Origin: a virus
Virus record (IMG/VR): IMGVR_UViG_3300037010_000292
Span: 1-64,000 of that record
DNA length: 64,000 nt
Reading direction: 5' to 3' (one strand)
The notes under the pieces were generated by a model. The model did no database searches. It was not told the origin of the DNA and worked only from the letters and a program-made list of their open reading frames with translations. Shown here piece after piece: positions 1 through 64,000 of the stretch (the stretch's first letter is position 1; each line of letters begins with the position of its first letter). The position numbers and the translations under genes were made by a program.

Positions 1-1
1 G

Positions 2-349
2 ACGCGCAAGAACCCTGAGCGCTTCGAGACTGTTCACCAGCTGCTGATCAAGCAGCAGGCCAACACCTACACGAACCAGCACAAGACCAAGGTGCTCACC
101 GCACCTGCGGTCGTGTCCATCTTCAACGTCGCTGAGTACCGCAATGAGTTCGCTGAAGTTGCGTTCCACGAACTCGGCAAGGATTTGCAGGTGCGTATGA
201 CGCAGCAGGTCAAGGCAGCTGCTGAGCGTGCTGTCGTCAAGCTCGCCAACTGGAAGGGCGTGACCACTGCAGCGTATGCGATGCTGACCGTGGAAGCGTT
301 CGACTTGATGGATGCGCTCGATGCGATGATCGCCAAGTTCGAGAGCTGA
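2..349 (+). CDS. Hypothetical protein, 5'-truncated
   Basis: The frame is open from the first bases of the window to TGA at 347-349, so the start lies outside. About 115 residues are visible. They are mainly helical and charged, with no signal peptide, membrane segment or catalytic motif I recognise. A GTG at 92 lies inside the open frame and is unlikely to be the true start, because the coding signal continues upstream of it. It is followed within one base by a second small frame. Function unknown. Confidence 0.6.
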   Translation, partial: TRKNPERFETVHQLLIKQQANTYTNQHKTKVLTAPAVVSIFNVAEYRNEFAEVAFHELGKDLQVRMTQQVKAAAERAVVKLANWKGVTTAAYAMLTVEAFDLMDALDAMIAKFES

Positions 350-350
350 T

Positions 351-476
351 GTGTTGCTGCATCACATGAGTGAGGAACAAGTCTACGTGCTCGAAGACTT
401 GTTCGCCACGCTAACTGCAAACGGTTGGGTGATACCCAAGTGGGTTGAACTCTTGCGAGCTACTGTTAGGTGCTAA
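351..476 (+). CDS. Small hypothetical protein
   Basis: A frame of 41 codons starts at GTG 351, just after the TGA of the previous gene, with an alternative ATG at 366. The product is acidic at the N-terminus and ends in a Val/Trp/Leu-rich segment. GAGAG just upstream could be a weak ribosome site. The tight spacing to the preceding stop supports translational coupling, but the frame is short and I do not recognise the family. Confidence 0.4.
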   Translation: MLLHHMSEEQVYVLEDLFATLTANGWVIPKWVELLRATVRC

Positions 477-572
477 GTGGGTGAGGTTGAGGGCAGCTTG
501 CCTTCAACCTCGCTGCTTAAAACTTAGGCAAATGACGGAGTACGAATTAGTGTACCTTGGGCTTTGGGCTTG

Positions 573-672
573 GCTCCATCTCTATATAGGTTTTTATCTA
601 CTTAGTACTACTAAAATAATAATATCTAATTGATAAGATAAGAATATAAGTATAAGAGTATAAGGTATATAG
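573..672 (+). repeat. AT-rich element, copy 1 (early control region)
   Basis: This lies in a stretch (477-769) with no convincing gene. Five blocks match, in the same order and near-identical spacing, the reverse complement of 30,854-30,953: GCTCCATCTCTATATAGG at 573-590, TCTACTTAGTACTA at 597-610, TAATTGATAA at 627-636, ATAAGTATAAG at 646-656 and GTATATAG at 665-672. Block starts are 24, 54, 73 and 92 bases from the first block here, against 28, 55, 74 and 92 in the other copy. It is very AT-rich against GC-rich surroundings. It could be an origin, an unwinding element, a promoter or a terminator. Confidence 0.75.
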
Positions 673-718
673 TATTACAGAGGAGAATGGGTCTTTTGAT
701 CTGGTCTTACGCTTATAG

Positions 719-745
719 CTCTAAGCTCTGTTTTAGACAGTGTAG
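719..745 (+). promoter_or_regulatory. Recurring TCTAA-type motif upstream of primase
   Basis: CTCTAAGCTCTGTTTTAGAC here matches the motif upstream of the capsid gene (ATCTAAGCTCTAAAATAGAT) in its TCTAAGCTCT half and TAGA half, with changes between. It ends about 25 bases before the primase start. It is a divergent member of the motif set, so I rate it lower than the others. Confidence 0.45.
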
Positions 746-769
746 ACTCCCTCTTTCTGAAAGGACATC

Positions 770-1261
770 ATGAACCTCGTGTTTCTGCAGGCAGACCAGC
801 CTCTGACCAAGCAATATTCAAAAGTGAACGGAGACCTGACAAAGACTCCATATCCCATGACCTGGGAGTTCACCAGCCACCGTGAAGTGGCTAACAACCT
901 CACCCAGTTTGAGTCCCTATTGAGCAAGCACGCAGCGCGTGGCAACTGTGTGCTCAAGGGCAGCATCTCACGTGACCTCGTGAAAGAGTCTCGTGCAGGT
1001 AGTACCAACACCAACGATCCCACCGAGTGGCTTGTGTTGGACCTGGACGGACTGCCCGAGCACATCACCGTGACCACACCTGGTGGACAAACACTCAGCA
1101 CCCCGCTCACTATTGACCTGTTCCTCAAGGAACTCGGTCTCGAAGACATTTCATATATCGTTCAGTGGTCTGCCTCATATGGTGTCTCTGACAAGAAGAT
1201 ACGTGCCCACGTCTTCATGATGCTGGACAAGGCCTACACCGCACCGCTGATCAAGCAGTAG
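770..1261 (+). CDS. AEP-type primase domain, ended by in-frame amber
   Basis: This is the N-terminal part of a phage primase-helicase. The start ATG has GAAAGGA just upstream. Residues 88-93 (hydrophobic run then DLD) fit the metal-binding acidic motif of archaeo-eukaryotic primases (AEP). The QWSASYG segment at 132-138 and RAHVF at 145-149 fit the later Ser and His motifs. The frame then stops at TAG (1,259-1,261), yet the same frame stays open and runs directly into the helicase part. In related proteins these two parts form one polypeptide of about 790 residues, so this product is either truncated, made by readthrough, or the result of a TGG-to-TAG change. Confidence 0.75.
   Translation: MNLVFLQADQPLTKQYSKVNGDLTKTPYPMTWEFTSHREVANNLTQFESLLSKHAARGNCVLKGSISRDLVKESRAGSTNTNDPTEWLVLDLDGLPEHITVTTPGGQTLSTPLTIDLFLKELGLEDISYIVQWSASYGVSDKKIRAHVFMMLDKAYTAPLIKQ
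1259..1261 (+). other. In-frame amber codon splitting the primase-helicase gene
   Basis: Codons 770-1,258 and 1,262-3,148 are in the same frame, separated only by TAG. The residues on each side (LIKQ before, LIQKN after) read as one continuous helix-like segment. Tryptophan (TGG) would be one transition away. Other genes here end at TAG (for example those ending at 9,375, 10,869, 14,329 and 19,872), so TAG is not generally reassigned. Confidence 0.85.
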
Positions 1262-1282
1262 CTGATCCAGAAGAACCACGAA

Positions 1283-3148
1283 GTGCCCATGTTGCGTGAA
1301 GCCATGACGCTCACCAAGACTGGCAACTCCCTCTCCTGGCCACTGGATGTGAGCGCATGCCAGAACGACAAGCTGATCTATATCGCGCCTCCCATCCTCA
1401 AAGGCATCAAGGACCCGATGGGCAAGAACCCACGTATCAAGCTGGAGAAACGCAAGTACGACACGCTGGCACTCGCCAGTGCTATCAACACCACCGAGAA
1501 GAACAAGAAGCTCAGCCATGACCGCATCGCTGAACTGCGTGAGGCAGCATTCCTGCCCAAGCGCAAGTTCTCCTACAAGATCGTGGGCAATGCCGAGGTC
1601 ATGCTCAAGCCGGACGAGGCATCCATCACCGAGATGAAGACGGAACGCGGCTTCGTCTACTTCAATCTGAACGGTGGTGATTCCTGGGCGTACTACCACC
1701 CGGAAGATCGCCCGGACTACATCCACTCGTTTAAGGGGGAACCAAGCTACCTCACCAAAGAACTGCTCCCCGACTACTGGCTGCAGATCACCTCGTCAGG
1801 AAATCTTCGCACGTCAAGTTCGGGCATTACTTATCTGGCTTTCTGTGACCGCAAGTCTGGTGTGTATTACCGTGGTACTTATGACAACACTTCCGATGTC
1901 CTCGACATCACACCAGCCAAAAACGAAACCCAGCTGCGACACTTCGCTCTCCAGTACGGTGTACCACTGGGTGACTACATACCTGAGTGGGACCTGGTCT
2001 TTGACCCAATGGATAACGTCCGGGTCGATGTAGCCAACAAAACCATCAACAAGTTCGTGCCTAGCCCCTATATGAAGGCAACAGCACGCAAGGTGACCAA
2101 GTGCCCACCCACCATCTTCAAGGTCTTGCACCATGCGCTGGGCCTGGATGTGGATGTGACTGAGCACTTCCTCAACTGGACCGCATTCGTGCTCCAGAAG
2201 CGCGACCGCACCAAGACAGCATGGGTACTGCATGGCACCCAAGGGACTGGCAAGGGCATCCTGACCAACAACATCCTGCGCCCTCTGTTCGGTGCAGCTC
2301 ACGTAGCTAGCCGCCGGATGGAGGAGTTGGGTGACAAGTACAACCAGTTCATGGAGAACTCGCTGCTGGTGTTCGTGGATGAGGTGCAGATCAAGGCACT
2401 GCAAAACGAGAAGGGCGTCATGGCCAAGCTCAAGAACTTCATCACCGAGCAGTTCGTCCCCATGCGCGCTATGTACAGCAACGCCATGGAAGCACGCAAT
2501 TACAGCAACTGGATTCTCATGTCCAACATGACAGACCCGGTGCTGATCGACAAGAATGACCGCCGCTTCAACGTCGGTGCTTACCAGCCTGGCAAGTTGG
2601 CGATCAGCGACAAGGAACTGGAGACCATCGAGAAGGAGCTGCAAGCGTTTCACGACTACCTGCTGTCCTACTCCCTGGACGAGGCCAAGGCTGGCGAGGT
2701 GATCCATACCACCGACCGCGACACCATGATCTCCATCTCCGAGTCGTCCATCGACACGGTGGCAAGCGCCATGCTGGACGGTAACTTCGGCTTCTTCATT
2801 GACCAGCTGCCTACCGACCAGAGCTACACACGCAACGCGATGATGTCCAACAAGGTGGAGGACTACCGTGAGGTGATCGCTAATCTGATCGGCCGCACGG
2901 CGCCTGATGGCAAGTGCAACATCGCACGTGACGAGCTGCGTGTGATCTTCGAGTATGTGGTGGGCAACATCCCAGTCTCGCCCAACAAGTTCACCTCACT
3001 GCTCAAACACCACCGCGTCCACACCAAGGTCGTGTGGGTGAACAACAAGTCAGTGAACGGCCTGAGCGTGCAGTGGAAGGACACCAATAACTTCCACAAA
3101 TACATCGCTGACCACTTCCCGGTAGCGAAGAAGACAAAGGTGAAGTGA
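1283..3148 (+). CDS. Phage replicative helicase domain (NrS-1 polymerase-like / DUF5906)
   Basis: This is the C-terminal helicase part of the primase-helicase interrupted at 1,259. The GTG at 1,283 is only the first possible start after the amber, and no good ribosome site precedes it. A Walker A (GTQGTGKG, about residues 318-325) is followed by a Walker B (VFVDE, about 363-367) and an SF3-like WILMSN/NDRRF segment, as in the helicase domain of NrS-1-type primase-polymerases and P4-like primases. It should unwind the phage replication fork next to the primase domain. The large N-terminal part before Walker A has no motif I can name. The C-terminus ends in a basic tail. Confidence 0.85.
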   Translation: MPMLREAMTLTKTGNSLSWPLDVSACQNDKLIYIAPPILKGIKDPMGKNPRIKLEKRKYDTLALASAINTTEKNKKLSHDRIAELREAAFLPKRKFSYKIVGNAEVMLKPDEASITEMKTERGFVYFNLNGGDSWAYYHPEDRPDYIHSFKGEPSYLTKELLPDYWLQITSSGNLRTSSSGITYLAFCDRKSGVYYRGTYDNTSDVLDITPAKNETQLRHFALQYGVPLGDYIPEWDLVFDPMDNVRVDVANKTINKFVPSPYMKATARKVTKCPPTIFKVLHHALGLDVDVTEHFLNWTAFVLQKRDRTKTAWVLHGTQGTGKGILTNNILRPLFGAAHVASRRMEELGDKYNQFMENSLLVFVDEVQIKALQNEKGVMAKLKNFITEQFVPMRAMYSNAMEARNYSNWILMSNMTDPVLIDKNDRRFNVGAYQPGKLAISDKELETIEKELQAFHDYLLSYSLDEAKAGEVIHTTDRDTMISISESSIDTVASAMLDGNFGFFIDQLPTDQSYTRNAMMSNKVEDYREVIANLIGRTAPDGKCNIARDELRVIFEYVVGNIPVSPNKFTSLLKHHRVHTKVVWVNNKSVNGLSVQWKDTNNFHKYIADHFPVAKKTKVK

Positions 3149-3186
3149 CATGATGCACTGAAAGCACGGCTACGTGGGAGGCTCGG

Positions 3187-3366
3187 ATGAAGCTCGTCAT
3201 GATCCCTGTGCGTGAGGGCACGGGTTGTGCTCCACGTTATTACGCCGTTGTAGACAGCCATGACTGCGCTTACCCAAGCCACGACCGGTTCGTACGCCAG
3301 TGCTCAGTTCTCGTTCGCACGGCTTCGCGGCGTGTACAATTCTTAACTCTAAAACAGATCGGATGA
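3187..3366 (+). CDS. Small hypothetical protein
   Basis: A 59-codon frame starts at ATG 3,187, eight bases after a GGGAGG ribosome site, and ends at TGA 3,364-3,366. The product has three Cys and several His but no recognisable fold. Its last codons overlap the regulatory motif at 3,346-3,365, a pattern seen at other gene ends here. The strong ribosome site is the main support. Confidence 0.5.
   Translation: MKLVMIPVREGTGCAPRYYAVVDSHDCAYPSHDRFVRQCSVLVRTASRRVQFLTLKQIG
3346..3365 (+). promoter_or_regulatory. Recurring TCTAA-type motif
   Basis: ACTCTAAAACAGATCGGATG matches the consensus core TCTAAAnYAGATC exactly. It lies at a gene junction, 8 bases before the ATG at 3,374, in the direction of transcription. 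See the motif finding for the full set. Confidence 0.65.
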
Positions 3367-3373
3367 AACTCAT

Positions 3374-3556
3374 ATGAGCGGAGCAGGTCCAGCCAAGCAC
3401 CTACGCACGATGCGCCGACGCGTCGAATTCCTGCGTGCCAGGCCCTACGACAACACGTGGGACAAATCAGAAATCGCAGCGCTCGAATGGGCAATCGAAA
3501 AGCTCACGCCGCTGTGCATGCCCATCGCACACGTCGTGAAGGAGCCTAAGCCATGA
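3374..3556 (+). CDS. Small basic hypothetical protein
   Basis: The 60-residue product is rich in Arg in its first half and has no membrane segment. It follows the TCTAA-type motif closely and overlaps the next gene by four bases (ATGA-type junction), so it is probably the first gene of a co-translated series. There is no clear ribosome site. Function unknown. Confidence 0.6.
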   Translation: MSGAGPAKHLRTMRRRVEFLRARPYDNTWDKSEIAALEWAIEKLTPLCMPIAHVVKEPKP

Positions 3557-4014
3557 TGCCCCAGGCCCGCTTCAAGTCGCTCATTAACGGCATGACAGCA
3601 ACAGCCAAGAAGGTCTACGCAGCGGTGCCTATCCAAGAGATGTGGACACCGCAGCAGATTCAGGCCGAGCTGGCACGCACCAACATGATCCCCGACTTCC
3701 GCACGCTGCAAGGATGCCTGCGGCACCTGACCGATGCGGGCCTCGTGTTGGAACGTGGCAGCAAACCCAGCGCCTACTCGCGCGCACCAGTTAAACCGGA
3801 GAAACCTACAGCCATGGTCACACCAACTACAGCACCCAAACCCACACCGGTCAAGTCACCGCTCGATAAGATTGGCGACCTGGCCGCACGCCTGCGCAAC
3901 CTGGCCGATGACTTGGACAGCTGCGCAGTCGAGATCGAAGAACAGTTCACCACTGCTGAGAAGCAAAGTGAGCGGTTCAAGCAACTTCAACAACTCTTGA
4001 GTGGTACAGCATGA
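3553..4014 (+). CDS. Winged-helix-like protein with coiled-coil tail
   Basis: The first 75 residues of this 153-residue protein look like a winged-helix domain (TPQQIQAEL, LQGCLRHLTDAGLV pattern). A Pro/Thr/Lys-rich linker (about 78-103) and a helical, probably coiled-coil C-terminus with regular Leu spacing follow. This layout fits a small DNA-binding regulator or accessory factor. It overlaps both neighbours by four bases. The fold is inferred from pattern only. Confidence 0.65.
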   Translation: MMPQARFKSLINGMTATAKKVYAAVPIQEMWTPQQIQAELARTNMIPDFRTLQGCLRHLTDAGLVLERGSKPSAYSRAPVKPEKPTAMVTPTTAPKPTPVKSPLDKIGDLAARLRNLADDLDSCAVEIEEQFTTAEKQSERFKQLQQLLSGTA

Positions 4015-4532
4015 CCCAAGAAACATTTGACACGTCCTTCGGACATAACGACAACATCATCCGTGCCCGGCACGGAAAGATCTGGACAAGCGTAGAGCTG
4101 CACGCACTCAAAGAGCTGTACTTTATGGGCAGCTCTCTCAAAGAGATGGCTGAGAAACTGCAGCGTCCCGCCGACGGCGTGATCAGCAAGCTGAGCTACC
4201 TCCGACTGGTCGCCTTTGATGTCGGCACCATGAAGTATTACCACGTCGGTAAACCGACCAGCGTCCAAACCACCAAAGAAATCTACGACAACCTCAAGGA
4301 AGAAACCACCATGTCCGAAAAGACCCCCGTCATCGAAACCAAAACCTTCATCGCCGGTGCTGACGCTGCCACGCTCAGCGACGGCGACATCTTTCGAAAG
4401 ATCGGCCAACTGGAAGCCCAGATCGAAACTCTGAATAAGATCAAGGCCAAGCCCGCCAAGCTGCTGAAGGTGATCGCCGATACCCAGGCTGATATCGACA
4501 AGCTGGTGGCCTTCGTGGATGCACGTCCGTGA
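4011..4532 (+). CDS. Fusion of Myb/SANT-like HTH protein and small coiled-coil phage protein
   Basis: Residues 25-70 (WTSVELHALKELY then SLKEMAEKLQRPADGVISKL) fit a SANT/Myb-like helix-turn-helix. Residues 101-173 fit a separate small coiled-coil protein that in other phages is, as I recall, encoded by itself. An ATG at 4,311 with AAGGA about 10 bases upstream sits exactly at the join, so a 73-residue C-terminal product may also be made. It begins by overlapping the previous stop and ends overlapping the next gene. Confidence 0.7.
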   Translation: MTQETFDTSFGHNDNIIRARHGKIWTSVELHALKELYFMGSSLKEMAEKLQRPADGVISKLSYLRLVAFDVGTMKYYHVGKPTSVQTTKEIYDNLKEETTMSEKTPVIETKTFIAGADAATLSDGDIFRKIGQLEAQIETLNKIKAKPAKLLKVIADTQADIDKLVAFVDARP

Positions 4533-4827
4533 AATGGCACCGACCTCTAAGTCTTTAGCGAACCTGAGACGTGAGGTCAAGCTGCGCCAGTGCATCTGCT
4601 GCGGCGAGAGCAAACCGTCTCTGTCGTTCAACAAACACGACCACGGTCGTAGACGCTACGACCACTGCATTGACTGCGGTCGGATCATGCGTGCCCTGAG
4701 CAAGGTGTCAGGCATCACGGTCCTTCAGCAGTTCCGTAAACCCAAATCTCACATACGCCGCAAGGCCAGCGACACCCTATGGAACGCCTGGCATGGCGAT
4801 AGAAAGGCACCTGTATGGACTACGTAA
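4519..4827 (+). CDS. Small zinc-binding protein
   Basis: Two Cys pairs (CICC near 25-28 and CIDC near 53-56) with basic residues around them suggest a zinc ribbon or knuckle in this 102-residue protein. The rest is strongly basic, consistent with nucleic-acid binding. It overlaps the fusion gene before it and the membrane-protein gene after it. An ATG at 4,534, six codons in, is an alternative start. No specific family recognised. Confidence 0.6.
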   Translation: MHVREMAPTSKSLANLRREVKLRQCICCGESKPSLSFNKHDHGRRRYDHCIDCGRIMRALSKVSGITVLQQFRKPKSHIRRKASDTLWNAWHGDRKAPVWTT

Positions 4828-5051
4828 ACAACCTCTGGATCGTCGCCATCGTCGTGGTGACAGTGCTCATCTGCCTGATCGCCTTCCTGGTGGACCGCGC
4901 AGCCCAGCCGCCCGAGCCCGACTTCACCCAGTTCCCTGCGTTCCTGCTGAATAACGCCAGCGACGAGGAGCTGACTGAAGAGGTGATCAGCCGCTTCCAC
5001 GACGAGTTCACGAACTCGCGCGGGACGTACGAATTGATGAATCGGAAATGA
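4815..5051 (+). CDS. Small inner-membrane protein
   Basis: The 78-residue product has one clear membrane helix at about residues 7-27, then an acidic soluble tail. The N-terminus lacks positive charge, so it may face outward with the tail in the cytoplasm. The start overlaps the previous gene by 13 bases and the stop overlaps the next start. Many phages have unrelated small proteins of this form, and the role is unknown. Confidence 0.65.
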   Translation: MDYVNNLWIVAIVVVTVLICLIAFLVDRAAQPPEPDFTQFPAFLLNNASDEELTEEVISRFHDEFTNSRGTYELMNRK

Positions 5052-5425
5052 AAATCAAAACATCTGAACTGAAAGATCAAGCCCTTGATTGGGCGGTTGC
5101 GAGGTGTGAAGGCGGCATCTACGAAGGCCCGTCAGTGCGTGATGCGTTCTGGATTTGGCCTAGCGCAGACAACGAAATGCCGAAGTATTCCAAAAAGGCA
5201 CCACCCTACTCCACCGACTGGGCACAAGGCGGGCCAATTCTGACCCGTGAACACATCAGTCGCACCATTGACCACTCAGGTCTGTGGATTGCATATGACG
5301 GATACAACTACTCAGGCGAGAACGAGCACATGCAGTGCGATAAGTCCGAACTGGTCGCCGGGCTGCGCTGTTACGTGGCCTCAAAGCTGGGCGATGAAGT
5401 GGAGGTGCCTGATGAACTCGCGTAA
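5048..5425 (+). CDS. NinX-like protein (DUF2591 family)
   Basis: The opening MKIKTSEL...ALDWAVA, the central STDWAQGGPI motif and the length of 125 residues match the DUF2591 (NinX) family found in many phages next to other small accessory genes. No biochemical function is established for the family as far as I know. ATGA-type overlaps on both sides place it within the same translated series. Confidence 0.85.
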   Translation: MKIKTSELKDQALDWAVARCEGGIYEGPSVRDAFWIWPSADNEMPKYSKKAPPYSTDWAQGGPILTREHISRTIDHSGLWIAYDGYNYSGENEHMQCDKSELVAGLRCYVASKLGDEVEVPDELA

Positions 5426-5591
5426 ATGGTACGGACTCACCGATGGCGACAACATCGTGTACCTCGGTGAGCATGAGGACTTCTTTGGCGCTGACGACCG
5501 CGCCCAAGAGTTAGGTCAAAACTATGTGTGGCTGTTTGACGCAGAAACGTGGGTACAGTGGACGCGACAAGTAAAAGAACAGACACCGTGA
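5412..5591 (+). CDS. Small hypothetical protein
   Basis: I place the start at ATG 5,412, overlapping the end of the NinX-like gene. The longer open frame upstream of it is a shadow of that gene. The product is 59 residues, acidic and rich in Trp and Tyr. GGAGG about 6 bases before the start is a good ribosome site. No family recognised. Confidence 0.6.
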   Translation: MNSRKWYGLTDGDNIVYLGEHEDFFGADDRAQELGQNYVWLFDAETWVQWTRQVKEQTP

Positions 5592-5632
5592 CCACTACAC
5601 CACTTCCAACTATTTTAACCAAGGAAAATGAA

Positions 5633-5990
5633 ATGAACATCGAAGAACTGACACTCAAGCAAATCCGCGAAATCGCAGCACTTGTAAATGGAACCGTTGC
5701 GCAACCTGCACAAACCACGCGACACCCCTTTGTCGGAAAGTACGTCATTGCACGTTGCTACGCCGCAGGAGTCCATGCCGGTGAAGTCGTGAGCGTGGAT
5801 GGTGAAAACGTAATCTTGAAAGACTCTCGCCGCCTGTGGTCATGGAAAGCAAAAGACGGTATTGCGCTGTCTGGTGTCGCTCAGACTGGCGTGCAACCCG
5901 ACTGCAAGATCGACGTAGTTAATCCTGAGATTGCGTTGATAGGCGTGTGTGAGTTGATCCCATGCAGCACGGTAGCCAAGGAGTCTATTG

Positions 5991-6007
<17 letters not shown>
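5633..6007 (+). CDS. DUF6948-like phage protein
   Basis: The ATG at 5,633 follows AAGGAAA at a good distance, so I prefer it to upstream possibilities that lack a ribosome site. The first 25 residues form a helix. The remainder (FVGKYVIARCYAAGVHAG, then LKDSRRLWSWK) matches what I recall of the DUF6948 phage family. Length is 124 residues. Its last 17 bases overlap the Gly-repeat gene. No function is known. Confidence 0.7.
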
Positions 6008-6260
<253 letters not shown>

Positions 6261-6263
6261 TCT

Positions 6264-6533
6264 ATGACCACACCACTGCCAGAGCCAACTGGTTTTTTAT
6301 GCGACTGGGGCAATGACCACAAGCCCGTCTACACCGCCGACCAACTCCACGTCTACGTCGCAGCAGTAACCGTTGATCTGCATGCGGAGATAGCCACACT
6401 CCGCGCAGCAGCAGAGCAGGCGTTGGAGGCTTTGAAGCATATAGCCAATGATGACTGGCCCGGTGCCGACTTGAACGCCGCCGAGTACGCCCAAGCCTAC
6501 ATCAACACCACCGCACTGAAAGGAATGAAATGA
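6264..6533 (+). CDS. Small hypothetical protein (LRAAAEQALEAL family)
   Basis: This 89-residue protein has a helical centre, LRAAAEQALEALKHI, that recurs in the next gene (LRAAAQQALEALEEL) and in many phage accessory proteins. Both end in a similar TTALKG segment. The pair looks like a diverged tandem duplication. It overlaps the next gene by four bases. Function unknown. Confidence 0.65.
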   Translation: MTTPLPEPTGFLCDWGNDHKPVYTADQLHVYVAAVTVDLHAEIATLRAAAEQALEALKHIANDDWPGADLNAAEYAQAYINTTALKGMK

Positions 6534-6766
6534 CTGAGAAAATCATCACGGACGCCAATGGCCGTAAGTACATCACAACAGAGCCGCCACTGCACGCAGC
6601 TTGTAAGCATCCCTTACAGGTTGAACTTGAAACACTCCGAGCAGCAGCACAGCAGGCGCTGGAGGCTTTGGAAGAACTGCGATATAGCAGCACAACATTT
6701 AAGGCTGACAAGCTGTATGCAGAAGCTAGAGCCGCCCTCACCACCGCACTGAAAGGAACAGTATGA
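6530..6766 (+). CDS. Paralogue of the preceding small protein
   Basis: The 78-residue product shares the central helix and the C-terminal ALTTALKGTV-type ending with the gene at 6,264. The N-terminal halves differ. Start and stop overlap the neighbours by four bases. Function unknown. Confidence 0.65.
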   Translation: MTEKIITDANGRKYITTEPPLHAACKHPLQVELETLRAAAQQALEALEELRYSSTTFKADKLYAEARAALTTALKGTV

Positions 6767-6948
6767 GCAAGATCGACGGAGGCCGTGTTGCGCGCACAGC
6801 CGGACTGGTGATCGCTACGTCCATTTCCACTGCTGCCATTCAGAACACAACGTGGATGCCAGACACTAAGTTTCTTATCACAACGTTTGTCATTATTGTT
6901 AGTGCATTTTTAGCTGCAGTGGCAGCAGATTATGGGGGTACTGAATGA
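6763..6948 (+). CDS. Small membrane protein
   Basis: The 61-residue product has a hydrophobic helix at about residues 38-56 and a weaker hydrophobic stretch at 12-26. It may span the membrane once or twice. It opens with MSKID and overlaps both neighbours by four bases. No family assignment. Confidence 0.6.
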   Translation: MSKIDGGRVARTAGLVIATSISTAAIQNTTWMPDTKFLITTFVIIVSAFLAAVAADYGGTE

Positions 6949-7274
6949 GCAAGATCATGCAACTTGCAGGGTGCTGGCGCACTGCCAACTACGAAGAACG
7001 CGAAGAAGCCCTAGCCACTCTAGCCACTCTAGCCACCCTAGCCACCGCCGTGCAGGAGTCGGGGCGGGATGCTGCAAGGTATCGGTGGCTGCGAGAGGCA
7101 TGTGGCGCTACCCCAAGTCATCCGCCTGCCGCAACACTGCAAAGCAGTGCCGGATGGCAGGTTCGCTACGAATGGTACGGGGATCGGTTCAAGCCGTTTA
7201 CCACGTACCGCATGGACGCACTTGACCAAGCCATCGACGCCGCTATCACAGCACGCGAAGGGGGAGCAACGTGA
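6945..7274 (+). CDS. Hypothetical protein with LAT microrepeat
   Basis: The 109-residue product contains a short Leu-Ala-Thr repeat (about residues 23-34) encoded by four copies of a 9-base unit near 7,011-7,046. The motif RDAARYRWLRE follows, a signature seen in many small phage accessory proteins of unknown function. The start and stop overlap neighbours by four bases. Confidence 0.65.
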   Translation: MSKIMQLAGCWRTANYEEREEALATLATLATLATAVQESGRDAARYRWLREACGATPSHPPAATLQSSAGWQVRYEWYGDRFKPFTTYRMDALDQAIDAAITAREGGAT

Positions 7275-7792
7275 GCATCTTCTTCATATCCGACACGCAC
7301 TTCGGTCACAACAACATCATCCAATATTGCCAGCGTCCGTTCGCATCAGTTGAGCACATGAATGAGGTGATGATCGACAACTGGAACAAAACGGTCAAGT
7401 TCAATGATACCGTTTACCATCTAGGCGACGTGGCCTTCAGCAACTATGAGCTGATCGAACGTCTCAAGGGCAAGATCATCCTGGTGCCAGGCAATCACGA
7501 CCTGGGACGCGCCAAGAAGGTCATGCACCTCTTCTACGAAGTGCTACCCGAGCTGACCTACCTCAAGGTCGACCAGGAGCGTCGCTTCGTGCTGTGTCAC
7601 TACCCGCTGGAGAGCTGGCGGCGTGAGTACCGCTATCACCTCCATGGCCACAGCCACGGCATGTCCAACAAGGCCAAGAACCGCCTGGACGTGGGCGTGG
7701 ACGCTACGAAGTGGATGGCACCCATGCACATCGACGATGTGATGCAGTGCATGTCCGTCAACAACCTGTGGGTTGAGGAGATGAACAAGTGA
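7271..7792 (+). CDS. Metallophosphoesterase
   Basis: This 173-residue calcineurin-like phosphoesterase has the full metal-site set: DTHFGH at 8-13, GDVA at 52-55, GNHD at 74-77, a His at 110 and HGHSH at 125-129. Family members hydrolyse phosphomonoesters or phosphodiesters of nucleotides, proteins or nucleic acids, and the substrate cannot be told from sequence. The GTG start overlaps the previous gene and follows a purine-rich GGGGGAG site. Confidence 0.9.
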   Translation: MSIFFISDTHFGHNNIIQYCQRPFASVEHMNEVMIDNWNKTVKFNDTVYHLGDVAFSNYELIERLKGKIILVPGNHDLGRAKKVMHLFYEVLPELTYLKVDQERRFVLCHYPLESWRREYRYHLHGHSHGMSNKAKNRLDVGVDATKWMAPMHIDDVMQCMSVNNLWVEEMNK

Positions 7793-7938
7793 AACCCAAG
7801 CCAATCAAACTCCCCGTCCAGACCACCCCAGGTGTGCTGGTGAACAAACTCAAGGGTAAGTACGAGCCCAATAAGGAGCACGTTTACTACCGCAACGACG
7901 GAAATAAACACATTAAATCCCGAGGAGACAAATGCTGA
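7789..7938 (+). CDS. Small basic hypothetical protein
   Basis: A 49-codon frame begins with GTG overlapping the phosphoesterase stop (GTGA junction) and ends at TGA 7,936-7,938. The product is Lys-rich. The coupling-type overlap supports it; the lack of a recognisable family lowers confidence. Confidence 0.45.
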   Translation: MKPKPIKLPVQTTPGVLVNKLKGKYEPNKEHVYYRNDGNKHIKSRGDKC

Positions 7939-7977
7939 AGTAATCTATAATCTTTTTCGATCCAGCAACAACTTCAG
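7935..7977 (+). promoter_or_regulatory. Possible promoter with inverted repeat
   Basis: TATAAT at 7,946-7,951 is a perfect -10 hexamer, though I see no matching -35. It is enclosed by a 7-base inverted repeat (CTGAAGT at 7,935-7,941, ACTTCAG at 7,971-7,977). ATCTTTTTCGATC right after it resembles ATCTTTTTCAGATC upstream of the gene at 20,791. It probably serves the gene at 7,993 and those after it. Confidence 0.45.
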
Positions 7978-7992
7978 TAGAAGCGGAACACC

Positions 7993-8154
7993 ATGAAACC
8001 TCGCCTGTTCGCATTGCGCGACCTCTCCACTGGTCGCATCCTCCCCGACCTGTTCTTCCCCTCTAAGCCCGACGCCAAGGCGAAGCGCAACGAGCTGGGC
8101 GCAGAGAAATTCTGCGTCACCTATGGACCTGACCACCATGCCTACCGTGGCTAG
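7993..8154 (+). CDS. Small hypothetical protein
   Basis: A 53-residue product runs from ATG 7,993 to TAG 8,152-8,154. It is basic, with a central Pro/Lys-rich stretch. The start has only a weak GCGGAA ribosome site. It overlaps the next gene by about 17 bases. No family recognised. Confidence 0.5.
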   Translation: MKPRLFALRDLSTGRILPDLFFPSKPDAKAKRNELGAEKFCVTYGPDHHAYRG

Positions 8155-8341
8155 TTACAACGTTCCCCACGAGCTGGCCCCACAGACTGCATATCTGCTG
8201 CTTGGCCTGCTGCTCGTGCCGCACTACTGCAATAAAGGAATGTACGTCGCGCCGGGTAACCAGGTCTACCCCAACACATACCTCGAACTCTTCGGGGCTG
8301 AAAAGATCACGCTGCCCCTGTGGCCGCGCAAATATCCTTAA
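8138..8341 (+). CDS. Small hypothetical protein, possibly membrane-associated
   Basis: The ATG at 8,138 gives 67 residues; an in-frame ATG at 8,123 is possible. A hydrophobic run at about residues 19-28 (LLLGLLLVP-like) could touch the membrane. It ends 20 bases before the AAA+ ATPase start. Function unknown. Confidence 0.5.
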   Translation: MPTVASYNVPHELAPQTAYLLLGLLLVPHYCNKGMYVAPGNQVYPNTYLELFGAEKITLPLWPRKYP

Positions 8342-8361
8342 TTCTTTTTTAGGTGGACAAC

Positions 8362-9375
8362 ATGAAGCCTTCTCTCCTCATCGAAGCTCTCGAATACGTC
8401 GTGAGCATCCAGCAGCCGACCATGATCTGGGGTCCTCCCGGCGTCGGCAAGTCCGACGTGGTCCGCGCCACTGTGGACCGCATCAACTCCAAGATCAAGG
8501 CCAAGAAGGACTACTTCGCCTTCGTGGACATCCGTCTGTCGAACTGCGACCCGACTGACCTCAAGGGCTTCCCCATGCCCGACACGGCCACCAAGACCAT
8601 GGCCTTCTTCCCTATGGCCCAGCTGCCCACCAAGGGCAACGGCATCCTGTTCCTGGACGAGATCAACGCTGCCCCCAACTCGGTCCAAGCAGGGGCTTAC
8701 CAGCTCATCCTGGACCGCCGCATCGGTGACTACGTGCTACCCCCTGGCTGGACCGTTCTGGCCGCTGGCAACCGCTCCACAGACCGCTCCGTGGTGCATG
8801 CCATGCCCGCCGCGCTGTGCAACCGCTTCATCCACCTGGATTACACGGTGGACCACGAAGACTGGAACAACTGGGCGCTGGACAAGGGCCTGAGCGAGAC
8901 CACCCGTGGCTACATTCGCATGCAGCCCGGTGACCTGGTCGTCGAGAAGATTGAGCCCGGTGCCCGCGCCTTCCACACGCCCCGTACCTGGGCCGTGGCC
9001 GACAAGGTCATCAACAGCAAGCTGCGCCCCGAGGTGATGCTGCCGCTGCTGCAAGGCACCATCGGCGAAGGCGTGGCGACCAAGCTAGTGGGCTTTGCAC
9101 GTGATCGCGCACACATGCCTGACCTGGACAAGATCGCCAGCGACCCCGAAGGCGTGATGGTGCCCGAGTCGCCCAGCACGCGCTATGCCGTCCTGGCTGG
9201 CCTGGAAGCACGCACTACGCCCGAGACGTTCCCGGCCTACCTGAAGTACGTGGGCCGCATGTCCAAGGACTTCGAGGTGGTGTACGTCACCCAGGCTGAC
9301 CGCCGCGATGAAGCGATCAGCGAGACCAAAGCGTTTACGAGCTGGATTCGTGAGAACCGCTCTTTGCTGGTCTAG
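8362..9375 (+). CDS. MoxR-like AAA+ ATPase
   Basis: The 337-residue protein has a Walker A (GPPGVGKS, 24-31), a Walker B (ILFLDE, 95-100), sensor Asn 137 and a CNRF segment with probable arginine finger Arg155. This is the MoxR/AAA_5 pattern. MoxR ATPases act as chaperone-like partners of VWA-domain proteins, and such a protein is encoded at 11,505. I choose ATG 8,362 because AGGTGG lies just upstream; the GTG at 8,353 would fall inside that site. It starts a cassette with DUF3150 and VWA genes that recurs in many phages. Confidence 0.9.
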   Translation: MKPSLLIEALEYVVSIQQPTMIWGPPGVGKSDVVRATVDRINSKIKAKKDYFAFVDIRLSNCDPTDLKGFPMPDTATKTMAFFPMAQLPTKGNGILFLDEINAAPNSVQAGAYQLILDRRIGDYVLPPGWTVLAAGNRSTDRSVVHAMPAALCNRFIHLDYTVDHEDWNNWALDKGLSETTRGYIRMQPGDLVVEKIEPGARAFHTPRTWAVADKVINSKLRPEVMLPLLQGTIGEGVATKLVGFARDRAHMPDLDKIASDPEGVMVPESPSTRYAVLAGLEARTTPETFPAYLKYVGRMSKDFEVVYVTQADRRDEAISETKAFTSWIRENRSLLV

Positions 9376-9380
9376 TAGCT

Positions 9381-9626
9381 GTGTCCCTGCGTGATTACGC
9401 AAGGGCTGACTGGATTGACCCTGACGAGCTGCCAATGCGAGCGCTGCTTGAGTACAAGAAGCATTTCAACATTGGCAACGCTCGGTACGGCAGTCTAGTC
9501 GATAGCTACCGTATCCACTACAACGGCGCGCTGAGGGGCTTACGCATCAGCACGGAGCGCATGGAGTGGATGGTCGAGAAGATCGCCTTGATGAGGATTC
9601 GTGGTGAACTACCTCCATCCAAGTGA
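9381..9626 (+). CDS. Small protein ending in IALMRIRG motif
   Basis: A GTG start six bases after the ATPase stop gives 81 residues. The C-terminal helix (EWMVEKIALMRIRGE) resembles the ends of the genes at 9,601 and 10,630. All three sit between the ATPase and VWA genes, so they look like a small paralogous family tied to this cassette. Function unknown. Confidence 0.6.
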   Translation: MSLRDYARADWIDPDELPMRALLEYKKHFNIGNARYGSLVDSYRIHYNGALRGLRISTERMEWMVEKIALMRIRGELPPSK

Positions 9627-9828
9627 GTTCCAGTCTTGGCACGCCGCTGCGGTGAGCAAAGTGATGGACATGTATGTAGCTGGTGTAGAGCGCGCCTGGT
9701 ATCAGTGGTACTGGGACCATCGCAACGATCCCGGCGAGAGTGCTGACTACATACGTGAACGACTCGACGAATTTCAAACTGAGTTCGCGATTCTGCGATT
9801 GAGAGGAAACAATGGCACTTCAAGATAA
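9601..9828 (+). CDS. Small protein ending in ILRLRG motif
   Basis: The 75-residue product starts at one of two GTG codons (9,601 or 9,604), overlapping the preceding gene. It has a Trp/Tyr-rich centre and a C-terminal helix (EFAILRLRGN) similar to its neighbours. It overlaps the DUF3150 gene by 17 bases, so co-translation is likely. Confidence 0.6.
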   Translation: MVNYLHPSEFQSWHAAAVSKVMDMYVAGVERAWYQWYWDHRNDPGESADYIRERLDEFQTEFAILRLRGNNGTSR

Positions 9829-10642
9829 GGCGATGCTGATCACGCTCTCTGTGAGCTGTTGGACAGCACGCAAGCAAGACAAGAAGGTCTCTAGGGAAGT
9901 GGAGGCTGCGCACAATGCACGTGACGCAGGCCGCTACAACAAAGACCTAATCGACAAGCAGTACCTGGACCCGCTGACCCAGTATGCGACCAGCATCCGC
10001 AACTACCACTACAAGATGACCTTGCCGTGGATGGACAACGGTGCGCGGCTGCTCCCCTCCAAGCTGTTCCGCGACTATAGCGCCGAGATGCGCCGTATGA
10101 AGCAGGAGTACGCGAACCTGGTCTCCAAGTTCGCCCAGGAATACCCCACACTCGTACAGGAGGCCCGTCGCCGCCTGGGCACGATGTTCCAGCCCGACGA
10201 CTACCCGGAAGCTTCTGAGCTGTACGGCAAGTTCGACGTGGAGCTGGACATCATGCCTGTGCCCGACGGAAGCGATTTTCGTGTGGACGTGGGTGACGCA
10301 GAACGCGCACGGATTTCTCAGGAGCTTACTGACCGAGTGGTTAAACGACAGAAAGCCGCGATTGAATCAGCCTGGGTACGAATTCGGGAAGGCCTTAGTC
10401 GTGTCGTTGATCGGCTCAGCGCTAAAAAGACTGTGATTCACGACTCGCTTATCGAAAACCTCGAAGACCTGAGCCGACTCCTGCCCGGCCTAAACATCAA
10501 CGACGACCCGAACATGCAGCACGTCTGTGACCGTATCGTCGCGGGCCTGATCGTCGACCCGCAGAAGCTGCGCAACTCGGCGACGACACGCGCACGTGTG
10601 CTGTCTGAGGCCCAGGCGATCTTGGCAGTATGTCCGAGCTGA
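9812..10642 (+). CDS. DUF3150 family protein
   Basis: This 276-residue, mainly helical protein begins with the conserved pattern of DUF3150 (SVSCWTARKQDKKVSREV) and has the expected length. In many phages DUF3150 genes lie between a MoxR ATPase and a VWA protein, as here (8,362 and 11,505). The biochemical role is unknown; a shared complex is an inference from the conserved order. GAGAGGAAAC precedes the start. Confidence 0.85.
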   Translation: MALQDKAMLITLSVSCWTARKQDKKVSREVEAAHNARDAGRYNKDLIDKQYLDPLTQYATSIRNYHYKMTLPWMDNGARLLPSKLFRDYSAEMRRMKQEYANLVSKFAQEYPTLVQEARRRLGTMFQPDDYPEASELYGKFDVELDIMPVPDGSDFRVDVGDAERARISQELTDRVVKRQKAAIESAWVRIREGLSRVVDRLSAKKTVIHDSLIENLEDLSRLLPGLNINDDPNMQHVCDRIVAGLIVDPQKLRNSATTRARVLSEAQAILAVCPS

Positions 10643-10869
10643 CCTGGAAGCCTAGTGCCGATGGCGTCAGTGCTTACTGCTACTACGCACGCGAGTTCGT
10701 CGGTCAGTACCTGAAGTCGCTGAACCGCAACGGGTATGACACGTTGCGAACTCGCAGGGTTAAAGGCAGCAACTTGCTCCAAGACCAGACCATGTTCTTC
10801 CTGACTGCCGAAGAGGCGCAAGCCTGGGTAGAGGAATCTATTGCACTGAGGAGGCTCCGTGGAACTTAG
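10630..10869 (+). CDS. Small protein ending in IALRRLRG motif
   Basis: This is the third of the small proteins in the ATPase-VWA cassette, with 79 residues and the C-terminal helix AWVEESIALRRLRGT. It overlaps DUF3150 by 13 bases and the next gene by 11. Function unknown. Confidence 0.6.
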   Translation: MSELTWKPSADGVSAYCYYAREFVGQYLKSLNRNGYDTLRTRRVKGSNLLQDQTMFFLTAEEAQAWVEESIALRRLRGT

Positions 10870-11530
10870 AGAACGCTTCGAAGCCCTGAGCAGTTTCGAC
10901 CAGCAAACGATCCTCGACAAGTACCGGGATGTCAACCTCTGTGACGACTGGTGGGACGGCATCTATACAGATTTTGTGTTGGATATGCAGGCGCTCGGAA
11001 TACACATCGACACCCGGACGCAACGTACGGCCAAAGGCCACATATGGGAAGAGCCGGACATTAGCTTTTCCGGCTTTAGCAGCCAGGGCGACGGCGCATC
11101 ATTCGCCGGTCGTATGTATTGTTCTGATCTTCTTTGCCGTATGGAAAAAATTCCAGCAGCGCAAGAGATGTATGCCCGATACAAGTCAGACCTAGACTGC
11201 CACATCGTGTGGAGTTCGAAAGGGCACTACTGCCACTCCAGCTCGATGAAGTTTGACTTCGAATATGACTTGCCTGATGTCGATGACGACGCACCGGCTT
11301 TGAGGCAGGCAGCACAGCAACAAGTCCGCGACGAATTTGACTCTGTCATGGAGGAGTTCTTCGAAAACCTTAAAAAAGAAATAAAAGGCCATGCTGACGA
11401 CTTGTACATCAAGCTCGAAGAAGAAAACGACTACCTTTCTGACGACGAGCAAGTGCTCGAAGCTCTAATTGCGAACGACATGCTCGAAGACGAACTAAAG
11501 GGATATGAAGATGAACAAGAAAGCGCTTGA
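10859..11530 (+). CDS. Acidic hypothetical protein with SFSGFSSQGDGASF motif
   Basis: The 223-residue protein has a GTG start just after GAGGAGG. Its central motif (SFSGFSSQGDGASFAGR, about 62-78) is one I recognise from a family of phage and plasmid proteins without known function. The C-terminal third is strongly acidic and helical, perhaps coiled coil. It overlaps the VWA gene by 26 bases and belongs to the same cassette. Confidence 0.7.
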   Translation: MELRERFEALSSFDQQTILDKYRDVNLCDDWWDGIYTDFVLDMQALGIHIDTRTQRTAKGHIWEEPDISFSGFSSQGDGASFAGRMYCSDLLCRMEKIPAAQEMYARYKSDLDCHIVWSSKGHYCHSSSMKFDFEYDLPDVDDDAPALRQAAQQQVRDEFDSVMEEFFENLKKEIKGHADDLYIKLEEENDYLSDDEQVLEALIANDMLEDELKGYEDEQESA

Positions 11531-12611
11531 CCACCTCATCGCCGCTCGCGTGGCGCTGCTGCTGGATCACTACTTCTTTGGCCGCTTGGCCATGCACCTG
11601 AAGCTGGTGGAGAACACCAAGATTCCGACGCTGTGCGTGGACGGCAAGCACATCTTCTACAACCCGGACTTCGTGCTGACCTTGCCCAAGGACCTGGCCC
11701 AGTCTGCGTTCGTCCACGAGATCATGCACTGCGTCTCGAACCACACCACGCGTCGCCACGGCCGTAACCCGAAGGTTTGGAACTTTGCCGGTGACTACAT
11801 GATCAACCTGGTCATCAAGGAAGCTGGCTTCAAGCTTGGCCAGAACTGGCTCTATGACGCCAAGTACAAGGACATGTCCACCGAGCACATCTACGATCTG
11901 CTCATGCAGGATATGGAGCAGTCCGAGAAGTTGGAACAGTTCGACCAGGTGGTGGACGCCAGCGAATCGGCGGGTGAGACCGTCGAGATGGACATGGAGT
12001 GGGAGATCAACGTCCAACAAGCCGTGGCCGGTGCCAAGGTTATGGGCAAGATGCCCAAGGGCATGGAGCGCTTCGTCGAGATCAACGAGGAGCCTCAGGT
12101 GCCCTGGCAACAGGTGCTGCAGCGCTTCATCACCGAGATCAGCCGCAACGACTACAGCTGGTCCCGTCTGAACAAGAAGTACGTGCCCTACGGCTACTGC
12201 CTACCTGCGCTGCATAGTGAGAGCATGGGCCTGCTGGCCACCGGCATCGACACCTCCGGCTCCATCGACGGCCCTACCCTGGCCGCGTTTGGCAGCGAGA
12301 TCACTGCCGCGTTCGAGAGCACCCACCCCGAGAAGCTGATCAACATCTACTGCGACTCCCGTGTGGCGCACGTGGACGAGATTGAGCAAGGCGGTGGCCT
12401 GCCCGAGTTCAAGCCGCATGGTGGCGGTGGCACCGACTTCCACCCGCCGTTCCAGTGGCTCGAAGATCATGACCACAAGCCCGCCGCGTTCATCTACTTG
12501 ACCGACGGCTACGGCCCCTTCCCCTCTGAGCAGCCCGACTACCCGGTGCTCTGGTGTATGACAACCAACGTGGTCCCGCCGTGGGGTGAGCACGTGCGGA
12601 TAAGGATTTGA
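11505..12611 (+). CDS. Metallopeptidase-like VWA protein (DUF2201)
   Basis: The 368-residue protein combines an N-terminal zinc-peptidase-like domain (HEIMH at 71-75) with a C-terminal VWA-like domain carrying DTSGS (249-253), the first part of a metal-dependent adhesion site. This is the DUF2201 architecture. VWA proteins partner with MoxR ATPases, and the ATPase is in the same cassette. Whether the peptidase is active cannot be told. ATG 11,505 has AAAGGG nearby; ATG 11,511 is an alternative. Confidence 0.88.
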   Translation: MKMNKKALDHLIAARVALLLDHYFFGRLAMHLKLVENTKIPTLCVDGKHIFYNPDFVLTLPKDLAQSAFVHEIMHCVSNHTTRRHGRNPKVWNFAGDYMINLVIKEAGFKLGQNWLYDAKYKDMSTEHIYDLLMQDMEQSEKLEQFDQVVDASESAGETVEMDMEWEINVQQAVAGAKVMGKMPKGMERFVEINEEPQVPWQQVLQRFITEISRNDYSWSRLNKKYVPYGYCLPALHSESMGLLATGIDTSGSIDGPTLAAFGSEITAAFESTHPEKLINIYCDSRVAHVDEIEQGGGLPEFKPHGGGGTDFHPPFQWLEDHDHKPAAFIYLTDGYGPFPSEQPDYPVLWCMTTNVVPPWGEHVRIRI

Positions 12612-12612
12612 T

Positions 12613-13044
12613 ATGGGATACCGCAGCGACGTACACATGGTCGTCCAGGGCGTAGAGGAAGAAGTCCTCACCGCCTGGGGCGCGTTTCGACTGACGAACC
12701 CTTGGACCGGGATTGGTAAGGACCCGTGCGAAGAGCACATGTCCATCACCCGTAGTAAGGTGTACGTCACGATCTGCTTTACCGCTGAGGACTGGAAGTG
12801 GTACGGCGGCTATGAAGACGTGGATCGCATCAACAAACTGTGGTCACACTTCAGTGACTGGCCTAGCGACAACGAAGTATCAGGGATGCGAATGTCTGGT
12901 GCGTTCATCCGCATTGGTGAGGATGACACCGACATTGATACCAAATACTTCGGTGACGGTCCTTATGATTTGGCCAGAGTCACCCGCTCTATTGACTCTC
13001 AGTATTCCGTCGATCTTGCGAATGATATAAGATCGAAACTCTAA
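12613..13044 (+). CDS. Conserved phage hypothetical protein (MGYRSDV)
   Basis: The 143-residue, Trp-rich protein opens with MGYRSDV, a start shared by a group of phage proteins of unknown function. It begins one base after the VWA stop, so it probably belongs to the same transcript. Its last codons and stop lie inside the regulatory motif at 13,038-13,063. Confidence 0.7.
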   Translation: MGYRSDVHMVVQGVEEEVLTAWGAFRLTNPWTGIGKDPCEEHMSITRSKVYVTICFTAEDWKWYGGYEDVDRINKLWSHFSDWPSDNEVSGMRMSGAFIRIGEDDTDIDTKYFGDGPYDLARVTRSIDSQYSVDLANDIRSKL

Positions 13045-13063
13045 ATTAGATCGAGTGTAGAAT
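13038..13063 (+). promoter_or_regulatory. Recurring TCTAA-type motif with -10-like box
   Basis: ACTCTAAATTAGATCGAG matches the core TCTAAAnYAGATC and is followed by TAGAAT at 13,058-13,063, a plausible -10 box. A GC-rich imperfect hairpin (GCTCGG at 13,071-13,076 against CCGAGC at 13,092-13,097) lies between it and the HNH-AP2 gene, in the untranslated leader. Confidence 0.65.
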
Positions 13064-13136
13064 GGCGCAATGCTCGGAAGGCGGGAACCTCCCGAGCACC
13101 ACTTCACACACCACTTGTCAGAGGGGAACAAGCGCC

Positions 13137-13625
13137 ATGAGCAGTCAGATTCTAACGCACGAACGTCTTAAGTCTGTTTTAGATTACGACCCACTGACGG
13201 GCATCTTTAAGCGCCGGAGGGCGACCGCAGTTCGTGGTCATGAAGTCGGTGATGTCATGGCAAATGGCTATCTCCGTATTGGCATTGACCGCAAACGCTA
13301 TCTGGCACACCGCCTTGCTTGGTTCTACGTCCATGGCGTCTGGCCGACATATGAGGTTGATCACAAGAACCGTGTGAAGGCGGACAACAGGATTAAGAAC
13401 TTGCGCGATGCGACGCCTTCTATGAATCAGCACAACCGTGGAATTCCTAGTCGCAATACCACTGGTTACCAAGGCGTTAGTTTTGAAGCACGTACTTGCC
13501 AGTGGGTGGCTCAAATCGTCGCTCAGCGCAAACACCACTTTCTTGGCCGGTTTAACAGCCCGCAAGTAGCGCATGAAGCGTACCTCGCAGCCAAACGTAT
13601 TTACCACCCTACCACACCAACATGA
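13137..13625 (+). CDS. HNH homing endonuclease with AP2 domain
   Basis: I start this at ATG 13,137, preceded by GAGGGGA; the longer open frame from 13,062 is leader. The 162-residue product has the HNH core (HR at 58-59, DHKN at 75-78, then NRIKNLRDAT and NQHN) and a C-terminal AP2-type DNA-binding domain (GYQGVSFEA... FNSPQVAHEAYLAA). Such free-standing enzymes cut alleles lacking them and spread by repair. It has its own putative promoter and sits between unrelated genes. Confidence 0.9.
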   Translation: MSSQILTHERLKSVLDYDPLTGIFKRRRATAVRGHEVGDVMANGYLRIGIDRKRYLAHRLAWFYVHGVWPTYEVDHKNRVKADNRIKNLRDATPSMNQHNRGIPSRNTTGYQGVSFEARTCQWVAQIVAQRKHHFLGRFNSPQVAHEAYLAAKRIYHPTTPT

Positions 13626-14329
13626 CCACTCAAGTCAAAACCAGCAGCTGGTCGTTCTCGAAACTCCAGGATTTTTCGAAGTGCAAACGCATGTTCATGC
13701 TGAAGCACATTAACAAGATACCAGAGCCTGAACGCCCTCTGCCTCCTGGTAAGACCGAGCACGGCAATGACCGTGGCACCCGAGTGCATGAGAACGCTGA
13801 GGCTTACGTCCGCAATGAGCATGATGCACTCTGCCCAGAGGCTGAGAAGCACTTTAGTATGCACATGGATTTGTTGCGCTCGATGTATGCCGATGGCATG
13901 GTCGAAATGGAAGAGGAGTGGGCCTTCGACAAGGGTTGGGATGTCGCCCCCTGGAAGTCTGGCTGGGTGCGTATGAAGGTGGATGCACTCGTCCACTGGT
14001 CGAAGACTCACGCGAGTCTGATCGACTTCAAAACTGGACGTATCTACGGGAATGAAATCGTCCACGCGCAGCAGCTTCAACTCTACGCAGTCTCGACGTT
14101 CCTGCGCTACCCCCAACTCGAACACGTGACCGTAGCTGACTGGTACATCGACCATGGCGAGATCGTTGAACGTCAGTTCACACGTAGCCAAGCATTGCGC
14201 TTCAAACAAAACTTTCACAACCAGGGAATGTCGATCACCGAGTGTGATGACTTTCCGACCAATGCTAACAAATTTAGTTGCAGGTGGTGCCCGTACAAGA
14301 ACACTGAGCACTGCACTGTGGGAGTCTAG
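13622..14329 (+). CDS. PD-(D/E)XK nuclease, Cas4/RecB-like
   Basis: The 235-residue protein has the nuclease pattern His56, Asp121, DFK at 135-137 and the QxxxY-type segment (Q151...Y155). Four Cys (21, 220, 223, 231) flank it as in iron-sulphur nucleases of the Cas4/AddB group. It should process DNA ends in phage recombination or replication. It overlaps the HNH gene by four bases and precedes a SNF2 helicase, a common phage pairing. Confidence 0.85.
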   Translation: MTTQVKTSSWSFSKLQDFSKCKRMFMLKHINKIPEPERPLPPGKTEHGNDRGTRVHENAEAYVRNEHDALCPEAEKHFSMHMDLLRSMYADGMVEMEEEWAFDKGWDVAPWKSGWVRMKVDALVHWSKTHASLIDFKTGRIYGNEIVHAQQLQLYAVSTFLRYPQLEHVTVADWYIDHGEIVERQFTRSQALRFKQNFHNQGMSITECDDFPTNANKFSCRWCPYKNTEHCTVGV

Positions 14330-14545
14330 ATGAACGCATCTCAGCGGCGCTCACACGAGCGCTACCTGCTCAAGAAGTGGGGCGAACGAATTCTCAAACA
14401 TCAAGTAAAGGAACGACTCCGTGGTCGCATTAGCCTCTCCGCACTCAGCCTTGCGCGGTACTACGAAGCAGGTCAAAAAAACGAAATCAACGCCCGCCGT
14501 AATCAAGCCCTTCGCGCATCAGGTCAAGTCGCTCAAGCACAATGA
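14330..14545 (+). CDS. Small basic protein overlapping the SNF2 gene
   Basis: The 71-residue product is very basic (Arg/Lys-rich, helical) and begins immediately after the nuclease stop. Its last 125 bases overlap the start of the SNF2 helicase in another frame, with a run of seven A at about 14,475-14,481. Either this is an independent DNA-binding protein, or its first part was once joined to the helicase by a frame change. Confidence 0.5.
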   Translation: MNASQRRSHERYLLKKWGERILKHQVKERLRGRISLSALSLARYYEAGQKNEINARRNQALRASGQVAQAQ

Positions 14546-15959
14546 GAAGACCGACATAGTCTTCGACTGCAGCGACCCTGGGACGGGCAAGACGTATGTG
14601 CGGATCATGGCGTTTGCGACACGACTACGGGCCGCATCGTCCGGGACGAGTCGTCGCGGTACAAAACGAACCACGACGACTTCTACGACGCCTGGGCGCT
14701 CTATGCTAGTACTCGCGCCGAAATCACTGCTGAGGTCGGTATGGCTCAACGACATCAAGAAGTTCGCACCCCAGCTCACGGTGGCAGTAAGCACGGCAGG
14801 CAAACACGAAGAAGTGTTCAAGCAGGACGCTGATGTCTACGTCACCAACATCGACGCGGTGAAGTGGCTCGCCAAGCAGCCTAAGGGCTTCTTCGCGCGC
14901 TTCTCCGAATTGGTCGTGGACGAGTCCACCGCCTACAAGCACCACGCTTCCCAGCGCTCACGTGCTGCCGCCAAGATCAGCAAGTTCTTCCACTACCGCT
15001 GCTGCATGACGGGCACGCCCAACAGCAACAGCATCACGGATGTCTGGCATCAGGTACTGCTCCTGGACGGCGGCAAGCGTCTCGGCCCGAGCTTCTATGC
15101 GTTCCGCAACACAGTGTGTACGCCTAAGCAGGTCGGTATGAACGCCAACGCCATCAACTGGTCGGACAAGGGTGGCGCCGAGGAAGCCGTGTTCGGCCTG
15201 CTCAGCGACATCACCATCCGGCACAAGTTCGAGGACTGTGTGGACATCCCTGAGACCCATCAGTACAGCATCCCTTACGAACTGGGCCGCGCGCATCGCA
15301 AGGCATACGACGAGATGCTGGAGACCTGCATGTTGCAGATTTACGGCACCATGGAAGAGCGCGCTACGGCCCGCGTGCGCAGCAAAAAGCTAATGCCCAA
15401 GGCAGCTATCACTGCCCAGCACGCCGGTGTCCTGGCCCAGAAGCTGCTCCAGGTTGCCTCGGGCGCTGTGTACGAGTCCGAGAACAAGTACCACCTGATC
15501 GACACTGGCCGCTACGAGATGATCTTGGACCTGATCGAAGCGCGCAAGCACAGCCTGTGCTTCTTCTATTGGAAGCACCAACGCGACCTCCTGATTGCCG
15601 AGGCTGAAAAGCGCGGCGTCACGTTCGCTCTGATCGACGGCAGCGTGAAGGACTCTGAGCGCGAGGCCATCGTGAAGTGCTACCAGGCCGGTGCCTACCA
15701 GACCCTGTTCGCTCACCCCAAGAGCGCAGCGCACGGCCTCACGCTGACCAAGGGCACGGCCACCATCTGGTCTGGCCCGACCTATGACCTGGAGGTGTTC
15801 AAGCAAGGCTCCAAGCGTCAGGCCCGCATGGGTCAGACGCAGAAGACCGAGAACATCGTGGTCACGGCCAAAGACACGCGCGAAGAGCTGGTGTGGGACA
15901 TCTTGAATGAGAAGAATGCCCGCATGAGCAATCTACTCGACCTATTCTCTTTACTCTAA
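14421..15959 (+). CDS. SNF2-type DNA helicase/translocase
   Basis: The 512-residue superfamily 2 protein has motif I (GTGKT, 54-58), motif Ia (LVLAPKSLL, 96-104), motif II (DEST, 167-170), motif III (MTGTPNSN) and motif VI (QGSKRQARMGQ). It likely moves on duplex DNA in replication or recombination and pairs with the nuclease upstream. The start is unsure: GTG 14,421 lies in the overlap with the previous gene and has no clear ribosome site. Residues about 67-94 have an odd Arg/Thr/Ser-rich make-up that looks out of frame (see findings). Confidence 0.85.
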   Translation: MVALASPHSALRGTTKQVKKTKSTPAVIKPFAHQVKSLKHNEKTDIVFDCSDPGTGKTYVRIMAFATRLRAASSGTSRRGTKRTTTTSTTPGRSMLVLAPKSLLRSVWLNDIKKFAPQLTVAVSTAGKHEEVFKQDADVYVTNIDAVKWLAKQPKGFFARFSELVVDESTAYKHHASQRSRAAAKISKFFHYRCCMTGTPNSNSITDVWHQVLLLDGGKRLGPSFYAFRNTVCTPKQVGMNANAINWSDKGGAEEAVFGLLSDITIRHKFEDCVDIPETHQYSIPYELGRAHRKAYDEMLETCMLQIYGTMEERATARVRSKKLMPKAAITAQHAGVLAQKLLQVASGAVYESENKYHLIDTGRYEMILDLIEARKHSLCFFYWKHQRDLLIAEAEKRGVTFALIDGSVKDSEREAIVKCYQAGAYQTLFAHPKSAAHGLTLTKGTATIWSGPTYDLEVFKQGSKRQARMGQTQKTENIVVTAKDTREELVWDILNEKNARMSNLLDLFSLL

Positions 15960-15969
15960 CGGAGATCGT

Positions 15970-16119
15970 ATGAAACTCGTTCTGATTCAAGGCGACCACA
16001 TGGCCAACTACACCGGTCGTGCTCAGGAAGCTATCGTGAAAGTTCATAACTGGGACGGCTTCGACGTGCGCGTGTCGGTTGAAGCATTCCGCCTCGCCGG
16101 TGCAAGGGCGTTCGCATGA
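15970..16119 (+). CDS. Small hypothetical protein
   Basis: A 49-residue frame starts at ATG 15,970 after CGGAGA and ends overlapping the next start (ATGA). It opens with MKLVLIQGDH. It is short, but the ribosome site and the overlap support it. No family recognised. Confidence 0.55.
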   Translation: MKLVLIQGDHMANYTGRAQEAIVKVHNWDGFDVRVSVEAFRLAGARAFA

Positions 16120-16316
16120 GCCACACCCTCAACAAGGACCAGACGGTCGCTGTGTCAACAGACTACTACTGGCAAAAGATCGGCCTTGACACACCGCGCG
16201 GCGTGAAGCTGCAGCTCCTGGGTATTGGCGGTGTGGCTGTCTACAGTCAGTGGGACGGCAAGTCCCGCTACTGGACTCACTGGGCACCCTGCCCGCGCAT
16301 GCCGGAGGACAACTGA
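16116..16316 (+). CDS. Small hypothetical protein
   Basis: The 66-residue product is rich in Trp and Tyr and contains no recognisable motif. It overlaps its neighbours by four bases and one base; its TGA shares a base with the polymerase ATG, so polymerase translation is probably coupled to it. Confidence 0.55.
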   Translation: MSHTLNKDQTVAVSTDYYWQKIGLDTPRGVKLQLLGIGGVAVYSQWDGKSRYWTHWAPCPRMPEDN

Positions 16317-19276
16317 TGGGATGGGGAGACGCAATACGCCGCAAGGCACAGGTGATCATTAACCGCCCGGACATCACGCCTGGGATCGTTGACTGGAACC
16401 GCCTCGTAACTATTGACTTCGAAAGCTATTGGGATAGCGACTACACCCTGTCCAAACTCAGCACGTCTGAGTACGTACGTGATAAGCGCTTCAAGGCACA
16501 GATGGTGGGCATCAAGATCGGCAACAAACCGACCAAGGTGTACACCGGGCAGCTACGCATCATGGCCGCGTTGCAGAGCATTAACTGGGCCACGCACAGC
16601 CTGCTCTGCCACAACACGGCCTTCGACGGCTTCATCCTCTCGCACGTCTACAAGATCGTCCCGTTCCAGTACTACGACACGCTGAGCATGGCCCGTGGCC
16701 TGCACAGCAATGAAATTGGTGCGAGCCTGGACGAGGTGGCCCAGTTCTACGGCAAGGGCTCCAAGCTCGACGGCGTGCTGGAGACCACTAAGGGCGTGGG
16801 CGACTGGGATCAGAAGCTGGTCAAGGCGGTGACGCCCTACTGCGCCCAAGACGTGGACCTGACGCACGCCATCTTCAAGGAGATGCACGCCAAGTTCCCT
16901 GCCGACGAGCTGGACCTGGTGGACATGACCATCCGCATGTTCTGCGACCCGGTGCTGAAGGTGGACATCCCGCGCGTGCAGAAAGAGTACGAGCGCGAGG
17001 TGGCCGAACGCAAGCGCAAGTTCTATGCAGTGCTGGACCCCAAGCCCTACTACGCCGACAAAACCGTGCTCAAGACTACGGCTGAGCGCGCGCTGACCGG
17101 TGAGGAGCGTGACATGCTGATCATCAAGCGCGTCATCGGCTCCAACGAGAAGTTCGCTGACTTGCTGCGGGCCGAGGGCATCGACCCGCCCATGAAGCCC
17201 AGCAAGGCGTATATCAAGCTGAGCAAAGAGGAGAAGGCCCTTGTCGCTGAAGAGGATAAATGGTCGTACGCGTTCGCAAAGGATGACGCCGAGTTCACGT
17301 CGCTCCCCGAGAACATTGACCTCTGGCGCGGTGCGCTTGACCCGAACAAAGTCAAGGACATACCTAAGATTTCGGCGAAGCAAGATCGTATCCGCTCGCT
17401 GGTCGATGCTCGTCTTGCGGTTAAAAGCACGACGAATATTACGCGCGCAGAACGCTTCCTGAAGGCTGGTGCCAACGGCATGAGTCTGCCGGTGGGCTAT
17501 GCCTACTACCGCGCTCACACGGGCCGGTGGGGCGGCAACAACAAGATGAACATGCAGAACCTCACCCGTGGTGGTGAGCTGCGCCTGTCCATCCTGGCAC
17601 CCAAGGGCTACCAGATGTGCGTGGTGGACAGCGGCCAGATCGAAGCCCGCGTGAACGGCTGGCTGTGGGGTCAGGATGACCTCATGGCTGCGTTCCGTGC
17701 GGCTGACGCTGGCACCGGTAGCGACGCCTACTGCAACTTCGCCACGCTGATCTACGGCCGGCCGATCACCAAGGAAGACAAGACCGAACGCTTCGTGGGC
17801 AAGGTCTGCCTCGGACCAGACACCATCGTATTGACAAACCATGGTCTTAAGTCTATACCCCAAATACGATCTAACGATTTGCTATGGGATGGAAAATCAT
17901 GGGTAACGCACGATGGGCTAGTAAAGCAAGGAGTGAGGACGACCCTGTCATACCGGGGAATATCCGCCACGCCGGACCACGAAATCCTGACGGAACGTGG
18001 GTGGCTGGAGTGGCAAGAGGTCCTTACCGACCGTTCCCTTTTCCGGTCGGCACTAAGTTCGGCGAACTTACCGTCGTACGGTGGGAGCATTACACGTCAA
18101 AAGACGGCAAGCCGTGGGGGTATCGCCCTGTCTGCCAGTGCTCTTGCGGGGCCGAGTCTATGGTCTATGTCAGCAGCCTTAAGGCAGGACGCTCTACGCG
18201 ATGCAACGCTTGCGCAAAAATTGCGGCAAGCGCAAAACGCTACTGGGTCTACAGGGATGCTATGCCGAATGACGAGCATCGCACTCGCCTGCTTAACCGC
18301 TTGTCATCAGCAATTGCGCGCTGTAGTAACCCGAACAATGCCTCGTATAAGCACTATGGGCGACGCGGCATCGCAGTTCATCCTGGCTGGTGCAACGACG
18401 GAGCAGAGTTTCTGCGGTATGTCCAGACATTACCTGGATGGGATGTACCTGAGCTTGAGTTTGATCGAATCGACAACAACAGCGGGTACTGCCCAGGCAA
18501 CGTCAGATTCGCCACTAAGTCTGTCAACACCGGAAACAAGCGACGAATCGAAGACCTCGAACAACGCATTCGTGATCTCGAAGCAGACAACGCAAACTTA
18601 CGATCTCGCAAACGCAGGGCCTAACCATTGTTTCACAGTCATGTCTGATGACGGCCCGGTCATCGTTCATAACTGCGTTCTCGGACTTGGTTTCCAGATG
18701 GGCGCACCGAAGTTCCAGATGACCCTGGCCAAGGGTGCCCTCGGTGGCCCGCCGATCTTCTTCGAGCTGGACCGCTGCGTGCAGATCGTGAACACGTACC
18801 GCCGAACGAATCACAAGATCAAAGGCGGCTGGGACATCTGTGCCAAGATCATCGAAGACATGGCCGCTGGCCGGTCCGGTCGTCATGGCCCGATCACATG
18901 GGAGAAGGAGACCATCTGGCTCCCTAACGGCATGTCGCTCAAGTACCCCGAGCTGCGCAAGGCCGTCAGTGACAAGGGCTGGGACGAGTGGTCCTACAAG
19001 TCCGGCGACATGCGCAAGAAGATTTACGGCGGGCTGCTGTGCGAGAACATCGTGCAGGCCCTGGCGCGAATCATCGTGGCCTGGCAGATGCTGCAGATTC
19101 GCAAGAAGTACCGCATCGTCATGACCACACACGACGAAGCTGTGGCGCTGCCCAAGACCGCTCAGGCCAAGCAGTGCTTCGCGCTGATGACCAAGGTCAT
19201 GAGCACAGCGCCCAGCTGGTGCCCCGACATCCCGCTCGCATGCGAAGGAGGGCATGCCTCTAACTATAGTAAATAA
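16316..19276 (+). CDS. Family A DNA polymerase with intein
   Basis: The precursor has 986 residues: N-extein 1-497, intein 498-786, C-extein 787-986 (mature 697). The N-terminus has a 3'-5' exonuclease motif (TIDFES, about 33-38). The polymerase domain shows motif A (VDSGQIEARV), motif B around FVGKV/CVLGLGFQMG, and motif C (TTHDEAV). The intein splits motif B two residues after its Lys, in the nucleotide-binding helix, so splicing is needed for activity. I choose ATG 16,316, which overlaps the previous stop; the frame stays open upstream to 16,250. GGAGGA lies 10 bases before it. Confidence 0.93.
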   Translation: MGWGDAIRRKAQVIINRPDITPGIVDWNRLVTIDFESYWDSDYTLSKLSTSEYVRDKRFKAQMVGIKIGNKPTKVYTGQLRIMAALQSINWATHSLLCHNTAFDGFILSHVYKIVPFQYYDTLSMARGLHSNEIGASLDEVAQFYGKGSKLDGVLETTKGVGDWDQKLVKAVTPYCAQDVDLTHAIFKEMHAKFPADELDLVDMTIRMFCDPVLKVDIPRVQKEYEREVAERKRKFYAVLDPKPYYADKTVLKTTAERALTGEERDMLIIKRVIGSNEKFADLLRAEGIDPPMKPSKAYIKLSKEEKALVAEEDKWSYAFAKDDAEFTSLPENIDLWRGALDPNKVKDIPKISAKQDRIRSLVDARLAVKSTTNITRAERFLKAGANGMSLPVGYAYYRAHTGRWGGNNKMNMQNLTRGGELRLSILAPKGYQMCVVDSGQIEARVNGWLWGQDDLMAAFRAADAGTGSDAYCNFATLIYGRPITKEDKTERFVGKVCLGPDTIVLTNHGLKSIPQIRSNDLLWDGKSWVTHDGLVKQGVRTTLSYRGISATPDHEILTERGWLEWQEVLTDRSLFRSALSSANLPSYGGSITRQKTASRGGIALSASALAGPSLWSMSAALRQDALRDATLAQKLRQAQNATGSTGMLCRMTSIALACLTACHQQLRAVVTRTMPRISTMGDAASQFILAGATTEQSFCGMSRHYLDGMYLSLSLIESTTTAGTAQATSDSPLSLSTPETSDESKTSNNAFVISKQTTQTYDLANAGPNHCFTVMSDDGPVIVHNCVLGLGFQMGAPKFQMTLAKGALGGPPIFFELDRCVQIVNTYRRTNHKIKGGWDICAKIIEDMAAGRSGRHGPITWEKETIWLPNGMSLKYPELRKAVSDKGWDEWSYKSGDMRKKIYGGLLCENIVQALARIIVAWQMLQIRKKYRIVMTTHDEAVALPKTAQAKQCFALMTKVMSTAPSWCPDIPLACEGGHASNYSK
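17807..18673 (+). mobile_element. Intein in DNA polymerase, 289 residues
   Basis: Intein residue Cys1 (TGC 17,807) begins block A (CLGPDTIVLT). Block B is GISATPDHEILTERGW (51-66, with TxxH). Block F is YDLANAGPNHCFTV and block G ends in VIVHN, followed by extein Cys at 18,674. These are the standard residues for splicing. In its own frame there is no LAGLIDADG or HNH motif between the blocks. Instead the middle is a stop-free, Ser/Ala/Thr/Leu-rich stretch that is the shadow of an HNH gene in another frame. Confidence 0.92.
17884..18624 (+). CDS. HNH endonuclease encoded out of frame inside the intein
   Basis: This 246-codon frame lies wholly within the intein coding sequence but in a different frame. 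From about residue 55 it matches the phage HNH family also seen at 26,024: GTKFGELTVV, a Cys cluster (84, 86, 88, 107, 110), RCSNPNNASYKHYGRRGIAV, then FDRIDNNSGYCPGNVRFAT (193-211), and a coiled-coil tail. The start is unclear: ATG 17,884 has no ribosome site, ATG 17,899 has GGATGG upstream. Its first 55 residues and last nine codons overlap intein splicing blocks. It probably promotes homing of the intein. Confidence 0.85.
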   Translation: MGWKIMGNARWASKARSEDDPVIPGNIRHAGPRNPDGTWVAGVARGPYRPFPFPVGTKFGELTVVRWEHYTSKDGKPWGYRPVCQCSCGAESMVYVSSLKAGRSTRCNACAKIAASAKRYWVYRDAMPNDEHRTRLLNRLSSAIARCSNPNNASYKHYGRRGIAVHPGWCNDGAEFLRYVQTLPGWDVPELEFDRIDNNSGYCPGNVRFATKSVNTGNKRRIEDLEQRIRDLEADNANLRSRKRRA

Positions 19277-19285
19277 TCGTTACTA

Positions 19286-19291
19286 TATAAT
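19286..19291 (+). promoter_or_regulatory. Possible sigma70-like -10 box before HNH gene
   Basis: TATAAT at 19,286-19,291 lies in a short AT-rich gap after the polymerase stop and 24 bases before the HNH start, with AAAGGAG in between as ribosome site. I see no good -35. It would let the HNH gene be transcribed on its own. Confidence 0.45.
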
Positions 19292-19314
19292 AGAGGAACA
19301 TTAAAGGAGTTCAC

Positions 19315-19872
19315 ATGCGTACACCCTGCTCTGTTTGCGGCGAGCCGTCGGTCGGTCGCGGGTACTGTAAAAAACACTACCGCGCGTTTATGAAATATGG
19401 CGACCCGCTTAAATCAGCGAACTTGCGCGGAGTACCGTTCCGCGAACGTTACCAGGTCGACTCAATAACCAACTGCTGGTTATGGATCGGGGCAACAGTA
19501 ACTTGCGGGTATGGGATATGGACCGCCCACGGCGAGAAAAATGCTCACCGTGGGTCATGGGTTATGCACAATGGGCCAATTCCGAGAGGCATGCACGTTC
19601 TGCACAAGTGCGACAACCCAGGGTGCGTGAATCCTGAGCATCTACGACTCGGCACGCATCAAGACAACATGCGCGACCTCCGAGAAAAAGGCCGTGCATA
19701 CGGTGCTAAGGGCGAGGCCAATCTTTCGGCCAAGCTCAACGAACAGCAAGTGATGGCGATTCTCGACGACATAAGGCTGACTCGCGTCATTGCTAACGCC
19801 TATGGGCTGACTCAGTCGTCGGTCCAAAACATAAAGAACGGTAAGACGTGGAAACACCTTACCGGCAAATAG
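19315..19872 (+). CDS. HNH endonuclease (HNH_3 type)
   Basis: The 185-residue protein has an N-terminal Cys/His cluster (CSVCG...YCKKHY), an HNH core (HVLHKCDNPGCVNPEHLRLGTHQDNM, about 97-122) and a C-terminal helix-turn-helix (VIANAYGLTQSSVQNIKNG). This is the usual make-up of free-standing phage homing endonucleases. AAAGGAG precedes the ATG. It sits directly after the polymerase and has its own AT-rich leader. Confidence 0.9.
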   Translation: MRTPCSVCGEPSVGRGYCKKHYRAFMKYGDPLKSANLRGVPFRERYQVDSITNCWLWIGATVTCGYGIWTAHGEKNAHRGSWVMHNGPIPRGMHVLHKCDNPGCVNPEHLRLGTHQDNMRDLREKGRAYGAKGEANLSAKLNEQQVMAILDDIRLTRVIANAYGLTQSSVQNIKNGKTWKHLTGK

Positions 19873-19904
19873 TTTACGGACGAAAGCGGATGCGCTACGT
19901 TAGA

Positions 19905-19929
19905 GCCTAAACGCTCTGGCGTTTAAGGC
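19905..19929 (+). terminator. Hairpin after HNH gene
   Basis: GCCTAAACG (19,905-19,913) pairs with CGTTTAAGGC (19,920-19,929) apart from one bulged base, with a 6-base loop. No U-run follows, so it may be a weak terminator, an RNA-processing site or an operator rather than a standard terminator. Confidence 0.4.
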
Positions 19930-19965
19930 GACGCAGCGAGTAGTCCACCCTACATGGAGAAGTCA

Positions 19966-20736
19966 ATGTTTGCATTTGATGGACGGGGTATCCCCCACGC
20001 TCACACGTATGAAGCCGCGAAGAAGGTCTGGGAGGATGCACCGCTGTCCTCTCTGGACGGCTGGCGCGGTTTGAAGAACAAGCGTGATACCACCAAGGTC
20101 GTGCGTAACCGGGATGGCGTCTTTGACTTTCGTTACCACCGGACTGATGTGGTGACTTGGTACAAAGACTTGATCACGATCCGTTTCTACGACAGCATAA
20201 GCACGATCAACTTCGCCAGCTGCTATCTGCCGCTCGGAATCAACGCGCGTAGTCATAAAGGCGACATGTACGTCGAGCAAGACGGTAACTGGTACGTACC
20301 CAAGAAGGGCGTGCTGGAGTTCCGGCCGAAGAACGGAAAGTGGATGGTGGACACGGACCTCGTGCACCGGCATGAACGGTACGTGCTGGACAAGAAACGC
20401 GCAGCTGAGATCAGGAAGCTCCTCGGCCCGTTCCGTGAGTACCGCGACGCAGTGACGCGGTTGCGGCAAGCACATGCGCCATTCCGAACCGCGCGCCGGG
20501 ACGATGAGCATCTGCTGGCACTGATGCTTCGTGACCGCATTCATCAGGGCAGACCGCTGGAGCAGTCGCAGTTCAAGCAGCTGCTGGAGAACCCCTGGGC
20601 TCTGAAGAACGATGACGTGTTCCTCAAGACTGCTTACCTGACAGGTGGGGCAGTCAAGAAAGAACTTGCTGAGATCGGCGTGCCTAAGGAGCGCAACAAG
20701 TACGAAGGTCGTGCTGGCCTGAGCTACGTCGTCTGA
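19966..20736 (+). CDS. Hypothetical protein
   Basis: I start this at ATG 19,966, because GGAGAA seven bases upstream would otherwise lie inside the gene (an in-frame ATG at 19,954 has no ribosome site). The next gene start at 20,791 has the same layout. The product is 256 residues, basic and rich in Arg, Tyr and Trp, with a helical charged region at about 140-190. I recognise no domain. It lies in the replication block between the polymerase and the 20,791 gene. Confidence 0.7.
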   Translation: MFAFDGRGIPHAHTYEAAKKVWEDAPLSSLDGWRGLKNKRDTTKVVRNRDGVFDFRYHRTDVVTWYKDLITIRFYDSISTINFASCYLPLGINARSHKGDMYVEQDGNWYVPKKGVLEFRPKNGKWMVDTDLVHRHERYVLDKKRAAEIRKLLGPFREYRDAVTRLRQAHAPFRTARRDDEHLLALMLRDRIHQGRPLEQSQFKQLLENPWALKNDDVFLKTAYLTGGAVKKELAEIGVPKERNKYEGRAGLSYVV

Positions 20737-20738
20737 AA

Positions 20739-20760
20739 TCTTTTTCAGATCTGTCAAAGA
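20739..20760 (+). promoter_or_regulatory. Palindromic element upstream of 20,791 gene
   Basis: CAGATCTG (20,746-20,753) is a perfect palindrome flanked by TCTTT and AAAGA arms (20,739-20,743 and 20,756-20,760). TAATAAT follows near 20,766 and could serve as -10. The ATCTTTTTCAGATC portion resembles the sequence at 7,949-7,961. It could be an operator or promoter. Confidence 0.45.
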
Positions 20761-20790
20761 TTGTGTAATAATTCACCTATGGAGAAAAGT

Positions 20791-21201
20791 ATGGCAACAG
20801 CCACAAAGACCGCAATGCCCAAGGTCCGCGAACTCGCGGTGGGCGCAACCATCGACCAGCTCTGGGGCTACCGCGAACAGAAGCGCGCCCTGGAAACTCA
20901 GATCAAAGAGGTCGAGGAAAAGGCCAAAGAGATCGAAGAAAAGCTCATGGAGCGCCTGGGCAAGGAAGGCCTGGAAAAGGCCACCGGCACCAAGGCCTCC
21001 GTGTCCATCACGTCCTCTGTCACTGCCGACGTGCAGGACTGGGACGCGTTCTACCCCTACATCGCAAAGAACAAGTTCTGGCACTTGCTCCAGCGTCGTG
21101 TCTCCGACCCCAGCTACCGCGAGTTGCTGGAGCAGGGGAAGAAAGTTCCTGGTGTTGTCCCCTTCACCAAGAAGCGCATCAATCTCCGTTCCACAACTTA
21201 A
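20791..21201 (+). CDS. Conserved phage replication-region protein
   Basis: The 136-residue protein (ATG 20,791 with GGAGAA upstream) has a Glu/Lys-rich coiled coil at about 27-55 and a conserved C-terminal half (WDAFYPYIAKNKFWHLLQRRVSDPSYRELLE). I recognise this as a widespread phage protein next to single-strand-binding or replication genes, with no assigned activity. It is followed by the zinc-motif protein at 21,211, as in other phages. Confidence 0.75.
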   Translation: MATATKTAMPKVRELAVGATIDQLWGYREQKRALETQIKEVEEKAKEIEEKLMERLGKEGLEKATGTKASVSITSSVTADVQDWDAFYPYIAKNKFWHLLQRRVSDPSYRELLEQGKKVPGVVPFTKKRINLRSTT

Positions 21202-21210
21202 GGAGCCAAC

Positions 21211-21999
21211 ATGGCCACCGCAAAAAAGGCAGCGCCCGCTGCACCCGCCAAGTCTGCAAAGGCTGGCACCAACGCCGTAGCTCTGAAAAAGACTAGCGGC
21301 GCTGTCGTCGACATCCGCGCTCAGCTGGCTGCTCAAGCTGCTGCCATGAACGAGCGCACTGCGCCCGCCTCCGGCATCAGCATCCGCACCGCCGGCAAGA
21401 AGTTCGCGTTCCCTGACGGCCGTAAAGACGACGGCCCCGTCGAGATGGTCGTGATCGACTTCGTGGCTCGCAACGAGTTCTACGAAGCTGATTTCGACAA
21501 GGATAACATCGTGCCTCCGGCATGCTTCGCCATCGGCACCATCCCGACCAAGCTGATTCCCTCGGGTAACAGCCCCCAGCAGCAGTGCGACGACTGCGCC
21601 AGCTGCCCCATGAACGCCTTCGGCTCCAAGGGCAAGGGCAAGGCCTGCTCCAACACCCGCCTGCTGGCTGTGGTGGAACCCGGCTCCGACGCCGACGCAC
21701 CGATCTACCTGCTGAAAGTGTCGCCCACCGGCCTGAAGAGCTTCGACGGCTTCGTGCAGAGCACCAGCCGCACGTTCCAAGTGCCGCCCGTGGGTGTTGT
21801 GGTCACTGTGGGCTTCGACGATGGCGAAGACTACCCCAAGCTGACCTTCACCGACGCGAAGCCCAACGAAGACCTGGAAGTCCACTTCGGTCGCCAGGAA
21901 GAAGCTCGCGCCCTGCTGAATCAGGAACCCGACGTGTCCGGCTACGAGACCCCCAAGCCCAAGGGTGCCAAGGGTCGCGCAGCTCCCGCTCGCCGCTAA
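21211..21999 (+). CDS. Conserved phage protein with Cys motif, possible ssDNA-binding role
   Basis: The 262-residue protein has a Lys/Ala-rich flexible start, a beta-rich core and a Cys motif (CDDCASCPMNAFGS...KACSN, about 129-150) that could bind zinc. It ends in a basic tail. Similar proteins occur in the replication modules of many tailed phages. A single-strand-binding or replication-accessory role is suggested by position only. AAGGAG precedes the ATG. Confidence 0.7.
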   Translation: MATAKKAAPAAPAKSAKAGTNAVALKKTSGAVVDIRAQLAAQAAAMNERTAPASGISIRTAGKKFAFPDGRKDDGPVEMVVIDFVARNEFYEADFDKDNIVPPACFAIGTIPTKLIPSGNSPQQQCDDCASCPMNAFGSKGKGKACSNTRLLAVVEPGSDADAPIYLLKVSPTGLKSFDGFVQSTSRTFQVPPVGVVVTVGFDDGEDYPKLTFTDAKPNEDLEVHFGRQEEARALLNQEPDVSGYETPKPKGAKGRAAPARR

Positions 22000-22002
22000 A
22001 AC

Positions 22003-22224
22003 ATGACCAGAGTCAGCAAGTACAAGATCGCTGAGGCGCTTCGTTCGTACGGCGCGCTCGTCGCCGTGCTGGACAAGTTGACCGAGGAAGAAGTGCTGGC
22101 CTGTCTCCAACTGGAGGCAGGCTCACAAAGGAGAGAGTCCGTCCTAAACCGACTCATATCACGGGCCGTCCGGCTCAATGAAATTGCGTATGCAAGCCAA
22201 CTCAAGGAGAAATTCAATGGCTAA
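22003..22224 (+). CDS. Small helical protein
   Basis: The 73-residue product is fully helical by pattern, with alternating charged and hydrophobic residues. It begins four bases after the previous stop and overlaps the next gene by eight bases. No family recognised. Confidence 0.6.
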   Translation: MTRVSKYKIAEALRSYGALVAVLDKLTEEEVLACLQLEAGSQRRESVLNRLISRAVRLNEIAYASQLKEKFNG

Positions 22225-22504
22225 GAAACCCGCTCTCACCCCCGCTGAAGTCAAGACCGCCAAGAAGGGTCTGCAAGACCTGCTGAAGGCCCAGAAGGAA
22301 GCTCTGAAGCCCCACAACGAAGCCGTGGCCAGCGCCGCTAAGGCACTGGCTGCTGCCAAGAAGGAAGCTGACAAGGCCGTGGCTGTGGCCCAGAAGGCAC
22401 ACGCCCTGGCTGCCGCCAAGGCTGAGAAGGCTGCTGCTGCTGCCGCCAAGGGCACCGAGAAGATCAACGCCAAGTTGGCCGCTCTCGAACCCGTCGCTGC
22501 GTAA
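22217..22504 (+). CDS. Lys/Ala-rich, histone H1-like coiled-coil protein
   Basis: ATG 22,217 has AAGGAGA upstream, so I prefer it to the longer frame. The 95-residue product is made mostly of Lys, Ala and Glu in helical repeats (AAKKEADKAV, AAAKAEKAAAA), resembling H1-like or coiled-coil proteins. It could bind DNA or form a rod. Low complexity makes any closer assignment unsafe. Confidence 0.65.
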   Translation: MAKKPALTPAEVKTAKKGLQDLLKAQKEALKPHNEAVASAAKALAAAKKEADKAVAVAQKAHALAAAKAEKAAAAAAKGTEKINAKLAALEPVAA

Positions 22505-22511
22505 GTGATGC

Positions 22512-22567
22512 CGCGAATAGTCCGAACGGGCTATAGGGTTTATCCGTAACCCCTCGTACTATTCGCG
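22512..22567 (+). ncRNA. Structured element with nested inverted repeats
   Basis: CGCGAATAGT (22,512-22,521) and ACTATTCGCG (22,558-22,567) are a perfect 10-base inverted repeat. Inside, GGGTT (22,536-22,540) pairs with AACCC (22,548-22,552). The region is non-coding and lies right after a gene end and before a promoter-like motif. It could be a terminator without a U-run, a small RNA or a processing site. It lacks the T-arm expected of a tRNA. Confidence 0.5.
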
Positions 22568-22570
22568 TCC

Positions 22571-22595
22571 GATCTGCGCTCTAAAGCAGATCGTC
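22571..22595 (+). promoter_or_regulatory. Recurring TCTAA-type motif with perfect palindrome
   Basis: GCTCTAAAGCAGATCGTC holds the core TCTAAAnYAGATC, and here the site is also a palindrome: GATCTGC (22,571-22,577) and GCAGATC (22,586-22,592). The same CTCTAAAGCAGATCG occurs on the - strand before the lysis operon (30,482-30,507). The exonuclease gene starts 26 bases downstream. Confidence 0.7.
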
Positions 22596-22620
22596 AATTA
22601 ACCGAACAAGGGAGTTGTGC

Positions 22621-23166
22621 ATGAAGCACGTGATGTGTGATCTCGAAACTTTAGGCACTACCGCCGACGCAGTTATTCTGTCGATTGGCGCTGTGAAGTT
22701 TGACCTCGCTACCGGCGAGATCGACAACGACGGCTTCTACCGTTCGATCTCTATCGAGTCGAACCTGGAGTGGAAGCGACGCATCAGCGAGGACACGCTG
22801 ATCTGGTGGATGAAGCAAGACGTCGCAGCACAGGCGGTCTTCCATGAAGCCAAGGAAACCCTTGGCGCTGGCCTGGTCGAGTTCAGCGACTGGATCGGCA
22901 CCGACAAGTACGAGATGTGGTCCAACGGCGCGGACTTTGATCTGCCCATGCTGGCACATGCGTACACACAGCAAGGCATTGAGATTCCGTGGAAGTTCTG
23001 GAACTCTCGCTGCTTCCGCACCTACAAGAATTTGCCCGGAGCTAAGGACATTCGTGTCCCGCCTTTGGGAGTCAAGCACAACGCGTTGTCTGACGCATAT
23101 CAGCAGGCCCAGACGGTGAGCGCAATTCACAAGGCCCTGTTCTTGAAAACCAAGGCGAAGACATGA
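22621..23166 (+). CDS. DnaQ-like 3'-5' exonuclease
   Basis: The 181-residue protein has the DEDD signature: DLET at 7-10, NGADFD in the middle, and a late NALSDAYQQA carrying the final Asp. This fits the Rv2179c/Exo VIII-like branch of RNase-H-fold exonucleases, acting on DNA or RNA 3' ends. ATG 22,621 follows AAGGGAG. It heads a run of overlapping genes behind a motif copy. Confidence 0.88.
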   Translation: MKHVMCDLETLGTTADAVILSIGAVKFDLATGEIDNDGFYRSISIESNLEWKRRISEDTLIWWMKQDVAAQAVFHEAKETLGAGLVEFSDWIGTDKYEMWSNGADFDLPMLAHAYTQQGIEIPWKFWNSRCFRTYKNLPGAKDIRVPPLGVKHNALSDAYQQAQTVSAIHKALFLKTKAKT

Positions 23167-23537
23167 CTGAAAAAGAAAAGGCCGAGCAGGCCAAACCCAC
23201 AAACCCGGCGAAGTCTCTGGGCGACTTCATCCAGGAAGCACTGAAGCGTGCTGAAGCCGAGCGCGAAGGTTCAGCCCCCGATGCCTGCAACTGCCCCGCA
23301 TACATTGCCCGCCGTGAAGGCGGTGCGAACATGGAAGTCGGCCCGACCGTCGTCGAAGGCAAGGGCAACCACATCAACGTGGGCATGGAGCGTGTCGACG
23401 ACATGTTCGTCCTGTTCCTGGAAGGCGAAGGCGTCGAGGCCGTGTCGAGTAACGACGGCAAAGACGGCTTCCGCTTCAAGAACCGCCACGCCCTGGTCGA
23501 GTTCTTCGACTACATTAATGAGGTGCAGAAGGCATGA
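23163..23537 (+). CDS. Hypothetical protein
   Basis: The 124-residue product has a charged helical first third (Glu/Lys/Ala-rich), then a region with two Cys and a hydrophobic beta-like core (DDMFVLFLEGEGVEAV), then a helix. It overlaps the exonuclease and the next gene by four bases. No family recognised. Confidence 0.6.
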   Translation: MTEKEKAEQAKPTNPAKSLGDFIQEALKRAEAEREGSAPDACNCPAYIARREGGANMEVGPTVVEGKGNHINVGMERVDDMFVLFLEGEGVEAVSSNDGKDGFRFKNRHALVEFFDYINEVQKA

Positions 23538-23836
23538 GCACCATCGACAACACCCTCGAAGAACGTGGCACGCGCTATGGTGCATTCGTCGGCCACGCTC
23601 AGATCACCCAGGACCTGAAGGCCGTCATGCACGCCTCGCCCAAGTGGGCCGAGCTGACTGCTGACCAGAAGGAAGCACTGGAGATGGTGCAGCACAAAAT
23701 CGGGCGCGTCCTGAACGGCGATGTGAACTATATCGACAGCTGGACCGACATCATCGGCTACACGCGCCTGGTGGAGAAACGCCTGTTGGACGACGAAGCC
23801 GCCAAGAAGGTCGTGCCCTCGAAGAAGCGCGGATGA
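23534..23836 (+). CDS. DUF6378-like protein
   Basis: The 100-residue product begins with TLEERGTRYGAFVGHAQITQ and continues with a pattern (ALEMVQHKIGRVLNGD... DSWTDIIGYTRLVE) that I recognise as the DUF6378 phage family, related in look to helical nucleotide-pool enzymes. No activity is established. It overlaps both neighbours by four bases. Confidence 0.75.
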   Translation: MSTIDNTLEERGTRYGAFVGHAQITQDLKAVMHASPKWAELTADQKEALEMVQHKIGRVLNGDVNYIDSWTDIIGYTRLVEKRLLDDEAAKKVVPSKKRG

Positions 23837-24228
23837 GCGCCAAGCCAGAGACCACGTTCACGAACAGCGTGAACAAGCACCTGCCCAGCACGGTGTATCA
23901 CATGAAAAACAATAATCCCTACCTGGGTGGTGTGCCTGATGTGTGGTACTCCGGTGCCGGTGCTGATCTCTGGGTGGAGTACAAGTTCATCACCATGCCC
24001 AAGCGCGTGGACACGGTTATCAAGATCGACCTCTCGAAGCTCCAACAGGAGTGGCTGAAGGGTCGACACGCTGAGGGCCGTTTCGTAGGTGTGATCGTCG
24101 GCCACAAGGACGGTGGTGTGTGGTTGCCCAATGAAGATTGGGACGACACGTTTACAGCCGTCGACTTCCTGCGTCTTCACAAAACGCGCAAGGAGCTGGC
24201 GGCGATCATCCAAAGGCTTGTGCAATGA
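23833..24228 (+). CDS. VRR-NUC-like nuclease
   Basis: The 131-residue protein has a compact PD-(D/E)XK site: GGVPDVWY (about 32-39) followed by LWVEYK (46-51), giving Asp, Glu and Lys in the expected spacing. This resembles phage VRR-NUC or endonuclease I-like resolvases that cut branched DNA. It sits in the replication and recombination block. Exact subfamily unsure. Confidence 0.75.
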   Translation: MSAKPETTFTNSVNKHLPSTVYHMKNNNPYLGGVPDVWYSGAGADLWVEYKFITMPKRVDTVIKIDLSKLQQEWLKGRHAEGRFVGVIVGHKDGGVWLPNEDWDDTFTAVDFLRLHKTRKELAAIIQRLVQ

Positions 24229-24380
24229 ACTTCACCACTCTGTTTACGACAGCGCGGGTTTTGCGAGCGGTGTACCAGACCGTCTCGACCTCGCTGCTCC
24301 TCTACTACATGGCTCGCCGCGCCCGTGAGGGTAAGCGTGTTACACGTCCATCTCGACGTTTCGACGCGTATAGAGATTAG
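24225..24380 (+). CDS. Small hypothetical protein
   Basis: A 51-residue product starts with ATG overlapping the nuclease stop (ATGA). It is mainly helical with a hydrophobic segment at about 17-28 and a very basic C-terminus. Coupled start supports it. No family recognised. Confidence 0.55.
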   Translation: MNFTTLFTTARVLRAVYQTVSTSLLLYYMARRAREGKRVTRPSRRFDAYRD

Positions 24381-24407
24381 AATCGAATGATTCGATAGAA
24401 GAAAGAA

Positions 24408-24635
24408 ATGAGACATTCTGAGAAGGGGCTTCTTCAAGCCCTGGAGATAGCTCTCCGTGAGAGTGGCCGGGCGATGGACTGCAATGAGCTGTTCGATCTG
24501 CCTGATGTGAGGGAGCATGCGGCTACCGCAAACCGCGTCTCTGACTACCTTGGGCTAATGTGGCGCAGGGCGCTCGTCACCCGAGTTCCGTCGGCCCAAG
24601 AAGGTGGCTCACGCGCCCGGTGGGCCTACCAGTGA
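24408..24635 (+). CDS. Small helix-turn-helix-like protein
   Basis: The 75-residue product has a pattern typical of a small winged helix (ALRESGRAMDCNELFDLPDV... RVSDYLGLMWRRALVTRVP). AAGAAAG precedes the ATG. It may be a regulator; the fold is inferred from pattern only. Confidence 0.55.
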   Translation: MRHSEKGLLQALEIALRESGRAMDCNELFDLPDVREHAATANRVSDYLGLMWRRALVTRVPSAQEGGSRARWAYQ

Positions 24636-24653
24636 AAGAACCTGGACGTGCCG

Positions 24654-24779
24654 ATGGTTGGTGTGGAATACGCACCCAGGCTGCTGGCAGACCGCCCTGG
24701 TGTGGTCATCACGGAAGAAGGCAAGACGATCCACATCACCATGCCCCACCTCCAGATCACGATTCGACAGACTCCGTAA
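24654..24779 (+). CDS. Very small hypothetical protein
   Basis: A 41-codon frame from ATG 24,654 (in-frame GTG at 24,648 also possible) to TAA 24,777-24,779 fills the gap between two better genes. It is rich in Ile and Thr and beta-like. The ribosome site is weak. Included because the gap otherwise has no gene. Confidence 0.4.
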   Translation: MVGVEYAPRLLADRPGVVITEEGKTIHITMPHLQITIRQTP

Positions 24780-24817
24780 CCTCACGCGCTTTGGCGCTGA
24801 CCTGAAATCTAAACTCT

Positions 24818-25051
24818 ATGTCCGATCTAACACCGAGCGAAAAGGCCGAGGCCGCACGACAGGGCTGGGGCCTCTACGAGGTCTATGACCTGACCAAGAA
24901 GGTTTGGCGTATGAACATCATGCCCATCGAGATCAAAGGCCAGGTGTCGCAGGCACTCAACGCCGTTGTGGCCCAGGCCCAATTCAGAGACCCCTTGAGC
25001 ACCAAGGCGCTGCGCGTCATGGGTGCTTACAACGCAGGAAAAAAGAAATGA
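24818..25051 (+). CDS. Conserved small phage protein
   Basis: The 77-residue product opens with MSDLTPSEKAEAARQGWGLYEVYD, a pattern I recognise from many phage genomes without known function. The start has no ribosome site; instead ATCTAAACTCTATG, a partial copy of the recurring motif, runs into the start codon. If the motif is a promoter, the transcript would be leaderless. Confidence 0.7.
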   Translation: MSDLTPSEKAEAARQGWGLYEVYDLTKKVWRMNIMPIEIKGQVSQALNAVVAQAQFRDPLSTKALRVMGAYNAGKKK

Positions 25052-25117
25052 AGCGAGTAGACCTAACTGGTGGGGTGGCCGCTCGAAAATCACTAACTAC
25101 CCCGAAAAGGAATAAAC

Positions 25118-25993
25118 ATGTTTCGTCCGATGCTCGCAACTAACGCTGACCTTGACATGCTGGACTGGAGTGCTGGGTATTTCGCGTCAATCAAGCTCGA
25201 CGGTATCCGCGCCATCGTGCGCAAAGGCCAGCTCCTGAGCCGTTCGCTCAAGCCTATCCCGAACATGCACATCAGCGCGGTGCTCAGCAAGGCCTCGTTT
25301 GAGGGTCTGGACGGCGAGCTGATCGTCGGACCGACCAACAGCCCCACTTGCTACCGTGACACGGTTAGTGGTGTCATGACCGAGAATAAGAAGGACGTGG
25401 ACTGGAACTTCTACGTGTTCGACAAGGTCGAAGACCGCCCCTTCTACGACCGCTACAAGCGCATGCTGCGCACGGTCAGTGGCGCGGGTGTTCGTCTGAT
25501 GGCATTGGAGCAAGTGGCCGTCCACGACATCGAATCTCTGAATAAGTTCGAAGCCAATGCGTTAGAGGCTGGCCATGAGGGCGTGATCCTGCGCCACCCT
25601 GACTCGCCCTACAAGTTCGGCCGCAGCACCGCCAAGGAGGGCTTCCTTCTGAAGGTGAAGCGCATGCTCACCGACGAATGCGTCGTTCTCGGCGTCGTCG
25701 AAGAGATGCACAACGGCAACGAAGCTACCACCAACGAGCTGGGCCGCACCAAACGTAGCAGCCACAAAGAAAACAAAGTCGGTAAGGGACGCATGGGCGC
25801 TCTTCACGTACGCGACATAAACAGTGGGGTCGAGTTTCATATTGGGACCGGATTTACTGAAGCCGACCGGATACAGATGTGGATAAACCCTCCAATCGGT
25901 GCGCTGGTCTCGTACAACCACTTCCCCATCGGGCGCAAGGACCTACCTCGCCACCCTTCGTTTAAAGGTCTAAGGTCTAAATTAGATTTATAA
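25118..25993 (+). CDS. ATP-dependent DNA ligase
   Basis: The 291-residue protein has the nucleotidyltransferase motif SIKLDGIR with adenylated Lys26, a following DGEL motif, GVILRHPDSPYK and a LKVK motif, then a short OB-like domain. The length fits small phage ligases. It seals nicks during phage replication and repair. AAAGGA precedes the start. The last codons and stop lie inside the regulatory motif at 25,971-25,995. Confidence 0.92.
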   Translation: MFRPMLATNADLDMLDWSAGYFASIKLDGIRAIVRKGQLLSRSLKPIPNMHISAVLSKASFEGLDGELIVGPTNSPTCYRDTVSGVMTENKKDVDWNFYVFDKVEDRPFYDRYKRMLRTVSGAGVRLMALEQVAVHDIESLNKFEANALEAGHEGVILRHPDSPYKFGRSTAKEGFLLKVKRMLTDECVVLGVVEEMHNGNEATTNELGRTKRSSHKENKVGKGRMGALHVRDINSGVEFHIGTGFTEADRIQMWINPPIGALVSYNHFPIGRKDLPRHPSFKGLRSKLDL

Positions 25994-25995
25994 TA
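25971..25995 (+). promoter_or_regulatory. Recurring TCTAA-type motif with TATAAT
   Basis: TCTAAATTAGATTTATAAT combines the motif core with a perfect -10 hexamer TATAAT at 25,989-25,994. It overlaps the ligase stop and lies 29 bases before the HNH start at 26,024. Confidence 0.7.
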
Positions 25996-26023
25996 GATCC
26001 GATTCTTTTATTACGAGGTGTAT

Positions 26024-26629
26024 ATGGCTAAAGACGAGCTGGGTAACGCCTATGGGAAGCTAACTGTCATGGCACCTGCATTGCCTGAGGGTGGCAAAGC
26101 TGCCTGGGTATGCAAGTGCAAGTGCGGCGGGCTTAAAGTGGTAACTGGTGACGCGCTGCGTCAAGGGCGGACGACTTCCTGCGGGTGCATATGGCGCATA
26201 GGTTCTCCCGCCCACGGACATGCGTCACACATGAAGGGTGTAAGCCGGACATACAGGACCTGGCAGGAAATGCGCGCACGCTGCTCCAACCCTAACCACA
26301 TTTCATACCCCAACTACGGTGGACGCGGTATTGCTGTGGCACCTGAGTGGGACTCATTCGAAGCGTTCTTTCGCGATATGGGCGAGCGTCCTGTGGGCAT
26401 GTCTATTGACCGCGTCGACGGAAACTTAGGGTACTCAAAAGCCAATTGCGTATGGTCCTCGTGTGCAGTGCAGAACAACAGGTGCAACGTCAGGCTTATT
26501 GCATACCGAGGAAAAAAGCAGTCTTTGGCGCAGTGGTGCCGAGAACTCAAAATTCCATACCAGCGAACTTATCACCGAATGAATGTGCAAAAGCTTTCGT
26601 TTGAATTAGCCGTCAAATCTAAAATCTAA
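26024..26629 (+). CDS. HNH endonuclease with zinc-type Cys cluster
   Basis: From ATG 26,024 (ACGAGGTG upstream) the product has 201 residues. It shows a Cys cluster (CKCKCG at 30-35, SCGC at 52-55), then RCSNPNHISYPNYGGRGIAV and IDRVDGNLGYSKANCVW, the same HNH family as the frame inside the intein. A C-terminal helix-turn-helix-like segment (SLAQWCRELKIPYQRTY) may bind DNA. It sits between ligase and an unrelated gene, behind its own motif copy, as expected of a free-standing homing gene. Confidence 0.9.
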   Translation: MAKDELGNAYGKLTVMAPALPEGGKAAWVCKCKCGGLKVVTGDALRQGRTTSCGCIWRIGSPAHGHASHMKGVSRTYRTWQEMRARCSNPNHISYPNYGGRGIAVAPEWDSFEAFFRDMGERPVGMSIDRVDGNLGYSKANCVWSSCAVQNNRCNVRLIAYRGKKQSLAQWCRELKIPYQRTYHRMNVQKLSFELAVKSKI

Positions 26630-26640
26630 ATAAGACTACG
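26617..26640 (+). promoter_or_regulatory. Recurring TCTAA-type motif (variant)
   Basis: ATCTAAAATCTAAATAAGAC repeats TCTAA twice at a 7-9 base spacing and resembles the copy at 46,966-46,989. It overlaps the HNH stop and ends just before ATG 26,643. Confidence 0.55.
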
Positions 26641-26642
26641 CA

Positions 26643-27071
26643 ATGAAAGCCATCCACCGTCGCGCGTTACTGGCCATCAAAGCCCTCGGAGATGACGTGA
26701 AGGTGGAGGTGCTGCGCCAGCGCACGCACACCGTGCTGTCGGTCAGCCGAGATGGTGTACCGCCGCGCCACATAGCGCTATCGGTATCACCCAAGGACAT
26801 GGACCACGCGCTTCTGGGCGTGGTCCGCGACGCCCGTAGGGCACTTAACCAAGGAGTGAAAAACGTGAGACTGTACAAAATCAAGGCATCCGGTAGCCTT
26901 GCCGATAAGGTAACCAAGACCCTCTGGGTCGGCAGCAAAGCTGAGGGCGTGAAGGCCCGCGCTGCGCTCTATGAAGAGGGCTTCGCGCGCAAGGAAGTCG
27001 TTGAGACTGAAGTGGACGTGCCCACAGACAAGGTCGGTCTGATCCTGTGGCTCAACGAGAACGCAGCATGA
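26643..27071 (+). CDS. Fusion of two small phage protein families
   Basis: Residues 1-70 resemble one small phage protein (HTVLSVSRDGVPPRHIALSVSPKDMDHALL) and residues 75-142 another that is often separate (RLYKIKASGS... EVDVPTDKVGLILWLNEN). At the join, AAGGAG (26,851-26,856) precedes an in-frame GTG at 26,865, so the second part may also be made alone. The stop overlaps the dUTPase start by four bases. No function known for either part. Confidence 0.65.
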   Translation: MKAIHRRALLAIKALGDDVKVEVLRQRTHTVLSVSRDGVPPRHIALSVSPKDMDHALLGVVRDARRALNQGVKNVRLYKIKASGSLADKVTKTLWVGSKAEGVKARAALYEEGFARKEVVETEVDVPTDKVGLILWLNENAA

Positions 27072-27730
27072 TCCGTCAACAAATATCGGACATGCTCCGA
27101 CTACAAGACAAGCTGAACCAGGTGGTGAACCCTGACTGGATGGCCGCTGGCTACTCCTGGTATCGCGCCATCTACATGGAAGCCGCCGAGATGCTGGACG
27201 GCTTAGGCTGGAAATGGTGGAAGGCTGACGGCCACTACACCCGAGGGCAGATGCAACTGGAACTGGTGGACATCTGGCACTTCGCCATGAGCCACATCCT
27301 GGCGCTGCACGAAGGCGACTTCGAGGCTGCGGCCACCGAGATCGCTGCCTACTTCACCAAGCTGGAAGAAGACCCGGACGCGTTCGGCGAGATCACAGGT
27401 GTGGAGACCCGCAAGCTGATTGATCTGCTGGCTGGCAGTGCGGCGATTCAGCGCCAGCTCAACGGCCCGGCGTTCGCCCAGCTCATGGTCCGCTTCGACC
27501 TGACCTGGGACCGGCTGTACGAAATCTACCTCGGCAAGAACGTGCTGAACCTGTTCCGCCAGGCCAATGGCTACAAGGAAGGCACGTACCGCAAGATGTG
27601 GAACGGCGAGGAAGACAACGTCGTGTTGGAGCGTTACATGAAGCTGTTCCCCGAACACGGCCCGGAACAGCTGCTGAGTGTGCTCGGCGCTGAGTACGCA
27701 CTGACCGCACCGAAGGTTGCGCTACAGTGA
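27068..27730 (+). CDS. Dimeric dUTPase (MazG-like all-alpha)
   Basis: The 220-residue helical protein carries the metal-binding patterns of dimeric dUTPase/dCTPase enzymes: EAAE (38-41) with WKWWK after it, and ELVD (65-68) in the next helix. These enzymes hydrolyse dUTP to dUMP, protecting phage DNA from uracil and supplying dTMP precursor. ATG 27,068 overlaps the previous stop; a longer frame upstream is not needed. Confidence 0.85.
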   Translation: MIRQQISDMLRLQDKLNQVVNPDWMAAGYSWYRAIYMEAAEMLDGLGWKWWKADGHYTRGQMQLELVDIWHFAMSHILALHEGDFEAAATEIAAYFTKLEEDPDAFGEITGVETRKLIDLLAGSAAIQRQLNGPAFAQLMVRFDLTWDRLYEIYLGKNVLNLFRQANGYKEGTYRKMWNGEEDNVVLERYMKLFPEHGPEQLLSVLGAEYALTAPKVALQ

Positions 27731-27887
27731 AGTCACTAGGCCTGCATGAAGCCGCTGCCCGCTGCGTATTCACCCGAGTACGCAGCAGCAGCGCGCCCGT
27801 GCGGGTCTGGTCCCAGGTCACCATGTCAAGGTGCCTCGTTACCGCTGCAAGGCCCTAGGCATGCGGGTTTCGGCCCGCTATGACTGA
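27727..27887 (+). pseudogene. Frameshifted excisionase/MerR-like HTH protein
   Basis: A GTG start (27,727) overlapping the dUTPase stop opens MKSLGLHEAAA, the first helix of a MerR/AlpA-type helix-turn-helix, but that frame soon turns to nonsense and stops at 27,858. Another frame, from about 27,760, continues sensibly: LRIHPSTQQQRARAGLVPGH and then a basic end to TGA 27,885-27,887. Joining the two needs one base removed or re-read near 27,757-27,762. This looks like a small DNA-binding protein broken by one base, or a sequence error. Confidence 0.65.
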
Positions 27888-27890
27888 TTT

Positions 27891-28382
27891 CTATGGCTTA
27901 GAGCCATTCACGGCTTCACGGGCCTTGTCATAGGCTGAATAACAGGCGTCGAGTCGGACTTGGAGCCTGTCTGCGCGGGCAGCTTCCCCTGCAAGAAATT
28001 CTGCATCTCCCCGGAAAAGCTGTGCCCCCGTGCATCCCGTTCCAGAGCTGGTAGGGTTGGGCACGTCTGGCCTTGTGGGGCGGTCACGCAGCCCTGCAAT
28101 AGCAGAAGCGAGAGAAGTATTGAGGGTTGTGATTTGTGCATTGGTCTGGCTCCGCTGTGCGTCTATAGTGGTCTGAAGCTGCTTGGTGGCCTTGGCTTCG
28201 TTCTCGGCGCGCAGCTTTTCTGCTGCGTCCCAGCGCTTTTGGATGTCGGCTGCTCCAATTGCGCGCTGTCCTGCGTCGTAGTGGTGTATGCCCACGGCAA
28301 GGGCTGCGATCAACCCGCCAATGGCTGCGATGTCGAAGACATACTTGAATTTGCCAAAGAAGGCGGTGATCGCGGCGATCAT
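27891..28382 (-). CDS. i-spanin (Rz-like)
   Basis: The 163-residue product from ATG 28,382 has an N-terminal membrane helix (about 15-33) and a long periplasmic coiled coil (about 45-105), the layout of inner-membrane spanins. With the o-spanin it joins inner and outer membranes and fuses them at the end of lysis. A second lysis gene is embedded in another frame, as in lambda Rz/Rz1. The start overlaps the holin-like stop by four bases. It is the last gene of the late strand. Confidence 0.85.
   Translation of the reverse strand: MIAAITAFFGKFKYVFDIAAIGGLIAALAVGIHHYDAGQRAIGAADIQKRWDAAEKLRAENEAKATKQLQTTIDAQRSQTNAQITTLNTSLASAIAGLRDRPTRPDVPNPTSSGTGCTGAQLFRGDAEFLAGEAARADRLQVRLDACYSAYDKAREAVNGSKP
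27908..28141 (-). CDS. o-spanin lipoprotein (Rz1-like)
   Basis: The 77-residue product lies entirely inside the i-spanin gene in another frame. It begins with a lipoprotein signal whose lipobox is LLQGC (Cys18), so it should be lipidated and placed in the outer membrane. The remainder is Pro- and polar-rich, as in Rz1 proteins. It ends a few codons before the i-spanin. Confidence 0.82.
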   Translation of the reverse strand: MHKSQPSILLSLLLLQGCVTAPQGQTCPTLPALERDARGHSFSGEMQNFLQGKLPAQTGSKSDSTPVIQPMTRPVKP

Positions 28383-28636
28383 GGCTTGGGCGTGTCTTTG
28401 TCCAGCTTCTGTTGCTGCTGGTTGAAGTAGCGCGCGGCCAGTTCGTGGCAGACCACGATGGAGCCGTACGCAGCCCACAGCAACTCGCTGAAGCTGCCCT
28501 TGGCATAGAAGACCGTGTAGATAAAGGCCCAGGTCATCGTGGCCTTGCCAATGTTGGACCATAGCGCGGTCTCCCGCAGCTTGCCGGTCTGGTGGTCGAC
28601 CACCAGGTCCATCACACACCATTTGCGTTCACTCAT
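28379..28636 (-). CDS. Holin-like small membrane protein
   Basis: The 85-residue protein has two hydrophobic stretches (about 32-45 and 51-66) and a Gln/Lys-rich tail. It sits directly upstream of the spanins and downstream of the endolysin, where a holin is expected. Sequence alone does not prove holin function; the protein at 30,088 is another candidate. Overlaps of four to eight bases link it to its neighbours. Confidence 0.6.
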   Translation of the reverse strand: MSERKWCVMDLVVDHQTGKLRETALWSNIGKATMTWAFIYTVFYAKGSFSELLWAAYGSIVVCHELAARYFNQQQQKLDKDTPKP

Positions 28637-28991
28637 AGTGGCTCTCCCCGCCCAGGCGCACGCCCAGGAACATCAGTGATGCCTCGGCGTCGTCCATGCC
28701 CTGAGCAATCAGGGCCTCCTTCAACACCTCGTCTGCACGCTCGCGGGTCTCCAGCGGGTGCGGCTTCGCGTAGAGCCAGTCATGCAGCGTTGCTGCGGCC
28801 TGGCCCTTGTCGCCCAGCACGTCGAAGATGATCGGGATGCGTGGCACACTAGCGAAGTCCGTGACGAATCCTGCGGGCACCGTCAGGACGCCAGCGAAGA
28901 TCGAGTGGAAGGACAGCGGCTGTGTCAGCCGCCACGTACCTTGGTCAGGGTTAACCTGTTCCACGGCCAAGGTGCTCAAAAATTTACCCAT
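28629..28991 (-). CDS. DUF1353 family protein
   Basis: The 120-residue protein matches DUF1353: FVTDFASVPRI in the centre and TLHDWLY after it, a pattern with His and Asp that suggests a metal-dependent hydrolase-like fold. I choose ATG 28,991 because GGGGAG lies about eight bases upstream; ATG 29,006 lies in front of that site. DUF1353 genes are common in phage lysis or late regions. Function unproven. Confidence 0.8.
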   Translation of the reverse strand: MGKFLSTLAVEQVNPDQGTWRLTQPLSFHSIFAGVLTVPAGFVTDFASVPRIPIIFDVLGDKGQAAATLHDWLYAKPHPLETRERADEVLKEALIAQGMDDAEASLMFLGVRLGGESHYE

Positions 28992-29203
28992 TACAGTTCT
29001 CCCCATCCTGTGTCGATGTCGTTGATACCGATGAGGGCCTGGAACATGATCATCGTGACCTTGCCCGCCCCCTGTGCTTCCTTCACCATCCCTTTCGAGA
29101 TGTAGTGCTCTACCTTGTCCTTTGATAAGGCCAAACCGATACGTGCTTCCGGCAGAAGCAACGGGTGGTGAATGTCCACATCGCTGATGCGAATAGGTTC
29201 CAT
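28991..29203 (-). CDS. Small hypothetical protein
   Basis: ATG 29,203 follows the previous stop by one base and gives 70 residues; ATG 29,239 would add 12 residues and overlap the previous gene. The product is helical and has ALSKDKVEHYISKG and GKVTMIMFQALIGI segments. The longer upstream frame is a shadow. No family recognised. Confidence 0.55.
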   Translation of the reverse strand: MEPIRISDVDIHHPLLLPEARIGLALSKDKVEHYISKGMVKEAQGAGKVTMIMFQALIGINDIDTGWGEL

Positions 29204-29204
29204 G

Positions 29205-29477
29205 TCAAGGACAGCCTTTGCTAAGGGCGTGGCCTTCATAGACCCGTCGTTCGAAGTGGTCCTTGGTAAAGGGTCCCTTGGCTGATTTAATTGCGTCGGG
29301 AAGCCACTGCATATTGAAGACGGCGGATCGGGCAGTGGCTCCATCAGTCGCTCGTACAACTTGTCCTGCATAGCGGTAGTCCTTGAGTGGGTCGAGTGTT
29401 TGTGCGTGGCTCTTGTTGCTGAACGCGATGAACGCCCAGATAAAGGCCAGTGCAATCAGGTATGTCTTCAGTCTCAT
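29205..29477 (-). CDS. Small exported protein
   Basis: The 90-residue product has a clear signal peptide: positive start, hydrophobic core (about 6-19) and a probable cleavage after SHA at about 25. The mature part is about 65 residues and unrecognised. It overlaps the endolysin stop by four bases. Being in the lysis cassette, it may act in the periplasm during lysis. Confidence 0.65.
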   Translation of the reverse strand: MRLKTYLIALAFIWAFIAFSNKSHAQTLDPLKDYRYAGQVVRATDGATARSAVFNMQWLPDAIKSAKGPFTKDHFERRVYEGHALSKGCP

Positions 29478-30091
29478 GCCAGTGCCTCCCGTGCTTCGTT
29501 GGTGATCTGCTCACGATCAGCCAGGCCTATGAGCCCGCCGTTCACGCGCTTAGTGACCTTCTCGGGGTCGCCCAAGATGTCATCCGGTATCGAGGCCTCC
29601 CACCACAGGACACATGCCTCCAGTGCGAAGCGCGGCTGCTCCAGCAGCTCAGGCATGTTCACCAGGTCCTGACCCATCAGGTCGCCCACGTGGGCGTAGT
29701 TGTCATGGCCGGTGATTTGGATAGGCGAACGGCCACGGTATTTCCAACCGTCGCCAGCGTTCACGTTGCCCATGCGCCCGCCGTAGATCATGTTGGCTAG
29801 CAGCTCGGGCTTGTGCTCAAACTGCTTGGCCATCTCCAGCGTGGGGAAGCGGTGAGGCCATACGACCATCAGACGCTCTGCGCTGTAGTTCAGGTTCTCG
29901 CTCAGGTGTGTCAGGTGTGCGCTCTCATGCAGCACCTGACCCAAGAAGTCGTCGAGTTCGGTGTCACCCTGGCTGAGGTCATAGTGGCTGAACACGTCGG
30001 CGAACACCGGCGCCCATAGGGCGGTAGTCGGCTCGGTCACACCACACTTGGTGAGGATGTCGGCCCATTCATCTGCGGTACGTTGTGTCAT
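29474..30091 (-). CDS. GH19 endolysin (chitinase-like lysozyme)
   Basis: The 205-residue protein matches glycoside hydrolase family 19 endolysins: HESAHLTHLSENLNYSAERL (about 55-74) holds catalytic Glu56 and the second acid, followed by YRGRSPIQITGHDNY (about 118-132). It cleaves peptidoglycan. There is no signal peptide, so release should depend on a holin. It overlaps neighbours by four bases on each side. Confidence 0.92.
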   Translation of the reverse strand: MTQRTADEWADILTKCGVTEPTTALWAPVFADVFSHYDLSQGDTELDDFLGQVLHESAHLTHLSENLNYSAERLMVVWPHRFPTLEMAKQFEHKPELLANMIYGGRMGNVNAGDGWKYRGRSPIQITGHDNYAHVGDLMGQDLVNMPELLEQPRFALEACVLWWEASIPDDILGDPEKVTKRVNGGLIGLADREQITNEAREALA

Positions 30092-30474
30092 GGCTTAGGT
30101 CCCAGTAAGAATGCTTTCCAAGCTGCTCCTGCGATGAATGTCAGGACGCCTACGACTCCCCACTTGACGACGCTGCCCTTCAGCTCTGCCCAGAACTTGG
30201 CGCGCTCCTCAGCGGCTTTGATGCTGGCTTCGTGGTAGCGGCGGTGCCCATCAGGGTCGCCTTCAGGGAAGCTGTCCTTCATGAGGGTGGCAATTGCTGT
30301 AGCCAGCTCAATCGTCTGGTCGCCCAGACCTTTAGAGAGTTTTGCGTCCAGTGCGATCTGGTTGGCGTGAATTTGTTTCACCAGTTCAATTACTGGTGAT
30401 AGCGGGTCGTTGACCCGACGGTTTTGCAACACCACTGGTGGCTGCGGTATCTGTGAGTTTTGAAAATCGTCCAT
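30088..30474 (-). CDS. C-terminally anchored membrane protein, possible holin
   Basis: The 128-residue product has a Pro-rich start, a helical middle and one membrane helix near the C-terminus (about 107-123). It is the first gene of the lysis cassette, directly after a copy of the recurring motif (30,482-30,507). It could be a holin or lysis regulator; no family evidence. Confidence 0.6.
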   Translation of the reverse strand: MDDFQNSQIPQPPVVLQNRRVNDPLSPVIELVKQIHANQIALDAKLSKGLGDQTIELATAIATLMKDSFPEGDPDGHRRYHEASIKAAEERAKFWAELKGSVVKWGVVGVLTFIAGAAWKAFLLGPKP

Positions 30475-30481
30475 GGTCGTA

Positions 30482-30507
30482 TTCGATCTGCTTTAGAGTT
30501 TAGATTA
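30482..30507 (-). promoter_or_regulatory. Recurring TCTAA-type motif before lysis operon
   Basis: Read on the - strand: ATCTAAACTCTAAAGCAGAT followed by CGAAT. It holds both the upstream TCTAA half and the core, and shares CTCTAAAGCAGATCG with the site at 22,571. It ends eight bases before the first lysis gene. Confidence 0.7.
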
Positions 30508-30543
30508 TGCCGGTAGCTTATTTGCTGACCTATCTGGCGTTCA

Positions 30544-30568
30544 GGCCCACTTTTTAATAAACTGGGCC
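30544..30568. other. Inverted repeat in lysis leader
   Basis: GGCCCA (30,544-30,549) and TGGGCC (30,563-30,568) flank a loop that includes TTTTTAA. It lies between the opposed genes at 30,474 and 30,600 and might act as a terminator or operator on either strand. Confidence 0.35.
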
Positions 30569-30599
30569 GCGTAAAGCCCCAAACTATTTAGGTTCACCT

Positions 30600-30844
30600 A
30601 TGGAAACCATGCGTCGATCACACTCACGGCCATCGGCTCCCTCACTGCTGCATTCAGCCTCTACTCATCCACACCGAGCGCAAAACTCGGCATCCTGTGG
30701 GCCAGCTTCGTCGCGTTCATCTGCGGCACACAATGGTCGTTGCATCACGAACATGAAGCGGCGCTCATTGCCATGTACGGCGCGATTGCTTGGGTCATCA
30801 CTCTCACTGCAGCCTGGATCGTTTCCGGCCTGCGCAAAACGTAA
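30600..30844 (+). pseudogene. Frameshifted small membrane protein
   Basis: On the + strand, opposite to the late genes, the frame ending at TAA 30,842-30,844 encodes a hydrophobic protein with at least two membrane segments (ITLTAIGSLTAAFSLYS; LGILWASFVAFICG; IAMYGAIAWVITLTAAWIV). It has no start codon of its own. An ATG at 30,600 leads in after two codons only if one base is added in the AAA run at 30,604-30,606. So it looks like a real gene with a one-base deletion or a homopolymer error. Confidence 0.6.
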
Positions 30845-30853
30845 GCTCTCCCT

Positions 30854-30953
30854 CTATATACTTATATACTTATACTTATAAAATTAAATTATCAATTACA
30901 GAAAATTAAATTAGTATTAAGTAGAAGAAATTATTCCTATATAGAGATAGAGC
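30854..30953 (-). repeat. AT-rich element, copy 2
   Basis: Read on the - strand it repeats the element at 573-672: GCTCTATCTCTATATAGG (30,953-30,936), TCTACTTAATACTA (30,925-30,912), TAATTGATAA (30,898-30,889), ATAAGTATAAG (30,879-30,869), GTATATAG (30,861-30,854). It lies just after the stop of the 2,321-residue gene and before the stop side of the + strand membrane gene. No gene is visible in it. Confidence 0.75.
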
Positions 30954-30973
30954 GGGCTTTCGTAACCTAAGAC

Positions 30974-33900
30974 TCACTCCGCAAAAGTCGGGTCCGCCTT
31001 TCCTCCGCCGAACGCATTCGCATACAGAGCATTCGCTGGCATCGAATGCAGGATGAAGGATTGGTAGGTCTCGCGTCCGGCCAGCGTCTTCATGGCGTCA
31101 CCCAACTGCTCAATGCTCGGACCTGTGACCGAGCCAAAATTCCCGCGTGCTGCGTCCAGACCGATCTGGCCCACGCCATAGAGACCTGCGCGTTCGATGC
31201 CGTTCTCCAGGTAGTCACCCACGCCCCAGTCCTTCTTCCAGCTTGGCACGCCGCCACCAGTCTGTATGAAGCCCTTGGCCGCGTCCGCAGCGATCATGAT
31301 GGGCACGTAGCCCATGAGCGCCATCGCGGGGCTGTAGTTGCCGTTCTTGGCCTCATGCACCACCCGTCCCAGAATGGTGTGGTGGAAGGCGTAGACGAAC
31401 TGCTTGAGGTGGCTGATCAGCATAAAGTGAGGGTCAGACATCCACACAGCCTTGTCGGCGGCATCAGGCCGGAGCATGGCACCATCCACCCACTGGTTCA
31501 CAGCGGACTTGATGCGTGCTGCCTGCTCCAGGCTCAGACCTTCATGTGTGCCGGTAGCCACGCGGCCATCCACCATCTTCACATCGCTCGGGTTCAGGCC
31601 CAGCTCCTTCATGTAGCGTGCGCTGTGGACGCTCTCGCCCTTGGAGTGCTTGGCGATGAACTGCAGTGCTGCCTCTGTCGCGCCCACGCGCATGGAGGTG
31701 TTCCACTGCTCCATCAGGTTGAAGCGAAAGAACGTGTCGTTGATCTTGCGTGCCGTGCCGCCCACCACACCCTGCGTGTAGGTCGCGCCCAGCGCGTGGG
31801 TCAGAGATGCCTTGCTGATCACGTCCAGGTCCTCAGCCAACTTCGTGGCCGCGTCCTTGGAGCCGGTGCCCTTCAGGCCTGCGGAGATCTCCGAGATGCC
31901 ACGGGTGAAGGCCTTCCATGCGTTGCCCACACCACCACCACGGACTGCGATGCCCATGGGGTCCACGATGCCGCTGAAGAACGCTAGCGGCAGCAGACGG
32001 ATGTTCTGGTACACGATCATGTCGCCCATGAGGCGTCGAGCCGTAGGGTTCAGGTCATCGCCCAGTGTGCCGTTCACAGCTTGGATGTAGCGCTCGGTGT
32101 TCTTGATGTCACGCACCGTGGCACCTTCGCGCCGGGCCTGGTCCAGCAGCTCGTTCATGCGGTGGTTGTCGCCGCCGAAGCGCCGTGCCCACTCAGCCTT
32201 GCGCGTGGCCTGTTGGAGGTAGCTGCTCACGATGGGCAGCAGCTCCTTGGTCATGAAGGGCGCAGCGTCCTCATGCGAGATGAAGGACAGCACACGCTCC
32301 TTATTCGATCCCATACCCGGCTGGCCAACGACTTGCAGCTCGGAACCGTCAGCGGCCACCAGCTTGTTGTAGGTCTCCTCGGGGTTGTGCCACTCGGGGT
32401 AGTGCCGCGCCATGTCCATGAACGCTTCCTTGTTCTTGGACAGGTAGTGCGGGTCCCAGGTGCGGGGGAAGTAGTCCTTGCCCACGCCCAGGTCACCGAG
32501 CTTCACACCGGCTGCGGTCAGGTAGCTGTGTGCTTCGTCGAGCAGTGCGCGGATACCTTGGTGCAGGGCCTTGGCCTCAGGAGAGGTCGGCACCTTGCCG
32601 GTCTGCAGCGCCTGCAGCGCCTCGCGCTGCACAGACTCATCAGCGCCCTCCACCAGACCGGCCAGCTTGTTGGCACGCTCGGTGTAGGCCTCACGCGATG
32701 CCGGGATGTAGCCAGCGTCACGGCCCTCGTCGGTGTACTTCTTCTTCACCAGCTCAGCGATGCGCTGCAGCGAGGGCACGTTGGTGTCGCGCAGGTTCTG
32801 GCCACCGGAACCGACCACTTCCTCAGCGAGGTGGGTCAGCGGCTTGGCCAGCGTGCGGATTTGCGCAGCCACCTGGGTCAGGTTCTTGGACATCAGGGCC
32901 TTGGCCACCACGCTAGGCTCCAGGCGGTCCTCAGCGTACTCACCGCTGTGGAAGTAGTTCATGATGTGCTCGGCGTGCTCTTCGTTGGTCCAGTGACCTA
33001 TCAGGCCGCGCAGGAACTGACCGATGCGACCAAACAGCCCCTCGGCCTTGGGTGCCAGGTTCAGTTTGCCCTGCGCCCACATCTGGTACATCACGGCCAC
33101 GCGCTCTTCGGGATCATTCTTGAGCTGGCGCAGCACGCCGATCTCATCCTTGAAGAACTGCTTCATCTGGGCCAGCACCACGGGAGAGTCAGCGACCTTC
33201 TGCAGCACGTCGACCACATCGCCGTGGCCCTTGGTCATGAGGTCGTGGAAGAACGCGTGCATGGACTCGTGGTAGGCCGTGCTGCGCGGGTTTAGTGCAT
33301 TCACCGCCACGCGGATGACGCCAGCCGGGTCGTACTCACCGGCGTGCGGCATGAACCGGTCCAGCTGCTGGCGCACCCACGGAGTGACGCGGTCCAGGTA
33401 GTCCTTCACTGCCTCGGTAGCAGACCGTGAGCCGCGCTCATGGAGCGTGCCTTCGAGGCTGTACTTCTTGGTCTGCATGCCGTAGGCTGTGTCGGGGTTG
33501 GCGTGCAGTAGCTCGGCGATGCGTGCGTTGGCCACGTCCGTGGCCTTCATCACCTCAGGTGTAGGCTCCTCGCCAGCCAGCGCCTCGACGGCGCGTTGGA
33601 GCGACTTCGGGTCGTTGCTGGTCTTCAGCTCTTCGAGGACTTTGGGGTCGCCTTTGCGGACGGCTTCGGTGAAGCGGGCCTGCTGAACACTGACACCTCC
33701 CCCGGCTTCGGCTTGTACGCCAGCCCGCCCAGCTTCAGCTGGTCCCCGCGATCCTCGTTCGGTGAGGGCTTTGATGGCTTCGTAGGTCTTTGGAAGGACT
33801 TCACGCATTACCTCCGGGTTGAATTGATATAGGGCAAAAGACTGGGAGAACAACTCACGCTGCGGGTTGCGCGCCGTGGTCATCGCCTGAGCGTACCACT

Positions 33901-36900
33901 GACGGAGCGTGCCGTTTTTCTCCATCGCGGCCTGAATCTCTCCGTGGAGATCGCCGTCGCGGAAGAAGTCGTCGTGGTTGTCGGAGTAGTTCCCCAGCTC
34001 GCGGTCGAGGAGGTGCCCCACCTCATGCGCCACCGCGCGCTCTACCTTACCCTCCAACGAGCCTGTGAACAGCGTGTGGTCGTCGAACAGCTGCTTGTTC
34101 AGGATGATGTGGTGCAGGCTCTCGCGGGTCACCGCTTTACCAGCGAACTTCTGGTCGTTGGTGTCGTGGACCTGGATTCCTTGAATCTCAGGCATGCGGT
34201 CGCCGAGTGACGCCTTAACACGGTCAAGCACGCCGTCGATGTGGGCTTGCTCCTCGGGGGAGGCACGGCGCAGTGCCATGTCGGGGAACTCGCGCTGCAG
34301 GCGCTCCAAGCTCTTACCAGAGGAAGCCGCCTTCTCGGCGGCTACCGCTTTTGGGTCGGGGTTTCCCCCAAACAGATTGGAGCCATTGCGCTTGTCAGCT
34401 AGGTCACGGGTGGACTTGGCCGCAGTCTCGGAGGGCTTGGCCTCACCGCGTCCGAAGTCCTTGCCGAACACCTTCTCCCATGGCGCATCGGCCTTGCTGC
34501 CCAGCTCGTGGTTGCTAGGGCCTTGGACCTTCGTGTCCTTCAGGTTGCTCTGCTTGGGCACGTCACCCTTGGCAGTTTTGGCCGGTTCAGGGGCCTTCCA
34601 GTCAGCACCCAGGTACTTGTCCTGCAGCGGGGCCAGGGTCTTGGCGATCACGTCGGTGGTGGCCTCATGGTGGGTCATGGCCACGAGGCTTGCGCGCTCG
34701 CGCGGGGTCATGGCATCCATGTGCTCAGACAGTTGCAGCATGGCGTGACCCAGCGTGTTGCCGGTGCGGCTCTGCAGACCGGTCTTGGCCTGCACCGCAG
34801 CGATCAGCTCGTGCCCACGGTCCACCACCGCCTCGTGCCCTTGGTGGCCGCGTGCCTTCTCACCGCCGCCACCGGTGCTGCGGGTCTGGGTGTAGCGCGG
34901 CGTGCCGTCCATGTTGGTCGTGATGCGGTGCTCACCGTTATTGCCCGAGCCCTTCAGGGACTGAATCTGATGGATGTTGGCGTCCTCACCGATGTCCTGC
35001 TGGCCGTTCTTGGCCAGCATGTCCTGGGCAGAGTCGCTGCGCTCGCGCTTGAACAGCTCGCTGCTCAGGGTGCGGCCTTTGGATTCCAACTCGTTCAGTC
35101 CGAAGTGCTCGCGCAGGTCCTTGTCCTTGAACAGCTCGTACTTCAGCTCGCGTGCGCGCCATGCTGGCAGCTCAGCGCCTATCTCGCTTTCACGCTGGGC
35201 CACCAGACCGGCCACGTGTTCGCGCAGTTTGTCTTCAGCTTCTTTGATGGCGTTGTGGTTGCGCCGGTAGATGCTCTCGATCTCATGGGTCTCCATGCCG
35301 TCCAGGGTCTCTTGGGCCTTGGTACGTGCGGAGGAGCGCACACCTACGGTGTCTGCGCCCTTGATCTCTTTCAGCGTGACGGGCTTGCCGTCCGTGTGGC
35401 GCACCACCAGATCAGGGCTGGGCTTGAACTCGGGGTGCTCAATCATCAGCTGCGAGATGCCGTGCAGCAGGGCCTGGTTCTTGCGCGCCAGTGCGTCACC
35501 TTCGGGGGCGATGCCGGTGCGCTGCATGTGCTTGGCACCGGCGCGTTCGATCTTGGTGGCGTCCAGCGTGTGGCCGTCCACGTCGATGCGGGAGGGGTGA
35601 GCCTTGTCGCCGCCGTAGGACTTCGTGTTGAACGCCATGCGCTTGTAGTCCTGGCCTTGGAAGCCGTCGCTGTCAGCCAGCTTCTCGGCCACCACAAAGC
35701 CGTGGTCCTCACGGCCCTTGCCCACGCCCAGTTCTTTCTCGGATTTCCAGGCCACCTTGCGGTCAGGGTGCTTGGCCTGAGCGTCATACAGAGCCTGCTG
35801 GCCGTAGTTCTGACCCTCGCGGTTCTCTGCCTTGAACTTAGCCGGGTCATACAGCGGCTGGTTCTTGCTCTTGCCACCGCCATACTGCACACGGTCCATG
35901 GCCGGGTCGCTGGAGTTGTTGTCGCCCTCACCCTCGTCGTACATGTGCTCGTCTTCGTCGGGCAGGTCTCGGCCCCGGCCAGCGGTGGCTTCTTCATGCA
36001 CGCCACGCTGGCGCAGAATCTCGGACTCCAGAGCCTTCTGGATTTTCTTGGTGTGCTTGCCCAAAGTGGACTCCATCAGGTCCTGTACCTGACGGGCTTC
36101 GTTGCTGGCCTTGGCGACCAGGAACTCGTCGGTGCCAGCGCCCTCGCGGTTGCGCGGATCGCGTGCATACCAGTCCATCATGTGACGGGTCAGTTCGCCC
36201 GCGTCCATGGAGTCGGCGTGGCCGTTCTCCTCCAGGGCCTTCTGCACCATGCCTTTCAGGGAGCCGAAGGCCTTCTGGTCTGCGGCCAGATTGCCCATCT
36301 GGTCTGCGTGCTTCACCAGCTGCGCTGGAGGCGTGTCGCCACGGGCGGCATTCATCTGGTCCAGCAGCTTGGTCGTGTCGTCGCCGAAGTGCTGGAACAG
36401 GCCGTTCTTGATCCCCTCGGGCAGCGGCGCGTCGGAGGTGTAGGTGTGGTGCAGGACCTGGCGGAACAGCTCGCCGACGTTCTTCATCGCCTCGGGGTCG
36501 TTCAAGGTGTCGGGGCTGTTCTTCTGGAGCCACGGAGCCGCCACGTCGGTCAGCACCTTGCGCTCACCGGAGAAGTCGTCGGAGCGTTTGACCTCCTTGG
36601 CATCCGCGTCGATGGTGTTGGAGTCCTTGTCGGTGATGCGGGCGTCCGTACCGCCAGGGTTCTCCTGGCGGGCGTTGAAGTCCTTCACGCTGTCAGTGAC
36701 GAAGTCCTTCAGGCCCTCGGCTTTTTCCTTGGCTGCTTTCCAGCCGCTGGCCAGGGTTGCACCCATACGCACCGCAGAAGGGTGACTGGCCAGGTTGTCC
36801 AAAGTGTCCTTGGCCGACTGGCGCATCTCGGGGGAGATACCCACGTCCTCGGCCATCTCGCTCAGGCTGGCGCGGACCTTCTCGAAGGCGGTCTTGTCGT

Positions 36901-37939
36901 TGGCTTCCTGACCCGCAGCACCGGCAATTTCGTTCTCGGTGTTCAGCGGCTGGCCCTCGGCGACCTTGGCCAGGCCATCGTCTTCCTTGGGGGTGAAGGC
37001 CTTGCGCATGCGCTCCAGCGGACTGGGCGATTTGGGGGCCTCGGGGACCTCCGGGCTACCAGGGGTGCCAGTAGCCTCAGAAACCCTGTCCTTGGCCGCT
37101 TTGGCTGCGTCCCTGATAGCATTCACGCCCTTGACCGGGGTGCCGGTCAGCACATCAGCGGCCACATGGCCACCGGCCAGGGGTATGCCCATGACCGCGC
37201 CGCCCAAAGCGGCGTCTTTCATGGCTGCGTCGTCGTACTCCTGCCCTGAAGCGGCCTGCTTGACGCCCTCACCGACGCCCATGGCAGCGCCCTGGCCCAG
37301 GATGTTCTCGGCCCCTTGGTGCTGGATTGTCTGACTGAGTGTTCGTTTTGCTGCTTGCGTGGCACCCTCGCGCAGGCCCGCACCTGCCAAACGCCCGCCG
37401 AGCGCACCGGGCAGGGCGTTTTCGGCCAGCGCGGAGATCGCACCACCAGCCAGTTGGGTGCTGAAAGCGCTGTTCGGGTTGCGCAGGGCGATGTCGCCCG
37501 CGTTCACCGGGGTGAAGGCCAGGGTCGAGCCAGCCAGGGCACCTACGCCAGCACCTATACCCAGCGCCGGGGCGGCGGCGGCACCAGCAGCACCAGCCGC
37601 GACACCACCGACCAGGGCCGGGAGCGCTTGGCCTGCCTTGTAGCCAGCCCAGTTCAGGCCGCTGCGTAGGTCATGCACGCCGTCCCAGGTGGGGGTGGCG
37701 GCTGCTCGGTCGGCCTCTTGGGCCTCGGCGAGGTTCCGTCGGACGGCCTCATCGCGGCCATCGGCGAAGTTGGTCAGTCCAGCGGACCGGCCAGCGCTAC
37801 CGGCGAAGGCGTTGAGCTGGGCACTCAGAGACGCCACGCCACCGCGCAGGCCCTTGGAGGGTTCGGACTCGGGGGCCTGGTAGGGACCGTCGTCCGTGGC
37901 AGCGGCTTGCGAGCGTAGTGCGTCGGCGAGAATTCCCAT
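30974..37939 (-). CDS. Giant virion (ejection-type) protein with two HExxH motifs
   Basis: At 2,321 residues this is the largest gene. Residues about 105-143 form a Gly/Ala-rich hydrophobic stretch that could insert in a membrane. HEVGH (1,305-1,309) and HESMH (1,557-1,561) each fit zinc-peptidase motifs with downstream acidic residues. Long charged helical regions make up most of the rest. Large polyvalent proteins of this kind travel in podovirus heads and enter the cell with DNA; that role is an inference. I looked for RNA polymerase motifs, as in N4, and saw none. It is last in the structural block. Confidence 0.8.
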   Translation of the reverse strand: MGILADALRSQAAATDDGPYQAPESEPSKGLRGGVASLSAQLNAFAGSAGRSAGLTNFADGRDEAVRRNLAEAQEADRAAATPTWDGVHDLRSGLNWAGYKAGQALPALVGGVAAGAAGAAAAPALGIGAGVGALAGSTLAFTPVNAGDIALRNPNSAFSTQLAGGAISALAENALPGALGGRLAGAGLREGATQAAKRTLSQTIQHQGAENILGQGAAMGVGEGVKQAASGQEYDDAAMKDAALGGAVMGIPLAGGHVAADVLTGTPVKGVNAIRDAAKAAKDRVSEATGTPGSPEVPEAPKSPSPLERMRKAFTPKEDDGLAKVAEGQPLNTENEIAGAAGQEANDKTAFEKVRASLSEMAEDVGISPEMRQSAKDTLDNLASHPSAVRMGATLASGWKAAKEKAEGLKDFVTDSVKDFNARQENPGGTDARITDKDSNTIDADAKEVKRSDDFSGERKVLTDVAAPWLQKNSPDTLNDPEAMKNVGELFRQVLHHTYTSDAPLPEGIKNGLFQHFGDDTTKLLDQMNAARGDTPPAQLVKHADQMGNLAADQKAFGSLKGMVQKALEENGHADSMDAGELTRHMMDWYARDPRNREGAGTDEFLVAKASNEARQVQDLMESTLGKHTKKIQKALESEILRQRGVHEEATAGRGRDLPDEDEHMYDEGEGDNNSSDPAMDRVQYGGGKSKNQPLYDPAKFKAENREGQNYGQQALYDAQAKHPDRKVAWKSEKELGVGKGREDHGFVVAEKLADSDGFQGQDYKRMAFNTKSYGGDKAHPSRIDVDGHTLDATKIERAGAKHMQRTGIAPEGDALARKNQALLHGISQLMIEHPEFKPSPDLVVRHTDGKPVTLKEIKGADTVGVRSSARTKAQETLDGMETHEIESIYRRNHNAIKEAEDKLREHVAGLVAQRESEIGAELPAWRARELKYELFKDKDLREHFGLNELESKGRTLSSELFKRERSDSAQDMLAKNGQQDIGEDANIHQIQSLKGSGNNGEHRITTNMDGTPRYTQTRSTGGGGEKARGHQGHEAVVDRGHELIAAVQAKTGLQSRTGNTLGHAMLQLSEHMDAMTPRERASLVAMTHHEATTDVIAKTLAPLQDKYLGADWKAPEPAKTAKGDVPKQSNLKDTKVQGPSNHELGSKADAPWEKVFGKDFGRGEAKPSETAAKSTRDLADKRNGSNLFGGNPDPKAVAAEKAASSGKSLERLQREFPDMALRRASPEEQAHIDGVLDRVKASLGDRMPEIQGIQVHDTNDQKFAGKAVTRESLHHIILNKQLFDDHTLFTGSLEGKVERAVAHEVGHLLDRELGNYSDNHDDFFRDGDLHGEIQAAMEKNGTLRQWYAQAMTTARNPQRELFSQSFALYQFNPEVMREVLPKTYEAIKALTERGSRGPAEAGRAGVQAEAGGGVSVQQARFTEAVRKGDPKVLEELKTSNDPKSLQRAVEALAGEEPTPEVMKATDVANARIAELLHANPDTAYGMQTKKYSLEGTLHERGSRSATEAVKDYLDRVTPWVRQQLDRFMPHAGEYDPAGVIRVAVNALNPRSTAYHESMHAFFHDLMTKGHGDVVDVLQKVADSPVVLAQMKQFFKDEIGVLRQLKNDPEERVAVMYQMWAQGKLNLAPKAEGLFGRIGQFLRGLIGHWTNEEHAEHIMNYFHSGEYAEDRLEPSVVAKALMSKNLTQVAAQIRTLAKPLTHLAEEVVGSGGQNLRDTNVPSLQRIAELVKKKYTDEGRDAGYIPASREAYTERANKLAGLVEGADESVQREALQALQTGKVPTSPEAKALHQGIRALLDEAHSYLTAAGVKLGDLGVGKDYFPRTWDPHYLSKNKEAFMDMARHYPEWHNPEETYNKLVAADGSELQVVGQPGMGSNKERVLSFISHEDAAPFMTKELLPIVSSYLQQATRKAEWARRFGGDNHRMNELLDQARREGATVRDIKNTERYIQAVNGTLGDDLNPTARRLMGDMIVYQNIRLLPLAFFSGIVDPMGIAVRGGGVGNAWKAFTRGISEISAGLKGTGSKDAATKLAEDLDVISKASLTHALGATYTQGVVGGTARKINDTFFRFNLMEQWNTSMRVGATEAALQFIAKHSKGESVHSARYMKELGLNPSDVKMVDGRVATGTHEGLSLEQAARIKSAVNQWVDGAMLRPDAADKAVWMSDPHFMLISHLKQFVYAFHHTILGRVVHEAKNGNYSPAMALMGYVPIMIAADAAKGFIQTGGGVPSWKKDWGVGDYLENGIERAGLYGVGQIGLDAARGNFGSVTGPSIEQLGDAMKTLAGRETYQSFILHSMPANALYANAFGGGKADPTFAE

Positions 37940-37942
37940 GGC

Positions 37943-39754
37943 TTAGCGTCCTTGGCGGCGGAGTTGTGCTTCCTGCGCGGCGCGCAGGGTCGGGTCGAAC
38001 GCAGCGGTCTGCTTGGGGCCGAGACCCAGCGTGCTGCCGGTCAGGTCGTTCACAGACACGTGCGAGCCGTTCTTGAATTGCACGTGGTCACCGCCGATGG
38101 TGCGGCTGTCCACACCGGTAGGTGCCCAGTCCTTGGGGCGCAGACTATCGGTGAAATTGCCGGTGGTCGGCATCCAGCCGTTGGCCTTGCGGGAGGCTTC
38201 ACGGTTCTGCCAGAGCTGCTCCATCGCGGAGTGGTCCTCAGGGTCCATGTCGGCGTAGCTGCGGCCATCGAGCTTCTTGCCCAGGGCCTGCTCACGCGGG
38301 TCGTTGGAGGCCTTCAGCTTCGCGGCTGTGTCGGCGATGCCATTGTTCATGAACTGCTTGTATTCATCGGCCTTCACCGGGTCCACCTTGCCGGTGGCAG
38401 GGTCAGTGAAGCGCGCGTCGATCTGCTCGTCCATCGCCTTCTTGGCAGCTTGGCGCTGGGTGAAGTCGGCGTCGCTGCGGCCAGCGGCGAAGTCGCGCTG
38501 GTCCTTATTCATGTCGTACTGCATGCGCGCGCGCGCCGTCAGGTTGGTCATGTCCTGACCGCGCAGCTGGGTCATGTTGTTGCGGATGTTTTCGTTCTCG
38601 TTGATGTCCTGACCGCGTCGGGCGGTGTCATCGCCCATGAGTGTGCCCAACAGGCGCGCAGCGCCGTTGTGGCCAATGGCATTGGGGTTCGAGGCCAGGG
38701 CACGCAGGCTGTCCATCTGGGCGTCCTTGCCTGCGCCAGTTTGGCGCGAGGTGCCACGGTAGGGGTCCACACCGTCGCGCAGGTTCGCAGCCATGATGGC
38801 GTTGTCGCCAGCGCTCCAGCGAGAGCCGTCAGGATTGGCCAGCGCTTGGCGTACAGCAGCTGGGTCCACGCCGGGCACGGTGCTCACGGAGCCGCCGCCT
38901 TGGATGGTCGCGCCCTTCCCGTCCACAAGCTGCGCGTCGCCGGTGACGTTCTTGCCGCTGTACACGGTCTCGCCGTGCGCGCCCTTGGTCTTGTAGATCA
39001 CGCCTTGGCGCAGGTCGCCGGGCAGGTCTCTGGGCACGTTGGCCAGCTCGTTGGTGTAGTCGCGCATGGTGCCCAGACTCGCGCGCGAGGGGTCACGATC
39101 CACACGGCGTGGGTCGTCGAAGCCAGGGCTGGCCCGGCCAGCGCCAGCGCCAGTGGCAGGGCGTAGGGAGGGGTTAGGGGTTAGGGGGGCCGCAGCGTCG
39201 GGCGTGGGGTTCTCGCCGTCTTGACGACGGATACTGTCGGAGAACGAGCCGTCAGGGAGCTGCATGTCGCCCTTGCCGCCGAACATACGGGAGCCTGCGT
39301 TCAGGAGGTCCACCGGGGCGTCCAGAACCTTCGCGCCGAAGTCGGACATGACGCCCACGGTTCGTGCCCCGAGGTCGCCAGCCAGGTCGTCGCCGTTCGG
39401 GTCCATACCCAGGCGTCGACGGTAGTTCGCCGTGGGGGTACCAGCCGACTCGGCGGCGGAACCTATGGCGATGCCAGCGAGCGCACCGGCAGTACCGGCG
39501 CGGGGCGCTTCGATGCCGGATGCGGCCTTCATACGCTGCGCAGCGTCGTAGGCAGGCTGGCGCAGGCGGTACTTGTCGGCTACGTCTTGCGCCGTCGCGT
39601 TGCCTGCGGCGTAGGGGGAGGTGCCGGGCGCCGGGGCCGCTTGGGGCTGCGGAGTGTACGGGCCGGGGGCACCCATATCGGGTACGCGCCCCGGAGCGCC
39701 TGCATCGTTAGTGCCGTACGCCCAGTTGGGTCGGAGAGAGACGTTGGTAGCCAT
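37943..39754 (-). CDS. Probable internal virion protein
   Basis: The 603-residue protein has a Pro/Gly/Ala-rich first 60 residues, a Gly/Ala-rich hydrophobic patch (about 88-102), a middle region of low complexity and a charged helical C-terminal half (Asp/Arg/Gln-rich). It directly precedes the giant protein with a 3-base gap, the layout of podovirus ejection proteins. Function is inferred from position. A hairpin overlaps its ribosome site. Confidence 0.65.
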   Translation of the reverse strand: MATNVSLRPNWAYGTNDAGAPGRVPDMGAPGPYTPQPQAAPAPGTSPYAAGNATAQDVADKYRLRQPAYDAAQRMKAASGIEAPRAGTAGALAGIAIGSAAESAGTPTANYRRRLGMDPNGDDLAGDLGARTVGVMSDFGAKVLDAPVDLLNAGSRMFGGKGDMQLPDGSFSDSIRRQDGENPTPDAAAPLTPNPSLRPATGAGAGRASPGFDDPRRVDRDPSRASLGTMRDYTNELANVPRDLPGDLRQGVIYKTKGAHGETVYSGKNVTGDAQLVDGKGATIQGGGSVSTVPGVDPAAVRQALANPDGSRWSAGDNAIMAANLRDGVDPYRGTSRQTGAGKDAQMDSLRALASNPNAIGHNGAARLLGTLMGDDTARRGQDINENENIRNNMTQLRGQDMTNLTARARMQYDMNKDQRDFAAGRSDADFTQRQAAKKAMDEQIDARFTDPATGKVDPVKADEYKQFMNNGIADTAAKLKASNDPREQALGKKLDGRSYADMDPEDHSAMEQLWQNREASRKANGWMPTTGNFTDSLRPKDWAPTGVDSRTIGGDHVQFKNGSHVSVNDLTGSTLGLGPKQTAAFDPTLRAAQEAQLRRQGR

Positions 39755-39755
39755 G

Positions 39756-39777
39756 GGTGCTCCTTGAGGGAAGCACC
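39756..39777 (-). promoter_or_regulatory. Hairpin covering the ribosome site of 39,754 gene
   Basis: GGTGCT-CC (39,756-39,763) pairs with GG-A-AGCACC (39,769-39,777) with one bulge. The AAGGAG ribosome site (- strand of 39,760-39,765) is within the stem and loop, two bases from the hairpin edge to the start codon. Folding would limit translation of the internal virion protein. Confidence 0.45.
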
Positions 39778-39841
39778 TTCATAGCCTGCAGCTCCAGTGG
39801 GATGGCGGTATTTTAGCGCTTAGCGCCCACCCGTAGGTCGT

Positions 39842-40027
39842 TTACAGCCGCACCATCACCGCGAGCACCACAACCGCAGCCACAGCCCACAGTACGACCT
39901 TAGCCCATGTGCTGGTGGCCGTCGGTTCTTCCGTACGTTGCCCGTCGCGGAGGCCGTCCCTGAACCCTTGCGCAGCTCCTTTGAGGTCTACCATGACGCG
40001 CTCAATGGGGTCGTCGAATTTATTCAT
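39842..40027 (-). CDS. Small tail-anchored membrane protein
   Basis: ATG 40,027 has GGAGG just upstream and gives 61 residues; the longer frame from 40,051 would include that site. The C-terminal 20 residues form a membrane helix (WAVAAVVVLAVMV). It lies among virion genes and could take part in DNA entry or lysis; no family recognised. Confidence 0.65.
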   Translation of the reverse strand: MNKFDDPIERVMVDLKGAAQGFRDGLRDGQRTEEPTATSTWAKVVLWAVAAVVVLAVMVRL

Positions 40028-40052
40028 ATGGCCTCCAATCTGAGGCCACATC

Positions 40053-41954
40053 TTAGCTCGCCGCAGTCTGCGCCACCAGGGTGTTCATGCCCGAGAGCGC
40101 CGAGCTGGCCAGGTTGGCAAAGATGTTCGCATTCGCCGTGCCCAGCTGGCTGATCGTCGTGTTGAATGCGCGCTGGCTGTCGATGCCCGCGATCTGGGCT
40201 TTGATGTCGCCTTCTGCACGAGCGATGGCGACATCGGCAGCGGCCTTGTAGTAGCTCTGCTGGACCTGGGCGTTGCCGATCTGCGCCTGCACCTTGGCTT
40301 GGTAGGCCAGGATCACCTGACGCTGGTTTTCGATCTTAGTGCGGGCCACCTCACCACGGGCTTGCACCAGTGTGCTGTAGCCGCTCATCTGGGCCTGATA
40401 CTGGCTGGCGCGGGCCTGATTGGTCGCGGCAGCGGCGCGGATCACCTCGGCCTTGGCAGACACGACGGCTTGGTAGGCGTTCACCTGGGCACCGAAGGCG
40501 CGGACCTGGGTCTCGTAGACCTGGGCCTTGGCAGTCTGTCCACCGATGGCGGCGGTATAGCCCTGCCACTCGGCGCTCTTGGCCTGCACCTGAGTGGCGT
40601 AGGTCTGCACCTGGGCTTGGAACATTTCGAGCTTCAGCTTCTCCAGTCCGACGCGGCCCTGCACCGCTTCGATCTGCGTGCGGTACAGGTTGGACACAGA
40701 GACGAGGGATTCAATGCGAGCGCGGTAGATCTCGATCTCGGCGTGGTCCACAGTGGTCAGTGCTTGCAGTGCGTCGATCTCTGCCTTGTACAGCTCCACC
40801 CCAGCCATGGCCGCTTTGAGTCGGGTCTCATAGACCATGGCATCGGCCTTGTAGGCTTCGAGCTTCACCTCGAATGCCTTCACCGCAGTGTTGTAGGTCT
40901 CGACCACGGCATTCAGCACAGTCTTGCCGTACTCCAGAGCCTGGCCGTTGATGGTGGACAGGTTCTGCATGTAGGAGAGCGCCGCGTTCAGCATGGAGGT
41001 ACGCAGACCGGTGGAAGTGGTCACGGCGAACTGGAGGTTCTTCTGCTCCATCTCAGCCTGCATGACCACGATCTCGGCAGCGGCGCGGGCGTTGTTGTCG
41101 GCACCGCCTTGGCGTGCCTGCTGGGTAGCAGACAGGAGCGCGCCGCTGGGCATGGTGAAGCCGCGTGTGGCAGCGTCGGCCAGGGCCTGGTCACGCACAC
41201 GCAGTGCCTCGGCGTTGACCTTGCTCTTGCTGCGTTCGTAGATGGCGTTCTCGGCAGCAGCGTTCAGTCCGGTGCCGCCCGCCAGGTACTTGCTCAGCTG
41301 GGCTTCGATGGCCGACATCTGGGCGCTGTACTGCGGGTTGTACTTCGCCATCATGGAGTCCACATACCCGGCCACAGCAGCCTGCATGCTGGGTGCAGCG
41401 CTGGCGTACGAGTTGCCGAACACCGTATCCAGGTTCGTCGGCGCGACGGTGCCATCCACGGGCGCAGTGGCCGTGAACGAAGGCAGCAGCACCTGGGGCG
41501 CGTCCGGCACAGCGTGGTCTGCGAAGGTGGGTGCGTCCAGGAGCGGGTCCAGCAGCGCAGCCGGAGGGTCAGGGAATGCGATGGAGGTGTTGATGGCCGG
41601 AGCCACATCGGTGAAGGCTGCGAGCTGGGACGGGTCGGTCGGCAGCGTGATCGTGGGCAGGGTCGCGGCCAGGCTGGGAGCCACGCCTGCGTCCATGGTC
41701 GGGATGTCCTGGAACACGAGGCCATCAGTCGGCTCGGGTGGCGCTTCCATCGTGGCGTCGGTCAGCGTGGGCAGTGTGAGGTCGATGGTGGCGCTGGGCA
41801 AGTTCGGCAGTGTGGCCAGCGTGTAGTTCGGCACAGAGTAGCCAATGGAACCAGCCGTGGTGACGGCCTGCTGCATGGCATTGGTCGCCTGCGTGACGAG
41901 CGAGGTCGTGTAACCCTGCGCGTTGGAGATTAGGGAGGTGACATCTGCGGCCAT
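40053..41954 (-). CDS. Coiled-coil virion protein
   Basis: The 633-residue protein has a Pro/Thr/Asp-rich first third and then, from about residue 210, a nearly unbroken helical coiled coil with short repeats of the type AQVQAYxTQVQA. It is rich in Ala, Gln and Tyr and has no membrane helix. Position between tail and ejection genes suggests a tail or internal head component. I do not recognise a named family. Confidence 0.65.
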   Translation of the reverse strand: MAADVTSLISNAQGYTTSLVTQATNAMQQAVTTAGSIGYSVPNYTLATLPNLPSATIDLTLPTLTDATMEAPPEPTDGLVFQDIPTMDAGVAPSLAATLPTITLPTDPSQLAAFTDVAPAINTSIAFPDPPAALLDPLLDAPTFADHAVPDAPQVLLPSFTATAPVDGTVAPTNLDTVFGNSYASAAPSMQAAVAGYVDSMMAKYNPQYSAQMSAIEAQLSKYLAGGTGLNAAAENAIYERSKSKVNAEALRVRDQALADAATRGFTMPSGALLSATQQARQGGADNNARAAAEIVVMQAEMEQKNLQFAVTTSTGLRTSMLNAALSYMQNLSTINGQALEYGKTVLNAVVETYNTAVKAFEVKLEAYKADAMVYETRLKAAMAGVELYKAEIDALQALTTVDHAEIEIYRARIESLVSVSNLYRTQIEAVQGRVGLEKLKLEMFQAQVQTYATQVQAKSAEWQGYTAAIGGQTAKAQVYETQVRAFGAQVNAYQAVVSAKAEVIRAAAATNQARASQYQAQMSGYSTLVQARGEVARTKIENQRQVILAYQAKVQAQIGNAQVQQSYYKAAADVAIARAEGDIKAQIAGIDSQRAFNTTISQLGTANANIFANLASSALSGMNTLVAQTAAS

Positions 41955-41957
41955 GGC

Positions 41958-43034
41958 TTATACCTTTCGTGCGAGGGTGGTCACATTGAGCGTGACGGAG
42001 TCGAGGTCAAAATGATCGGTGCCGGACAGGCCGAGGGCGTAGTACCGAGCCTTGATGCCGCGCCCAAAGGCTTGGCGATAGTTCTGCGCGTGAGCCCCGC
42101 GCGGGGTGGTGTAGTTGTAGGTGTTGGCTGCGTTCTCGCGGGCGATCAGACTCACGGTGCTGGCCGGTGGCATGCGCCCGCCGAAGTAGGCCGTCTCCAC
42201 GGTTTTCTTCTGCGCAGACTTGAAGTCCGTCTCGGCGGTCTGCACGGCCCAGGTGTCCGTGGTCACACCTTCGAGCAGGTACAGGCCAGTGCTGTTCATG
42301 CCGTAGTAGCTGTTCTTGTAGCGCACGATGCGATCAAACGCGTAGTTCGTGTAGTGGGTCACTTCGTCCACAAGGTCCACGCCGGGGCGGGGGGTGTGGT
42401 TCAGGTTCACTGCATAGGCCTCGTAGGTCACGGCCACCACGGCGGTGCCGACGGCGGTGAGCGTGGCGCTCGGCATGGCCAGCCATGCCTGGGCCTGGGC
42501 ACCCAACCGCGCAGAGGGCATGAGCAGCGAGGCGTCGCCCATGTTGGGCTGGGAGCCAGAGGCCGTCAGGTCGTACAGAGGCAGCGTGAGGGCAGCGCCG
42601 CCCACGTTGCCGGTGGTGCCGGTGGCCGCGAGGGTGTAGCCGCCAGTCAGAGTCACGGAGAGCACCGCGCCGGAGTAGCCCACCAGGCTGTAGGTGTTCA
42701 CCCCGATGGAGCCGAAGGTCAGCGCTGCGCTGCCCTTGCCTGTGGCTGTGGCGCTGGAGGCGAGCGTAGGTGCGGGCATGGCCAGCGCGGCAGTGCCCAA
42801 CCCGACGGATGTGGCCGTGATGGTGAGCAGCCCCATGGGTGCTTCGAGTGCAGCATTCGCGCCGCCTCGGGCAGACAGCGTGGCAGACGGCATGGTGCCC
42901 GCGAAGGCCCGCTCACCGCTCGCGTCGTGGCCCGCCGCTGCCAGCACGGGGAAGGGCATCTGCCAGGCGATGTTCGCGCCACCATACGCTGCCACGGTGG
43001 GCGCAATGTAGATCAGGTTGGCGTCATTGCTCAT
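41958..43034 (-). CDS. Virion protein with AMPxxTL repeats
   Basis: The first two thirds of this 358-residue protein contain about six loose repeats with small residues and MPSATL/MPAPTL cores, probably short beta units. The last third is a distinct domain rich in Tyr and Asn (YTNYAFDRIVRYKNSYYGM). It overlaps the next gene upstream by four bases. A tail or fibre component is likely from context. Confidence 0.6.
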   Translation of the reverse strand: MSNDANLIYIAPTVAAYGGANIAWQMPFPVLAAAGHDASGERAFAGTMPSATLSARGGANAALEAPMGLLTITATSVGLGTAALAMPAPTLASSATATGKGSAALTFGSIGVNTYSLVGYSGAVLSVTLTGGYTLAATGTTGNVGGAALTLPLYDLTASGSQPNMGDASLLMPSARLGAQAQAWLAMPSATLTAVGTAVVAVTYEAYAVNLNHTPRPGVDLVDEVTHYTNYAFDRIVRYKNSYYGMNSTGLYLLEGVTTDTWAVQTAETDFKSAQKKTVETAYFGGRMPPASTVSLIARENAANTYNYTTPRGAHAQNYRQAFGRGIKARYYALGLSGTDHFDLDSVTLNVTTLARKV

Positions 43035-44899
43035 GTTGTGTATCCCACGTAGGAGTAGTAGTTGGGGGTGTAGCTCGCGGCATCAGCTAAGGCGCCCGTG
43101 GTGTGGGTCGCATAGTTTGCCCCGTCCCACTCGGTGTGGACCATCTGCGGCGTGGCACCGAAGGTGCTGTACACAATGTCGTATTGGGGGCGCGGAGTTA
43201 TTCCCGCCCAGCCGTCGGTCAGTGTCGGTGCTACGCTGTATAAGGCCGACTTGTATGGCACCAACTGCTCGCGGAACACGATGCCAGTGAAGTACCTGTT
43301 GTCCGCAGTTGTGTCAGCCGGGTACGTCGGGAACGTCTGCGGGCCTCCGGGGTATGTGGAACCGATGTAGGAAGATGTCCTGGAGATGCCGACACTTGCA
43401 GTTCGCGCCACTATGCGGAACCCATCCCTGCACCCGCTACACCACCATCCAGCCAGTGCCCACACTGGCTGGATGGTGGTTGCGGCGTCGACCTGGAAAT
43501 AGTCGAGCTCGTTAGTTATCACTGGATTCTGGTCGAAGATCGAGGTGGTCTCTGGTGTAGAGAATTCAGTCCCCGTGATGCGCAGCCCGTACGTCGGTTC
43601 AGTAACCGCAGTCTGATTGAACGAGATGTGAGCAGGGACCAGTATCTGGACTGGCGGATTGGCCGGGTCGTGCCCAGGGAAATATGTCGCGGGTATTGGG
43701 ATGGTGCCAGACCCTGTAGTGACGCTCGAAAGCACGCTGCCTTTGCCGTCCAGATTTTGCACAAGCACAAGCTGCCCGTTGATGTGGCATGCGAGTAGTG
43801 TTGGCGACTCCGCGTCGGCAAGTGCGTTTGCAGAAAGCGAGGTATTGCCGGTTCCAGACCCCGACACGTTCGTCCGGTCGAAGAAGCTGAAAGACGGTGC
43901 GTGGCTCAGTTTGTTCGCGCTGACCTGGGTGAGCGAAGCCGAAGGGGTATAGGTCTTGTCTGGATTCTGAGCAAACGTAAACCCTAGCTTGTAGTGGTAT
44001 CCGCCGTTGGCCCCACTGATCACCCCCAGGCAGGTGTTGTGCGCCTCGCTACCGGTGTCATCGAATGACCACCCCATGTCATCGCTGTATGAGGTCTTCC
44101 CGAAGAACGCTGACATGCCAGCGACTGAGATTAGCTGGAAGATCGTGCCTGCCGCAAGACCTGCCGTGATGCTCGCCGGGAATGTCTCTCCGGTAGGGAT
44201 GCCGCCGATCAGCTTGACCATCTCGCGCAGTGCGTCGGAACCAGTCTTCTTGCCAGCCAGCATCGGCAACTTCATGGCGATGACGCCACGCGCCGCACTG
44301 ATCTCCACCAGCCACGGCTTCTTATCTGGGTCGAGGATCACACCGTGGCAGACTGAGAACTGCCAGTTGTACTTGACCACCACATCTGCCGGGTTGACCT
44401 TTGTCCGCCCCAGGCCCACCAGGAACTGGACGACCTTCGCCATGATGCCGGAGTACATGCTGGCACGCAGGTCACCGTGCTGGCTGGTCGTGTGGCCGAA
44501 GTAGGATGCGGTGGTGATGGAGCTGTCGCGCAGCGTGGACAGTTTGGGCTCGTAGTTGTAGGTATTCGGGCTCTTGGCCGGGTCACTGCCCAGGGCCAGC
44601 TTGTAGCACTGGGTCGTGGGCTTGAACTTGCTCAGGGATGGGACTGAGGCTGTGCCTGGTGGGGAGCCGGGCGGCGGGGCGCTGACGATGGTGCCGCCCT
44701 GCACCACGCCACTCAGGATGCTGACGCCTCCCGAGAGGGTGATGTAGTCGTGCTCGCCGTCAATGCGGGCTTTGATGGAAACACCGTCGATCTCGAACTG
44801 CTGACTCGCGTGTTGCAGCCCCGTCGCCCGCAGAGCTTTGATGCGACTGCGGGCAAACGGGAGGAACTGCTCACCACCTTGAATCAGCCGGTGTTCCAC
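43031..44899 (-). CDS. Large virion protein
   Basis: The 622-residue protein opens with a conserved pattern (HRLIQGGEQFLPFARSRIKAL) that I recognise from tail-region proteins of other phages, then a mixed beta-rich body with many Ser, Thr and Gly. Near residue 500 a WWCSGCRDGF segment holds two Cys. No enzyme motif seen. It lies between the nozzle-like protein and the coiled-coil protein and is probably a tail component. Confidence 0.65.
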   Translation of the reverse strand: MEHRLIQGGEQFLPFARSRIKALRATGLQHASQQFEIDGVSIKARIDGEHDYITLSGGVSILSGVVQGGTIVSAPPPGSPPGTASVPSLSKFKPTTQCYKLALGSDPAKSPNTYNYEPKLSTLRDSSITTASYFGHTTSQHGDLRASMYSGIMAKVVQFLVGLGRTKVNPADVVVKYNWQFSVCHGVILDPDKKPWLVEISAARGVIAMKLPMLAGKKTGSDALREMVKLIGGIPTGETFPASITAGLAAGTIFQLISVAGMSAFFGKTSYSDDMGWSFDDTGSEAHNTCLGVISGANGGYHYKLGFTFAQNPDKTYTPSASLTQVSANKLSHAPSFSFFDRTNVSGSGTGNTSLSANALADAESPTLLACHINGQLVLVQNLDGKGSVLSSVTTGSGTIPIPATYFPGHDPANPPVQILVPAHISFNQTAVTEPTYGLRITGTEFSTPETTSIFDQNPVITNELDYFQVDAATTIQPVWALAGWWCSGCRDGFRIVARTASVGISRTSSYIGSTYPGGPQTFPTYPADTTADNRYFTGIVFREQLVPYKSALYSVAPTLTDGWAGITPRPQYDIVYSTFGATPQMVHTEWDGANYATHTTGALADAASYTPNYYSYVGYTT

Positions 44900-44904
44900 A
44901 GGGC

Positions 44905-45654
44905 TTACTGTGCGGGCACAGTGAAGACGAAGGAGTCGATGGTGGTCGGCGCACCGATGGCGATGGCGATGTTCGACAGGTTCAGGTCTGCGCCGGAGGT
45001 AGCGATGGAGCCATCCATGCGGGGCAGGGTGGTCGACAGAGCGCCAGCATCAGCGGCAGAGCCAATCAGGCGGAACCAGCCAGCAGTGCCTGCGGCTACG
45101 CCATTGAAGCTCCACACGCCGGACTTCGACACCGTGCCGCTAGCAGCGGGGGTGAACACCAGGCCGTTGGCAGGGTTCACGCCACTGGCGATATTGCCGG
45201 TGGTGACGGTCAAGGTGCTAGTCGCGGCCACGACGTAGCCGTTGTGGACAGCGCCAGTGCCAGCCTTGGGGGTCAGGGTCACGACAGCGCCAGAGGCTGA
45301 GGCCAGGTAGTAGCCGTTGCGGTTCACTGCATCAGCCAGGTCTGAGGCGGTCTGGGTGGTGCTGGTGTTGTAGGGGATGGTCTCGTTCGGGATGATGTTG
45401 AACGTACCGACGGTCACGGCGGTGATGCTGCCGGTGGCGCCAGTGATGGTTACGTTGCCGGTGGCGCGGGTCTCCTGGGTCAGGGCGGCGGAGGCCGCCG
45501 TCACTGTGCCCAGCAGGGTGCCGGTCACTGCAGCATCAGCGGTAGCAGGCTGAGTGCCAGAGTAGATGCCGATGGAGCCGTTCTTGAACAGCTCGCCGAA
45601 GCCGCCGTTGCCAGCCAGGCCGGTACGAGTACCGGTAGAGAGACGCAAAGTCAT
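44905..45654 (-). CDS. Beta-rich virion protein
   Basis: The 249-residue protein is rich in Thr, Ala, Gly and Val with regular beta-strand patterns, typical of phage decoration or fibre-adaptor proteins. AAAGGA precedes the start. It lies five bases upstream of the 622-residue gene and is translated with it. No named family. Confidence 0.65.
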   Translation of the reverse strand: MTLRLSTGTRTGLAGNGGFGELFKNGSIGIYSGTQPATADAAVTGTLLGTVTAASAALTQETRATGNVTITGATGSITAVTVGTFNIIPNETIPYNTSTTQTASDLADAVNRNGYYLASASGAVVTLTPKAGTGAVHNGYVVAATSTLTVTTGNIASGVNPANGLVFTPAASGTVSKSGVWSFNGVAAGTAGWFRLIGSAADAGALSTTLPRMDGSIATSGADLNLSNIAIAIGAPTTIDSFVFTVPAQ

Positions 45655-45720
45655 GATGAGTTCCTTTAGGAGTAACGATTGAAGAAAAGTGGGGTAAAGT
45701 TCATGTGTACGCTCAGTCAG

Positions 45721-45825
45721 CTATCTTCGATTGGCACGTACCCAACCAAAGATTCCGCGCACCAAGCGTACGTAGCTGAGAAGCGCAAGCTCCACCCAAC
45801 CGGCACGATATAGGCTATTTAGCAT
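45721..45825 (-). CDS. Very small basic protein
   Basis: ATG 45,825 overlaps the stop of the nozzle-like gene and follows GGAGGG at about ten bases, giving 34 residues. ATG 45,861 would give 46 residues. The product is basic with a hydrophobic centre (WVELALLSYVRLVRGIFG), so it may touch the membrane. Tentative. Confidence 0.4.
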   Translation of the reverse strand: MLNSLYRAGWVELALLSYVRLVRGIFGWVRANRR

Positions 45826-46960
45826 TGAATGGATACCCTCCAGCATGGAGTGCAACGACATAGCGTTTTTGCCCGCCACTGCGCACAATGGCCCCGCCAG
45901 CACTAAGACCTGGCGCCACTGAAACTTGGCGCTCGGTAAGATTCTTGAAGGGCAGCGCGGCGCACAGGCCCCGCAGTGTCCAGAACAGGATGCGGTCATC
46001 GTCCTCGGCCCAGTGCTGGCCAGGGATGACGCCGTAGTCGGCCAGCTCTTGGAGCTTGTCACCGGTGTAGGCAAACACACGTGCATCGGTGCCGATGATC
46101 AGTGCGTCGTCGTGCGGGGCCAGCATCAGGACTTGGCCAGGCACGATGAAGAAGTTGCTGTTCAAGTTGAACAGGTGGAAACCCAGAGGCTCAGTGAACC
46201 AGACCACGGTCTGCTTCTCATTGGGCATGTACTGCGCGGCGTAGATGCAGCCCTTCCAGTGCTGGATCACGCTGGACCCAGCAGGCAGCGGGTCCAAGAA
46301 GGCGTTGAGCAGGTCGCGCCCGAGGGTGTCGATGGAGCCGTTGAAGGTCAGGCTCTTGGCCACGGTGACGTAGGCCAGCTGGTACACGTCGCTGTTGGCC
46401 GGTGCGATGTAGACGTTCGTCACACCGCCAGCCTGCGGGATGTTGGAGATCACCAGCGCCTGGGAGCCGTCGAGGTAAATCTCAGCGGAGTCACCGGTGC
46501 CGGTCTCGCGCCCGTCGGGCAGCACGAAGGAGCAGCGCACCTGGTAGACGCCAGCAGGCAGGTTGCCGGTGGAGGCCGACACAGCGGGCGGCGTCGGCGT
46601 GGCCCAGGCCCACGGCAGCACGGTGTTGTCCGGCAGGATCACACCGCTGTCGGTGCCGTTGTTGAAGAAGACCTGGCCGTTCACTTCGGCCCAGAACATC
46701 TGTGCGTTCGAAATTAGAGTTATGAGTTGAGCGCCCTCGAAGGTCTGCAGTACGCCTGCCTTGACGACGTAGCAGCGCTGGTAGTCCTGGGTGCTGTAGA
46801 TGGCGGTGTAGTTGCCCACCAGAGACTGGCTGTACCCCTCACGGCTGACGAGGGAGCCGGTGCTGGTCACGTTCACGTTGTCTGCTTGGACGAGCCAGTC
46901 CAGACCGAGCCGCAAAGGGTCGGTCACGTTGTTGAGACCTCGGAACGCTTTGATGTCCAT
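45815..46960 (-). CDS. Tail nozzle/tube-like protein
   Basis: The 381-residue protein begins MDIKAFRGLNNVTDPLRLG and shows beta-propeller-like repeats. This start and layout resemble podovirus tail nozzle proteins that follow the adaptor in the tail. It is the first gene of a separate transcription unit, since a motif copy lies directly upstream (46,966-46,989). The assignment rests on pattern and position. Confidence 0.65.
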   Translation of the reverse strand: MDIKAFRGLNNVTDPLRLGLDWLVQADNVNVTSTGSLVSREGYSQSLVGNYTAIYSTQDYQRCYVVKAGVLQTFEGAQLITLISNAQMFWAEVNGQVFFNNGTDSGVILPDNTVLPWAWATPTPPAVSASTGNLPAGVYQVRCSFVLPDGRETGTGDSAEIYLDGSQALVISNIPQAGGVTNVYIAPANSDVYQLAYVTVAKSLTFNGSIDTLGRDLLNAFLDPLPAGSSVIQHWKGCIYAAQYMPNEKQTVVWFTEPLGFHLFNLNSNFFIVPGQVLMLAPHDDALIIGTDARVFAYTGDKLQELADYGVIPGQHWAEDDDRILFWTLRGLCAALPFKNLTERQVSVAPGLSAGGAIVRSGGQKRYVVALHAGGYPFNAK

Positions 46961-46965
46961 GGTGG

Positions 46966-46989
46966 GGTATTCTATATTAGATGTTAGAT
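46966..46989 (-). promoter_or_regulatory. Recurring TCTAA-type motif (variant)
   Basis: On the - strand: ATCTAACATCTAATATAGAA, with TAGAAT as a possible -10. It overlaps the stop of the fibre gene and lies six bases before ATG 46,960. It resembles the variant at 26,617. Confidence 0.6.
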
Positions 46990-49862
46990 TTGACCATCCT
47001 GGCCTCAGCTGGGACGATGATCGTGCGCAGCCGGTTCGACTTGAACACGAAGCCGCTGGTGATTGACGCAGACATGGTCGCTGTTGCGTATGCCTGGGCG
47101 CTCAGGGTCATAGCGGTGGAGAAGTTCGGCACCATGCTCGCCTGCGCCTGCGCACCAGCGGCCAGCGAGTAGGTCTGGAGGATCGCGCCTGAGCCAGAGG
47201 CCTCCGCAGCCGGAGATGCTGCCATGAGCTTCTGGATGGACGCAGCCGAAGATGCCAGAGCGGTTGCGGCAGGGGCTGCGCCCATCTGTACGGTGATCAG
47301 CAGCGCAGCAGGCGCGGAGGCTTGTGCTGCACCGGTCCCGGCTAGCTGAACGGCCTGCATGACAGCGCCAGTCGCCTGGGCCTGGGCCTGGGCCTGGGCG
47401 GCTAGCAGGGCCCGTATCGTGGCGCTGGCCGACGCAGACGCTGACGCTACGGCAGAGGCTTGCAGCAGTGGGTAGTTCAGCAGTCCAGCGGAGGCGCTTG
47501 CGCTGGCAACCTGGACGGACGAGAGCAGTTTGCTCAGACTGAGTGCTGGGCTTCCAGATGCAACCGAGTGTGCGTCGGCGGCGAGCGGCACCGATAGGGC
47601 GATAGAGCAGCCGGTGGCCGCAGTAGCCACCGCAGTAGCTAGGAGAACCCGCTGCACCATAATTGATGCGGAGGCGGAAGCAGAAGAGACCCCTGCAGCC
47701 CCAAGTGCTACCACTCCAGACGTGCTGAGTGCTGCCGTAGCTGAAGCGATCGCTGTTGCAGATGCCGAAAGTGTCGTGTTGGTGAAAGCGAGCGCTGCCT
47801 GCACAGTCGCAGCAGCAGAGAACGCTACCGCGAGAACTACGGTCGTTGCCGTAGTTATTGGTGCGACGGCGCTAAGAACCAGCCCGCCGCCAGCGGGCAT
47901 GGTGTATCCCGTGGTTCCCGTGTCCGATGGCATCACGACCGTGACGCCGTTCCCACTACATGCCACAGCTCCGGCCACCGGCGCTGTGTGCGCGGCCCAG
48001 GTTACGCCGTCTGCGGACGTGAGTATGGTCGTCGTGGTGCCCGCCACCGCGATGAAGTTCCCGCCGTCAAACGAGATAGTCCAGTTTGTTCCAGCCGGGG
48101 CGATAGAACCTATGCTGCTCGATGTCGTGTGCAGCCCGTTGGGTGACGATGCTACGACTTGGCCACTAATGGAGACAAACTTCCCATTCCCGTACGCAGA
48201 CGGCGGCCCATCGGCAGGCTTGAACGGGTCGTTTGTGTTGTACGTTATCGCCGACTGAAACCCGCTCGGAGAGATGGCCTGCATCCCGGAGCCACCATAA
48301 GTCCAGGCCCGGAATACCCCGTTGCCGTAGCAGACGCCGTTCCATCCCTGAAGCCCCGTGCCTGTGGGTATGGTCGGCATGGTCGAGAAGACCCAGCTTA
48401 TACCATCCGCCGATGTCGCGGCGTACCCATCATTTGACAATGCACAGAACAGCCCTCCGCCGAACGCGAGGTCGACCCACTTATACGAGGCCGGCAATGT
48501 CCTGGTGGTCCAGGTGAACCCGTCAGGCGATGTGTGGTAGCTGGTCGAGAGGTACGAGAATATAACGAACAGGCCGTTTCCGTACGCGACTTGGGTGTTG
48601 CCCCCGAGATAACTTAGCGTGACGGTTGTCCATGTCGCGCCGTTGTCGCTAGACACGTCGACCGACGCAGCCGCATAAGGTACTGCGACGAACTGTCCGT
48701 TGCCGTACGCGACGCCCCTCCAAAATGAGGACGTGGCTGGCGCTGAGAACGTCGCCGGTGATGTGTAGCTGGGGGTGTACACCGGCATGCTGGCGGATGC
48801 CAGAGCAGTTGCCGACATCGAGACTACGTTGTACGTAAACGTCGTGGAGAATGCGGCTGAGGCGACAGCGTTGGCGGCGAGTTGCACCCCGGACGCAGCG
48901 GCGGAACTTGCTGTCGGCCCGTTCCCGATGGTGATGGAGGTTGTCCCAGCCGCAGCCGGGATGATGATCACGGCACCACTGGTGCTAAATACCCCATCAG
49001 CTCCAGAAATCGGCAGCGAGTACAGTACCCACGTCAGACCGTCCTGCGAAAGAATCATGTCTGAGGAGTTGGGCTCAACAGCGATGAAGTTTCGCCCATC
49101 GAAGCACAATTGCCACTGACGCCCTGAAGTCGGTATGGCACCTATTGTCGAGTACGTTGTCGGCAGACCGTTGGTCGAGAGAGCCACCATGTCGTCTTTA
49201 ATACTGACGAACACGCCTCTACCAAACGCAGTAGCGGGACTGGCGGTCGACCCGGCTGCTAGTGGGTTTAATAAGTTCGCAGTGCTGCCGCTCTGGAATG
49301 CATTGGTAGACGACGCCTGTGCAGCACTGCCGTAGGCAGAAGCGACAAACATCCCATTACCGTAGACGACGCTATTCCAGTACGGTGAAGTGCCTGTGCT
49401 AGGCATGGCCGTTATGGTCCAGCTCAGTCCGTCCGACGAAGCCGCAGCATACCCGTCACCGGACAGTGCGCAGAACTGCCCGCCTCCGTAGATGATTGAG
49501 TCCCAGAGATGGGACGCCGGGAGTGTTCTGGTCGTCCATGTGGTCCCGTCAGGCGACGTGATGTATGAGGCCGACGAGTAGACAAGGCCAACAAATAGCC
49601 CTGCACCGAAGGCAGGATTTGTGTATGAGGCCGCACCTAGCGCGATGGACTGTGTAGTCCATGTAACACCCAGATCAGTGGATACCGCAGCGACGGATGA
49701 CGAGTCCGCCAAGCTGACGAGCACGCCATTACCGTACGCCGGTGTGGTCCACTGCGTGGGCGCTGCCGGGAACGTGTGGGTATCAAATACCGTGTAGTTG
49801 GGCGCTGGCCCAACTAGGCTAGCACCCGCCGCTGCATTTGCGGCGAGAGTAACTGCCGCCAT
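46977..49862 (-). CDS. BNR/Asp-box repeat tail fibre protein
   Basis: The 961-residue protein contains repeated Asp-box-like motifs (SPDGTTWTTRTL, SSDGLSWTI, SADGISWVF) separated by YGNG and GGGxFCALS segments, the mark of a beta-propeller as in sialidase-like fibres. The block in residues 1-330 is repeated in 345-690. A long Ala/Ser-rich stretch follows (about 690-930). It probably forms a receptor-binding fibre. No catalytic glycosidase residues are evident. Confidence 0.75.
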   Translation of the reverse strand: MAAVTLAANAAAGASLVGPAPNYTVFDTHTFPAAPTQWTTPAYGNGVLVSLADSSSVAAVSTDLGVTWTTQSIALGAASYTNPAFGAGLFVGLVYSSASYITSPDGTTWTTRTLPASHLWDSIIYGGGQFCALSGDGYAAASSDGLSWTITAMPSTGTSPYWNSVVYGNGMFVASAYGSAAQASSTNAFQSGSTANLLNPLAAGSTASPATAFGRGVFVSIKDDMVALSTNGLPTTYSTIGAIPTSGRQWQLCFDGRNFIAVEPNSSDMILSQDGLTWVLYSLPISGADGVFSTSGAVIIIPAAAGTTSITIGNGPTASSAAASGVQLAANAVASAAFSTTFTYNVVSMSATALASASMPVYTPSYTSPATFSAPATSSFWRGVAYGNGQFVAVPYAAASVDVSSDNGATWTTVTLSYLGGNTQVAYGNGLFVIFSYLSTSYHTSPDGFTWTTRTLPASYKWVDLAFGGGLFCALSNDGYAATSADGISWVFSTMPTIPTGTGLQGWNGVCYGNGVFRAWTYGGSGMQAISPSGFQSAITYNTNDPFKPADGPPSAYGNGKFVSISGQVVASSPNGLHTTSSSIGSIAPAGTNWTISFDGGNFIAVAGTTTTILTSADGVTWAAHTAPVAGAVACSGNGVTVVMPSDTGTTGYTMPAGGGLVLSAVAPITTATTVVLAVAFSAAATVQAALAFTNTTLSASATAIASATAALSTSGVVALGAAGVSSASASASIMVQRVLLATAVATAATGCSIALSVPLAADAHSVASGSPALSLSKLLSSVQVASASASAGLLNYPLLQASAVASASASASATIRALLAAQAQAQAQATGAVMQAVQLAGTGAAQASAPAALLITVQMGAAPAATALASSAASIQKLMAASPAAEASGSGAILQTYSLAAGAQAQASMVPNFSTAMTLSAQAYATATMSASITSGFVFKSNRLRTIIVPAEARMVKSNI

Positions 49863-49871
49863 GGCTCGACC

Positions 49872-50342
49872 TTAGTTGTCGATCTGGAAGGTCAGCGCCC
49901 CTGCAGGGAACGTTACCAAGTCGCCGATATTGATGACCTTTGCCAGGGACAGCGCCGAGTAGACCAGCAAACTGCCACCAGAGGCCGAGTCATAAATGCC
50001 GACGGCGGTGACAGTACCCCACGACACGGTCGGCGAGGGGCTATAGGTGATGGTGTTGTTGTTGCTGGTCGTGCCGGATGTGCCAGTAGATGCGGATGTA
50101 GAGCCTGCCGCTTGTGTGCCAGCCCAGTTCGCCAGCGAGCTAGTCACCGCCACACGGGCGTACGAGCCGCCGCTCACCTCGGTGCCAGCGGTCGAGTCTG
50201 TGGGTGCTGCGGTCAGCAAGCCGATGTAGAGAGTGGTGGGGCCGGAGCCAGCGCCAGCGGATGCGCCAGTCAGGCCCAGCGCCTGGCCTCGAAAGAACCA
50301 GTCGATCAGTTTGTTTTCAGCGGTGTCGGACCATGCGGCCAT
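49872..50342 (-). CDS. Virion protein (Gp80-like; TEVSGGSYARV family)
   Basis: From ATG 50,342 (AAGGAG upstream) the product has 156 residues. The pattern IGLLTAAPTDSTAGTEVSGGSYARVAV is common in small phage structural proteins, often called tail-fibre-like or Gp80. The rest is beta-rich and Ser/Thr-rich. It lies between two fibre genes. Confidence 0.75.
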   Translation of the reverse strand: MAAWSDTAENKLIDWFFRGQALGLTGASAGAGSGPTTLYIGLLTAAPTDSTAGTEVSGGSYARVAVTSSLANWAGTQAAGSTSASTGTSGTTSNNNTITYSPSPTVSWGTVTAVGIYDSASGGSLLVYSALSLAKVINIGDLVTFPAGALTFQIDN

Positions 50343-50361
50343 GATGTACTCCTTGAGAGAT

Positions 50362-52602
50362 TTAGAAGCTGGGTGCCACGCTCGCCTGGAGGGCGCTTGC
50401 AGTGACGAGAAGGGTTCGGGACTCTGCCGGTACAACCAGCGCGTGGGGGTCCGCAAGGACGGTGAGGATGCGAGGGTCGGGCTGCACAGTCAGCGTCAGG
50501 CGCGGGTCGGGCACGTAGTCGCTACCAGCGACTGCGTGGATGCTTCCAGCGGAGGACGAGGCTTGCGCACCCGTGATGAGGACGTTGGCGATGCCGCGCG
50601 CGACGATGGCGCTCGCAGCAGAGTTGGCCTGCACGCTGGCCAGCAGCGCGGTGGTGATGGACGCCGCAGACACAGTGCCCGCAGCCGATGTGGCCGCTAC
50701 ACCGGTGAGGGCCACGGCCCGACTCGCGCCAGCCGTGACGCTGCCAGCCTGGGCCGTGGCAGACACGCTGCCTAGCGCCACCGAGGCGCCACCCTTGGCG
50801 GTGAGCGCCCCGGCAGAGCCAGTGGCTGCGACACCGGTCAGGGTCGCGGCAGTGACAGCCGAGGCAGTGATGGTCCCGGCTGCAGCCGTGGCAGAGGTGC
50901 CGGTCAGAGCCTTGGTGGCTTGGCCGGAGCCGGTCAGTGCGCCAGCCGAGGCAGTCGCGCCGACGCCAGCCAGGTTGGCCTGCCCAGCGCCAGCCCCCGT
51001 AGCGGTGACGGTGCCGACAGAGGACGTGGCGGTCACACCGGTGAGAGTGGCTGTACCGGTGGCCGTGCCAGAGGCCGTCAGGGTGCCAGCAGCGGCGGTG
51101 GCCTGGACCCCGGCGAGTGCCACGGTAGCGGAGGCCGTACCCGAAGCTGCCAGGGTGCCAGCGGTGGCGGTGGCAGAGACGCCCGTAAGTGCCCTGGAAG
51201 CGGCCCCGGAAGCGGCCAGAGAGGCCGCTGCGGAGGTCGTAGCGACACCGGTGATGGTAGCGGTGCCCGAAGCCCCTGCGGAGGCTGTAATCGCCCCTGC
51301 GGAGGCCGTGGCAGAGGCCCCAGAGAGGGTCGCTGCGCTGGAGGCGGTAGGGGCCAGGACGCCTGCGGCAGAGGTCGCGGCGACACCGGTAAGCGGCGCT
51401 GCGCCGACGCTACCGCCCGAGGCCGCGACAGTGCCTGCGGCAGAGGTCGCGGTGGCTGCGGCCAGGGTCAGCGCGGCTGCGCCCGAGGCCGTCAGCGTGC
51501 CAGCAGCGGACGTGGCCGAGGTACTGACCAGGGCGACAGTGCCCTGCCCTGCCCCGGCCAGCGTGCCAGCCGCAGAGGTAGCCGGGACACCGGTGAGCGT
51601 CGCGTTTCCTGATGCGCCAGCAGAGGCTGTGATCGTGCCTGCAGAGGCCGTGGTCGCAGCGCCTGCGAGGGTCGTGGCGGCAGTTCCCGTAGCGGTCAGC
51701 GTGCCAGCGGCGGAAGTGGCCGGGACACCAATCAGCGCTGCGTTCCCGGCTACCGAGCTGGTGCCTGATGCAGTGATGGTGCCGACGGCGCTAGTTGCAG
51801 TTGCGCTGGCCAAGGGCGTGGCCGCGTAGCCGAAGGCTGTGGGAGTGCCGACGCCGGAAGTGGTGCCGACGCCAGTCAGTGTCGCCGTGCCGCCGCCAGA
51901 TGCACTTGGGAAGGCCATGCCAACCGCGACATTTCCGCCAATCGGGTATGGAACAAGCCCAGCAGTCAGTGCTGTGGAGGACTTGAAGCCCATGATGATG
52001 GTGCCGTAACCTATCGACGCGCTCCATGTGAATGTGTCGCTGATCGAACCTGCACTCGACTGGACAAGCGCACCAACAGCCGATTGCGTGCCATAGGTCG
52101 CGCCATCCAACTGCGACGCAATGATGTTGCCGAAGCTGTCCGTAACGCTGGTGTAGGTGGTGTATGAGGGGCCACCGCAAAACGACAGAACCACATCTGC
52201 ATCAGTTGTCGTGATGCTGCCTGTCGGCGGCGTTGTGGAAACGCCAGCACTCGGGAACGACACGTCATATACCGCGCCGCCGGTGATCTCAACCAACCCA
52301 AAAGAGTACGCCGCATAAGCGCCGGAATTGAGGGCGATTGTGACCGTGTGGCCCGCGCCGCCAACGCCGTTTTCGCAAACATAGGCATACAAGGACTGGA
52401 ACGTCCCGTTGTAGTTGCTCGTTTCCTTGAGGACGTAGATGTTGCCCTTGTTGTCAAGGATGCTGGCGATGACCCCCTGTGCGCCGTTGTAGGGCACGAC
52501 GAACGTGCTGCCGCTGGCAGCAGTGGTGATCGCGGCTGTGGTCTGCGTATTTGCGTAGTTCGACGCCGCTATCGGGGAGAACGCGCCGACATTGAGGGCC
52601 AT
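50362..52602 (-). CDS. Fibre protein with about 20 Ala-rich repeats
   Basis: The first 250 residues of this 746-residue protein form a beta-rich head (CENGVGGAGHTVTIAL, VVLSFCGGPSYTTYTSV). From about 255 to 680 it is built from repeats of about 21-24 residues of the form GVxATSAAGTLxASGxAxxxLT. The remainder is a short C-terminal domain. The regular repeat suggests an elongated fibre or filament. Function inferred from position. Confidence 0.75.
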   Translation of the reverse strand: MALNVGAFSPIAASNYANTQTTAAITTAASGSTFVVPYNGAQGVIASILDNKGNIYVLKETSNYNGTFQSLYAYVCENGVGGAGHTVTIALNSGAYAAYSFGLVEITGGAVYDVSFPSAGVSTTPPTGSITTTDADVVLSFCGGPSYTTYTSVTDSFGNIIASQLDGATYGTQSAVGALVQSSAGSISDTFTWSASIGYGTIIMGFKSSTALTAGLVPYPIGGNVAVGMAFPSASGGGTATLTGVGTTSGVGTPTAFGYAATPLASATATSAVGTITASGTSSVAGNAALIGVPATSAAGTLTATGTAATTLAGAATTASAGTITASAGASGNATLTGVPATSAAGTLAGAGQGTVALVSTSATSAAGTLTASGAAALTLAAATATSAAGTVAASGGSVGAAPLTGVAATSAAGVLAPTASSAATLSGASATASAGAITASAGASGTATITGVATTSAAASLAASGAASRALTGVSATATAGTLAASGTASATVALAGVQATAAAGTLTASGTATGTATLTGVTATSSVGTVTATGAGAGQANLAGVGATASAGALTGSGQATKALTGTSATAAAGTITASAVTAATLTGVAATGSAGALTAKGGASVALGSVSATAQAGSVTAGASRAVALTGVAATSAAGTVSAASITTALLASVQANSAASAIVARGIANVLITGAQASSSAGSIHAVAGSDYVPDPRLTLTVQPDPRILTVLADPHALVVPAESRTLLVTASALQASVAPSF

Positions 52603-52611
52603 AGTCGCCCC

Positions 52612-53808
52612 TTATTTGTAGAAGATCGACCCGGTAACGGAGCCTCCGGCGGCTCCGTTGTAAGCAGTGACGGCAGCGAAGCTGATGGCAGTCGCACTAT
52701 TGAGCAGCGCCAATGCGCTAGGGGGAAGGTTCAGCACACCACTGGCAGGGATGGCGAAGACGCAAGTTGGAACCGTGGTGCCCAACGTCACTGAGCCGAC
52801 GGCGACGTTCCAGAACGACACGAAGACGACTGCGGCATTGTTGTTCACCAGGGACATGCCAAAGAGGTTGCCCGCGCTAGCCTTCACGGCGGTAACGGTT
52901 GCTCCCACCGCGTTCACGTTAATGTTGGCGCAAGCCTGGTTGGCGCTTGTGGTAGCCGGTGCTGGGCTGTTGGGCGACAAGGCAACGGTCAGTGCCGGGT
53001 CAGTCGTTGCGGCAGCGGTGCTTGCGGCCTTGACCGCCACAGCCGTCGCGCCGTTGGACAGCGCCACCAAAACTTCACCGCGCGCAGTGACCTGAAGGTC
53101 AGTCTGCTGGCCGGTGGTGTAAGTCGGCAGTGTGGTGGTGAAAGTACCACCGACACGCACTGGTGCACCAGCAATCGAAGCAGCCGCAGCCCCCTGGCCT
53201 GTCACCACCAAGCGCCCATTCACATCGGACAGCAGGTAAGCCAGCGAGCCTGCAGTGAACGTCGGCAGGGTCGTGTTGTAGATCGCATGCGCAATGGCCG
53301 CCACTTGTGACTCAGATGAGAACATGCCGGGCTGGATGGCGATAGCAGCGCTGCCGCTCGTCCAGGCGGTGGCCACAACACGGAAATACAAGAACTCGCC
53401 AATGCTGATGTCCCATGCGCGGGACTGATTGGCTGTGAGTACACCCGAAGTGGTTTCAGAGATTCCTGTGTCCGTACGAACAGCGTTGACGGGGAACCAC
53501 AGCGTGTTGTCGTTCGAGCCCCAGAAACCAAAGTTGACGCCCGCATGCGTACCGCTGACCGTCACGGTCAGGCCGTTCATCGTGCCCATGGTGACGGGGC
53601 CGACGACTGTAGAGGCTGCGACGATGGCACCAGTGGTGGCCGCAGCGGCAGAGCCAGGGCCGATTGGCATGGGGGTCGCTGCGGTGACGCGAGTGCCCGA
53701 GCCACTAGCGCCATATGCCAGCTTACTGATCGGCCACGTTTCGGCAGCTGCGACTTCAGAGTCGCCGCCGAAAGCGGAGCTGGCGGACGAAGAAGGGGTA
53801 AACGGCAT
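52612..53808 (-). CDS. Beta-rich virion protein
   Basis: The 398-residue protein is rich in Thr, Ala, Val and Gly with strand-like patterns and no membrane helix. A segment near the middle (GVNFGFWGSNDNTLWFPV) resembles surface beta-sandwich modules of phage structural proteins. It follows the 54,117 gene group and precedes the fibre genes. No named family. Confidence 0.6.
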   Translation of the reverse strand: MPFTPSSSASSAFGGDSEVAAAETWPISKLAYGASGSGTRVTAATPMPIGPGSAAAATTGAIVAASTVVGPVTMGTMNGLTVTVSGTHAGVNFGFWGSNDNTLWFPVNAVRTDTGISETTSGVLTANQSRAWDISIGEFLYFRVVATAWTSGSAAIAIQPGMFSSESQVAAIAHAIYNTTLPTFTAGSLAYLLSDVNGRLVVTGQGAAAASIAGAPVRVGGTFTTTLPTYTTGQQTDLQVTARGEVLVALSNGATAVAVKAASTAAATTDPALTVALSPNSPAPATTSANQACANINVNAVGATVTAVKASAGNLFGMSLVNNNAAVVFVSFWNVAVGSVTLGTTVPTCVFAIPASGVLNLPPSALALLNSATAISFAAVTAYNGAAGGSVTGSIFYK

Positions 53809-53820
53809 TTAGCGCTCCAG

Positions 53821-54117
53821 TTACTTCATGCGGTCCGCGATGACGGGGACCAGTTCGGGGTGGCCGACATCGCGCAGTGCCTGGGCGACGTTCAGCTGCT
53901 CGGCGTACACGGCGCGTTCGACGTACTGGCGGATCACGTCGCGGATGCCTTCGCGGAAGGCGTGGGCCTGGTCACGGATGGCGAAGTGCGACTTGTCGCC
54001 AACCGAGATGATTCGGTTGGTGGCCAGCTCCGCCAGCTCCTCGGGCGAAGCGCGGACGGACTTGATACGCTCGACCAAATGGCCGAGGTCCAGGAGAGCA
54101 GCTTCTGCTTGAGGCAT
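53821..54117 (-). CDS. Small helical late protein
   Basis: The 98-residue product is helical and charged (EAALLDLGHLVERIKSVRASPEELAEL... IRQYVERAVYAEQLNVAQALRDVG). It shares a base with the previous gene at 54,117, so the two are coupled. A chaperone or tail-assembly role is possible, but no family is recognised. Confidence 0.6.
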   Translation of the reverse strand: MPQAEAALLDLGHLVERIKSVRASPEELAELATNRIISVGDKSHFAIRDQAHAFREGIRDVIRQYVERAVYAEQLNVAQALRDVGHPELVPVIADRMK

Positions 54118-54572
54118 CAGGCCACGCGGATCAGCGAGGTGCCAGCGCCGACGGCAGGCATGGTCGCAGTGAAAGTACCAGCGGTGGAGCTGATGGTGCC
54201 GCCGAAGTCATGCACGCTCACAGCGCGGTTGGACACCGAGCTGTTGTAGATCACCGCAGCAGTGGCGCTGATGGTGGAGCTAGCCCAGGTCGGCGTGGTG
54301 AAGTCCAAGCAGCCGGTAGTGCCCTGCAGGGTGGCAGAGTAGCCAGCCAGGGTCGCGCCGCCGCTGGTGTAGCCGGTGCCAGAGGCTTCGTCGGTGCCGA
54401 TGTTGGCTTGGGACGAAGCACTGGTGCCGGGAGTGCCCGCGTTGGTGGTAGACGCACCGAAGGTCGTGGTCGGTGCGACCTTGATCAGGGCGATCTTGTA
54501 GGTATTGGCTGCGAGGTGCAGGCCTTGCAGGATTTCCTGCTTGTACGAGTTGCAGAAGGCGGTAGTGGCCAT
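54117..54572 (-). CDS. Conserved phage virion protein (FCNSYKQEILQG)
   Basis: The 151-residue protein opens with ATTAFCNSYKQEILQGLHLAANTYKIALIK, a start I recognise from structural proteins in many phages. The rest is Thr/Ser/Gly-rich beta structure. GGAG precedes the start. Probably a head or tail surface component. Confidence 0.72.
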   Translation of the reverse strand: MATTAFCNSYKQEILQGLHLAANTYKIALIKVAPTTTFGASTTNAGTPGTSASSQANIGTDEASGTGYTSGGATLAGYSATLQGTTGCLDFTTPTWASSTISATAAVIYNSSVSNRAVSVHDFGGTISSTAGTFTATMPAVGAGTSLIRVA

Positions 54573-54581
54573 GGTGGCTCC

Positions 54582-54854
54582 TTAGCGGTTGACGATCTTG
54601 ATGGGAATGGTCCGGTCATCAGTGCGCCCACCGGCTGTCACGATTCGGCATGTAAGGGTCTCGGTATCACCCAAGACGCCACCAGACACGAAGGCCGTGG
54701 CCGTCGTGGAGGTGTTTTGTTGAGAGACCTCCGTGAGGCCGCTCGAGAGGACCCAAGTGACGGACGTGATCACGTCACCGAGGGCCGTCAGGTATGGGCC
54801 CCAATCAACGGTGTAGTCGAGGATCGCGTCCGGGTCTTTTTTCAGGGTAGACAT
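54582..54854 (-). CDS. Fibre-tail adaptor-like protein
   Basis: The 90-residue protein (KDPDAILDYTVDWGPYL... GDTETLTCRIVTAGGRTDDRTIPIKI) matches the small phage proteins often named fibre-tail adaptor, with an immunoglobulin-like beta pattern. Its start shares a base with the stop of the adaptor gene, so the two are co-translated. Confidence 0.7.
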   Translation of the reverse strand: MSTLKKDPDAILDYTVDWGPYLTALGDVITSVTWVLSSGLTEVSQQNTSTTATAFVSGGVLGDTETLTCRIVTAGGRTDDRTIPIKIVNR

Positions 54855-55495
54855 CAGAGGCCTCCGTATGCGACGGTGGACACAGGGCGACGTGCGCGGC
54901 TTTGCTCGACCTTGGCAGCGGCGCAGTAGACTTTGAAGGCCTGCTCGTGCTCAGCCGCTTTGCGCGGGTCGGAGGTCTCAGCGTCTTGGACGCTGTAGGC
55001 GCGCTTCTTCACCCAGTCGAGGAGGTTGATGTGGTGCTGCGGGTCGATCTCGAAGTCATCTCCAGCGGCCACATCCTCGGACAGGCGGAACACATGGAGT
55101 TCCACCACAGATGCAGTGTTAGGTTTGGGATGTGTGCGGACATAGCCCTTCTCCAGGCCGGTGATCAGGGCGCGCAGCGGGCCTTGATTGCCGTCGAACT
55201 TCAGGCCCTGCTGGCGCATCTTCTCGGATGCGATCAGCGGCACGTCGTCGCCGGTGGAGGCGTCAGAGGCATCACGGATTTTCAGGATCGCCGGGTCGAT
55301 GGCGTACCATTCGGTGCCGTCGGCCTTGATGGTGATCTTGAAGCTGCGGGCGTCTTCGATGCCGTAGGTGAGACGACAGAACTGCTTCTGGGCGTCGTCG
55401 ATGTAGGTGTACAGCATGGCGTCCGACCAGAGGTAGGGCGTCTCTATGTCGTACAGCTCGGCGCGAGCCAGGGCCAGTAGTTCTGTCGTGTTCAT
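54854..55495 (-). CDS. Head-tail adaptor-like protein
   Basis: The 213-residue protein has a helical first part (TELLALARAELYDIETPYLWSDAMLYTYIDDAQKQF), a central beta region and a helical end (HHINLLDWVKKRAYSVQDAETSD). This matches podovirus adaptor proteins (the DUF6682-like group) that sit below the portal. The position, after the capsid genes, fits. Confidence 0.72.
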   Translation of the reverse strand: MNTTELLALARAELYDIETPYLWSDAMLYTYIDDAQKQFCRLTYGIEDARSFKITIKADGTEWYAIDPAILKIRDASDASTGDDVPLIASEKMRQQGLKFDGNQGPLRALITGLEKGYVRTHPKPNTASVVELHVFRLSEDVAAGDDFEIDPQHHINLLDWVKKRAYSVQDAETSDPRKAAEHEQAFKVYCAAAKVEQSRARRPVSTVAYGGL

Positions 55496-55498
55496 GGG

Positions 55499-55873
55499 TT
55501 ACTCGTTCTCGCGGGTCTGGAACGCGGCCCAAGCGGTGTCGCGTTCCTTGTTGCTGACAGTCCAGCCCAGCTCGTTGGACAGCACCTTGGCGTGCGGGGC
55601 ACCGGAGGCGGTGAACTCCTCACGCTTGCCGCGCAGGGTGACCTTCTCCATGGCCGCGAACAGCGCCTTCTGGCGGGTGGCGGGGTCTGTGGGTTCCTCG
55701 ACCTTACCCTCTTCCTTGGGGTCCAGGTCCAGCTCTTCTTCAGGCACAGCGCCAGCGGCCATAACCTGCTCGTACATGGCAGGGGGCACGTGGGTCAGCT
55801 CACCTTTCACGAATTCGACGGCGTGGCCACTGGTGGACACGATGGTGCGATTGCGGTGCATCACGAACTTCAT
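55499..55873 (-). CDS. Small late protein, paralogue of 55,870 gene
   Basis: The 124-residue product has an N-terminal beta module (HAVEFVKGELTHVPPAMYEQVMAAGAVPE) like that of the next gene, an acidic linker and a helical C-terminus. It overlaps its neighbour by four bases. Probably a head protein or assembly factor; function unknown. Confidence 0.6.
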   Translation of the reverse strand: MKFVMHRNRTIVSTSGHAVEFVKGELTHVPPAMYEQVMAAGAVPEEELDLDPKEEGKVEEPTDPATRQKALFAAMEKVTLRGKREEFTASGAPHAKVLSNELGWTVSNKERDTAWAAFQTRENE

Positions 55874-56070
55874 GCTGCGGCTCCTTCGTCAGAAGGCATC
55901 TGGTTGCCGGGCTCGGGAGTGTCGTCAGGCTCGTCGGACGCTACAGCGCCGAATGCCAGCGCCTCGGCGGCAGCAATCTCAGGTACGAAGGTGGGCACGT
56001 CGGCCTTGAATTCGACAGCCAGGCCGCTCTTAGTGGCGAGCACGTGGTCGAAGGGAAGCGTGTACTTCAT
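55870..56070 (-). CDS. Small late protein with acidic tail
   Basis: The 66-residue product shares the pattern LAVEFKADVPTFVPE...AFGAV with the gene at 55,499, followed by an acidic Pro-rich tail. AACCAAA precedes the start. The two genes look like a partial tandem duplication. Confidence 0.6.
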   Translation of the reverse strand: MKYTLPFDHVLATKSGLAVEFKADVPTFVPEIAAAEALAFGAVASDEPDDTPEPGNQMPSDEGAAA

Positions 56071-56127
56071 TTTGGTTCTCCAGTGGTTGATAAAGGAACG
56101 GGGCCGAAGCCCCGTTCATGCGGTCAC

Positions 56128-56634
56128 TTAGGCGACAACGACCTCGTCGGCCTTGCCATCAATCGTGTAATCCACGCGGACACGGACCTTGCCTGCGGTA
56201 GCAGCGGCGGTCAGGCCGGAGGTAGTCAGACGGATGTTTTGGCCAGCGTTGCAGAGCAACGGAGCGGTCAGCGAGATCGCGGTGCGGGAGCCGCTGGTGG
56301 CGGCGTCCAGGTCCATTGCCGAGACCAGGGCGCTGGTGTTGCCAGCGACACCCAGGTTCAGCACGGCTGCGGCACCGATACCGGCGAACGCGGTCTCGAC
56401 GATCACAGCGCCACCCATGATCACAGCGCCGATGGGCATCGGGATGCAGTCGAAGGTGATGCCGGTGCCAGCGGTCAGGCCGGACACTGCGGAGCTGGGA
56501 TCGGCCAGAGCGGTGGTGGAACCGTAGGTGGTCTTCACCAGCGAGACGGAGTCGATGGACCAGTCGTTGTAGTTGAAGGCGAACTCGGCAGTCAGGATGC
56601 GCTGCACGGTGCGGGCGGCTTGGATTTTGCTCAT
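56128..56634 (-). CDS. Head decoration-like protein
   Basis: The 168-residue protein is beta-rich and Ala/Gly/Thr-rich, with a hydrophobic patch (MPIGAVIMGGAVIVETAF) typical of coat accessory proteins. It lies 13 bases downstream of the major capsid gene, where decoration proteins are often coded. AAGGAG-like GGAG precedes the start. Assignment from position. Confidence 0.65.
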   Translation of the reverse strand: MSKIQAARTVQRILTAEFAFNYNDWSIDSVSLVKTTYGSTTALADPSSAVSGLTAGTGITFDCIPMPIGAVIMGGAVIVETAFAGIGAAAVLNLGVAGNTSALVSAMDLDAATSGSRTAISLTAPLLCNAGQNIRLTTSGLTAAATAGKVRVRVDYTIDGKADEVVVA

Positions 56635-56647
56635 GGTGGGTTACTCC

Positions 56648-57760
56648 TTAAGAAGCCACGTAGCAAGACAGAACACCGAAGTCTTCAGTCGAGCCGTTTT
56701 CGTAGATGCTGGCGAACTTGGGCTTCAGGAAACCGGCGATCTTGCCAACCGAGATACCCTGTTGGTTGTCGTAGTCGAAGCCCTTCTCGTTCCACTCGGG
56801 TGCGCCGATGTCGGCCATGCCCAGTGCTTGCGCGCCACAGAACAGAATCTGTGCGCCGTCGACGGTGCCGGAGGCGCCATACTTGGAGCCAGAGGCTGCA
56901 CCGAAGGTGTTGGGCACGTGGCGGAACTCGTGCAGGTAGATGCCGTCGATCTTCACCGAGCTACCGCTGAACAGCTTGTCGTTGACGCCAATGTTCTGGC
57001 TGTAACGCAAGTTGGCCATGTAGTCGGGGTCCATCTTCAGCTTGGCCATGGCCTGGGGAGTCAGGAAGGCGTGGTAGGTTTCCTCGCCGCCCTCGCCGGT
57101 CACGCCACGGATGTAGCGGTCTTTGGCATAGGCCTTGAGCTGAACGAACATGTTCCAGCTGGGGGTATCACCGGCGATCACAGCGCTGGAGGCAGCGTTG
57201 GACACCAGGGTCTTGCCCACGGAATCCCAACGCAGGCGACGGCCATTGGAGGGTGAGGACACGTCGGCGGCGAATTCCAGGAATTGCAGGTCAGAACCGA
57301 CGCGGGTTGCGCCGTTGTTCTTGAAGGCATAGCTGCGGCCAGCCAGCGTCAGGAACGCCATCTGGTCGATGCGGTCAGCCAGCCAGTAGGCCAGCACATC
57401 GCGGCTGTTGCCACGGAACTCGACAACGGACTTTTGGTCAGCCATGCGGCCTTCGTGGCGATTGGCATGACGCAGTTGGTCGATGCGAATCACTTGGTCG
57501 AAGGTTTGCATGCCTTCTTCGTTGCCTTCCAGCGTGCGGTCACCCGCGACACCGTCACCCACCAGGTCAGCCAGCAAAGTGATCACGGCGCGCGCGCCCT
57601 TCTCAGTCTTCTTCAGCTCGGTGATATGTTGAACCATGGAGTTCGGGCCTTTGCCCAGGAACTTGTTCACGAAAGACATGTTGCGGGCTTGTTTCCACAA
57701 ATCCATCGACCACACGGTCTTTTGCTCAGACGTGAGCAATCCAAAGTTGGTTAAAGCCAT
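56648..57760 (-). CDS. Major capsid protein (N4-gp56/DUF4043 family)
   Basis: From ATG 57,760 (AAAAGGAGAG upstream) the product has 370 residues; a longer frame from 57,838 would include that ribosome site. The pattern GDGVAGDRTLEGNEEGMQTFDQVIRIDQLRHANRHEGRMADQ is the clear mark of the N4-gp56 capsid family (HK97-like fold). It forms the head shell. The leader of about 130 bases holds a motif copy (57,891-57,912), in keeping with high expression. Confidence 0.88.
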   Translation of the reverse strand: MALTNFGLLTSEQKTVWSMDLWKQARNMSFVNKFLGKGPNSMVQHITELKKTEKGARAVITLLADLVGDGVAGDRTLEGNEEGMQTFDQVIRIDQLRHANRHEGRMADQKSVVEFRGNSRDVLAYWLADRIDQMAFLTLAGRSYAFKNNGATRVGSDLQFLEFAADVSSPSNGRRLRWDSVGKTLVSNAASSAVIAGDTPSWNMFVQLKAYAKDRYIRGVTGEGGEETYHAFLTPQAMAKLKMDPDYMANLRYSQNIGVNDKLFSGSSVKIDGIYLHEFRHVPNTFGAASGSKYGASGTVDGAQILFCGAQALGMADIGAPEWNEKGFDYDNQQGISVGKIAGFLKPKFASIYENGSTEDFGVLSCYVAS

Positions 57761-57890
57761 AGCGGCTCTCCTTTTCAAAACGATCAAACAAAAAAATTGC
57801 GTTTCCGCTGCTTCTTGCCGATGTGTCGTCTCGACCAACGAGGGTGGAGGTTGCTATCGAGAACCTGCCTAAATCGAATAGAACGAAGTG

Positions 57891-57912
57891 TAATCTATTT
57901 TAGAGCTTAGAT
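57891..57912 (-). promoter_or_regulatory. Recurring TCTAA-type motif upstream of capsid gene
   Basis: On the - strand: ATCTAAGCTCTAAAATAGAT, a full copy with both TCTAA halves. It lies about 130 bases upstream of the capsid start, in the 345-base gap 57,761-58,105, which holds no gene. With the terminator at 58,031 it would define a separate capsid transcript. Confidence 0.7.
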
Positions 57913-58006
57913 GATCATGTGCACCTTTATCGGAGGGCTATCTGAAGGAAATGGCAGGCGATGATAAGTCGCTTCTCGGGTTGCATCCCTAGCCGACCTT
58001 TACCCT

Positions 58007-58024
58007 AATCTAAATTAGATCGAA
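58007..58024 (-). promoter_or_regulatory. Near-palindromic TCTAA-type motif
   Basis: AATCTAAATTAGATCGAA (+ strand) matches the core but is nearly palindromic, so it can be read either way. It is just downstream of the terminator and upstream of the capsid leader. The gene order favours - strand use. Confidence 0.5.
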
Positions 58025-58030
58025 CGGAAA

Positions 58031-58063
58031 TAAAAAGACCCACGGACCTTTTGAGTCCGTGGG
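58031..58063 (-). terminator. Rho-independent terminator
   Basis: CCCACGGAC (58,039-58,047) and GTCCGTGGG (58,055-58,063) form a perfect 9-base stem with a 7-base loop. Read on the - strand the stem is followed by TCTTTTTA. It lies 43 bases after the stop of the RyR gene and ends the packaging/scaffold transcript. Confidence 0.9.
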
Positions 58064-58105
58064 CTTCAAGCATGGCACCTCCGCAGGGAGACGGCTGTGG
58101 AGTGT

Positions 58106-58465
58106 TCAGCGTGCCATTTCGCGCGCGATGGCGTGCACGACACCGCGAAAAATAAAGTCCTTGGCTTTCTGCTCGGTCGGCAGGTCAGCGTAGGGCACGT
58201 AGCAGGGGTGCTCCTTCTTCACCGAGTCTTTGACCGGGCCGTAGGTCCAGCCCTCTTGGCGCTTCTGCTCCATCCACGCTTGGTGGCTGGCGTCGACGCC
58301 CAGGTCCGGGTTGGCCAGGTGCAGCTCGACGCCGGCGATGGCCGAGTTCTTCTGCCACTCGGGTGCGTCTTCCCACGTGGGCTGGGATTTGTCACCGAGG
58401 GCGGCGCAGTAGGCCGCGTTCACCTCATGGCAGACGCGGGCGATGGAATGGACTGCGGACTTCAT
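58106..58465 (-). CDS. RyR-domain protein
   Basis: The 119-residue protein ends with WTYGPVKDSVKKEHPCYVPYADLPTEQKAKD (about 78-108), the mark of the RyR domain (PF02026), found as repeats in ryanodine receptors and alone in many phage and bacterial proteins. Its phage role is unknown. It overlaps the previous gene by four bases and is the last gene before the terminator. Confidence 0.82.
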   Translation of the reverse strand: MKSAVHSIARVCHEVNAAYCAALGDKSQPTWEDAPEWQKNSAIAGVELHLANPDLGVDASHQAWMEQKRQEGWTYGPVKDSVKKEHPCYVPYADLPTEQKAKDFIFRGVVHAIAREMAR

Positions 58466-58821
58466 GCTTCACCCGACATTTCTACGCCGACGAGCTGCAC
58501 GGAGGCGTCTTGGGCCACGACGGGCGCTTCGCCTGCGGCCTTGGCCTGGCCCTGCTGGTAGGGCATCCATTCGGCGTAACCGCTGCCCATGGGAGGAACG
58601 TCGCCGTCTTGCAGCAGCTTCACGCTGGTGCGGTTGAAGCTGTTGCCGTGGTGGTCCATGACGTGGAGGTTCACCATGCGGTCGTCCCAGACGTACACGA
58701 CAGTCGCGTCCATCGGCTGGTCAGAAATCTGCGCGGGGCGCAAGAAGTGGCCGCCCCCGAGCGATATGGGCGCGTTGTCGTGGCGATACCAGACCTTGCG
58801 GCCTACGGTTGGTTTGATCAT
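58462..58821 (-). CDS. Small hypothetical late protein
   Basis: The 119-residue protein has a compact beta-like centre (VGRKVWYRHDNAPI... DATVVYVWDDRMVNLHVMDHHGNSFNR), a motif I have seen in other phage genomes as a small SH3-like module. The C-terminus is Ala/Gln/Glu-rich and probably flexible. GGAGAAAC precedes the start. Function unknown. Confidence 0.65.
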   Translation of the reverse strand: MIKPTVGRKVWYRHDNAPISLGGGHFLRPAQISDQPMDATVVYVWDDRMVNLHVMDHHGNSFNRTSVKLLQDGDVPPMGSGYAEWMPYQQGQAKAAGEAPVVAQDASVQLVGVEMSGEA

Positions 58822-58839
58822 GTTGTTTCTCCTTGGGGC

Positions 58840-59862
58840 TTAAGCGAATGTGTCGCCGCGCATGCGGGCCAGCACGTCGTCAGGCAGGTTCTTGAACTCG
58901 TCTTGGGACATCTTCATCACGTCCTTGGTGCTGAGCGCACCGCCAGCTTTGTCGCTGTCCAGGCCGACCTTGTTGGTGCTGGCCGGGGTCTTGTTCACCG
59001 CGTCGGCGGTCTTGCCTGCGGCAGCGGCCTTGCGCTCCTTGGCCACGTCCTTCGCCACGGCAGCTGCGTCCACCTTGGGCGCGACCTCGGTGGCCCTTTC
59101 CTGGGCCTTGGTCTCGGCACCCACGACCTTCTTCACCGCAGCCTGCAGGGCCTTGGTGGGGGTCAGGTTGCGCTGCTTCTCGTAGAACAGCTTCCACTCC
59201 ACCACCTCGCCCAGCACGGCCTTGTCGAAGGCGTCGTCGTCCGGGTTCAGTACGGGGAAGTTGGACTCAATGCGCTCCAGCGCGGTGTCGTAGCGGGCCT
59301 GCTCGGTGGCCTGGGCGATGGCGACCTGGCTGCGGTATTCGGCCTTGGTCTCGGTGATCTGGCGCTCGGCGCGGCGGATCGCGGTCATTTTCTCGGTGGC
59401 CTTGTCGATCTCGCCGTCGGCCAGGAGCTTGGTGTACTCCTTCTCCATGGCCAGCACGCTGTCTTCCAGCTTGGACAGGTCCTCGTTAATCGTGGCGACC
59501 TGCTGGCCCTTCTCGTACTGGGCCAGGCGCTCCTCGGCGGCGGCGCGCTGCTCACGCTCGCGGGCCAGGATTTCCTGGTGGCGGCTCAGGGGGATGCGGG
59601 AGTCCTTGGTCTTGGTCTTGGTCTTGGTCTCCGAGTCGGCGGACGCTTCAGGGGCGTCAGGGTCCACGTCGTCATCGCCGCCCTCGCCCTTGGCTGCGGT
59701 CTCAGCGGCTGCGAGCTGGGCTGCAGCGCTGTTCGCGTCTTCGTGAAGGTCCTCGTCAGTGGGGGTGAAGTCGTCGCCACGGTCCGTGGCCCCGCCGCCA
59801 CCGTCTGCGTCCCCGGCTGGGGCCATGTACGGGTGGAGGAGGTGTTTCAGCAAGATACTCAT
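58840..59862 (-). CDS. Probable scaffolding protein
   Basis: The 340-residue protein is highly charged and mostly helical, with a low-complexity acidic start, a Lys-Thr microrepeat (about 80-86) and a central coiled coil (about 95-180). It has no membrane segment or enzyme motif. Size, make-up and position between portal and capsid fit a head scaffold. The start overlaps the portal stop by four bases. Confidence 0.75.
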   Translation of the reverse strand: MSILLKHLLHPYMAPAGDADGGGGATDRGDDFTPTDEDLHEDANSAAAQLAAAETAAKGEGGDDDVDPDAPEASADSETKTKTKTKDSRIPLSRHQEILAREREQRAAAEERLAQYEKGQQVATINEDLSKLEDSVLAMEKEYTKLLADGEIDKATEKMTAIRRAERQITETKAEYRSQVAIAQATEQARYDTALERIESNFPVLNPDDDAFDKAVLGEVVEWKLFYEKQRNLTPTKALQAAVKKVVGAETKAQERATEVAPKVDAAAVAKDVAKERKAAAAGKTADAVNKTPASTNKVGLDSDKAGGALSTKDVMKMSQDEFKNLPDDVLARMRGDTFA

Positions 59863-62015
59863 TTAGGTGCTCCTTGTGATGCTGTGGGTCTCTCGGCGGA
59901 TGCAGCCGCTGCTTTTGCCTGCTCCGCGCGTTGCATCTCGCGCTTCTGTGCCAAATCGTCGGCCTGCAAGGCCGTCTTGTTGTGGGACTCTTCACGACGC
60001 AGTCCCATCTCCATGAACTTCAGCTGGGTGTCGCGCTGGAACTCGCGCTCCTTCAGATCAGCCTCGTGCTCGGCCTGGGCGTGCTTGGTCTCGGCCTCAG
60101 CCATCTTGGCCTGGCTGGAGCCGTCGTCGGGCTCGCCACGGGCAGCGATCTGGGTCTCGACCTGGGTCTGCACCGTCTTGGCCTGCTTCAGGCCGCTGTC
60201 GGCCTGCTTGTGGGCTGCGTCGGCCTGGGTCTTGGCCACCTCGGCTTCCTGAGCCGAGAGCTGCAGCTGCTGCTGCTTCTGAGCCTCGGGCGACTGGCTG
60301 GCCGCTTGCATCTGCTTGATGATGTCCTTCTTGTTCACCAGGCGGCTGGAGTCGATCAGCACGCTGTCGGGGATGGCGATGCCCATCTCCTTCATGCTGA
60401 TGGCCTGCTCGAACTGGCTGTCCTCCATGGACTCCTTGGCCGGGATGCTGGTGATCACCACGTCGTACTCGCCCAAGGTCAGGTCGTTGATCACCTGGCC
60501 CTCGGGCGTGGCCTGGTTCACCGCGAAGGTCTCAGTCTCACCGGTGGCCTGGTCGTGGGTGATGGTCATCAGGCGTTCTTCGGTGTAGAACTCCTGCACC
60601 AAGTCCAGCACGTTGCGCGCGAGGATGTAGTCGGTGCGGGTCAGGTTGTCCAGCGGCTTGACCAGGTTCGTGCTGCCTGCCTGGCGCTTCTGCTGGATGG
60701 CCTTCGCAGCCACGTCGGCGCGGTCCATGCCCTGCATGCTGTCGGAGACGCCCGAGATGGTCTTGATGCTCTCCTCAGCCTTGTAGCTGATGCGGTCCAG
60801 GCCTTGGGGCACCTGATTCGGGGCGATCTTCTGCACATCCTTGTCCGGGTCGCCGTTCACCTCGATCACGATGCCGGTCTGGGCACCCTTCTGCTCCAGC
60901 TCCTCGGGGGTCATGTTGGACAGGGCACCGGCCTTCACCTTGTAGCCGCTGTTGGCCGTGGTGTTCACCACGTGCAGCTCCTGGCTGGAGATCTTGTTCA
61001 GCAGCTCCTGAGGCCCGATCAGGTTCTCCACCAGGCCGATGGTCGTGCCACGGCGAAAGTGGGGGAAGAACGGCACCACGGTGAAGTGCTTGTAGGGGCT
61101 GAAGTCGTCGTGCAGCACGACGCTGTCGGCGATCACCGTCCAGCGGATGCGACGTACGAGCTTGCTGACCACCTTGAAGCCCAACTGGTCCACGAACATG
61201 GCGATCTTGTTGCGGTCGAACTCGTCTGGGATCGGGCGCATGTCGCCGTCCTGGCTCACGAAGTGCTTCTGCTTGTCCAGCACGCGGTACTGGCGGTCGA
61301 TGATGCGGATGTTGCGCATCACGTTGCTATTGTCGTAGTCGCCTGTGTACATCGGGTTAAAACGGTCGCCAAAACGGTCCCGGAAGGCCTGGATGGAGTC
61401 GTAGCCGTAGGGGAAGTAACTCTGGTCGCGGTTTCGCAGCAGCTCGGCGTCTTCCTTGTTGTAGAGGACGGCGATGTCGTCAGCTGTGACCCACTTCGTG
61501 GTGAAAACCTCGCCCCAGGTGTCCGGGTCGTACTCTTCGCCGTCCGGGTCGATGATCACGTTTTTAGAGTTTAGATTGTCAATCCGCACCTCGCCCTGCA
61601 TGGCGTCGTTGTAGTCAATCCGCACGTCCAAAAAGCCGCGCGAGCCGATGATCCCGTCGGCGAACATGTCCGAACGCTTCCAGGCCATCTGGTTGTTGTC
61701 CATGATCTGCTTGTAGACCTTGTTCAGCACGTCAGCGGTCTCGCTGGGCGCACCGGCGCGGGGTCGGAAGCTGGTCTCGGCACGGGCCTGAATCTGCTCG
61801 CCCATGATGTTGGCCACCGTGGGCATGATCTTGTTCAGCGTGAGCGCTGGGCGGCGCACCAGCTCCAGCTTGGCGCGGTCAGTGGGGTCCCACTGGTCGC
61901 CCATGAAAAAGCGGTCACACTTTTCGGCCTTCTCGACGTACTTGCTGTGCCCGTTGTCACGTGCCCAGGTGTACCGGGTCCATATTTTCTTGGCGAGGTC
62001 GGTATTGATGGGCAT
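59859..62015 (-). CDS. Portal protein (P22-like)
   Basis: The 718-residue protein matches the P22-like portal family: an N-terminal charged helix with RFFMGDQWD, RPALTLNKIMPTVANIMGEQ (about 54-73), IDPDGEEYDPDTWGEVF, and a long C-terminal Gln/Ala/Lys-rich coiled coil (about 580-718) like the barrel of P22. Twelve copies would form the DNA entry channel. It lies downstream of the terminase. ATCTAAACTCTAAA occurs in its coding sequence at 61,561-61,576 and may be chance. Confidence 0.9.
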   Translation of the reverse strand: MPINTDLAKKIWTRYTWARDNGHSKYVEKAEKCDRFFMGDQWDPTDRAKLELVRRPALTLNKIMPTVANIMGEQIQARAETSFRPRAGAPSETADVLNKVYKQIMDNNQMAWKRSDMFADGIIGSRGFLDVRIDYNDAMQGEVRIDNLNSKNVIIDPDGEEYDPDTWGEVFTTKWVTADDIAVLYNKEDAELLRNRDQSYFPYGYDSIQAFRDRFGDRFNPMYTGDYDNSNVMRNIRIIDRQYRVLDKQKHFVSQDGDMRPIPDEFDRNKIAMFVDQLGFKVVSKLVRRIRWTVIADSVVLHDDFSPYKHFTVVPFFPHFRRGTTIGLVENLIGPQELLNKISSQELHVVNTTANSGYKVKAGALSNMTPEELEQKGAQTGIVIEVNGDPDKDVQKIAPNQVPQGLDRISYKAEESIKTISGVSDSMQGMDRADVAAKAIQQKRQAGSTNLVKPLDNLTRTDYILARNVLDLVQEFYTEERLMTITHDQATGETETFAVNQATPEGQVINDLTLGEYDVVITSIPAKESMEDSQFEQAISMKEMGIAIPDSVLIDSSRLVNKKDIIKQMQAASQSPEAQKQQQLQLSAQEAEVAKTQADAAHKQADSGLKQAKTVQTQVETQIAARGEPDDGSSQAKMAEAETKHAQAEHEADLKEREFQRDTQLKFMEMGLRREESHNKTALQADDLAQKREMQRAEQAKAAAASAERPTASQGAPK

Positions 62016-62021
62016 GGTGTG

Positions 62022-62387
62022 TCACTTCAGGTTCTTGAGTTTGTAGAGGGTCTGGGCGGTCAGCTCTTCCATCTCGGCCAGGATGTTCAGCAGCGACTGG
62101 TGGTCGCTGTCTTCCTCCTCTTCCTCTTCGATGTCCTCCAAGAACTCCTCCAGCATCTCCGCCGGTGTGCCTGTGGGCAGCTCGACGCGGGGCCAAGAGG
62201 CGACAGGCACCTGCTTGGTCAGGCCCATGTACACCTCGGCGTACTTGTCGGCCAGCTCCAGGATGCCGTCGTAGAACTCGTTGAGGGCGATGTGCTCGCT
62301 GTAGGACTTGGAGGAGAGGTGGGCGAAGTGAATCGCAGTGCGAAGCGCGAAGGCCTCGGCGACGAAGGTGGGGCAGGAGCTGGCCAT
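62022..62387 (-). CDS. DUF5856-like protein
   Basis: The 121-residue helical protein (AEAFALRTAIHFAHLSSKSYSEHIALNEFYDGILELADKYAEVYMG) fits the DUF5856 phage family and looks like a ferritin-like four-helix bundle. Two acidic runs follow. It lies between terminase and portal. No function is established. Confidence 0.75.
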   Translation of the reverse strand: MASSCPTFVAEAFALRTAIHFAHLSSKSYSEHIALNEFYDGILELADKYAEVYMGLTKQVPVASWPRVELPTGTPAEMLEEFLEDIEEEEEEDSDHQSLLNILAEMEELTAQTLYKLKNLK

Positions 62388-62401
62388 GGTGGTGAGGCGG
62401 G

Positions 62402-64000
62402 TTAGGCGGTCATGGCCGAGCCGGAGGTGTTGCCAAGTCGGAGTTTGTCGCGCCAGGATTTCATGGGTTTCACCTCAGTTTTGCGTGGAGCCTCGCGTCC
62501 GATGACCATCTGGGTCACCCACGCCAGCGAGTCCACTTGGTCGTCGTGCGCCCCGGCTGGAAACCGCAGCATTTCTTGTCTGAGGGAGTCAAACCACTCG
62601 CCATTCGTGTTGAAGCTGACCATCCCCTGCTGCATCCGACCCTGCAAGGGTCTTGCGCGGGCCATCTTGTCGGTGATGGGCTTCAGGACCACGATGGAGG
62701 GGTAAAACTTCCGCTCTCTCATGCGTTTCTTAAGCAGAGCTTCGATTGCGCGCCAAATCTGACCGTCCTCGAAGCCCAGTGTCAGGGTGGGATTATGCCA
62801 CTTGAGTGCGAGATTCAGGATGGATTCGACGATAAAGAAGGCGTTTCCGCTCTTAAAGCGCACTTGGTCCACCACATGGATCACGTCGTCCTCGTCCTGC
62901 AGGCCGACGGTGCCGACCGTGTAGTCACTCTGTTTCTTTTCAGAGATCGCAAAGTCCCAGGCGATGTAGACGTACGACTTGTCCAGGCGCGGGGGCTGCG
63001 AGCGGCGGAACTGGTCCTTGGTGAAGTAGGAGCCATCGGCCGGCACGGGGTTCTGCTGGTACAGGGCCGACCACCAGCGCCCTCCCCTGTTCTGGGCTTT
63101 GATCCGGTTCAGCTTGTCCAGGTCGTAGCGCGCGGGGTGCAGGGCCTCGCCCTTCACGCGCAGGAGGGTCATGTTGGTGGTGTCCACCTCCTGGTCCATG
63201 GCTCGCACATGGGCGCGCAGGCGGCTGTCCTTGACGGCTGTGGCCTCGCCGTGGGTGTTCACCGCTGCGGCCAGGTCCTCGGTGTGGTGGACGTACTCAA
63301 TCAGGTCGGTGGTGGCGTTCAGCCACTCGTCTGCCTCGGCGATGGCCGGGTACTTGATCACCTCAAACTGGTCCACGAACTGGTCGTCATGACCCTCACG
63401 CATCATGATCTGCAGTCGACCCGAGAGGTCGTCGTCGTGCCACCAGGTCTGGATGATCAGCACGCCGCCGCCAGGGGCCAGGCGCGAGTACGCGGTGGAG
63501 AGATACCACTCCCAAATCTTCTCTCGGATGTCTGCGGAGTCAGCCTCCTCGGCGTTCTTGATCGGGTCGTCGATCACCAGGCAGTGTGCACCTTTACCCG
63601 TAATAGGTCCGCCGATACCCGCAGCCACATAGCCTCCACGCTGGCCCTGGACGCCCCATGACTCAGTCGACTGGTTGTTTGGGTCCAGGCGGGTATCAAA
63701 GACGTTCTCGTACAAGGGATCAGAGATGATCTGCTTGACCTTGCGGGAGAAATCCATAGCCAGAGACAGGTTGTAAGAGCACGCAATGAACTCATGATCA
63801 GGGTACTGGCCCATGTGCCAGGCAGGGAAGTTACGGGAGACCAACTCAGACTTGCCGTGGCGCGGTGGCATCAGCAGCATCAGGCGCGGGGACTTGCCCT
63901 CGGCGACCTGCTGGGAGAACCGCTCCAGGCGGCGGCAGATGTCACGGTGGACCCAGCCGTCCAGGTACTTCGGATTGAACCGCTTGACGAACGGCAGGAG
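62402..64000 (-). CDS. Terminase large subunit (N-terminus outside window)
   Basis: The frame is open to the window edge, so the N-terminus is missing; 532 residues are visible. The ATPase part has a Walker A-like PPRHGKSE (near nt 63,850), a Walker B-like LVIDDP and a later coupling segment. The nuclease part opens with IAWDFAISEKKQSDYTVG and has FEDGQ later, as in TerL RNase-H-like domains. It packages DNA into the prohead through the portal. The ATG at 63,880 is internal. Confidence 0.92.
   Translation of the reverse strand, partial: LLPFVKRFNPKYLDGWVHRDICRRLERFSQQVAEGKSPRLMLLMPPRHGKSELVSRNFPAWHMGQYPDHEFIACSYNLSLAMDFSRKVKQIISDPLYENVFDTRLDPNNQSTESWGVQGQRGGYVAAGIGGPITGKGAHCLVIDDPIKNAEEADSADIREKIWEWYLSTAYSRLAPGGGVLIIQTWWHDDDLSGRLQIMMREGHDDQFVDQFEVIKYPAIAEADEWLNATTDLIEYVHHTEDLAAAVNTHGEATAVKDSRLRAHVRAMDQEVDTTNMTLLRVKGEALHPARYDLDKLNRIKAQNRGGRWWSALYQQNPVPADGSYFTKDQFRRSQPPRLDKSYVYIAWDFAISEKKQSDYTVGTVGLQDEDDVIHVVDQVRFKSGNAFFIVESILNLALKWHNPTLTLGFEDGQIWRAIEALLKKRMRERKFYPSIVVLKPITDKMARARPLQGRMQQGMVSFNTNGEWFDSLRQEMLRFPAGAHDDQVDSLAWVTQMVIGREAPRKTEVKPMKSWRDKLRLGNTSGSAMTA

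What the first reader, a model, noticed from the sequence alone, without database searches (positions are those of the whole stretch)
17807..18673. HNH endonuclease gene nested out of frame inside a polymerase intein
The intein has all splicing blocks (Cys1, TPDH, block F, final HN/Cys) but no endonuclease in its own frame. A 246-codon HNH frame (17,884-18,624) lies completely inside it in a different frame. The intein frame has no stop across that whole region, where it reads as Ser/Ala/Thr-rich filler. The HNH C-terminus shares bases with intein block F and its N-terminal codons share bases with the N-terminal splicing domain. Intein endonucleases are normally in frame and part of the spliced protein. 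Here the endonuclease would need its own start, so splicing and homing are uncoupled at protein level while the DNA is dual-coding. This looks like a recent or unusual way to acquire a homing gene.
Basis: partly seen in the sequence, partly recalled or inferred. Interest (0 to 1): 0.92.

Follow-up and report, generated by a model that had tools for sequence, protein, structure and literature searches.

The report
Splicing intein hiding an out-of-frame endonuclease
A phage DNA polymerase gene carries a self-splicing insert in which the same DNA, read in a shifted frame, also encodes a DNA-cutting enzyme, and the same two-frame layout recurs in over a hundred related phage polymerases, so it is a long-kept design rather than an accident.

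Summary
The PolA intein at 17,807-18,673 has intact splicing blocks. A 246-codon HNH frame (17,884-18,624) lies inside it, two bases (equivalently -1) out of phase.

It is neither recent nor unique. Among 297 loci carrying an HNH of these families, 126 have it between intein N and C blocks. In all 126 it is out of frame, never in frame, with a phase fixed per HNH family. One of the 126 (L131), plus L123, proved to be split inteins. The hosts named include Salmonella, E. coli, Pseudomonas, Vibrio, Shewanella, Caulobacter, Streptococcus and Gardnerella phages.

The shared DNA is divided between the frames. AlphaFold folds intein residues 1-91 and 253-289, but not the middle. The HNH frame folds over that middle. 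Its dN/dS is 0.06-0.17; the same DNA in the intein frame gives 0.84-2.7. That middle is nevertheless kept free of stops (125 of 126 loci; about 1.3 expected), unlike in free-standing HNH relatives.

Empty polymerases, a shortened HNH-less intein, and two split inteins also exist.

Best reading: a mobile intein whose homing endonuclease is translated separately from an internal start. Splicing, cutting and translation are untested. One relevant preprint could not be read.

The parts
16250..19276 (+). family A DNA polymerase gene with intein; most relatives align from about residue 23, the ATG at 16,316
   Evidence: PHROG DNA polymerase 1.5e-60; alignments from residue 23
17807..18673 (+). intein (289 aa), class-1 type: Cys1, TPDH (17,969-17,980), terminal His-Asn, Cys+1
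   Evidence: empty alleles read FVGKV|CVLGLG and lack exactly 867 nt
17807..18079 (+). N-terminal splicing domain, folded (pLDDT about 97)
   Evidence: Foldseek top hits are all inteins
18080..18562 (+). intein-frame filler, predicted disordered (pLDDT < 50), stop-free, not conserved as protein (22-24% identity to L336/L342)
18563..18673 (+). C-terminal splicing domain (blocks F and G)
17884..18624 (+). HNH reading frame, maximal extent, in the +2 (= -1) phase of the intein
   Evidence: PHROG HNH endonuclease 2.1e-35
17899..17901 (+). most likely HNH start codon (ATG at intein position +92), the position shared by most relatives of this class
   Evidence: weak Shine-Dalgarno here (-6.4 kcal/mol, 13th percentile of random start-like triplets)
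18031..18621 (+). folded part of the HNH protein (pLDDT mostly above 90) with C-terminal helix
17872..17874 (+). TAA in the HNH frame upstream; sets the 5' limit of that frame

Best explanation
This is a mobile phage PolA intein whose homing endonuclease is dual-coded. Ribosomes that read polA make the precursor, and the two ends of the insert fold into a HINT domain that splices out, carrying a disordered, stop-free linker whose sequence is not constrained. Other ribosomes start inside the intein (ATG 17,899 most likely) in the -1 phase and make a separate HNH protein, which would cut intein-free polA so that repair copies the whole 867-bp element. Shown by sequence: the two frames, their division of the DNA, purifying selection on the HNH protein, selection for an open intein frame, long conservation of the layout, empty alleles, a shortened HNH-less form and split forms. 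Inferred: splicing activity, internal initiation, cutting of the empty site and homing.
For: 1) Same layout in named phages: both frames hit the same place in Salmonella/E. coli Jersey- and Kagunavirus, Pseudomonas MR14, Vibrio 97.13, EBPR siphovirus 2, and by translation in Shewanella SFCi1, Caulobacter RLK, Streptococcus Javan101, Gardnerella AB1 and APSE-1. 2) 126 nested out of frame, 0 in frame; phase fixed per family. 3) Intein frame stop-free in 39/39, 42/43 and 44/44 loci (expected 0.7, 0.4, 0.2), while the 164 un-nested HNHs have about the expected stops. 4) HNH-frame dN/dS 0.06-0.17, same DNA in intein frame 0.84-2.7, N block 0.03-0.15 where computable; differences pile up at HNH codon position 3. 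5) AlphaFold: intein ends ordered, middle disordered; HNH ordered; the intein model matches solved inteins. 6) A start codon in the HNH frame at a recurrent intein position in nearly all loci, often with a strong Shine-Dalgarno. 7) Empty sites in polymerases with 82-89% identity, and a 552-nt form with the HNH body deleted. 8) Split forms L123 and L131 with a free HNH cistron. 9) No intron match in Rfam.
Against: No protein-level evidence. The Shine-Dalgarno in the window is weak, and in its class it is not stronger than the intein's amino acids alone would give (Fisher p 0.26). The HNH motif reads DRIDNN..N, without the canonical first His; no Pfam or PDB sequence match supports it, and the HNH Foldseek search has no significant hit, so activity is not assured. 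Sporadic distribution could also reflect loss.
Confidence: 0.8

Rival explanations
1. The HNH is reached by programmed ribosomal frameshifting from polA rather than by its own start, giving a PolA-IntN-HNH fusion.
For: The HNH frame is the -1 frame in the window's class, and upstream ribosomes are plentiful.
Against: One class needs -1 and the others +1. In the A2 class the HNH frame opens only about 24-66 nt before the domain and holds a start codon there. In Jersey phages a stop sits just upstream of the ATG. Split forms start at a plain ATG.
Confidence: 0.07
2. The HNH frame is a dead remnant and the open intein frame is chance.
For: A single locus is only moderately improbable (P 0.016), and the canonical first His is absent.
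Against: HNH-frame dN/dS 0.06-0.17; 125 of 126 stop-free against about 1.3 expected; 71-72% HNH identity against 22-24% for the filler between window and L336/L342.
Confidence: 0.03
3. The insert is an RNA intron carrying an HNH gene, and the open pol frame is incidental.
For: HNH genes are common in group I introns (own knowledge).
Against: No Rfam intron match. The ends encode a confidently folded HINT domain with the splicing residues, in frame with clean extein borders, and the frame is held open.
Confidence: 0.02
4. Architecture as described, but the element is now mainly vertically inherited: an old dual-coded intein whose HNH has another role or is a passenger.
For: No homing test was possible. 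The intein is present in a large number of Jersey-type records. The canonical first His is missing.
Against: Sporadic presence among close polymerases (82-89% identical relatives empty); several different nested HNH families at the same or a second site in one polymerase family.
Confidence: 0.12

Closest known systems
ShiLan domain, an out-of-frame HNH insert in mycobacteriophage methylases (PMC11855218, 2025)
   Same: HNH hidden in another frame of an insert that leaves the host gene frame open; sporadic distribution; separate start proposed
   Different: The authors found no intein splicing domain and no support for splicing; here complete splicing blocks flank the HNH frame. Different host gene; homology of the HNH proteins was not tested.
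APSE-1 P45 (DNA polymerase) with nested CDS P46 (HNH endonuclease), record NC_000935.1
   Same: The same architecture in the +1 class; the record already annotates an HNH CDS nested in the polymerase CDS
   Different: Different PolA insertion site, phase and HNH family; I found no paper in the held library that describes the nesting as dual coding
Canonical inteins with an in-frame homing endonuclease (LAGLIDADG or HNH; own knowledge; example here: Blubba portal intein, which by eye has an in-frame LAGLIDADG-like motif)
   Same: HINT splicing domain interrupted by an endonuclease
   Different: There the endonuclease is part of the spliced-out polypeptide; here it is a separate protein from another frame
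Split inteins with an endonuclease gene between the halves ('fractured genes', Dassa et al. 2009, from own knowledge)
   Same: L123 and L131 have IntN, HNH and IntC as separate cistrons
   Different: The window's intein is continuous; the nucleases in the 2009 work were of another family, from memory
Group I introns with an internal HNH gene
   Same: Separately translated HNH inside a splicing element
   Different: Excision here would be at protein level, and the host frame stays open

Membership tests
Intein (class 1) | Cys1, block B TxxH, terminal His-Asn, Cys/Ser/Thr +1 | tested here: met
   C, TPDH, HN|C present; C1, T55, H58, H288, N289 invariant in 27 homologues
Intein (class 1) | HINT fold | tested here: met
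   AlphaFold ends pLDDT about 97; Foldseek hits gp41-1, DnaB, RecA inteins with probability 1.00
Intein (class 1) | precise in-frame insertion in a conserved site, absent in homologues | tested here: met
   empty FVGKVCVLGLG alleles
Intein (class 1) | autocatalytic splicing | not testable with these tools
   no experiment
Intein with integral homing endonuclease | endonuclease in the intein's own frame | tested here: not met
   HNH in another phase in 126 of 126 nested loci
HNH endonuclease (PHROG 374 type) | sequence similarity to the family | tested here: met
   phrog_374 2.1e-35
HNH endonuclease (PHROG 374 type) | canonical His-Asn-His catalytic residues | tested here: inconclusive
   motif DRIDNN..N; no invariant His in the motif; no significant structural hit
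Homing endonuclease | cuts the empty allele and promotes copying | not testable with these tools
   only sporadic distribution
ShiLan-type out-of-frame HNH insert | HNH in another frame of an insert without splicing domains | tested here: not met
   splicing domains present
Group I or II intron | conserved catalytic RNA | tested here: not met
   no intron family at E<=1

The most novel reading that the evidence does not exclude
Phage PolA inteins form a separate, long-lived class in which splicing and homing are encoded in two overlapping frames of one element. The class arose at least twice, passes through reduced (HNH-less) forms, and can break into a split intein once the HNH becomes an independent cistron, which would give a concrete route to natural split inteins.
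Probability: 0.5. Interest if true: 0.88.

Novelty: new variant of a known kind. Interest (0 to 1): 0.78.

Why it matters
Inteins are normally taken to carry their endonuclease inside the spliced polypeptide. Here the two functions share DNA but not protein, so each can evolve and be expressed separately, and the cost is an open but unconstrained second frame. The set gives a natural overlapping-gene system with matched controls (un-nested HNH genes, empty alleles, an HNH-deleted intein and split inteins) in which constraint on each frame can be measured. The two split forms suggest a testable origin for split inteins. It also means that many phage records may hold a missed gene: the vB_SenS-Ent3 record, for example, annotates this intein only as 'encoding splicing domains'.

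Tried and rejected
Sequencing indel: L300 identical, layout conserved; of the three frame-inconsistent loci one has an apparent 1-bp shift (L037), one an ambiguous base (L149), one is split (L123). In-frame HNH homologues: none. Intron: no Rfam hit. Chance: rejected by synonymous shuffles and un-nested controls. Frameshifting: unlikely. Recent origin: rejected. Selection for a Shine-Dalgarno beyond what intein codons give: not significant in the window's class (p 0.26), weak in A2 (0.04), clearer in A3 (0.003). HNH by Pfam, NCBIfam, PDB sequence or Foldseek: nothing significant. Nested HNH in three other inteins (Blubba portal, Nordenberg MuF, Mcat21): none seen by eye. N-extein dN/dS was computed without gaps and is unusable for pairs whose upstream sequences do not line up.

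Full report
WHAT IS THERE. The pol frame 16,250-19,276 is open and encodes a family A DNA polymerase. It is interrupted at 17,807-18,673 by a 289-residue insert that begins with Cys, contains TPDH, and ends VIVHN|C. A second frame, 17,884-18,624, lies wholly inside it in the +2 (= -1) phase and matches PHROG HNH endonuclease families (2.1e-35).

THE INSERT IS AN INTEIN. Polymerases in IMG/VR that are 82-89% identical over the N-extein (L301, L324, L341, L348) read straight through FVGKVCVLGLG. The insert is exactly 867 nt. AlphaFold on an alignment of 27 homologous inteins gives pLDDT about 97 for residues 1-91 and about 96 for residues 261-289 (ordered from about 253), and below 50 for almost everything between. 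Foldseek against the PDB returns inteins (gp41-1, DnaB, RecA). No intron family matches.

THE HNH FRAME IS A REAL PROTEIN. The HNH frame folds with mean pLDDT 86, mostly above 90 from about residue 45 on. It contains strands and a helix around DRIDNN..N, but the canonical first His is missing and no solved structure matches significantly. Differences between relatives concentrate at the third codon position of the HNH frame. Its dN/dS is 0.06-0.17, while the same DNA read in the intein frame gives 0.84-2.7 and the N splicing block, where computable, 0.03-0.15. Against L336 and L342 the HNH protein is 71-72% identical and the filler 22-24%. So the two frames divide the DNA: ends for splicing, middle for the nuclease. 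Folded sequence overlaps in both frames only for about 48 nt at one end and about 59 nt at the other.

IT IS CONSERVED, NOT RECENT. tblastn with each frame hits the same place in Salmonella and E. coli Jersey- and Kagunaviruses (143 Salmonella and 11 Escherichia records with the intein frame), Pseudomonas phage MR14, Vibrio phage 97.13 and EBPR siphovirus 2. Shewanella SFCi1, Caulobacter RLK, Streptococcus Javan101, Gardnerella AB1 and APSE-1 have it in the +1 phase; APSE-1 already has the HNH annotated as P46 nested in P45. Scans of IMG/VR with three HNH alignments and of GTDB genomes with one, classified by profile HMMs, gave 126 loci with HNH between intein N and C blocks. All are out of frame: family A1 always +2, families A2 and A3 always +1. 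None is in frame. A tree of the HNH proteins forces at least two changes between nested and free-standing. A1 and A3 share the window's insertion site but not the phase.

THE INTEIN FRAME IS HELD OPEN BY SELECTION. Shuffling synonymous codons of the HNH genes predicts 3.6 (A1), 5.3 (A2) and 10.7 (A3) stops in the intein frame. Observed: none in 39/39, 42/43 and 44/44 loci, against 0.7, 0.4 and 0.2 stop-free loci expected. Un-nested HNH relatives have about the expected stops (5.3 against 5.6; 13.2 against 14.8). The exception, L131, and one of three frame-inconsistent loci, L123, are informative. In both the polymerase stops just after the N splicing domain, the HNH has its own ATG, and its stop overlaps the ATG of a separate IntC-polymerase cistron (ATGA). 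Once the intein is split, the filler frame collects stops.

HOW THE HNH COULD BE MADE. Nearly every locus has a start codon in the HNH frame at a recurrent intein position: +92 (or +98) in A1, +145 in A3, mostly +187 to +202 in A2. Many have a strong Shine-Dalgarno. In the window this is ATG 17,899 with a weak one (-6.4 kcal/mol). Much of the signal follows from the conserved intein residues; only A3 clearly exceeds that. Frameshifting is unlikely because opposite shifts would be needed in different families and because stops lie close upstream. Internal initiation is therefore inferred, not shown.

LIFE CYCLE. Within the window's own polymerase family there are empty alleles; A1-type nested inteins (window, L336, L342); an A3-type in L321; a shortened 552-nt intein whose HNH body is deleted (L326, L327); and a second site with A2-type nested inteins (L305, L327, L357). 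L109 carries an A2-clade HNH as a free gene just downstream of an uninvaded polymerase. This is what a homing cycle predicts, but loss could explain part of it.

WHAT IS KNOWN. The nearest published case is the ShiLan domain, an out-of-frame HNH in a phage methylase, for which the authors found no splicing domain (PMC11855218). I found no paper in the held library describing an out-of-frame HNH inside an intein with splicing domains. One preprint on 'non-canonical architecture' of actinophage inteins, cited there, is not held, so priority cannot be judged.

VERDICT. Splicing, nuclease activity and homing remain to be tested.

Noticed in passing
L131 (3,742-4,920) and L123 (3,729-4,930): Apparent split inteins: PolA-IntN, HNH and IntC-PolA as three cistrons; the HNH stop overlaps the IntC start (ATGA).
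   Followed up: partly
L326 5,504-6,055 and L327 3,265-3,816: Shortened 552-nt intein at the same PolA site, with the HNH body deleted but the intein frame kept; in L327 a second, nested-HNH intein sits about 370 nt further on.
   Followed up: partly
L109 3,389-4,015: HNH of the nested A2 clade standing free just downstream of an uninvaded polymerase.
   Followed up: partly
window 19,315-19,872: A second HNH gene of another type (Pfam HNH_3, 8.9e-17) directly downstream of the polymerase, as its own reading frame.
   Followed up: no
window 11,505-12,611: Gene matching PHROG 1314 'HNH endonuclease' (7.3e-102), another nuclease gene in the same phage.
   Followed up: no
L019 2,501-3,397 (vB_SenS-Ent3): The public record annotates this intein as 'encoding splicing domains' only; the HNH frame is missing from the annotation.
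   Followed up: yes
window 30,974-37,939 (-): A 2,321-aa open frame on the minus strand, not examined.
   Followed up: no
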